A DNA stretch of 22,890 nucleotides from a virus. The stretch lies in the IMG/VR virus record IMGVR_UViG_3300037264_002542, positions 1 through 22,890 of that record. One strand, given 5' to 3'. Positions within the stretch are counted from its first letter, which is position 1. Each line of letters starts with the position of its first letter. Shown here in pieces: positions 1-22,890 of the stretch. The notes beneath the pieces were generated by a model, which was not told where the DNA came from, made no database searches, and saw only the letters and a program-made list of their open reading frames with translations. The translations under genes were made by a program, and so were the position numbers.

Positions 1-993
1 ACGTGGCAATCAAACGCATCGGTTTGGATTAGGGAGGGATTTCAACCTGTATTTATAGATATTAATTTAAATGATTTTTGTTTAGATTATACTAAATTAT
101 ATGAATATTTACAATCTAATAATAAAAAAATTGCATGTGTATTTCCAACTTCGGTGATTGGATTTATCCCAGATATGAATAAATTGGCTCAAATTTGTAA
201 AGATTTTAATGTTTGTCTTAAATTTGATAATTGTGAAAGTTTAATGCCCACATATACATCATTCTATTGTAAAACAAACCCTTCTGATTCTTCATATATA
301 GCCAATATTTGTAAAGAATTTACGTGTTCAACCTCCTGTTTTGTTGCTCATCAAATAACAACTGGAACGGAAGGTGGTTTTATTTTTACTAATTCCAAAG
401 AAGAATATCAATATTATTTAATGGCCCGCGCCCACGGTTTAATTAGAAACTTACAACCCTATAAAGAGCATTTTATTTCTAACGATTGGAATTTTAATTA
501 TGATTATGAACAGTTATGTAATCCACTAGTAGAATATCAATTTGATTTTAATGTTTTATCATCTAATTATAGAGGGAGCGACGTTTCTGCATTTTGCGGC
601 TTATTAGATTTTAAAAGAATTCATAGAAATAAATCTCACAGAATAAAAATATATAATTTATTTAAAAATAATTTAGATAAGTTAAGATACTATTTACCAC
701 AAAATAGAGATGGATATGAAGATGTTCCATTTTGTTTACCAATTATAGTTCGCGGAGAACATAGAGAAGAAAGACTACGAAAAGTAAAAGATTATTTAGA
801 CACACAAAAAATTGAAAAACGACCCTTTATATCAGGTAACATGTTACGTCAAAATAATTATCAACAATATGGTAACTATAAAGACTATGAAAATGCGGAA
901 ATATTAAATAATTTTGGTATTTACATTGGCCTGAATTCTAAAGTCACGGAAAAACAAGTTCTAAAATTAGTGGAAATCCTTAATAAAATTTAA
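1..993 (+). CDS. PLP-dependent sugar 3-dehydrase, ColD/RfbH type (5' partial)
   Basis: The frame is open from base 1, so the N-terminus lies outside the window; 330 residues are visible. It belongs to the DegT/DnrJ/EryC1/StrS aminotransferase fold family. Visible family marks are the start TWQSNASVWIREGFQPVFID, an Asp in KFDNCESL (about residue 76) in the place that contacts the PLP ring nitrogen, and the block STSCFVAHQITTGTEGG. In ordinary aminotransferases this block holds the Schiff-base lysine. Here it is His (about residue 117) in an AHQIT context, as in the 3-dehydrases ColD and RfbH (AHHIT), which use PLP or PMP without a lysine to remove the C3 hydroxyl of a 4-keto-6-deoxy sugar. The nearby GDP-mannose dehydratase gene supports a GDP-linked substrate (inference). 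The fold is confident; exact substrate is not. A GTG at 154 is internal, not the start. Confidence 0.8.
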   Translation, partial: TWQSNASVWIREGFQPVFIDINLNDFCLDYTKLYEYLQSNNKKIACVFPTSVIGFIPDMNKLAQICKDFNVCLKFDNCESLMPTYTSFYCKTNPSDSSYIANICKEFTCSTSCFVAHQITTGTEGGFIFTNSKEEYQYYLMARAHGLIRNLQPYKEHFISNDWNFNYDYEQLCNPLVEYQFDFNVLSSNYRGSDVSAFCGLLDFKRIHRNKSHRIKIYNLFKNNLDKLRYYLPQNRDGYEDVPFCLPIIVRGEHREERLRKVKDYLDTQKIEKRPFISGNMLRQNNYQQYGNYKDYENAEILNNFGIYIGLNSKVTEKQVLKLVEILNKI

Positions 994-1003
994 TATCATA
1001 GAT

Positions 1004-1363
1004 ATGCTAATAGACATTGAACCCGGTCAGGCTTTTGATATGTTGGCAATTATCAATATTAAAGTGAATGAATCTCATGGGTTATTAAAAGAAAAAAATA
1101 TTGCAAATTTTGAATCTCTTGCGACCCAAATAAAAAGGGAGATTGGGGAATTGAAATTTAATCAAGTATTTGAAAGTCCCGAATATGAGGAGTTGTATCA
1201 AAGTAATTTAGATACATTTAATTTGGTTACATTGGCCCAAAAAGACGACGGATTAGCTGGCCGTGTAGACCAGAAAAATTTTGATCGTTATGTTAAAAAA
1301 TCAATTTTACAGAAGAAATATTTTTACAAGGAGATTAAAGAAATAAAAATAGGATACAATTAA
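1004..1363 (+). CDS. Small protein of a nucleotide-sugar cluster, possibly DUF6165-like
   Basis: A 119-residue soluble protein starting at ATG, 10 bases after the dehydrase gene. It has no signal peptide or membrane segment. The N-terminus (IDIEPGQAFDMLAIINIKVN) resembles, from memory, the start of DUF6165 proteins (an acidic strand, a short turn and a helix with ILEIK-like residues), which occur near glycan and sugar-nucleotide genes. The rest is helical and charged. No catalytic motif is apparent. Its place between the dehydrase and Gmd genes suggests a shared sugar-modification operon. The family assignment is tentative and no function is claimed. Confidence 0.6.
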   Translation: MLIDIEPGQAFDMLAIINIKVNESHGLLKEKNIANFESLATQIKREIGELKFNQVFESPEYEELYQSNLDTFNLVTLAQKDDGLAGRVDQKNFDRYVKKSILQKKYFYKEIKEIKIGYN

Positions 1364-1375
1364 CGTGTAATTATT

Positions 1376-1564
1376 GTGGAAGAAGATGTAAATCTGGATA
1401 GATTCAAGTTTCGGCTTGAACCACAGTTTAACTATGCTCCCAAAGAAGATATTACAATTTTTGAACTTGCCCAATTAATAGTCATTTTACAACATAATGA
1501 TGGTTTTGAAATTGATGAATTGTCAGAAGATTTGAAGAGACATTTTAGACAAATAGATGAATAA
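1376..1564 (+). CDS. Small acidic hypothetical protein
   Basis: A 62-residue acidic protein (many Glu and Asp, e.g. EIDELSEDLKRHF) beginning at GTG; no ATG is available in frame. Its last codons overlap the ATG of the Gmd gene in an ATGAATAA junction (1557-1564), the same type of coupling seen across this operon, which supports it being translated. I do not recognise the family. No cysteine motif, membrane helix or signal peptide is visible. Confidence 0.55.
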   Translation: MEEDVNLDRFKFRLEPQFNYAPKEDITIFELAQLIVILQHNDGFEIDELSEDLKRHFRQIDE

Positions 1565-2609
1565 TAAGATTGCATGGATTTCGGGTGTAGGGATGGATTC
1601 AAAAACCTTAACCCACATCCTGTTATCTAAAAATTATAAAGTAATTCTTTCCCATAGAAGAAATACCGTTCTTGATACCTTACGGGTTCGTCAATTATTT
1701 ATTGATGACTTAATTAAATACCCAGAATCTTCATTAGAATTTGTTTATATGGATATTACAGATCAAACATCTGTAGAGGAAGCCGTCCTAGAAATTTTAA
1801 AAACAAATAATAAAATTGATGAGCTATATCATTTGGCTGGATTTACCCATGTGGGGGATAGTTTCAAAAATCCTATGTTATCCGTTATTACCAATGGTCA
1901 TAGTGCATATTTTATTCTAGAAGCATTAAGAAAGCATTCTAAAAGTACTAGATTTTATTTTGCGAATACTTCAGAATGTTTCGGGGGCGACCCAAAAAAT
2001 TGTCCATTCCAAGAAAATTCGCCCCAAGAATTACGAAGTCCTTATTCATTGGGAAAAAATTTAGGAGCCAATATAACAAAATATTTTCGTCAAACGTACG
2101 GCATGTATGCTTGTTTTGGATGGCTTTTCAATCATTCCAACATTTATCGTCACGATTCCTTCTATTTTATGAAGACTATTCGTGCCGCTGCTAAGATTTC
2201 ATTAGGAAAACAAAATGAATTAAAATTGGGTAGTCTTGATTTTTATAGAGACGAACATCTTTCAGACTTTGGGTGCGAAGTAATGTGGAAGATGCTAAAC
2301 AATAAGAAGGGGCCAATTAATTATGTGGTTGGTAACGGAAAATGTAATCATGGAGAGGAATATTTGGATTTGGCCTTTAATTATTTCAATTTAGATTGGA
2401 AAAAGTATGTTAAATTAGACGAATCATTTTTGCGACCCAATGAAGTAATAAAATTACAAGCAGATGCTACCAAAGCTATTGAAGATTTAGATTGGAAGCC
2501 TAATCGAATAACGTTAAAAGAACATGTTGACTTGGTATCAGATTATGTTTATAAACAAGAAACTGGAAAAAAATTAGATAGAATTAATCCATTTGAATTA
2601 TTCCCTTAA
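1557..2609 (+). CDS. gmd: GDP-mannose 4,6-dehydratase-like extended SDR
   Basis: A 350-residue extended short-chain dehydrogenase/reductase. GDP-mannose 4,6-dehydratases convert GDP-mannose to GDP-4-keto-6-deoxymannose using bound NADP(H). Family marks: ELYHLAGFTHVGDSFKNP (typically IYHLAAQSFVGDSFENP), FANTSECFGG giving the Ser/Thr and Glu140, and SPYSLGK with catalytic Tyr163 and Lys167. They continue with YGMYACFGWLFNH and LGSLDFYRDEHLSDFGCEVMWKML, which match the Gmd-specific ILFNH and [20 protein letters not shown] regions. Oddity: the N-terminal dinucleotide loop is SGVGMDSKT where family members usually have a loop like TGVTGQDGS, so the GxxGxxG spacing is altered and one residue is missing. 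Length is close to the family norm. It overlaps the preceding gene by 8 bases. Its product is the known substrate type of ColD-like enzymes such as the one encoded at 1-993. Confidence 0.85.
   Translation: MNNKIAWISGVGMDSKTLTHILLSKNYKVILSHRRNTVLDTLRVRQLFIDDLIKYPESSLEFVYMDITDQTSVEEAVLEILKTNNKIDELYHLAGFTHVGDSFKNPMLSVITNGHSAYFILEALRKHSKSTRFYFANTSECFGGDPKNCPFQENSPQELRSPYSLGKNLGANITKYFRQTYGMYACFGWLFNHSNIYRHDSFYFMKTIRAAAKISLGKQNELKLGSLDFYRDEHLSDFGCEVMWKMLNNKKGPINYVVGNGKCNHGEEYLDLAFNYFNLDWKKYVKLDESFLRPNEVIKLQADATKAIEDLDWKPNRITLKEHVDLVSDYVYKQETGKKLDRINPFELFP
2527..2555 (+). promoter_or_regulatory. Sigma70-like promoter inside the 3' end of gmd
   Basis: TTGACT, then a 17-base spacer, then TATAAA. It lies within the gmd coding sequence and ends 37 bases before the TTG start at 2593. 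The same -10-to-start distance (38-39 bases) is seen for the two clearer promoters at 20955 and 21544. Found by eye; a chance match in AT-rich sequence cannot be excluded. Confidence 0.45.
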
Positions 2610-2775
2610 TATTATAAAAAATCCCTTTAACCCCCTAAAGAAAAGACTTGCAAAAAAAATCAAAGAGTGGTATATTAATTTCCAATATTGGTGGTATGAC
2701 ATAGAATCCACATCAAATATTGTTAAAGATGAATGCCACGAACACAAATGTAGATGCGGAAAAAATAGAGAATAA
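2593..2775 (+). CDS. Small basic protein with a Cys/His tail (uncertain)
   Basis: A 60-residue frame that starts at TTG inside the last codons of gmd and overlaps the next gene by 47 bases. The protein is basic in its first half (NPLKKRLAKKIKEW), aromatic in the middle (YINFQYWWYD) and ends in CHEHKCRCGKNRE, a cluster of two His and Cys residues that could bind a metal. It fills the otherwise empty 119-base gap between gmd and the next gene. A promoter-like sequence ends 37 bases upstream. No ATG is present, and the family is not recognised. Confidence 0.4.
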   Translation: MNYSLNIIKNPFNPLKKRLAKKIKEWYINFQYWWYDIESTSNIVKDECHEHKCRCGKNRE

Positions 2776-3145
2776 TCCTTTAATTGGGCCGGTTCAGAAA
2801 TCTTTTACAGATAAGGTTTCTATTTTAATTAATTTATTTATTAAACCAGAAATTAAAGAAAATAAATCACTAGATAAAAAAGAATTTATTGCCGCCGCCC
2901 GCCTCATAAAGAAATATCCCGATTTTGATTTCTTTTATGATCTTCCTGAATTAACGAACAAATTTAATAGCCTTTTTGGCTTATTAAGTAAGAAATGGAT
3001 TAATTTAGATGTTAAATATAAACAGTTTTTACTTGACAAAATTAAAAATCCAGAGTATATTTTATCTGACACTCCACTTATAAAAATTGAAGTAGAAAAA
3101 AGAAAAGCTCAATCAGTAATGGAATTTTTAAATGAGAAAGATTAA
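2729..3145 (+). CDS. Hypothetical protein, helical
   Basis: A 138-residue protein from ATG 2729; a TTG nine bases upstream is in frame but less likely. The composition is charged and predicted mainly helical (KEFIAAARLIKKYPDFDFFYDLPELTNKFNSLF), with no signal peptide, membrane segment or recognised motif. The block FDFFYDLPEL followed by LFGLLSKKW is its most distinctive stretch. It directly precedes the DNA ligase gene, and its 3' end contains a promoter-like sequence for that gene. Function unknown. Confidence 0.75.
   Translation: MNATNTNVDAEKIENNPLIGPVQKSFTDKVSILINLFIKPEIKENKSLDKKEFIAAARLIKKYPDFDFFYDLPELTNKFNSLFGLLSKKWINLDVKYKQFLLDKIKNPEYILSDTPLIKIEVEKRKAQSVMEFLNEKD
3033..3061 (+). promoter_or_regulatory. 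Sigma70-like promoter before the ligase gene
   Basis: TTGACA, 17-base spacer, TATATT, located inside the end of the preceding gene. It shares the string CTTGACAAA with the promoters at 20955 (CTTGACAAA) and 21544 (CTTGACAAA). It would drive the ligase gene with a leader of roughly 75 bases. Seen by eye only. Confidence 0.55.
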
Positions 3146-3146
3146 A

Positions 3147-4262
3147 ATGAATAAAACATATCCCATTCTCTATAGTCGTGATTCCAAAGGTAAAATTAGA
3201 ATTTGGGAAATGGAGCAAAATAATGAAAGGTATAGGACAATTTCTGGATTGGAGGATGGGGAGAAAGTAACTAGTGAGTGGAGTATTGCGACCGCTAAAA
3301 ATACTGGAAAATCTAATGAAACATCTGACATAGAACAGGCTACTGCTGAAATTGAATATAAATATAAAAAACAATTGAAATCTGATTATTTTGAAGATAT
3401 TAAAGATATAGACCAAATAAGATTTATTCAACCGATGCTTGCCAAGGGATTTTTAGATAGGTTGGACAAAATAGTATATCCAGTTATCGTAGATATTAAA
3501 TATAATGGTGGACGAATCATCACTCAAAAATCTGGACAATTCAGCCGGAAGGGAGAGAAATATCAAAGCGTGCCACATTTATATGAATCTGTAGAATTCT
3601 TATTTAAAAAACATGCCACTTTATTTTTAGACGGGGAAGGATATAATCATGACTACCGATTTAAATTAAATGAGATAATGAAACTGTTAAGAAAAACAGT
3701 TCACATTACAAATGATGATTTAAGAGATAGTAAAAACAGGATACAATATTATGTTTATGATGGTTATGGGTGGGACAATATAAATAAAGAAACAAAACAA
3801 TTTGAAAGGCGAGCGGCTTTAATTAAATTATTAAAAGATATTCCTTATATTATTCCGGTTAAAGGTAAGATAGCAGAAAATGAAAAAGATGTTTGGAAAA
3901 TTTATGAAGAATATACCAGTGAAGGATATGAGGGAGCAATTGTAAGGCTGGATGAACCTTATCAACATAAAAGAAGTTCTGCTTTATTAAAATTAAAACC
4001 AGAAAATGATTCAGAAGGAATTATCCAAGATATTTTAGAGGGTGAAGGAAATTGGTCAAAAACTGGAAAGGTTATTGTATTAAAATGGAAGGATAAGATA
4101 TTTAACGCAACTTTTAAAGGGACTTATGAAGAAGCAGCCCAATTCTTAAAAGATAAAAATAAATGGGTTAATAAAGAAGTGACATTTCTCTATAATGGAT
4201 TAACTGGATTGGGTGTTCCAAATTTTGCTAGAGTAGATATAAATAATTGTATAAAAAAATAA
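3147..4262 (+). CDS. ATP-dependent DNA ligase with N-terminal WGR-like domain
   Basis: A 371-residue nick-sealing ligase of the nucleotidyltransferase superfamily. The N-terminal 60 residues (LYSRDSKGKIRIWEMEQ, then YRTISG and VTSEW) form the small WGR-like domain common on phage ligases. QPMLAKGF leads into the adenylation domain. Motif I is DIKYNGGR, with Lys118 as the probable AMP-accepting residue; the usual KxDG Asp is Asn. Later motifs are LFLDGEGY (motif III), EGYEGAIVR (motif IV) and ALLKLKP (motif V), followed by an OB-fold domain ending LTGLGVPNFARV. I chose ATG 3147, one base after the upstream stop and behind a weak GAGAAAG. An in-frame ATG at 3132 would add five residues and overlap the upstream gene. 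The family assignment is secure. Confidence 0.9.
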   Translation: MNKTYPILYSRDSKGKIRIWEMEQNNERYRTISGLEDGEKVTSEWSIATAKNTGKSNETSDIEQATAEIEYKYKKQLKSDYFEDIKDIDQIRFIQPMLAKGFLDRLDKIVYPVIVDIKYNGGRIITQKSGQFSRKGEKYQSVPHLYESVEFLFKKHATLFLDGEGYNHDYRFKLNEIMKLLRKTVHITNDDLRDSKNRIQYYVYDGYGWDNINKETKQFERRAALIKLLKDIPYIIPVKGKIAENEKDVWKIYEEYTSEGYEGAIVRLDEPYQHKRSSALLKLKPENDSEGIIQDILEGEGNWSKTGKVIVLKWKDKIFNATFKGTYEEAAQFLKDKNKWVNKEVTFLYNGLTGLGVPNFARVDINNCIKK

Positions 4263-4266
4263 AAAT

Positions 4267-4476
4267 ATGAAACTAATAAGAAAAATAAAATTAGAAAATA
4301 CTAATGGTGGTCATAATAAAGAATGGATTGGAGAATTATATGATAACCATGATGTCATTACAAGATGGGGGAAAATTGATTCTCTTTTGCAGTCAAAATT
4401 ATTTCCCGGAATGGGAGAAGAATTTTTAAATAAAAAAGAGTCAGAAAAACTTAAAAAGGGTTACGAACCAGTATAA
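4267..4476 (+). CDS. Stand-alone WGR-domain mini-protein
   Basis: A 69-residue protein that is essentially one WGR domain. Visible marks are the strand pair around KEWIGELYDNHDVIT, the signature TRWGKI, then SKLFPGMGEEFLNKKESEKLKKGYEPV, matching the usual end of the domain (a helix and a KKGY strand). WGR domains bind nucleic acid in PARPs, ligases and phage proteins. It sits four bases after the ligase gene, whose own N-terminus has a related domain, so it may act with ligase or bind nicked DNA (inference). The start ATG has an A-rich leader, AAAAATAAAAATATG, and no Shine-Dalgarno sequence. Confidence 0.8.
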   Translation: MKLIRKIKLENTNGGHNKEWIGELYDNHDVITRWGKIDSLLQSKLFPGMGEEFLNKKESEKLKKGYEPV

Positions 4477-4490
4477 ATAAAAATAAAATT

Positions 4491-5639
4491 ATGGGAAGAC
4501 CACCAAAAAATAAAGAAGAAATAGATCAAACAAATAAAAAAGATGAACTTCAAGAAGTGTTAAAAGAAGTTCTAAGTAAAAATGGTCATTTTAATGACAT
4601 TGTGCCTAAAAACTATAGAGTATCAACGGGAAGTTTAAATTTAGACCTAGAAACTGGGGGACTTCAACCTTCAATTATTCGATGTTCGGGCATGGCGGAA
4701 GCTGGAAAAACTTCGTTTTCCTTAAATATTGTAAAGAATTTTCTTGGTGACATGGCAAGAAAAAGACGTGCAATTTATTTTCTATCGGATAAAGAATTGA
4801 GCGAGGGATTGGTTAATCGTTGCGGTGTGAAGTTTGTTGAAGATATGGACGATTGGACAGATGGAACCTGTTTTATTATTAGAACAAATGAATACGAAAC
4901 AGTTTGTAATACAATTAGAAAAGCTATCACAAAAAAAGGAAATTCTGATACGGAAATTGTTTTTGTATTAGATTCTATGGATAATTTTGCTCCTAAAGCT
5001 GCTTTTGAGGTAGATTTTGGGGAATCGTTTCAAAAGGGCGGCACATCTGCTATTACTGCTCATTTTTTTAGATGTTTTAATATTTTATTGCCAAGATTGG
5101 GTCATTTAGTAATAATGATTTCACAATATAGAGATTCCGTCCACATTGGTAAGGGAGCGCCAATCATTAAGCAAACTAGTTCTTCTGGTGGCCGTGCTCT
5201 AGAACACGGTGTTATATGGGCTTTTGAATTCCAAATAGCTATGAATTCAAAAGAAGACATGTTTTGGGACGGTGAACCATTTAAAGGAAAGAAAATAGGT
5301 CATAATTGTATTATCCAGTTTAAAAAAAGTACCAATGAAAAAACTGGCACAAAAGTAAAATATCCCATTATTTATGGTAGAACTGATGGGAAATCAATCT
5401 GGGTGGAGAGGGAAATTGTTGACCAATTATTAATTTGGAACATGATAAAGGGTAAGGGAGCTTGGTATACTTGGTCTGATAATATTCATAAGGAATTACT
5501 AGCGATTGAAAAAGAAACTCCATTACAAATTCAGGGAGAGGATAATATAGTAAAATGGTTAGAGGAAAAACCTCAAGTTTCAGACTTTTTGTATAAAAAA
5601 TTAAAGGATGTTTTGTCTAATGAAAGTAACCCGGCTTAA
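4491..5639 (+). CDS. RecA-like recombinase
   Basis: A 382-residue RecA/RadA-superfamily ATPase, expected to coat ssDNA and drive strand exchange. Walker A is GMAEAGKTS (residues 67-75) and Walker B is VFVLD (157-161). YRVSTGSLNLDLETGG, just before Walker A, is the standard RecA lead-in, where the specificity loop is introduced as a STGSLxLDxxLGGG-like block. MISQYR and SSGGRALEH resemble the post-Walker B and loop 2 regions of RecA. The first 35 residues are a charged tail. The size is close to bacterial RecA (about 350), and the sequence is diverged as in phage UvsX-like proteins. It starts at ATG with an AT-rich leader lacking a Shine-Dalgarno sequence, and its end overlaps the next gene by 20 bases. 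Confidence 0.85.
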   Translation: MGRPPKNKEEIDQTNKKDELQEVLKEVLSKNGHFNDIVPKNYRVSTGSLNLDLETGGLQPSIIRCSGMAEAGKTSFSLNIVKNFLGDMARKRRAIYFLSDKELSEGLVNRCGVKFVEDMDDWTDGTCFIIRTNEYETVCNTIRKAITKKGNSDTEIVFVLDSMDNFAPKAAFEVDFGESFQKGGTSAITAHFFRCFNILLPRLGHLVIMISQYRDSVHIGKGAPIIKQTSSSGGRALEHGVIWAFEFQIAMNSKEDMFWDGEPFKGKKIGHNCIIQFKKSTNEKTGTKVKYPIIYGRTDGKSIWVEREIVDQLLIWNMIKGKGAWYTWSDNIHKELLAIEKETPLQIQGEDNIVKWLEEKPQVSDFLYKKLKDVLSNESNPA

Positions 5640-6042
5640 TTCGGATAAACTTGTTACTTTAAATATAAGAAAATATTTGATTGATTGGGAAAACGATGGA
5701 AATAGTTCTTTAGAAGTTAGATTTAGAGATTTGATATATCTCTATTGGAGAAATAGTATTATTTTATTTCAACCCACTATTCCCGGAAGTTTATTAAAAT
5801 TAGATTATTTAAACGTAAACAAGAGATTATGTGTGGAATTGGACGGCCCACAACATAACAAATTTAATAAATTCTTCCATAATAATAGTCGTAATATTTA
5901 TCTAGCCGCAATTAAAAATGATATGAAGAAGGAGAAATGGCTAGAAAGAAATAAAATTACTCTCCTTAGATTAAATGAACATGATCTTGATTATTTTTCT
6001 CCAAAATATATTGAGAATAGTTATGGGATAAATATTATATGA
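5620..6042 (+). CDS. PD-(D/E)XK-type endonuclease, DUF559/Vsr-like
   Basis: A 140-residue protein whose second half has the small endonuclease pattern LKLDYLNVNKRLCVELDGPQ, then AIKNDMKKEKWLERNKITLLRL. An Asp in LKLDYL, Glu-x-Asp in CVELDG, a conserved His after GPQ and the D..K..WLERN..LLRL tail are typical of DUF559 and Vsr-like nucleases, which cut DNA with metal ions. The N-terminal half shows an SLEVRFRDLIYLYW helix, also usual in that family. I use ATG 5620, which has AAAGG 13 bases upstream; an ATG at 5608 is also possible. It is coupled to the recombinase gene (20-base overlap) and to the next gene (ATGA), suggesting a recombination or repair role. Exact substrate unknown. Confidence 0.7.
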   Translation: MKVTRLNSDKLVTLNIRKYLIDWENDGNSSLEVRFRDLIYLYWRNSIILFQPTIPGSLLKLDYLNVNKRLCVELDGPQHNKFNKFFHNNSRNIYLAAIKNDMKKEKWLERNKITLLRLNEHDLDYFSPKYIENSYGINII

Positions 6043-6305
6043 ACAAAAGAAACTTCCTCAAACTCTCAATCTTAGCCGCCCTATCATTTTTCGCGCCCAA
6101 AATATATGCTCAATCAGGATATTTTAATACTTATCGAATCGTTGCCCAAAATAAAAATTACTCAAAAGCAGAATTTGAAATAAAAGGTTTGCAAAATTTG
6201 AAAACCGGAGATAGAATATACATAGGACGAAAAGACTATGGAACAAAATTTACAACAGACGAAAAAGAAGATGTATATGAGATTAGGGAGATTAAAAAAT
6301 TATAA
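6039..6305 (+). CDS. Small exported protein with signal peptide
   Basis: An 88-residue protein with a textbook Sec signal peptide: basic MNKRNFLK, a hydrophobic stretch LSILAALSFFA and a probable cleavage after IYA (before QSGYF). The mature part, about 62 residues, is rich in beta-type sequence (YRIVAQNKNYSKAEFEI, DRIYIGRKDYGTKF) with no cysteines. It is probably periplasmic or surface-exposed. No LxxC lipobox is present. It is odd within a replication module; its ATG overlaps the nuclease stop (ATGA). No family is recognised. Confidence 0.75.
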   Translation: MNKRNFLKLSILAALSFFAPKIYAQSGYFNTYRIVAQNKNYSKAEFEIKGLQNLKTGDRIYIGRKDYGTKFTTDEKEDVYEIREIKKL

Positions 6306-6331
6306 AATCAACAAAAGAAATAATTAAAATA

Positions 6332-6739
6332 ATGAATTTAGAACTACAAGAAAAATTATTTAAAAAATATCCAAAGATATTTAAGATGAATAAACCAATA
6401 AGTTCTCCATCTCTCGCAAGTTCCCCCTTTGATTGTTGGGGTATTGAAGTTAATGATGGTTGGTATGATTTAATAGATAATACTGCGTCCAAAATTCAAA
6501 AAATATTAGATAAAGATGATAAATCTTTTTTTAATACAGAACAATTGAAAGAAAAATTTTCACTAATTCGGTGGTACTATTCTTCAGACGAAACAAATTA
6601 TAATAAATTTAGAAAAATTATAGACAATGCTGAGGAAGAATCTTCTAAAATTTGTGAAAATTGCGGAACAAAAGAAAATGTGTCTCAAAATAAAAAAGGA
6701 TATATTATTACCTTGTGTTTAGATTGTAGAAACAAATGA
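6332..6739 (+). CDS. Phage hypothetical protein with C-terminal zinc ribbon
   Basis: A 135-residue protein. The N-terminal part has ELQEKLFKKYPKIF, then FDCWGIEVNDGWYDLID, a pattern I recognise as recurring in small phage proteins of unknown function. The C-terminal CENCGTKENVSQNKKGY followed by TLCLDC supplies two CxxC pairs, consistent with a zinc ribbon. It may bind nucleic acid or another protein (inference). Its last bases overlap the helicase start (ATGA, 6736-6739), so the two are probably translationally coupled. There is no signal peptide or membrane helix. Confidence 0.75.
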   Translation: MNLELQEKLFKKYPKIFKMNKPISSPSLASSPFDCWGIEVNDGWYDLIDNTASKIQKILDKDDKSFFNTEQLKEKFSLIRWYYSSDETNYNKFRKIIDNAEEESSKICENCGTKENVSQNKKGYIITLCLDCRNK

Positions 6740-8211
6740 ATTACCCACCAGAATTAACCTCTTTAAACTTAGAAAGGCAGTGTCTTGGGGGATTAATCAA
6801 TAAACCGGAGGTTTTAGTTGATATTGAAAGTGTGGTTAGTGATAGGGAGTTTAGTAATTCTATCCATCAAAGAATCTTTTCTGTCCTTAAAAATATGGTA
6901 TTAAATGGGGAAAAAATTGAAAAAATTATTTTAGCCCAAAAAGTAAAAGATTTAAAAATTCAATTTGAAGATGGATTAGATCCGTTTTCATATATCGAGG
7001 ATATCTCATACACACAAATCCAAATCAAAGGAATCAAAGAGATAATAAAGGAACTTATTAATCTAAGGGTTAGGCGTGATTTATATCAAAAAACAGAAGA
7101 AGAAAAAGAATATATCAAAAATTCGGGTGGCAAAGATTTAACAGAAGTCATAAATCATATAGATAGTATTCATCATAAGCAAATAATGTCTTATTCTACG
7201 GAAGATAATCCAGAGGATTTAGTTGATAATATCGAAAACGTTATAAAACAAAGAATAAATCAAAAAGAAGTAATTAATATTCAGAGTCCATTCCCAATTT
7301 TTAATGAAATGTTTGGAAATTTAAGAGTTGGAATTACGGCTATTTGTGGGCGGGCCAAACATAACAAATCAACAATATTGTTAAATATTGGATGGGGGGC
7401 GATTCTTAAACAAGAGAATTTAAAATGTTTATATTTAGATACCGAATTAAAAAAAGATGATCATCAATTTCGTATTATTGGCGCCTTTGCTCAAGTTAAT
7501 CCTTATCTTTTGGAAACCGGAGAATGGAGTCATAATCCCGAATTAGCCAAAAAAGTAGAATCTAGTTGGGAAATCGCCCGCAAATTAAAGGGTAAATTAT
7601 TTCATTATTATGTCGGAAATAAACCAATTGAAGAAATTGGTAGTATAATCCGTCGTTGGTATTTTTCTAAAGCAGGACGGAATAATCCAGCAATTATAAT
7701 TTTTGATTATATCAAGATAGGTAATGAAAGATTGTCTAATTTCAATCTGGAATATCAACAATTGGGCCAAAAGATAAATTATCTAAATGAAATATCTCAA
7801 CAATTACAGATTCCAATTCTTACTAGTATGCAATTAAATAGGTCTGCCATCACAGATCAAAAAGAAGATGAATCCACCATTTCTATGACGGATAGATTAA
7901 GTTGGTTTGCTAATAATGTATGTATTTTTAGAAAAAAGCGTCCAGATGAAATTAATGATGAAACCCAAGATTATGGAACGCATAAACTTATTCCGGTAGT
8001 TAGCAGATACCAAGGAAAGAACACTGGTTTATTAGATTTGGTAAGAATTGTAGATAGTCATGGTAAATCAACATATAAGCCTAATTTTATAAATTATGAA
8101 TTTTCTAATTTTAGATTAACCGAAAAAGGAACTTTAAGAGATATTGTAATTCAAAGACAATTAAGCGCCAATTTACAAACTCCTAATAATGATGATAGCA
8201 ATGATATATGA
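6736..8211 (+). CDS. DnaB-like replicative helicase (diverged Walker A)
   Basis: A 491-residue protein with the two-part layout of DnaB helicases. An N-terminal helical domain (NLERQCLGGLINKPEVL, matching the DnaB lead AExxVLGxLL) is followed by a RecA-fold motor. Walker A is at residues 205-213, GRAKHNKST, where the usual GxxGxGKS Gly before Lys is Asn. Walker B is IIIFDYI (320-326). Further DnaB landmarks are LYLDTEL, the GQKINYLNEISQQLQIPILTS segment (as in LKxLAKELNIPVIALSQLNR) and MQLNR. The motor would unwind DNA at the fork. The altered P-loop may reduce or change nucleotide use. It is coupled to both neighbours by ATGA overlaps. Confidence 0.85.
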   Translation: MNYPPELTSLNLERQCLGGLINKPEVLVDIESVVSDREFSNSIHQRIFSVLKNMVLNGEKIEKIILAQKVKDLKIQFEDGLDPFSYIEDISYTQIQIKGIKEIIKELINLRVRRDLYQKTEEEKEYIKNSGGKDLTEVINHIDSIHHKQIMSYSTEDNPEDLVDNIENVIKQRINQKEVINIQSPFPIFNEMFGNLRVGITAICGRAKHNKSTILLNIGWGAILKQENLKCLYLDTELKKDDHQFRIIGAFAQVNPYLLETGEWSHNPELAKKVESSWEIARKLKGKLFHYYVGNKPIEEIGSIIRRWYFSKAGRNNPAIIIFDYIKIGNERLSNFNLEYQQLGQKINYLNEISQQLQIPILTSMQLNRSAITDQKEDESTISMTDRLSWFANNVCIFRKKRPDEINDETQDYGTHKLIPVVSRYQGKNTGLLDLVRIVDSHGKSTYKPNFINYEFSNFRLTEKGTLRDIVIQRQLSANLQTPNNDDSNDI

Positions 8212-8552
8212 CCAAGGTAATTAATATTAAATCTAAAGAACTTTACGATGTTTATATTGGCCGTGCTGGTCAAGGACAAGATGGATATTTTGGAAATCCA
8301 TATATTTTGGGAAAAGACGGTAGTAGAGAAGAAATAATGGAAAAATACAGAAAATATTTTTTCCAAAGAATGTGTGAAGATACTCATTTTAGGATAAAAA
8401 TAGAAAATTTAGAGAATAAAATATTAGGATGTTTTTGTAAACCCGAAGCCTGTCATGGAGATATTATAAAAGATTATTTAGATAATAAAGAAAAATATAG
8501 AAAGGACTTAGAAATACAAGTTTATGTTGGCCCCAGTCCCAAAAAAATATAA
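8208..8552 (+). CDS. DUF4326-domain protein
   Basis: A 114-residue protein that matches the DUF4326 pattern: VYIGRAGQGQDGYFGNPY, then GSREEIMEKYRKYF, then ILGCFCKPEACHGDIIKDYL. The Cys pair and His in the CFCKPEACHGD block are conserved in the family and may bind metal or nucleotide. DUF4326 proteins are common in phages; the biochemical role is not established to my knowledge. The ATG overlaps the helicase stop (ATGA), and its tail overlaps the start of the following SLOG-type gene by 29 bases. Confidence 0.85.
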   Translation: MTKVINIKSKELYDVYIGRAGQGQDGYFGNPYILGKDGSREEIMEKYRKYFFQRMCEDTHFRIKIENLENKILGCFCKPEACHGDIIKDYLDNKEKYRKDLEIQVYVGPSPKKI

Positions 8553-8967
8553 AATTGCTGTTATTGGTTCTAGATCGGTCCAAGATAAGAAAATTGTTTT
8601 TGATTATCTTGATTCTAAATATGACAAAATAGAAATGATAATTTCTGGCGGGGCTAGTGGTCCAGACAGTTATTCGGCAGAATGGGCAGCTCAAAAGGGA
8701 TTTACTTGTTTAATATTTAATGCTCGTTGGCATGATAAAAATGGAGTCTATGATAAGGGGGCGGGGTATCGTAGGAACCACGATATAATTAAAAATTGTC
8801 AAATATGTGTTAGTTTTTATGATGGGGTTAGTCGTGGGACAAAACATTCGATGGAGTTATGTCAACAATATAATAAAAAATTAATTGTTATTGATTGCAA
8901 ACAACAAGAAAAAGATGCAATAGAATCTACTTGGGATGAACCAAAAAATGAAGAAAGTGAGTTTTAA
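8524..8967 (+). CDS. SLOG-fold protein of the DUF2493/YspA type
   Basis: A 147-residue Rossmann-like protein. KIAVIGSRSV, IEMIISGGASGPDSYSAEWA and the following RNHDIIKNCQICVSFYDGVSRGTKHSMELC and KLIVID segments are characteristic of DUF2493, a SLOG-superfamily group related to YspA/LOG proteins. SLOG domains bind nucleotides or nucleotide derivatives. The GSR loop and SGGA.G.D motif are the probable ligand-binding elements. It is adjacent to and overlaps a DUF4326 gene, a pairing that suggests a shared nucleotide-related role (inference). Its substrate is unknown. Confidence 0.85.
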   Translation: MLAPVPKKYKIAVIGSRSVQDKKIVFDYLDSKYDKIEMIISGGASGPDSYSAEWAAQKGFTCLIFNARWHDKNGVYDKGAGYRRNHDIIKNCQICVSFYDGVSRGTKHSMELCQQYNKKLIVIDCKQQEKDAIESTWDEPKNEESEF

Positions 8968-9018
8968 TTCAGGGTGTGTAATCAAGGGAAAATAAATGAA
9001 TGAAATTAAATTGAACAA

Positions 9019-9729
9019 ATGAATTTATTAGAGATTAATAAAGAAATAATCTTCGATGGCCCTTCCCACACTTATAAAACAAAAAATGGTAAAGAATTTA
9101 CTTCGGTTTCTAAATTATTAGATAATTATAAACCAGAATTTGATCCTCAAGGGTATATTATTCGTCGAGTAGCTCAGAGAGATGGTTTAACTATAAATGA
9201 AGTTCGGGCCAAATGGGATAAAATCAGAGATGATGCCTGTGACAGAGGGCATTCGCTACACCGACAATTAGAATATTTTATAAAAACTGGTAAGATTTTA
9301 AATGATGATTTTAAAGATGTCGTAAAACAATTTAAAAAAATAAAATTTACAGGAAAATTATTCTCAGAAGTTCAAGTTCATTCACCTACCTTTTATATTG
9401 CGGGGACAACAGACGTTGTAGAATTACTAGATAATAATGAAATTAATATAGGAGATTTTAAGCAAAATAAAAAACTAGACAAAAAATCAAAATATAGAAA
9501 CAAATTATTATATCCTTTAGAAGATAAAGAAGAATGTGAATTTCAAGTCTATACCCTTCAGATCAACCTATATTCATTTATGTTATCTGAACACGGCTAC
9601 AAAACAAAGAATATGGTTCTTTATTATATGAATCCAGAAACTAGAATTTTGGAAAGCCATACCATACCTGATGCCCAAAAAGATGTAAAGCTTTTGCTAA
9701 ATCATTGGAAAGCAATGAGCGAGTGGTAA
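9019..9729 (+). CDS. RecB/Cas4-like PD-(D/E)XK exonuclease
   Basis: A 236-residue nuclease of the PD-(D/E)XK superfamily. In order: PSHTYKTKNGKEFTSVSKLL near the N-terminus, RGHSLHRQLE (GxxxHxxxE, His81 and Glu85), SEVQV (Glu117), AGTTDVV (Asp132), INIGDFKQNK (Asp146 and Lys148, the core D..DxK) and FQVYTLQINLYSFML (Gln181, the QxxxY motif). This order is typical of phage RecB-like exonucleases and Cas4-type proteins that resect DNA ends. It would pair naturally with the RecA-like recombinase. The ATG lies 51 bases after the previous stop, with an AT-rich leader that has no clear Shine-Dalgarno sequence. Confidence 0.85.
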   Translation: MNLLEINKEIIFDGPSHTYKTKNGKEFTSVSKLLDNYKPEFDPQGYIIRRVAQRDGLTINEVRAKWDKIRDDACDRGHSLHRQLEYFIKTGKILNDDFKDVVKQFKKIKFTGKLFSEVQVHSPTFYIAGTTDVVELLDNNEINIGDFKQNKKLDKKSKYRNKLLYPLEDKEECEFQVYTLQINLYSFMLSEHGYKTKNMVLYYMNPETRILESHTIPDAQKDVKLLLNHWKAMSEW

Positions 9730-9771
9730 AAAGTCTTGACAAAAAATAAAAGTAAGATAAGATTATTGAAT

Positions 9772-10560
9772 ATGTTGGAGGCAAATAAAATCTACTGTGG
9801 GGATAATATAGAATTATGTAAGGAAATAGATGATAATAACATTGATTTAACAATAACTTCTCCGCCCTATTCCAACATAAGAAAATATCAAGGATTCTCT
9901 TGGGATTTTGAAAAACTGGCAAAAGAATTATATAGAGTTACCTCTGATGGCGGAATCGTTTGCTGGATTATTAACGATCAATATATTAAAGGTGGGCGCG
10001 ATTTACAATCTTTTAAACAAGCAATTTATTTTAAAGAAACGTGTGGTTTTACAATTCATGACGTTATGATATATCAAAAATCTGGATTTAATTTTCCAGC
10101 TAATAATAGATATCATCAAGTCTATGAATATATTTTAGTTTTGACAAAAGGAAAGATTAAAACATTTAATCCTTTAATGGATAGAAAAAATGCTTATCCC
10201 GGTCAAAAAGCACATGGATTACATAGGGGTGCCGATGAAAATAGTTATCAAGATATGTCTCAAATTATTAAAGCTAAACCGGCTGGAGAATATGGAAAAC
10301 GATATAACGTTTGGTATGTAAAAGTTGGCAAAAGAAAAGGGGTGGCCCAAAATGATATTGCCTATAAACATCCAGCCATTTTTCCAGAATCATTATGTGG
10401 AGACTTGATTAAAAGTTTTAGCAATGAGAATGATTTAATTTTTGATCCTTTTATGGGAAGCGGAACTGTTGCCATAGTATGTAATAATTTAAAAAGAAAT
10501 TTTTTAGGGTTAGAAATTTCACAAGAATATTGTGATATTGCAAATAAAAGATTATTATAA
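9772..10560 (+). CDS. Site-specific DNA methyltransferase (N4-C or N6-A), beta-type order
   Basis: A 262-residue SAM-dependent amino-methyltransferase. The catalytic motif IV, TSPPYSN (residues 29-35), comes first and the SAM-binding motif I, FDPFMGSGT (224-232), comes last, the beta-class order. TSPPY favours N4-cytosine but N6-adenine cannot be excluded. SDGGIVCWI, VMIYQKSGF, and the C-terminal NFLGLEISQEYCDIANKRL agree with this family. I start at ATG 9772; a TTG at 9736 is in frame but would add 12 residues that do not look conserved. The next gene begins two bases after the stop and encodes a PD-(D/E)XK-like protein. Whether this is self-protection, regulation or half of a restriction-modification system is not shown. 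Confidence 0.85.
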   Translation: MLEANKIYCGDNIELCKEIDDNNIDLTITSPPYSNIRKYQGFSWDFEKLAKELYRVTSDGGIVCWIINDQYIKGGRDLQSFKQAIYFKETCGFTIHDVMIYQKSGFNFPANNRYHQVYEYILVLTKGKIKTFNPLMDRKNAYPGQKAHGLHRGADENSYQDMSQIIKAKPAGEYGKRYNVWYVKVGKRKGVAQNDIAYKHPAIFPESLCGDLIKSFSNENDLIFDPFMGSGTVAIVCNNLKRNFLGLEISQEYCDIANKRLL

Positions 10561-10562
10561 GT

Positions 10563-10952
10563 ATGAAGTTAAAAAATTACTCCAAAGGTCAAATTGCTCA
10601 ACTAAAAATTCAATTAATGGCGGCAAAAAAGAACTTATTATGTAGTTTACCAACAGTTGGAGCAACTAGATATGATTTAATTATGGATAATAAAGGAACG
10701 CTGTCCCGCACTCAGATAAAATATTGCAACCGAAAAGCCAGTCGCGTAAAAAACTGTCTTGAATTACAATTATACAACAAAGCTTTTAGAAATTTTTATT
10801 CAAGAAGTGAAATTGATTTACTTCTTGTGTTTATTCCAAAGCTGGATATAATACTTAAGTTTGAAGCTGACGAATTTCACAAAAGAAAAACAATTTTTAT
10901 TCATTTAACAGATGAAAAGAGCAATTTTTATTATAAAAATTTTATTTGGTAA
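10563..10952 (+). CDS. PD-(D/E)XK endonuclease-like protein (PDDEXK_5 type)
   Basis: A 129-residue protein with AQLKIQLMAAKKNLLCSLPT, then GATRYDLIMDNKGTLSRTQI and KYCNRK. The layout of an N-terminal helix, an Asp in YDLIMD and Gln-x-Lys in TQIKY is the active-site pattern of the PDDEXK_5 group (I-Ssp6803I-like and related endonucleases). It could be a DNA endonuclease, a Holliday-junction-type nuclease or the restriction partner of the adjacent methyltransferase. The two genes are separated by only two bases. No DNA specificity can be read from the sequence. The family call is moderate. Confidence 0.6.
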   Translation: MKLKNYSKGQIAQLKIQLMAAKKNLLCSLPTVGATRYDLIMDNKGTLSRTQIKYCNRKASRVKNCLELQLYNKAFRNFYSRSEIDLLLVFIPKLDIILKFEADEFHKRKTIFIHLTDEKSNFYYKNFIW

Positions 10953-10960
10953 AATAATTA

Positions 10961-11212
10961 ATGGTCATAGATGGAAAAATAATTATGCCGGGAATTGATA
11001 ATTTAAATGAATTGATCGAAAATATCGAAAAAGATGGTTTTAATTTTGTTCTCGGTATCGTAAAACCGGGACTAGTTAAAGATTCAGATATAATAGAAAT
11101 ATTTACCAATACTGGAGATGAGAGTTTAGAGAAATTACTAAGAGTATTAAGAGAACACCAAAAAAATCGCAAACAAAAAGAGAGGGGAGAAATAAAAATT
11201 GAATCTCAATAA
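10961..11212 (+). CDS. Small hypothetical protein
   Basis: An 83-residue protein starting at ATG 10961. The first half alternates strands and helices (DGKIIMPGIDNLNELIENIEK, then FNFVLGIVKPG), and the C-terminus is a charged helix (LEKLLRVLREHQKNRKQKERGEI). No motif is recognised. It ends 14 bases inside the PHP gene. The purine-rich string AGGGGAG near its 3' end is the Shine-Dalgarno sequence for that next gene, so both are probably translated from one message. Confidence 0.65.
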   Translation: MVIDGKIIMPGIDNLNELIENIEKDGFNFVLGIVKPGLVKDSDIIEIFTNTGDESLEKLLRVLREHQKNRKQKERGEIKIESQ

Positions 11213-11999
11213 TCAAATAATACCAATCTGGAAAACCCACGCAAGCGTCGGAAAAAGCATTTTAACTTATGAAGATGAAGAAGATATTTCTGATTCTGCC
11301 CCAGTAAGTGTTATTGCTATTGCAAAAAAACATAATTTAAAACAATTAATTGTTATTGATAATTCTTTCTTGGCTTTTCCTAATTTATATAAAGCCTGTA
11401 AAAAACATGAGATTCAATTAATCTTTGGACTGAATTTTACAATTTGTAATGATGTGGCTCAAAAAGATGAAGCATCTTTATCTAATAACTGTAGGGTTTC
11501 GGTTTTAATGAAAAATAGTAATGGATATAAAGATTTAATTAAATTAAACGACGCAATTAATGGAAGTTCTGAATCATTTTATTATACCCCAAGGGGAGAT
11601 TGGAATGTTATAAAGAAATACATGACAGATAATCTTCTTTTAATGATTCCTCCCCATAATAATTTTATTCATATTAATCTTTTAAGAAATGGAAAATCTA
11701 TTCCAGATTTTGGAAATTTAAAACCAATAATGACTTTTTGTAATATTGAATTACCTTATACTCAAATACTGAATCCTGCTATAAAAACTTATGCACAAAA
11801 TAATAATTTTGAATTACAGGAAGTTTGGCCCGTTTATTATTATAAGAAGGATGATTTTAAAGCTTATTCAACTTTTAGGGCTATACACGAAAGGGAAAAA
11901 TTTAATTCACCAAATATAGATTTTTTTACAAATCCAGAATTTTGTATTGAGTCATATTTAGAAAGATCAAATCTAAAAAATACTTTACTAAATCAGTAA
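11199..11999 (+). CDS. PHP domain of a family C DNA polymerase as a separate protein
   Basis: A 266-residue protein corresponding to the N-terminal PHP (polymerase and histidinol phosphatase) domain of DnaE/PolC. Landmarks: KTHASVGKSILTY where PHP begins (His14 matches the metal-binding His region HxHSxxS...L), then VSVIAIAKKHNLKQLIVIDN, then NLYKACKKHEIQLIFGLNFT, which correspond to the DnaE blocks ELVKRAKELG-ALAITDHG and YKACKKAGIKPIIGCE. The remaining DnaE domains are encoded downstream as separate proteins. The start is TTG, preceded by AGGGGAG 9 bases away; no ATG fits. PHP domains bind metals and sometimes have proofreading or pyrophosphatase activity. Several His ligands of the active form appear changed, so its activity is uncertain. 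Confidence 0.75.
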   Translation: MNLNNQIIPIWKTHASVGKSILTYEDEEDISDSAPVSVIAIAKKHNLKQLIVIDNSFLAFPNLYKACKKHEIQLIFGLNFTICNDVAQKDEASLSNNCRVSVLMKNSNGYKDLIKLNDAINGSSESFYYTPRGDWNVIKKYMTDNLLLMIPPHNNFIHINLLRNGKSIPDFGNLKPIMTFCNIELPYTQILNPAIKTYAQNNNFELQEVWPVYYYKKDDFKAYSTFRAIHEREKFNSPNIDFFTNPEFCIESYLERSNLKNTLLNQ

Positions 12000-12017
12000 T
12001 TTAGTGTAATATAGAAT

Positions 12018-12992
12018 ATGAATGTAAATAAAGTCAAAATTTGTAAAGATATTGAGGAAAATTACCACAAATATAGCGCTAAATACTTTTCTCAAAAATA
12101 TGGTTTAAATTTGTCCACCGTCTATAAATATGCTGGAAATCTAAGGGTCACTGGACATAATATATTAGAAAAACAATCTTTAAACATTATTTCAGACTTT
12201 AAGAAAGGTTATTCAATTTCTGAATTATATAATAAATATGGCCATACCAAAAAAACTCTTGAAGATTTTTTAATTAAACACGGATTTAAAATAAAAGATA
12301 TGTCAGAATCTAGAATTATTTATAATTTTAATATAAATTATTTTGAAAAAATTGATTCACATGAAAAAGCATACTGGTTAGGATTTCTATATGCAGATGG
12401 AAATGTTCATAAAAATATGATGCAAATTGGATTATCTAAAAAAGATGTAAAAATATTAAAAATTTTTAGAAAACATTTATCTTCAAATCATCCATTTTAT
12501 CTAGATAATAGTAAAGGATATAATAAAAATGGCAAAAATGTAATAAAATTTTGTATACGAAGTATGAAATTTGTTAAAGACTTAATAAATTTAGGTTGTA
12601 TTCCAAAGAAATCTTTAGTATTAACATTTCCTACTGTTCAACAAGTTCCAGAAGAATTTATAAATTCTTTTATTCTTGGTTATTTTGATGGAGACGGAAG
12701 CATATCCACCAAAAATAAAAAACACAAACAAAAGTTTTCGTGGAAATTACAAATGGTATCAACCAAACATTTTTTAGAAGGTGTTAGGGCTAGAATATCC
12801 AATATTACCAAAACAAATGGCTGCATTATAGAAGACAAAAAAACAAAAAATTTGTGTTATTTATCTTATGGAGGTTCATACAAAACAGATAATGGCAAAA
12901 TAGTTCCACGGCTTATTTATGATTTTTTCTATCATAATATTAATTTTGCCCTCAAACGTAAAGAATTAAAATTTAGGAGTATTATATCATAA
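12018..12992 (+). CDS. LAGLIDADG homing endonuclease gene
   Basis: A 324-residue double-motif LAGLIDADG endonuclease. The two catalytic helices are AYWLGFLYADGNV (about residues 118-130) and INSFILGYFDGDGSI (about 215-229), each with the acidic residue that coordinates Mg2+. The N-terminal 100 residues carry helix-turn-helix-like repeats (AKYFSQKYGLNLSTVYKYAG, ISELYNKYGHTKKTLEDFL) that probably bind DNA. It cuts a long recognition site and copies itself into unoccupied alleles. It stands free between the PHP and exonuclease genes, neither in an evident intron nor in an intein. A 7-bp inverted repeat, ACTAAAT-CAGTA-ATTTAGT (11987-12005), spans the upstream stop codon. Its insertion seems to have removed the usual start of the exonuclease gene. 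Confidence 0.85.
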   Translation: MNVNKVKICKDIEENYHKYSAKYFSQKYGLNLSTVYKYAGNLRVTGHNILEKQSLNIISDFKKGYSISELYNKYGHTKKTLEDFLIKHGFKIKDMSESRIIYNFNINYFEKIDSHEKAYWLGFLYADGNVHKNMMQIGLSKKDVKILKIFRKHLSSNHPFYLDNSKGYNKNGKNVIKFCIRSMKFVKDLINLGCIPKKSLVLTFPTVQQVPEEFINSFILGYFDGDGSISTKNKKHKQKFSWKLQMVSTKHFLEGVRARISNITKTNGCIIEDKKTKNLCYLSYGGSYKTDNGKIVPRLIYDFFYHNINFALKRKELKFRSIIS

Positions 12993-13627
12993 ATTCAGAT
13001 TTATTAAAATATAACTGGAAAGAAAAAACCTTTGTAGTTTTAGATTGTGAAAGCAACGGATTGCATCTTTTTTATACTCTACCCTTTAATATAGGAATTC
13101 AAGTTTATAAAAATGGAGAATTAACAGAAAATCATGATTTATATCTTAAATGGCCCAACTATCAAATTCGACCCGAAATTGCTAAATTTACCCATTATGA
13201 TGCGGCCAAAATAGAAAGAGAAGGAATCGAACCAAAAAAAGCATTTGAAATATTAAAATATTATTTAGACAATCCAAATATCTATTTTATTGGTAATAAT
13301 CTTCTTAATTACGATTGTATGATATTTAAAAATTCTCCCCAATTTGTTGGAGTTGATATAAGTTATCAGTGGTTGAATAGAACTTATGATAATAATGCTA
13401 TTTTTAAGGGTTACAAACTTGGATTAAAACCTGATTATGATAATTTTTTAGCTTGGCAATTTAGTATGAATTCTATAGTTAAAAAAGGACTTAAATCAAG
13501 ATTACAATTTGCTTGCAAAGAATTTGGAATAGAGTATATTGAAGAAGATGCCCATTCTGCTGCATATGATTGTAAAAAATCATATCAAGTTTTTACAGAA
13601 TTAATTAAAAAAATAGATGTTAAATAA
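12989..13627 (+). CDS. DnaQ-like 3'-5' exonuclease with apparent ATA start
   Basis: About 212 residues of DEDDh-type exonuclease: Exo I VVLDCESNGL (Asp19, Glu21), Exo II NNLLNYDCMIF (Asp109) and Exo III HSAAYDC (His189, Asp194). It would proofread for the polymerase encoded next (10-base overlap). In frame upstream of the first TTG (13061) there is no ATG, GTG, TTG or CTG, yet Exo I lies there, so a start at 13061 would delete the catalytic DxE. The frame is open back to 12977. AGGAG at 12975-12979 points to ATC 12986 or ATA 12989. ATA overlaps the upstream stop as ATAA, resembling the ATGA overlaps elsewhere; I use 12989. Alternatives are a -1 frameshift from the homing endonuclease gene or a base error. 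Confidence 0.75.
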   Translation: MNSDLLKYNWKEKTFVVLDCESNGLHLFYTLPFNIGIQVYKNGELTENHDLYLKWPNYQIRPEIAKFTHYDAAKIEREGIEPKKAFEILKYYLDNPNIYFIGNNLLNYDCMIFKNSPQFVGVDISYQWLNRTYDNNAIFKGYKLGLKPDYDNFLAWQFSMNSIVKKGLKSRLQFACKEFGIEYIEEDAHSAAYDCKKSYQVFTELIKKIDVK

Positions 13628-16600
13628 TTTTACCACATACGATTTACCCAAATTTGGTTATATCAAAATTCCCAAATTTACAATTCCAGATGAAGATAGG
13701 AAAAATCTAAATTTATCTTCCAAATGTAATTCTGAAGAATATCTTTTGGCTTTAGCAAAAGATGGATTTAATAAGAAATTGGAATCAGGAAAAATTCCAA
13801 AAGATAAAAAACATACCTATTGGGAGCGAATTAGTAATGAATTAGAAGAAATAAATAAACTTCTTTTTACTGATTATATATTGCTTGTTTATCATATTAT
13901 TAAGTTTTGTGATAAAAATGGTATATTAAATTCTCCGGGAAGAGGGTCGTGCGGAGGTTCTTTACTTCTTTATGTCTTAGGCGTTGTAAAAATTGACGCA
14001 CTAAAACACAATCTTCTTTTTGAAAGGTTTATTGCTGGTGGACGAACAGAAATTAAAGAAATCAATGGAGAAAAATATATTAAATCGGAAAATTTACCAG
14101 ATGTAGATTTGGATTCAGATAGAGAATTAAAATACAAAATTAATGAATTTATTACCTCTCAATTTCCAAATAGAACATGTCAAATTAAAACAGTGGGAAC
14201 ATTACAAGGAAAATCAGTTATAAAAGAAGTATTAAAATGTTATGAAGAATATAATGAAGAAGATGCCAAAGAAATCAGTGATTTAATTGAAACCAGATTT
14301 GGTAAAGTAGAACAGATTACCAATGCTATATCTGATGACCCAGAAAAAGAAAATAAAAAATTTAAAGAATGGGCAAAAAATCATCTTGATACCGTTAAAA
14401 TTAGCTGTCAATTAAATACATTAATAAAAAATACTTCAGTTCATGCTTCAGGAATTATTTTATGTGAAGAAGAACTAAATAATAGTATTCCATTAGAATT
14501 ATCCTCAACCAGAGAACCAGTTATTTCTTATGATATGGAAGGGGCACAATGTTTTGGTGTTAAATTAGATAATTTGGGATTAAAAAATCTTACATCAATT
14601 AAAGAATGTCTTGGTTTAGTAAATAAAAAAATGGAAGATATTGATGTAAATGATGAATCTATTTATATTTTTTTAAGGAATAGCGATGATTATCGGGGCA
14701 TTTTTCAAGCTGAAGAAGGATTAGGGAAGATGGTAATGAGGAAATTGCAATGCAAAAATATTGATGATATTGGAATGAGTATAAGTATTGGAAGGCCGGG
14801 TAGCATGAAATTCTTAGATGAAATTATCAATGCAAGAGATGGGGCGGAAATTAGAAAGATTGATGATAGGGTGAAAGATATTCTTTCTCCCACTTATAAT
14901 GTAATTATTTATCAGGAGCAAATTATGGCCCTCGCCAGAAGAATGGCAAATTTTACATCACAAGAATCTGATGGGTTAAGAAAATGTGTTTCAGGAGATA
15001 CAACTTTCATTTCTAAAACAAGAGGAATTATTTCCATTCATTCTTTAATTAAGAATGGATTTAAAGACGATTTATTTCTTGTAATGGATGATAGAGGAAG
15101 ACAATTGTGGAAACCTATTAAAAATATCTGGCTTTCCGGTAACAAAGTGGTAAAAAGAGTTACCACTAGAAACGGTTTAAACATAAAAACTACTGGAGAA
15201 CATCAGTTTCTTACTAATGACTGGTGGAAAGCTAGAAAATATCTAGATATTAATAATGATTATTTGGTATGTGCTAAAGAAATAGAATATGATGGTGAGG
15301 ATAAAATTTCAGTAGATATGGCAATTGTTATCGCTGGTTTATTAACAGAAGGATTCTTTACTGAAACGGGTCAAACTTTTACTAATTTTAATAAATTTGT
15401 TATAGATATATTCTGTCAATCATTTTTTAATGAATTTGGCAAATATCCATCTCTATCTAAAGATGGTCATGTAGCCAGAATAGATAAGGAGTCTAAGGAA
15501 ATAATCCATAAATATCTATCTTATGGTAAATCAGGACAAAAATTTATTCCAGAGATAATGATGGGGATGACTAAGGAAACGACTAGAAAATTCTTATCTT
15601 TTATGTTGACTTGTGAGGGAGGCTGCATAGAACAGGGTAAATTTGAAATATCTTCAAAATCTATTACTATGGCAAACCAGATAAAGTTATTATTGTTGAG
15701 ATTTGGTGTCAGAAGTTGTTTTTTTAGCAAAATCAATCCTAAATACGGAGAATTTTATTATATTAACATTGGTGAGCGAGACTCGCTAGAGCGACTAGTT
15801 TCTGAACTGTCAGTTCTTTTAGAGCCAGATAAATTAAAAAAATTAAATTTGTATATCAAAAACAAGATTGGTAACTGCACTTTAGATATTATTCCGAATA
15901 ATATTACCCAAAAGTTTATTAAACAATATACCGCTGGTAAAGATGTAGATAGGAGTGGGAGCTTATATAAATCAACAGTATCTAGAGATAGATTTTATGA
16001 ATTAGTTTCTTGGACTAATGACCAATATTGGATAGATATTGCGACTGGAAAGCAAGAATACTCATCAATTAAAGATATTTATCGCTCTTATCCAGATATG
16101 GAAGATGTATATGACTTTACAATAGATGAAGAGACTCCATTTATTATTGCCAATGGAATAGTAATACATAATTGTATTGGGAAAAAACTTAAAGATAAAA
16201 TAGTTGAACATAAAGAAAGATTTATAGAAAACTCTCTTAAAAATAAATATGAAGAAGAGTTTGTTTTAGATATGTGGCAAACATTTGAAATGAGTGGAGA
16301 TTATTTATTCAATAAATCACACGGATATCAATATGGCTACCTATCAGCTATTTGTGCTTATCTTAAAGCCAACTATCCAACAGAATATTTTTATTCTTTA
16401 TTAAAAAATGCCAAAAATGAATCTAAACCACAAGAAGAAATATCTTTAATTACTGAAGAATTATCTAGATTTGGAGTTAAATTACTTGGTCCACATATTA
16501 TTAAATCAGATGTTGATTTTAAAATTGAAGATAAAAATAATGTTCGTATGGGATTGGGGAATGTCAAAGGAATTGCAGATAAATCATTAGAAAAACTAAA

Positions 16601-17402
16601 AAATTTCTGTCATGCTTATTCTAATAAATTTGAAATATTTTTGGCTGCAAATGAGTGTGGAATTGGAATTGGTATTTTAGGCAATTTAATTTTGGCGGGC
16701 ACAATGGATGATTATTTAACTGAAACCAGAACTCAGACATGTTTAGAAATGCAAACTTGGAATTTATTAACCGAAAGAGAGCAAAAAAGAGTTTTACAAT
16801 TAGGGGAAGAATATAAATATCATTTAATTAACATAATAAAATATCTCTCTGTTCCACAGGATAGTTCTGATAAACCATTTATAAAAGAAAGCAGATTAGA
16901 AACTATTAGAAGAGATTTTAAACCATATAATAAAATCCATAAACAAAATAGTCAAAATGAAGAATTGTGCCGATTTTGGTTTGAAAAAAGTCTTTTGGGA
17001 TTTTCTTATTCTCATAATCTTGTTGACATTTTAAGAAAAGAATATAATGATATAGTTAGTATTGAGGCGGCAATGGCCGAAATTGATGACGAAAAAGTAA
17101 CAATCGGGGGCGAAATAATTGAAATTCGATCTGGAACAAGTAAAAATAAAAATAAATACATTAAATGTTTAATTACGGACGGTAATAAATCAGTTAATGT
17201 TATGATTATGGAAAGATATTTTGAATCAAATAATGAAAAGAATAAAAATCATAAATTAGAAATAGGAGATATTGTGGTTGCAACTGGACAAAAAAAACCT
17301 GACATTGTTTTCTGTGACCAAATTGTAACACAAAATATTAAAATTATTTCCCGAATTTCTGATTTACCAAAAGAAAAGTTAGAAAATTTTGTCGGTCGCT
17401 GA
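13617..17402 (+). CDS. dnaE-like: Family C DNA polymerase core (DnaE-like) with intein
   Basis: A 1261-residue reading frame: extein residues 1-456 and 853-1261 (865 residues after splicing) flank an intein. The polymerase lacks the PHP domain (separate gene at 11199) and starts near the palm. Palm marks: NSPGRGSCGGSLLLYVLG (the GxGRGSxxGS element) and LPDVDLDSD (161-168), whose Asp164 and Asp166 match the two catalytic Asp of PDFDVDF. SVHASGI and the fingers GIFQAEEGLGKMVMRKL, YNVIIYQEQIMALAR and FNKSHGYQYGYLSAICAYLKANYPTEYF segments match DnaE. The C-terminal OB-fold region (VTIGGEIIEIRSGTSKNKNKY) is present. The ATG overlaps the exonuclease stop. The last codons resemble an attC arm (see findings). 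The spliced length is short for DnaE (about 1160) because the PHP part is split off. Confidence 0.9.
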   Translation: MLNNFTTYDLPKFGYIKIPKFTIPDEDRKNLNLSSKCNSEEYLLALAKDGFNKKLESGKIPKDKKHTYWERISNELEEINKLLFTDYILLVYHIIKFCDKNGILNSPGRGSCGGSLLLYVLGVVKIDALKHNLLFERFIAGGRTEIKEINGEKYIKSENLPDVDLDSDRELKYKINEFITSQFPNRTCQIKTVGTLQGKSVIKEVLKCYEEYNEEDAKEISDLIETRFGKVEQITNAISDDPEKENKKFKEWAKNHLDTVKISCQLNTLIKNTSVHASGIILCEEELNNSIPLELSSTREPVISYDMEGAQCFGVKLDNLGLKNLTSIKECLGLVNKKMEDIDVNDESIYIFLRNSDDYRGIFQAEEGLGKMVMRKLQCKNIDDIGMSISIGRPGSMKFLDEIINARDGAEIRKIDDRVKDILSPTYNVIIYQEQIMALARRMANFTSQESDGLRKCVSGDTTFISKTRGIISIHSLIKNGFKDDLFLVMDDRGRQLWKPIKNIWLSGNKVVKRVTTRNGLNIKTTGEHQFLTNDWWKARKYLDINNDYLVCAKEIEYDGEDKISVDMAIVIAGLLTEGFFTETGQTFTNFNKFVIDIFCQSFFNEFGKYPSLSKDGHVARIDKESKEIIHKYLSYGKSGQKFIPEIMMGMTKETTRKFLSFMLTCEGGCIEQGKFEISSKSITMANQIKLLLLRFGVRSCFFSKINPKYGEFYYINIGERDSLERLVSELSVLLEPDKLKKLNLYIKNKIGNCTLDIIPNNITQKFIKQYTAGKDVDRSGSLYKSTVSRDRFYELVSWTNDQYWIDIATGKQEYSSIKDIYRSYPDMEDVYDFTIDEETPFIIANGIVIHNCIGKKLKDKIVEHKERFIENSLKNKYEEEFVLDMWQTFEMSGDYLFNKSHGYQYGYLSAICAYLKANYPTEYFYSLLKNAKNESKPQEEISLITEELSRFGVKLLGPHIIKSDVDFKIEDKNNVRMGLGNVKGIADKSLEKLKNFCHAYSNKFEIFLAANECGIGIGILGNLILAGTMDDYLTETRTQTCLEMQTWNLLTEREQKRVLQLGEEYKYHLINIIKYLSVPQDSSDKPFIKESRLETIRRDFKPYNKIHKQNSQNEELCRFWFEKSLLGFSYSHNLVDILRKEYNDIVSIEAAMAEIDDEKVTIGGEIIEIRSGTSKNKNKYIKCLITDGNKSVNVMIMERYFESNNEKNKNHKLEIGDIVVATGQKKPDIVFCDQIVTQNIKIISRISDLPKEKLENFVGR
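14985..16172 (+). mobile_element. Intein with LAGLIDADG endonuclease in the polymerase
   Basis: A 396-residue intein, residues 457-852 of the precursor. Block A is CVSGDTTFIS, with Cys1. Block B contains TTGEHQF (the TxxH motif). Endonuclease motifs are IVIAGLLTEGFF and FLSFMLTCEGGC. Block F is VYDFTIDEETPF, and block G is ANGIVIHN, followed by the +1 extein residue Cys. After splicing the extein reads GLRKCIGKKLKDKI, the expected continuous polymerase sequence at this position. All key splicing residues (Cys1, block B His, terminal His-Asn, Cys+1) are present, so it is probably active. The two endonuclease motifs have acidic residues (Glu) compatible with activity. Confidence 0.9.
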
Positions 17403-17409
17403 GAATTAA

Positions 17410-17547
17410 TTAGTTCAACAACCCAATTTTGATGCTAAATCATTTCTAACACATTTACGAGATGAGGAACAAGAAATGAGTAATAAGGTAACTCTGGCGA
17501 AGGATATTATTAAGCAGATAATTTCAGAGGTCGAAGGTTATACTTGA
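17410..17547 (+). pseudogene. Small ORF or gene remnant before the cassette array
   Basis: A short frame without a good start: LVQQPNFDAKSFLTHLRDEE, continuing to QEMSNKVTLAKDII and ending EVEGYT, 45 residues. An ATG with GAGG 9 bases upstream at 17476 would give only 23 residues. Composition looks like a protein rather than a random frame, so it may be the truncated 3' end of a phage gene or of the first cassette gene. The following bases 17548-17641 are AT-rich and show no ORF, promoter or terminator. This interval marks the unresolved left edge of the array. Confidence 0.3.
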
Positions 17548-17641
17548 AACATTTCATTATTTTTTTGTGGAGTAATTTTCTAAGCCTTTTCTTTTTCACA
17601 ACCCCATTTACCCGTTATTTAGTCAATTGTGAAATCGAGTC

Positions 17642-17771
17642 GTCTAACAAGGCGCTGGAGCGAACTGGCCTAGACTTTTGGATTTTTCGTGATTCGGGCG
17701 GTTGAGTATTGTGGGTGTTTCCGACGATTCTGGTAATTTACCGGCCAGTCGCTCAGCTTGGGTCGTTAGGC
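17642..17771 (+). repeat. attC site 1 (130 bp)
   Basis: R'' GTCTAAC; left arm CTGGAGCGAACTGGCC; right arm GGCCAGTCGCTCAGC; R' GTTAGGC. Type A attC, very similar to site 3. The cassette to its left has no identifiable left end. Confidence 0.9.
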
Positions 17772-17812
17772 GTCAACGATCTTCACAATTATATCATTCT
17801 TAGTGTAAAAAA

Positions 17813-17917
17813 TGTAACTTGACGGAAAACACTCTGTTTGCTAGAGGTTAGCTGAAGTTTTTGGTTTAAGGTATCCCGGTAGGACTATCTCCCACAGAGT
17901 AAAACCGTCAAATTACA
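17813..17917 (+). ncRNA. Imperfect long inverted repeat in an ORF-less cassette, candidate structured RNA
   Basis: The cassette between sites 1 and 2 (17766-18119) has no ORF on either strand. It contains a stem: TGTAACTTGACGG pairs with CCGTCAAATTACA with one C/A mismatch. Then AAAAC opposes AAAA as an internal loop, and ACTCTGT pairs with ACAGAGT. This gives 19 pairs in arms of 25 and 24 bases around a 56-base loop. The loop contains a small GCTA/TAGC hairpin. Because DNA is palindromic the strand is not determined. It may be a structured RNA, a small inverted-repeat mobile element, or a regulatory palindrome. Nothing else is seen in the rest of the cassette. Confidence 0.5.
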
Positions 17918-18015
17918 GTCTTACTCTATACAACCTATACCAAAGAATCAAGAGTTGTTCTTATCTTTCTATCAGTAATTATAATTGAATTAGATTATTT
18001 ATTCCAAGACCGGAC

Positions 18016-18125
18016 GCCTAACCATGCGCTCCAGCGAACCGGCGCAAGCTCTTGATGTTCAGAGGGGTTGGACATATTTATCCCCCTGATTTTCCGCGCC
18101 GGTCGCTGAGCTTGGGTCGTTAGGT
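18016..18125 (+). repeat. attC site 2 (110 bp)
   Basis: R'' GCCTAAC; left arm GCTCCAGCGAACCGGCGC; right arm GCGCCGGTCGCTGAGC; R' GTTAGGT. Type B attC, nearly the same sequence as site 5. GACGCCTAAC pairs with the start of its cassette GTTAGGCGTC. Confidence 0.9.
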
Positions 18126-18250
18126 GTCATTGGACGCTCTATGATAAATCCATATTTTTCTAATTCTTCTACACTATTAATAAAAATGCCCGTGAATTTC
18201 TTACCATGAGTTTTTTTATACCATTTCTTGAATTTCTTGTCTGACCACAT
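18059..18250 (-). CDS. Small hypothetical protein, reverse-oriented cassette gene
   Basis: A - strand frame starting at ATG 18248-18250 and reading leftward through the cassette start into attC site 2. The first 41 residues (MWSDKKFKKWYKKTHGKKFT, GIFINSVEELEKYGFIIERP) lie in cassette sequence; the last 22 (MTPNDPSSATGAENQGDKYV) are encoded by the attC and are probably just a tail. It is basic, lacks a membrane segment and belongs to no family I recognise. It diverges from the 18275 gene with a 24-base gap, so the two starts could share a promoter region. A reverse gene inside a cassette needs its own promoter. Confidence 0.4.
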   Translation of the reverse strand: MWSDKKFKKWYKKTHGKKFTGIFINSVEELEKYGFIIERPMTPNDPSSATGAENQGDKYVQPL

Positions 18251-18274
18251 ATATCCTATATTACACTCAATATT

Positions 18275-18589
18275 ATGGAACTACATCGTAATAATCAGTT
18301 GTTTTGTAATGTTTTAAGAGCTTGGAATATCAAAACAGCGAAAGTTAATTCTAAAAGAATAAACATGTTAGGTTCACCAAGTGTAGAGATTCGGAAATAT
18401 TCACATAGAATGATTTGTGACAAGAAACCATTTGTTAAGGATATATTAGGAACAATATTAATTGATGAGAAAGGCACTAAGACTTCCATCGAACCAGTAA
18501 AGATTATTTCTGAGACTAAGGAAGAAGATGGTTCTATTTTATATGAGGTTGAATTTTTAGCTTCAAAGATTATTGATTTTGACACCTAA
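18275..18589 (+). CDS. Hypothetical cassette protein
   Basis: A 104-residue protein starting at ATG and ending TAA inside the R'' box of attC site 3, the expected position for a cassette gene. The sequence is beta-rich (MICDKKPFVKDILGTILIDE, then TSIEPVKIISETKEEDGSI, then YEVEFLASKI), with no signal peptide, membrane helix or cysteine motif. I do not recognise the family. It and the reverse gene at 18059 start back to back within the same cassette. Confidence 0.75.
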   Translation: MELHRNNQLFCNVLRAWNIKTAKVNSKRINMLGSPSVEIRKYSHRMICDKKPFVKDILGTILIDEKGTKTSIEPVKIISETKEEDGSILYEVEFLASKIIDFDT

Positions 18590-18715
18590 CAAGAGCGCTG
18601 GAGCGAACTGGCCTAGGCTTTTGGAGTATTGGGAGATTTTGGTGGGCGGGCGATTTCTGAACTGTTGAACGGTTTTGGTTGTTTTCCGGCCAGTCGCTCA
18701 GCTTGAACGTTAGAC
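18584..18715 (+). repeat. attC site 3 (132 bp)
   Basis: R'' ACCTAAC; left arm CTGGAGCGAACTGGCC; right arm GGCCAGTCGCTCAGC; R' GTTAGAC. Type A. The right part lacks the GGGTC spacer of the others (GCTTGAACGTTAGAC). Confidence 0.9.
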
Positions 18716-18742
18716 TTCCCCACCTACATCACCTATAAAACT

Positions 18743-18946
18743 ATGAAAATTACAGACTATCATGAAAAAGATGGAGATATTGAGTTCTTGGTAGATACCG
18801 AAAAGTTACACGCTATCCACCAACATCTAAGATCCAAAAGACTCAATGCGGGAGCAATTCCTTCAGATACGGATTTTAGTAAGATTACCGTAGGAAATAT
18901 TACACCTGAACAACTGAATCAGGCATTGGAAGACTTCCCAGACTAA
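18743..18946 (+). CDS. Small acidic cassette protein
   Basis: A 67-residue protein starting at ATG 27 bases after attC site 3. It reads MKITDYHEKDGDIEFLVDTE, with HLRSKRLNAGAIP and an acidic end (PEQLNQALEDFPD). No family is recognised. Unlike the other + strand cassette genes, it does not end in the next R'' box: 187 bases remain before site 4, and most of them lie in a - strand frame that overlaps its 3' end by 47 bases. Confidence 0.6.
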   Translation: MKITDYHEKDGDIEFLVDTEKLHAIHQHLRSKRLNAGAIPSDTDFSKITVGNITPEQLNQALEDFPD

Positions 18947-19142
18947 ATCTAATTTGTTGAGTTGGTTTTATTCCACCGTTGTCTTTGATAAGTTTGTTAA
19001 CGGCAAGGGTGTAAAAATCAAGACGAGCAATCAAATCTTTTTCGCCGGTAACTTCATCTATGAATGAGTTTGAATTTATGTCTATTAAATATGCGTGAAG
19101 TTTTTGATTTTCGGGTGGATATTTATCAGGGAAGTCTAACAA
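18900..19142 (-). CDS. Hypothetical cassette protein, reverse-oriented
   Basis: A - strand frame of about 80 residues beginning at TTG (19140-19142) at the R'' end of attC site 4 and stopping inside the 18743 gene. The protein (LDFPDKYPPENQKLHAYLID, then FIDEVTGEKDLIARLDFYTL, then AVNKLIKDNGGIKPTQQI) has ordinary composition and a helix-rich pattern, better than a random shadow. No ATG is available outside the attC; a frame from 19193 would translate attC sequence and is unlikely to be the native start. The convergent overlap means this gene or the + gene may be miscalled. Function unknown. Confidence 0.4.
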   Translation of the reverse strand: MLDFPDKYPPENQKLHAYLIDINSNSFIDEVTGEKDLIARLDFYTLAVNKLIKDNGGIKPTQQIRFSLGSLPMPDSVVQV

Positions 19143-19262
19143 TGCGCTGCACCGAACTGGCTTGAGCGCAGGTGATTTCGATGTCTTTTTCATATCTATG
19201 ATAACTGGTTATCCGACGTTTTTACACTTTTTTCGCCAGTCGGTGAGCTTGGGTCGTTAGGT
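19134..19262 (+). repeat. attC site 4 (129 bp)
   Basis: R'' GTCTAAC; left arm GCACCGAACTGGC; right arm GCCAGTCGGTGAGC; R' GTTAGGT. Type C, resembling site 8 (shared CATATCTATG and TTTTTCGCC segments). The L boxes have compensating changes: CACCGA with TCGGTG in place of CAGCGA with TCGCTG. Confidence 0.9.
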
Positions 19263-19287
19263 GTCATATCGCACGCCCCTGTAAAAT

Positions 19288-19722
19288 ATGGACGAAAAGA
19301 CACTAAAGAAAGCGGCAGCTTGGATGTATAAGAACCGGCATACGGGCTATTGGACTTATCTGATACTGGTAGCTGAAATTTCTGACCATCAAGAGATACG
19401 CAGTTTATCATTGTCCCAGGACGACGCCAGTGAAGTCTTCGCAACCCTAGAAAAAAAAGGATGTTTGAGAAAGGAGGATGGAGAGATAACCATCGGTGGA
19501 GCTTCTTTCCAAAAGTATCGCATTGATCACTCTGCCCTTCGAGAATTAAAAAAGTTTTCAGAGATTCCTTGGTATTACTTTCTTCCTGAATCTTGGATTT
19601 ATTACATTGAGAAGTATTGGGCATGGTTTGTTGTATGTCTTGCGCTGATTATTACCTCATTCTTTCAGGGATTCGTTGGGAAGTTGGGAGAGTGGATTGG
19701 CGAATGTTTGACTGGAAAATGA
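19288..19722 (+). CDS. Cassette protein with winged-helix-like head and one membrane helix
   Basis: A 144-residue protein. Residues 1-85 are charged and helical, with DDASEVFATLEKKGCLRKED followed by GEITIGGASFQKYRI, a pattern like a small winged-helix domain. Near the C-terminus WAWFVVCLALIITSFFQGF is a probable single transmembrane helix, after an aromatic stretch (WYYFLPESWIYYIEKYW). The stop TGA lies just before attC site 5, and the gene follows site 4 closely, as expected for a single-gene cassette. It may couple a regulatory head to the membrane (inference). No family is recognised. Confidence 0.75.
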   Translation: MDEKTLKKAAAWMYKNRHTGYWTYLILVAEISDHQEIRSLSLSQDDASEVFATLEKKGCLRKEDGEITIGGASFQKYRIDHSALRELKKFSEIPWYYFLPESWIYYIEKYWAWFVVCLALIITSFFQGFVGKLGEWIGECLTGK

Positions 19723-19723
19723 C

Positions 19724-19833
19724 ACCTAACCAAGCGCTCCAGCGAACCGGCGCAAGCTCTTGATTTTCAGGAGGTTTAGACATGTTTACCTCTCTCCTTT
19801 TCCGCGCCGGTCGCTGAGCTTGGGTCGTTAGGC
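19724..19833 (+). repeat. attC site 5 (110 bp)
   Basis: R'' ACCTAAC; left arm GCTCCAGCGAACCGGCGC; right arm GCGCCGGTCGCTGAGC; R' GTTAGGC. Type B, near-identical to site 2. ATGACACCTAAC pairs over 12 bases with the start of its cassette, GTTAGGTGTCAT. Confidence 0.9.
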
Positions 19834-19890
19834 GAATTCGGAGCATCTTGTGGACTTGATTGTTTTTCATGTTGCGTATCTTTAATTTGT

Positions 19891-19976
19891 CACAAGACCA
19901 ACCTTGTGAGCGTTGATGGACTGAAGACTTGTCCTAAGCGTGGAGTCGTGCGTTAACACGACTCCCTTTTTATTTT
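19891..19976 (+). ncRNA. Candidate small RNA with intrinsic terminator
   Basis: No protein frame fits here. On the + strand three hairpins follow one another: CACAAG/CTTGTG with a 6-base loop (19891-19908), GGAC/GTCC (19918-19934), and a 9-bp terminator stem with a T run. The start is not defined. Possible -35 TTGATT (19856) and -10 TTTAAT (19881) are 19 bases apart, which is weak. Together they suggest a short RNA transcribed from within the cassette. Confidence 0.35.
19942..19976 (+). terminator. Intrinsic terminator
   Basis: A perfect 9-bp stem, GGAGTCGTG / CACGACTCC, with loop CGTTAA, followed by CTTTTTATTTT. This is the strongest hairpin-plus-T-run in the window. It lies 6 bases upstream of the tRNA-like gene. 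Confidence 0.8.
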
Positions 19977-19982
19977 CGGAGA

Positions 19983-20069
19983 GGTTGGGATTGTTGTTGG
20001 CGGAACTAGGGCGTCTTAAAAACGCCCACCCGTTAACGCGGGTTGAGAGTTCGATTCTCTCCCCAACCG
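19983..20069 (+). tRNA. tRNA-Leu(UAA)-like, class II, atypical D arm and discriminator
   Basis: 87 bases fold as a class II tRNA. Acceptor GGTTGGG/CCCAACC (7 bp); anticodon stem GGCGT/ACGCC around loop CTTAAAA, giving anticodon UAA; variable arm ACCCG/CGGGT with a 6-base loop; T arm GAGAG-TTCGATT-CTCTC. No CCA is encoded. The D arm is odd: at best GTT/AAC with loop GTTGGCGG, lacking the usual GGTAGACGC segment of bacterial tRNA-Leu. Position 73 is G, where bacterial tRNA-Leu has A (G is serine-like). GGAG/CTCC outside the acceptor could extend the stem in the precursor. It lies inside an integron cassette. It may be functional, diverged or decaying. Confidence 0.7.
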
Positions 20070-20091
20070 CTCCTAAATTATATGAAAATCC

Positions 20092-20153
20092 GCCTAACCA
20101 TGCGCTCCAGCGAACCGACGCAAGCTTGGGGTTTTCAGGAGGTTTAGACATGT
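20092..20153 (+). repeat. attC site 6, left half only
   Basis: R'' GCCTAAC and left arm GCTCCAGCGAACCG match type B sites 2 and 5 up to TTTAGACATGT. After 20153 the sequence departs from them, and no right arm or R' box follows. CGCCTAAC still pairs with the start of its cassette (GTTAGGCG), showing the cassette was once complete. Confidence 0.8.
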
Positions 20154-20173
20154 AGAAAAATTATTATGAAAGC

Positions 20174-20350
20174 TTAATGGGACTGGCAAATCATTCCATA
20201 GAGACACGCGGCAAAAACTACAGCAAGATACAGACACAAGAGCCAATCACTCTTTTGAAGGGTCAAGATTGTGCTGAAAACCTTGCCAATATTTGTCTGT
20301 TTATATCTGCATTGGGATTGGTGTTGACGATTTTGATATGAAAAATTGCG
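20174..20350 (-). pseudogene. Reverse-oriented membrane-protein remnant
   Basis: A - strand frame, without start codon in the cassette, ends NIGKVFSTILTLQKSDWLLC, then LYLAVVFAACLYGMICQSH and a stop. DWLLCLYLAVVFAACLYGMI looks like a membrane helix. The longer open frame to 20863 passes through attC 7 and is not a gene. The cassette's expected left end (GTTAGGCCGCAA) is absent because of the deletion that removed half of site 6, so only a fragment remains. On the + strand the same stretch has no convincing gene. Confidence 0.3.
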
Positions 20351-20483
20351 GCCTAACCATACGCTGGAGCGAACCGGAGCATCGTTTTCAGATTTCTGAA
20401 CATCGCTGGCTTCGTTTGCGTTTGGGGATTGGGTTAAGTTTTCGGGTGTTTTTTGCTCCGGTCGCTCAGCTTGGTCGTTAGGC
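20351..20483 (+). repeat. attC site 7 (133 bp)
   Basis: R'' GCCTAAC; left arm GCTGGAGCGAACCGGAGC; right arm GCTCCGGTCGCTCAGC; R' GTTAGGC. Related to type A. The spacer before R' is GGTC instead of GGGTC. Confidence 0.9.
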
Positions 20484-20502
20484 GTTGTCCGTTTTATATT
20501 AT

Positions 20503-20808
20503 ATGGATATCCCAATCTATTTAAGAAAATCCGAAACAGAGATGGTGAAGCTTCATTGTATTGCGGAGTTAATTCAGGAGACAACCAACCACGTAACTTT
20601 CCACGCCCTAGAATATCTCTCAGTTGATTTGCATTCACATTATTATTGTAAGCGTAAAGGAGTAAGGGGGACGCTGGAACTATGGTTGATTGAATTTGTC
20701 GCTGCCACGGAAATGAAGCCGCCATATACTTATATCTCAACATTGACAGAAAAATACAGAGACGTACCAGAGGACTGGGTTGATGATTCTCCCAGTCAGA
20801 ACGCCTAA
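20503..20808 (+). CDS. Hypothetical cassette protein
   Basis: A 101-residue protein (ATG 20503; an in-frame TTG at 20485 would start inside the R' region of site 7 and is less likely). It ends TAA within the R'' box of site 8, the standard cassette layout. It starts MDIPIYLRKSETEMVKLHCI and includes TFHALEYLSVDLHSHYYCKR and an acidic end. There is no signal peptide or membrane helix. Two Cys and several His residues do not form a clear metal motif. Family not recognised. Confidence 0.7.
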   Translation: MDIPIYLRKSETEMVKLHCIAELIQETTNHVTFHALEYLSVDLHSHYYCKRKGVRGTLELWLIEFVAATEMKPPYTYISTLTEKYRDVPEDWVDDSPSQNA

Positions 20809-20933
20809 CCATGCGCTCCAGCGAACCGGCTTGAGCTTTGGTGTTTTCGGTGTTATTACTCATATCTATGGTAACGGGTTGTGCGAAAGATTTACACTAT
20901 TTTTCGCCGGTCGCTGAGCTTGGGTCGTTAGAA
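20803..20933 (+). repeat. attC site 8 (131 bp), last site of the array
   Basis: R'' GCCTAAC; left arm GCTCCAGCGAACCGGC; right arm GCCGGTCGCTGAGC; right end GTTAGAA, which departs from GTTRRRY in its last base and runs into AT-rich phage-like sequence. Type C, like site 4. It marks the right junction. Confidence 0.85.
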
Positions 20934-20954
20934 AAAGATTTCTGAAAATTCCCC

Positions 20955-20983
20955 TTGACAAACAAAACAAGTAATGCTATTAT
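20955..20983 (+). promoter_or_regulatory. Strong sigma70-like promoter
   Basis: TTGACA, 17-base spacer, TATTAT, followed by AAGAG. The string CTATTATAAGAG is identical at the promoter at 21544. It lies 21 bases after the last attC and 38 bases before the ATG at 21022, so it starts the small-gene operon. Confidence 0.8.
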
Positions 20984-21021
20984 AAGAGAGTAAGATTTAA
21001 TAACACAACAAAATAAATAGA

Positions 21022-21198
21022 ATGAAATTAAAAACAGATCAAAAATATTGGATGGAGTTAGAAGTACAACCCGATAAAACAGTTAAGGTAAAAAAGGCTC
21101 GAAAATATGTAAAAATTAATCAATTCGTGACACACTGGGCCGAAATTTCAAGTCGTGATTTAGCCAGAGAAATTAATGGTAAATTAATAACAAGATAA
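21022..21198 (+). CDS. Small basic protein, first gene of the operon
   Basis: A 58-residue protein: MKLKTDQKYWMELEVQPDKT, then VKVKKARKYVKINQFVTHWA and EISSRDLAREINGKLITR. The middle is highly basic and the end looks like an amphipathic helix, which would suit nucleic-acid binding (inference). The ATG is 38 bases downstream of a strong promoter, and the next gene starts 5 bases after the stop. No family is recognised. Leader sequence is A-rich and lacks a Shine-Dalgarno sequence. Confidence 0.65.
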   Translation: MKLKTDQKYWMELEVQPDKTVKVKKARKYVKINQFVTHWAEISSRDLAREINGKLITR

Positions 21199-21203
21199 TA
21201 ATT

Positions 21204-21431
21204 ATGCATTATAAAAATGGCCGACCAGCAAAGAATGGCGATAAAATAGTAAGTCTAACTTATGGATTTGCGGGTATTTTACATTCAGCGGTGTCAACTT
21301 CTAATAGTTGTAATGGGAGGATCGCTCCAATTTCACAAAATGATCCCTATATAACAATTAAAGAATGTTTACATATTGATGATATTATTGCGGCAGAAAT
21401 TCCACCACCACCAGCAGAAAAAAATGACTAA
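21204..21431 (+). CDS. Small phage-type protein, NGRPAKNGD family-like
   Basis: A 75-residue protein starting MHYKNGRPAKNGDKIVSLTY. The KNGR.AK.GD opening is one I recall from short phage proteins of unknown function. The middle has SNSCNGRIAPI and the end is acidic and proline-rich (EIPPPPAEKND). Its stop overlaps the next gene's start by 8 bases (ATGACTAA). Role unknown. Confidence 0.7.
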   Translation: MHYKNGRPAKNGDKIVSLTYGFAGILHSAVSTSNSCNGRIAPISQNDPYITIKECLHIDDIIAAEIPPPPAEKND

Positions 21432-21585
21432 ATACAAATCTAGAATAGATAAACTTTTTGAAAAAACATTAAGCTCTATTGAATACGAAGTAGATAGAAA
21501 TAATTATCCTTCTGCCATTTCATTAAATACATTGGAAGAGTACTTGACAAAAATCACAAAACAAACTATTATAAGAGTAGTATAA
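21424..21585 (+). CDS. Small helical hypothetical protein
   Basis: A 53-residue protein from ATG 21424, which overlaps the previous stop. An upstream in-frame ATG at 21376 would place much of the N-terminus inside the other gene and is less likely. The sequence (MTKYKSRIDKLFEKTLSSIE, then SLNTLEEYLTKITKQTI) suggests two helices. Its last codons contain the promoter of the following gene. No family recognised. Confidence 0.6.
   Translation: MTKYKSRIDKLFEKTLSSIEYEVDRNNYPSAISLNTLEEYLTKITKQTIIRVV
21544..21572 (+). promoter_or_regulatory. Sigma70-like promoter of the ssDNA-binding protein gene
   Basis: TTGACA, 17-base spacer, TATTAT, then AAGAG; nearly the same element as at 20955. It lies within the end of the upstream gene. 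Its -10 box ends 39 bases before the ATG at 21612. Confidence 0.75.
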
Positions 21586-21611
21586 AACAAAATTAGCAGT
21601 AAAATAAAAAT

Positions 21612-22241
21612 ATGTTAACATTTTATAAACCAAATAAATCAGTAAAAGGTAGTTTATTGTCAATTAATTTTTCGGCCAAAACAGATAAAGTTGAAAATGA
21701 TAAAACAGTAAAGGGCGATAAATCATTTTATCTTAATTTTGTTGGACAATCAGGATGGAATGAAGCTGAAAGAACTGGTTCATTTAAAGAGGGGAATAAA
21801 ATTACGGTTAAATTATCTCTAACAGAAGCAGGTGGAATTTTAGCCGCAATTAGTCGAAATACTACTTTGGCCTCTGTAATGGGACAAGAATACGTTTATC
21901 ACGATGGGGAAAAAACCGCCACAACAATCTATTTTGGCCCACATTTCAAAAAGGAAAAACAGGGCGAAAAATGGGTTGATACTACAAATCAAGTTGGATT
22001 TGGAATCCGAGTAGTAAAGACAGAAAAGGCAAATAAAGAAAATAAGGAACAATTATCTATTGTATTAACCCATGCGGAAACAGAATTACTAGTTAATTAT
22101 ATTAAGGATGCATTATGTCATGTCTTTGACGCTCTTTTTTCAGAAAATATCACCCGTTTAAAGAAAAATAATGAAAATCCTCCCAAATCTGTAGATAAAC
22201 TACCGGAACAACCAGAGCCGGAAACTGTTGGGGATTTTTAA
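21612..22241 (+). CDS. Probable single-stranded DNA-binding protein with acidic tail
   Basis: A 209-residue protein. Residues 1-150 are beta-rich (FYKPNKSVKGSLLSINFSAK, SFYLNFVGQSGW, ITVKLSLTEAGGILAAI), and TEAGGIL with YVYHDGEKTATTIYFGPHF recalls Whirly/PUR-like ssDNA-binding folds, where a strand and helix lead into an EFxHDP-like motif. LSIVLTHAETELLVNYIKDAL is a helix. The C-terminus is proline- and acid-rich, ending PEPETVGDF, like the acidic protein-docking tip of SSBs. It has its own promoter, as expected for an abundant SSB, and sits next to the replication module. The identification is by pattern only; an OB-fold SSB is not excluded. A-rich leader, no Shine-Dalgarno sequence. Confidence 0.5.
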   Translation: MLTFYKPNKSVKGSLLSINFSAKTDKVENDKTVKGDKSFYLNFVGQSGWNEAERTGSFKEGNKITVKLSLTEAGGILAAISRNTTLASVMGQEYVYHDGEKTATTIYFGPHFKKEKQGEKWVDTTNQVGFGIRVVKTEKANKENKEQLSIVLTHAETELLVNYIKDALCHVFDALFSENITRLKKNNENPPKSVDKLPEQPEPETVGDF

Positions 22242-22293
22242 AAAATGATTTTTAATTAGAAATAATTAAAATGGTGGAGGTTGGGGAAAATTA

Positions 22294-22328
22294 AGCTAGG
22301 AAGAGATTTCTTTCTGGCTTTTTTGTTT
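22294..22328 (+). terminator. Intrinsic terminator after the SSB-like gene
   Basis: Stem AGCTAGGAAG / CTTTCTGGCT (10 pairs, two of them G-U) with loop AGATTT, followed by a run of T bases. It lies 52 bases after the SSB-like stop and between convergent genes; on the - strand the T run is weaker. Confidence 0.75.
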
Positions 22329-22890
22329 AATATTGGGCATTTTTAATTACATCTTTAATAATTATGATTGCCTTGTCTAATTCTATTTTAATTTTATCTT
22401 TTTGTTTTTGATTATAAAAATTAGTTTTGTGTCTTAAATGGTTAATAAGTCTTAAAAATTTACGAAATTTACGTTTTAGTAAAAATCTTGCATTTTTATA
22501 GACACAATTAAAAAAGATTAATGCATTTAAGAGTCCTGAAATTCTTAATACAATATTTCCATTTTTCATTCTTCCATCATCTAATATGGTAGATTCTATA
22601 TTTATTTTTTGTTTTAATAGTTCTTTTAAATAATTTATAAATGGCTTCGTTCCAATCACATTTAAAGAAAATCTCATAGTTGTATTGTCGTTATACATAG
22701 AATAAGAAACCGTTCCATCTCCTTCGTAGAAAGAGCGTATATAATGTGGAATTAAATCATCCGGTAAATATACTGGAAATTCTAGATTATTGGTTTTGTT
22801 ATTGTCTATTTTTAATTTTAAAAGAGAATTAGTTATGTTTTGATGATAAATAACAAGACCCCATCTATTTTGGTAGGTTTTTGTTGATTT
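22327..22890 (-). CDS. LAGLIDADG homing endonuclease, partial
   Basis: The - strand frame is open from the right edge (22890) to a stop at 22327-22329; 187 residues are visible, with the N-terminus outside. DDLIPHYIRSFYEGDGTVSY contains one LAGLIDADG catalytic helix (YIRSFYEGDGTVS), and the following SLNVIGTKPFINYLKELLKQ agrees with this family. An ATG at 22698 is internal and would remove the catalytic motif. It resembles the double-motif gene at 12018 in layout, with the first motif presumably upstream of the window. It is the only phage-region gene on the - strand. Confidence 0.75.
   Translation of the reverse strand, partial: KSTKTYQNRWGLVIYHQNITNSLLKLKIDNNKTNNLEFPVYLPDDLIPHYIRSFYEGDGTVSYSMYNDNTTMRFSLNVIGTKPFINYLKELLKQKINIESTILDDGRMKNGNIVLRISGLLNALIFFNCVYKNARFLLKRKFRKFLRLINHLRHKTNFYNQKQKDKIKIELDKAIIIIKDVIKNAQY

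Follow-up and report, generated by a model that had tools for sequence, protein, structure and literature searches.

Integron cassettes within a phage replication locus

The window analysed here, 22,890 nucleotides in length, is the whole of the IMG/VR record IMGVR_UViG_3300037264_002542; it is linear and probably a fragment of a larger genome. Matches to PHROG families were found for a ligase, UvsX, DnaB, an exonuclease, a methyltransferase and DNA polymerase III alpha, and PHROG-matched phage replication genes surround an array of integron cassettes (Table 1), for which the initial annotation had correctly given the coordinates 17642–20933. On the left the array is preceded by the polymerase gene, whose product (DnaE) contains an intein with a LAGLIDADG domain at approximately residues 464–854 (Pfam Intein_splicing and LAGLIDADG_3). 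On the right it is followed by a promoter-like site, a small ORF and the gene for a putative single-stranded DNA-binding protein (SSB). The array thus lies inside the replication locus of a phage and has phage genes on either side, as had been proposed. The family C polymerase reported for the left flank was recovered, whereas the SSB reported for the right flank is putative only: it matched the NCBIfam SSB model at just E=0.07 and had no match in PHROG or Pfam, its position is conserved in a related phage, and its acidic tail ends in DF.

This related phage, G005 (IMGVR_UViG_3300046778_000197; 51,734 bases), is syntenic with the window for UvsX, DnaB, exonucleases, a PHP protein, DnaE, the 58-aa ORF and the putative SSB, at ~27–54% identity; the intein is absent from its DnaE. 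No terminase or tail genes were seen in the 22.9-kb window. Since G005, with which the window is syntenic, encodes terminase, tape measure and tail fibre proteins, we assign the window, on gene content and order, to a tailed phage genome. The possibility raised beforehand that the replicon might prove to be a bacterial chromosome was rejected on the same synteny, the replicon being that of a phage. Viral scans with the N-terminal part of DnaE, its C-terminal part, the SSB, the PHP protein and the exonuclease, five in all, returned no close syntenic relative beyond G005.

Table 1. Features of the cassette array and its immediate surroundings; positions are those of the window.
Feature	Position	Strand	Remarks
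DNA polymerase III alpha (family C) core	13617..17402	+	phrog_405, E=1e-143; Pfam DNA_pol3_alpha, finger
Left flank	17403..17640	.	32% GC, without long ORF
attC1	17641..17773	+	complete
Cassette 2	17766..18119	+	ORF-less; structured RNA candidate ~17810-17920
attC2	18013..18127	+	complete
Cassette 3	18120..18709	+	ORF 18275-18589 (104 aa); reverse ORF ~18120-18250; known family not found
attC3	18583..18719	+	complete
Cassette 4	18710..19256	+	ORF 18743-18946 (67 aa); reverse ORF 18900-19193
attC4	19134..19263	+	complete
Cassette 5	19257..19827	+	ORF 19288-19722 (144 aa); known family not found
attC5	19723..19835	+	complete
Cassette 6	19828..20155	+	ORF-less; terminator-like hairpin 19942-19965, tRNA-like gene 19983-20070, truncated attC
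attC6	20089-~20155	+	truncated, only R'/L' half; fused to cassette 7
Cassette 7 remainder	20156..20477	+	5' end lost along with truncated attC6
attC7	20350..20485	+	complete
Cassette 8	20478..20927	+	ORF ~20485-20808 (107 aa from TTG, 99 aa from ATG)
attC8	20803..20935	+	complete; array right edge
Promoter-like site of downstream phage operon	20955..20983	+	TTGACA-17-TATTAT
58-aa phage ORF	21022..21198	+	first gene right of array; 43% over 51 aa to G005 gene directly after DnaE
Putative phage SSB	21612..22241	+	209 aa; 50% identical to G005 counterpart

Anatomy of the attC sites and absence of an integrase

Seven complete attC sites are packed within 3.3 kb, all in the same orientation. The earlier claim was of eight sites whose R and L boxes were correct; seven of these are complete, while the remaining one, attC6, is truncated to its R'/L' half and aligns to attC5 over 61 nt. 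The complete sites display matching R'/R'' and L'/L'' boxes, two extrahelical bases and compensatory changes in the L arms, examples being the pairs CTGGAGCG/CGCTCAG, CTCCAGCG/CGCTGAG and CTGCACCG/CGGTGAG. Known attC sites carry unpaired arm bases in fixed positions, and in the consensus bottom-strand hairpin of the array two unpaired L-arm bases occupy identical positions across the sites. The sites belong to mixed subfamilies, with 52–87% identity among them.

The L'' arm GCTTGGGTCGTTAG occurs five times in the window with three mismatches or fewer, compared with a mean of 0.5, and never five, in shuffles; the R'-L' pattern likewise occurs five times in the window and not once in shuffles. 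In the bottom-strand fold 97.3% of cells are paired and five pairs show double changes. The covariation score of 0.204 was reached by none of 500 shuffles (mean 0.079), and sliding the alignment gave scores of 0.00–0.08, with a maximum of 0.077. A covariance model built from the bottom strand of the seven complete sites scored these sites at 113–128 bits, which is high by construction, and the truncated attC6 at 16 bits. Judged by these features of structure and covariation, the attC sites of the array are genuine.

Searches for the integron integrase IntI (TIGR02249) and for tyrosine recombinases (PF00589) were empty for both the window (22.9 kb) and G005 (51.7 kb), with control genomes scoring positive, and no intI gene adjoins the array in either phage; the initial annotation was therefore right that the record holds no integrase. 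A complete integron comprises an intI gene and an attI site; with no match to TIGR02249 or PF00589, the record does not qualify as one. What was found is seven complete attC sites in close succession, where two would suffice for a cluster; they carry R'/R'' and L'/L'' boxes, form bottom-strand hairpins with extrahelical bases and lack an integron integrase. On its sequence, the array classifies as a CALIN (cluster of attC sites lacking an integrase), carried by a tailed phage genome.

Cassette boundaries and contents

In six cassettes both ends are retained, and the comparison of start and end was restricted to these. Complementarity extends over 10, 11, 12, 12, 8 and 10 nt in cassettes 2, 3, 4, 5, 6 and 8, respectively, and just two of the 720 start-end pairings, the true one counted, are as good as the true one. 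The array therefore consists of real cassette units running in one direction, in agreement with the earlier observation that cassette ends are complementary beyond the R boxes.

The cassettes encode small proteins or, in two cases, contain no ORF. The RNA candidate of cassette 2 is predicted to adopt a nested multi-branched fold (-29.4 kcal/mol, z -2.0). Cassette 6 contains a tRNA-Leu(UAA)-like gene with a long variable arm, an extended acceptor stem and a non-standard discriminator, for which the best Rfam match was tRNA-Sec, below threshold; apart from this match, the cassette RNAs were assigned to no Rfam family. Among 39 other attC loci none had a tRNA within a cassette, the lone tRNA (at locus L058) lying outside its attC cluster. 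The product of the cassette 5 ORF has a hydrophobic segment close to its C terminus. Searches with the cassette ORFs (104, 67, 144 and ~100 aa) gave nothing above noise in Pfam, PHROGs, NCBIfam, PADLOC, plasmids and phages, nor did searches of the PDB with two of the cassette proteins or of 388 Verrucomicrobiota genomes with the cassette proteins. The array DNA matched no phage in the searched collection, and no donor array emerged, the cassette proteins being without relatives in the searched sets. The GC content of the array (37–45%) is well above that of the phage (~28–30%), and that of the cassette gene parts ranges from 30 to 46%.

A related phage with an empty site and a cassette elsewhere

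In G005, TTGACA lies within ~10 nt of the dnaE stop codon and is followed by the 58-aa ORF, with no array between. Since the array of the window separates two genes that are adjacent in G005, it is an insertion; the empty site of G005 is too diverged to display the insertion target. G005 carries a single cassette of its own (19126–19692; a 90-aa ORF), flanked by two attC sites, at a locus other than that of the window. The ends of this cassette, AAATCACCTAAC and GTTAGGTGATTT, show perfect complementarity over 12 nt. Cassettes at different loci in the two phages, together with one empty locus, point to gains that occurred separately within one lineage, and not to one relic inherited by both.

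The two arrays share the sequence at their right edges. In the window this edge is CG|TTAGAAAAAG, with the crossover expected after G20927; in G005 it is CG|TTAGAAATTT and reads CTTGGGTCGTTAGAAA, so that CG|TTAGAAA is common to both. The right-edge motif GTTAGAAA is just 8 nt long and represented by two cases. In G005 the R' box of the outer attC, TTTTCTAAC, matches it over these 8 nt, five of which are common to all sites; no such match was seen in the window. The left junction of the window has no cassette start, that is, no GTTAGACGAC matching the R' box of attC1. The left flank may be either phage intergenic DNA or the decayed body of a first cassette, and G005 has no similar stretch before its next promoter.

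Distribution of the attC type

A 22-nt attC arm pattern was scanned against one genome per species, and the resulting loci, not genomes, were counted by hand; among the matches listed, 63 of 80 loci carry Verrucomicrobiota names. In the three Verrucomicrobiota-labelled genomes examined, an IntI gene adjoins such attC sites. A survey with the attC model on a sample of ~100 genomes per phylum gave 6/96 for Verrucomicrobiota and 5/99 for Acidobacteriota and so does not separate the phyla; a more specific attC pattern matched no genome. Because of this survey result, Verrucomicrobiota are a likely but not proved source of the attC sites, as judged from arm sequences.

Other IMG/VR contigs carry the same attC arm. 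Two of them (G012 and G015) have an attC in the neighbourhood of terminase or portal genes, and in a small contig (L165) one adjoins a large ORF that is putatively portal-like. Two further IMG/VR contigs with this attC type, G001 and G009, encode an IntI scoring above the cut-off; the loci on these two (L022 and L023), both listed in IMG/VR, apparently represent the same complete integron, with an integrase and ten attC sites. Three IMG/VR contigs (L007, L009 and L015) have attC sites with identical scores and probably share one cassette array.

Origin of the array

Capture by a host integrase, which the initial annotation had put forward, is the simplest explanation for an array without an integrase in the record. 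We consider it probable (roughly 0.7) that a host integron integrase, acting in trans, inserted the cassettes into the phage genome and so gave rise to the phage CALIN. The infected host would have had an integron in its chromosome, probably of Verrucomicrobiota type, and the IntI of this host would recombine cassettes, as folded attC bottom strands, into the replicating phage DNA. Entry would have occurred at a secondary G|TT target downstream of dnaE and ahead of the promoter that serves the operon of the small ORF and SSB; further cassettes may have arrived through attC × attC recombination, and one attC would later have been damaged by deletion. Once in place, the cassettes would be phage cargo, expressed either by transcription running in the direction of the replication genes or from promoters of their own, and host integrons could take them back. 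We infer the agency of host IntI, the attG-like entry, the host phylum, the expression and the onward transfer from the evidence at hand, and insertion in trans is supported by the attC anatomy, the complementarity of cassette ends, the phage flanks, the empty site in G005 and the contrast in GC content. With respect to attG-like insertion, the right edge fits G|TT and the left edge lacks a cassette start, so that insertion by IntI is unproved at the left end.

For the same reason, the main rival is a route without integrase, in which part of a host cassette array was gained en bloc by illegitimate or homologous recombination and the attC sites are passengers. The truncation of one attC would suit such an event, and Qi et al. 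raised recombination that is illegitimate or off-target as a possible route to phage CALINs. Block pickup nevertheless seems unlikely to us: the mixed attC subfamilies fit serial capture rather than the gain of one block, and the two related phages have their cassettes at distinct places, with G005 carrying a single in-register unit. Insertion by a host IntI is favoured because the right edges fall exactly at the G|TT crossover in both phages and because the single cassette of G005 is in register.

The GC content of the array, so far above that of the phage, is what one might see if a bacterial array had been joined to phage contigs during assembly, as the initial annotation had warned for the array edges. 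Such a chimera is most improbable, given that the genes flanking the array are adjacent in G005, which shows insertion between neighbouring phage genes and would require two false joins at exact syntenic points, and that G005 independently holds a cassette whose attC sites are of the same type. Equally slight is the chance that the array belongs to a complete phage integron whose integrase gene lies apart from it elsewhere in the genome: the window is a linear fragment, the G005 record is also a fragment and IntI is present on G001 and G009, yet there is no tyrosine recombinase in the window or in 51.7 kb of G005, and the arrays stand without an adjoining intI.

Beyond insertion in trans by a host IntI, a more speculative and on balance doubtful suggestion is that the phage lineage exploits host integrons to gain genes, with resident attC sites serving as landing pads at which host IntI would repeatedly load and exchange cassettes, RNA-only ones included, on replicating phage DNA. 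This is hinted at by the outer attC of G005, whose R' box matches the right edge as if one attC had predated the cassette.

Comparison with known systems

The initial annotation had implied that a cassette array on a phage would be new; CALINs on the virulent phages TJE1, P12002L and PH101 have, however, already been published, and phage attC sites recombine with attI1 via IntI1, five of the six tested being recombinogenic (Qi et al. 2023, PMC9892861). Like these, the array described here lacks an integrase and lies in a phage genome, with cassettes and their attC sites in the same direction, as in TJE1 and PH101. It differs in its seven to eight attC sites, whose type occurs most often, among the matches listed, in genomes labelled Verrucomicrobiota, in having a phage relative that is empty at the homologous site and holds an array at another locus, and in including cassettes without ORFs, among them the one bearing the tRNA-like gene. 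With the chromosomal integrons of Verrucomicrobiota it shares the attC arm sequences (the 63 of 80 loci among the matches listed), whereas it resides on a phage, has few cassettes and is without intI and, apparently, attI. Insertion of cassettes by IntI at attG sites has been reported (Loot et al. 2024, as described in papers citing it); as far as that description goes, the array resembles attG insertions in having cassettes at a non-integron locus and a G|TT right edge, and differs in that the target is a phage rather than a bacterial chromosome and that one edge fits. New here are the fact that two related phages carry separate insertions, each at its own locus, the homologue with an empty site, the attC type and the ORF-less cassettes.

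Such viruses seem to acquire and carry bacterial integron genes. If the attC sites work, phages might shuttle integron cassettes from one bacterium to another, as the initial annotation had suggested, and could themselves borrow bacterial accessory genes. With separate gains in one lineage, it becomes possible to test how often, and by what mechanism, phages capture cassettes.

Other features of the phage genomes

The replicative polymerase is apparently split into a PHP-like protein, an exonuclease and the polymerase core (11199–11999, 13061–13627 and 13617–17402), and the genes are arranged alike in G005. Endonuclease genes of one family lie at 12018–12992 (phrog_4645) and, on the minus strand, at 22327–22890, with several paralogues in G005; these are probably free-standing homing endonucleases at differing positions. 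The first 2609 nucleotides of the window (1–2609) contain aminotransferase and GDP-mannose 4,6-dehydratase-like genes, that is, sugar-nucleotide genes in a phage.

Follow-up and report, generated by a model that had tools for sequence, protein, structure and literature searches.

Background

The cargo that integron cassettes move is generally taken to be protein genes, and the exceptions that carry RNA are few. Arrays of attC sites without an integron integrase (CALINs) are known from phages, and the cassettes described there carry open reading frames (ORFs), with no mention of tRNA (PMC9892861). Among the ORF-less cassettes, sRNA-Xcc1 of Xanthomonas is a trans-acting small RNA, and others act as promoters (PMC6557892). 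Phage T5 has annotated tRNA-like stable RNAs of unknown function. In addition, a review (PMC7609411), citing Mukai et al. 2017, describes allo-tRNAs with Leu anticodons (for the codons CUC and UUA) that inserted Ser in E. coli. Here, we describe a tRNA-like gene located within an integrase-less attC array of a phage.

An attC array without an integrase in a phage fragment

The window, that is, the whole stretch of DNA analyzed, is the 22,890-base IMG/VR record IMGVR_UViG_3300037264_002542, which has linear ends and a GC content of 29%. In protein family searches, the left 17.5 kb were found to contain phage replication genes, namely, those for an ATP-dependent DNA ligase, a UvsX/RecA-like recombinase, a DnaB-like helicase, an exonuclease, a DNA methyltransferase and an intein-containing alpha chain of DNA polymerase III. 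The intein in the polymerase gene (13617-17402) has a LAGLIDADG domain. Searches of IMG/VR for sister phages via PolIII or RecA found none. The array has the following features.

17642-20933, + strand: attC array without an integron integrase (CALIN), delineated by a core-site/complementarity scan, repeats and bottom-strand folds
17642-17771, 18016-18125, 18584-18715, 19134-19262, 19724-19833, 20351-20483 and 20803-20933, + strand: seven complete attC sites, all in one direction
19724-19833, + strand: attC5, complete, its R' core site being the left border of the tRNA stretch (scan, repeats, fold)
20093-20155, + strand: half attC6, only the R'' and L'' side, ending at the hairpin apex (repeats, fold)
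20177-20341, + strand: 54-aa ORF of the next cassette, in the same attC5-attC7 unit as the tRNA (ORF list)
20351-20483, + strand: attC7, complete, which closes the tRNA-containing excisable unit on the right (scan, fold)

The sites attC1, attC5 and attC7 have complementary R'' and R' core sites, and their bottom strands fold with unpaired bases, with z from -2.63 to -4.06 (-3.83 for attC5). A CALIN is defined by two or more attC sites with no integrase close by; because there are seven attC sites in the window and no integron integrase among the proteins searched in this 22.9-kb fragment, we classify the array as a CALIN. The half attC6 shares 90% identity with attC5 over the first 61 nt, after which the similarity breaks off, and it has no attC-like fold (z 0.30). 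Given this truncation, the tRNA stretch alone is not a complete cassette. Thus, the initial annotation, which described a cassette between attC5 and the half attC6, was correct in recognizing a complete attC5 and a half attC6, but not in treating the DNA between them as a cassette in its own right. The excisable unit between complete sites extends from attC5 to attC7 and takes in the tRNA together with the next cassette, the 54-aa ORF of which has no match in Pfam, PHROG or PADLOC.

The first cassette (17772-18015) contains no notable ORF but a long imperfect hairpin (TTGACGG...CCGTCAA); when the whole cassette is folded, the + strand gives z -0.78, not better than shuffles, and the - strand, z -2.52. 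The attC family of the window recurs in about 50 other IMG/VR contigs and is also present in a Planctomycetaceae genome. One of these virus contigs, L008 (IMGVR_UViG_3300046778_000197), is AT-rich (33% GC) and has two attC of the same family at 3482-4045, making it a second AT-rich phage that carries such cassettes.

A class II tRNA-like gene between attC sites

The following features make up the tRNA-like gene.

19983-20069, + strand: class II tRNA-like gene with the anticodon UAA (20017-20019), G73 as its last base (20069) and no CCA in the DNA (ARAGORN, fold, alignment)
19990-20008, + strand: non-canonical D region with A8, a 3-bp stem GTT/AAC, the 8-nt loop GTTGGCGG and long linkers (fold, ARAGORN)
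20028-20043, + strand: variable arm, 6 bp, loop TAAC (fold, ARAGORN)

The sole tRNA called by ARAGORN in the window is a tRNA-Leu(taa) at 19983-20070 on the + strand; counting G73 (base 20069) as the last base, the gene is 87 nt long. Its minimum free energy structure (z -3.95) is a cloverleaf in which the D arm is weak; it has a 7-bp acceptor stem (GGTTGGG/CCCAACC), a 6-bp anticodon arm with the loop CTTAAAA, and a T arm, GAGAG-TTCGATT-CTCTC, with a 5-bp stem. The four stems comprise 24 base pairs, all Watson-Crick except for one G-U, which speaks against a decaying pseudogene, where such pairs are not expected to be retained. The class II fold, the anticodon UAA, the 7-bp acceptor stem, the variable arm and the T loop TTCGATT had all been recognized in the initial annotation, and ARAGORN and folding recover each of them. 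The same holds for the view that no credible protein gene lies in this stretch: the two ORFs found there, of 71 aa (+ strand) and 89 aa (- strand), both traverse the tRNA and attC and have no family match above the cut-off, and on this ground a protein gene was rejected.

The cloverleaf could also be a chance fold, with no tRNA gene present, or the contig could be a phage-integron chimera created by the assembly. ARAGORN does produce false calls within GC-rich coding sequence, as seen at loci L003 and L093, and the GC content of the array (41.6%) is unlike that of both the left (28.9%) and the right (28.7%) flank. However, the concern over false calls is eased by the lack of such a coding gene in the tRNA stretch, and 20 Mb of random Markov sequence with the dinucleotide content of the array yielded no ARAGORN call. 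Furthermore, a phage-like GC content of 29% is found on either side of the array, and the attC family recurs in other virus contigs, including L008 with its 33% GC. Overall, we consider a chance fold or an assembly artefact very improbable.

Deviations from canonical tRNAs and the Leu/Ser character

Of the core bases checked (U8, A14, G18G19, A21, U33, U54U55C56), the tRNA-like gene has U33, the T-loop TTC and the D-loop GG and lacks U8 and A14; its 3-bp D stem is in a shifted register. The score with the Rfam model RF00005 is below the gathering cut-off of 29 bits, and the tRNA-Leu(UAA) genes of T4 and E. coli score 58-59 bits with the same model. Odd D arms and scores under the Rfam tRNA cut-off also occur in the tRNA-Ser genes annotated in the phages PVP-SE1 and T5, so that neither of these features by itself marks a dead gene. 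The strongest single deviation is the discriminator, which is G73 here; all 11 tRNA-Leu compared, taken from E. coli, phages and one Planctomycetota genome, have A73. The anticodon, UAA, fits tRNA-Leu, but G73, the atypical D arm, the RF00005 score below 29 bits and the upstream terminator leave this assignment, and a role in translation, putative.

The gene might instead encode a serine-type tRNA with a Leu anticodon, resembling the allo-tRNAs, that would be charged by SerRS via G73, G1-C72, G2-C71 and the long variable arm, and would place Ser at UUA. All these tRNA-Ser/allo-tRNA features are present. In a global alignment, the nearest 12 of 37 class II tRNAs are all tRNA-Ser, but the pairwise scores are low (~50-63% identity). 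For the compared tRNA-Ser, automatic end-finding as applied to the tRNA-Leu gave G or T as discriminator, some of the Ts being off-by-one ends. With the tRNA-Sec model RF01852, the gene scores 41.9 bits, within the range of tRNA-Ser (36-54) and above three tRNA-Leu (28-38), and the allo-tRNAs described for E. coli (PMC7609411) provide a precedent. Conversely, the acceptor and T stems are 7/5, not 8/4 or 9/3 as in allo-tRNAs, and the variable arm is separated from the T stem by one base, the same spacing as in the compared tRNA-Leu. A tRNA-Sec was considered as well and rejected: 41.9 bits is below the cut-off of 47 and within the tRNA-Ser range, true tRNA-Sec score 76-78 bits, and the anticodon is UAA rather than UCA.

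Codon usage bears directly on the serine-type reading. The heavy use of TTA in this AT-rich phage, claimed in the initial annotation, was upheld by a codon-usage comparison: in 15 phage genes, TTA accounts for 231 of the 400 Leu codons (57.8%), or 48.7 per 1000 codons, and there are 11 TTA in the 420 codons of the cassette ORFs. In four conserved proteins, the residues found at TTA positions in homologues from other phages are Leu (90 of 238), then Ile, Phe, Val, Ala and Met, and Ser is not among the eight commonest. Because the residues at these positions are Leu and other hydrophobic ones, UUA evidently means Leu for the phage, which argues against a serine-type tRNA; the idea that the phage has recoded UUA as Ser was rejected for the same reason. 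A Leu-charged tRNA could help the phage, and a Ser-charged one would harm it. With 49 UUA per 1000 codons, Ser at UUA would be harmful, so such a tRNA would fit an anti-phage or regulatory device, or else a silent cassette. Taken together, a serine-type tRNA appears improbable to us, albeit less so than an artefact.

Leader, terminator and trailer

Several structures surround the tRNA-like gene.

19889-19941, + strand: structured leader, a hairpin with the loop ACCAAC and a second hairpin (fold)
19942-19976, + strand: strong intrinsic-terminator-like hairpin with a perfect 9-bp stem and the U-rich tail CTTTTTATTTT; it lies 17 nt upstream from the tRNA
19978-19981, + strand: leader GGAG; pairing with the trailer CTCC (20070-20073), with an A-G mismatch in between, makes the acceptor stem longer

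The region 19882-19980 folds with z -4.55, and the structured leader has no Rfam match. The three hairpins at 19889-19976, the terminator included, may form a gene for a small RNA that shares the cassette with the tRNA and stops at the terminator. The sequence CCAACC occurs both in a loop of this segment and in the 3' acceptor strand of the tRNA; complementarity between the upstream hairpin RNA and the tRNA is not above that of shuffles (8%). No promoter-like site was detected on the + strand between attC5 and the tRNA. The upstream terminator, the absent promoter-like site and the pairing between leader and trailer, which would impede maturation at both the 5' and the 3' end, all argue against easy expression and maturation of the tRNA.

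These observations, namely, the upstream terminator and the long paired leader and trailer, as well as the broken attC, the odd D arm, G73 and the Rfam score under the cut-off, are in keeping with a tRNA-like RNA or relic outside translation, be it a stable structured RNA, a decoy for tRNA-cutting nucleases or a captured tRNA whose function is being lost. The annotated tRNA-like stable RNAs of T5 are a precedent. On the other hand, the stems, the anticodon loop and the T loop are intact, and a relic would soon lose them. We regard a role outside translation, or decay, as a real possibility that nevertheless falls short of being our first choice.

Search for relatives and for other RNA cassettes

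Relatives of the tRNA were found neither in exact-pattern scans of GTDB genomes and IMG/VR nor by blastn in phages, plasmids and 294 Planctomycetota genomes; the searches returned only T-arm matches or chance matches to coding sequence. An IMG/VR pattern scan for a T loop adjoining attC gave one match, without a tRNA. The genome profile search misses the tRNA-like RNA even with RF01852, and its negative result with RF00005 is discounted accordingly.

In 51 virus contigs with this attC family, none of the 14 bounded cassettes (42 attC, strict scan) carries a tRNA. Nor is there a tRNA between attC sites in 40 Planctomycetota integron regions, and the few tRNAs near them are chromosomal. The attC scan looks for TAAC/GTTA core sites and passes over other types, which weakens the Planctomycetota survey in particular and makes the survey counts lower bounds on what was examined. 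A literature search brought up no mention of a tRNA cassette. A separate observation concerns a Planctomycetota genome (L141, 458-2590), where ARAGORN places 19 tRNA genes close together within 3 kb. Four of them are tRNA-Leu with lengths of just 73-77 nt, another is a CUA tRNA resembling tRNA-Pyl, and the whole looks like a mobile tRNA array.

A putative UUA-decoding tRNA as integron cargo

The explanation that we tentatively prefer, with a probability somewhat below even, is that a divergent class II tRNA gene of phage type became integron cargo and now resides in the integrase-less array of a phage, where its product would be a putative UUA-decoding, Leu-charged tRNA. Counted in its favor are the ARAGORN call together with the lack of calls in random sequence, the intact stems, the use of TTA, the Leu-like spacing of the variable arm and the phage tRNA-Ser with odd D arms; counted against it are G73, the D arm, the RF00005 score, the terminator without a promoter, the leader-trailer pairing and the lack of a homologue. 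Under this explanation, a transcript of the array would read through the terminator to reach the tRNA, its ends would be trimmed, and a host enzyme would add CCA. Carrying leucine in spite of its G73, the mature tRNA would then decode UUA while phage proteins are made. Such help in decoding UUA is possible, yet G73, the D arm and the terminator weaken the case for it. Because attC6 is broken, the tRNA could move only along with the next cassette, from attC5 to attC7.

If cassettes can carry tRNAs, the capacity to read codons would itself be among the things that integrons mobilize. Leucine charging would make this a new way for phages to acquire tRNAs; with serine charging, the cassette would instead bring a device for misreading the Leu codon that AT-rich phages use most. 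The broader scenario, in which integrons carry a tRNA gene between phage and bacteria, shuffling either decoding capacity or a missense tRNA for Ser at UUA, is speculative and, in our judgement, rather unlikely.

Comparison with known systems

The initial annotation considered an RNA cassette unusual. This is the case insofar as the other cassettes surveyed have no tRNA, but the ORF-less sRNA-Xcc1 cassette (PMC6557892) is a precedent for RNA. RNA-only cassettes are thus not new as such, whereas tRNA-like cargo was found nowhere else in our searches. Like sRNA-Xcc1, the cargo is RNA without a protein, but sRNA-Xcc1 does not have a tRNA fold (PMC6557892). With the allo-tRNAs (PMC7609411), the gene shares the long variable arm, G73 and a non-Ser anticodon; their acceptor and T stems are 8/4 or 9/3, in contrast to 7/5 here. 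The tRNA genes of T4, T5, PVP-SE1 and KVP40 are similarly phage-borne, and odd D arms occur in phage tRNA-Ser, but those genes sit in tRNA clusters rather than between attC sites. Finally, as in the phage CALINs (PMC9892861), attC sites and cassettes without an integrase lie in a phage genome in the same direction, and the difference is in the cargo, which is tRNA-like here and consists of ORFs there.
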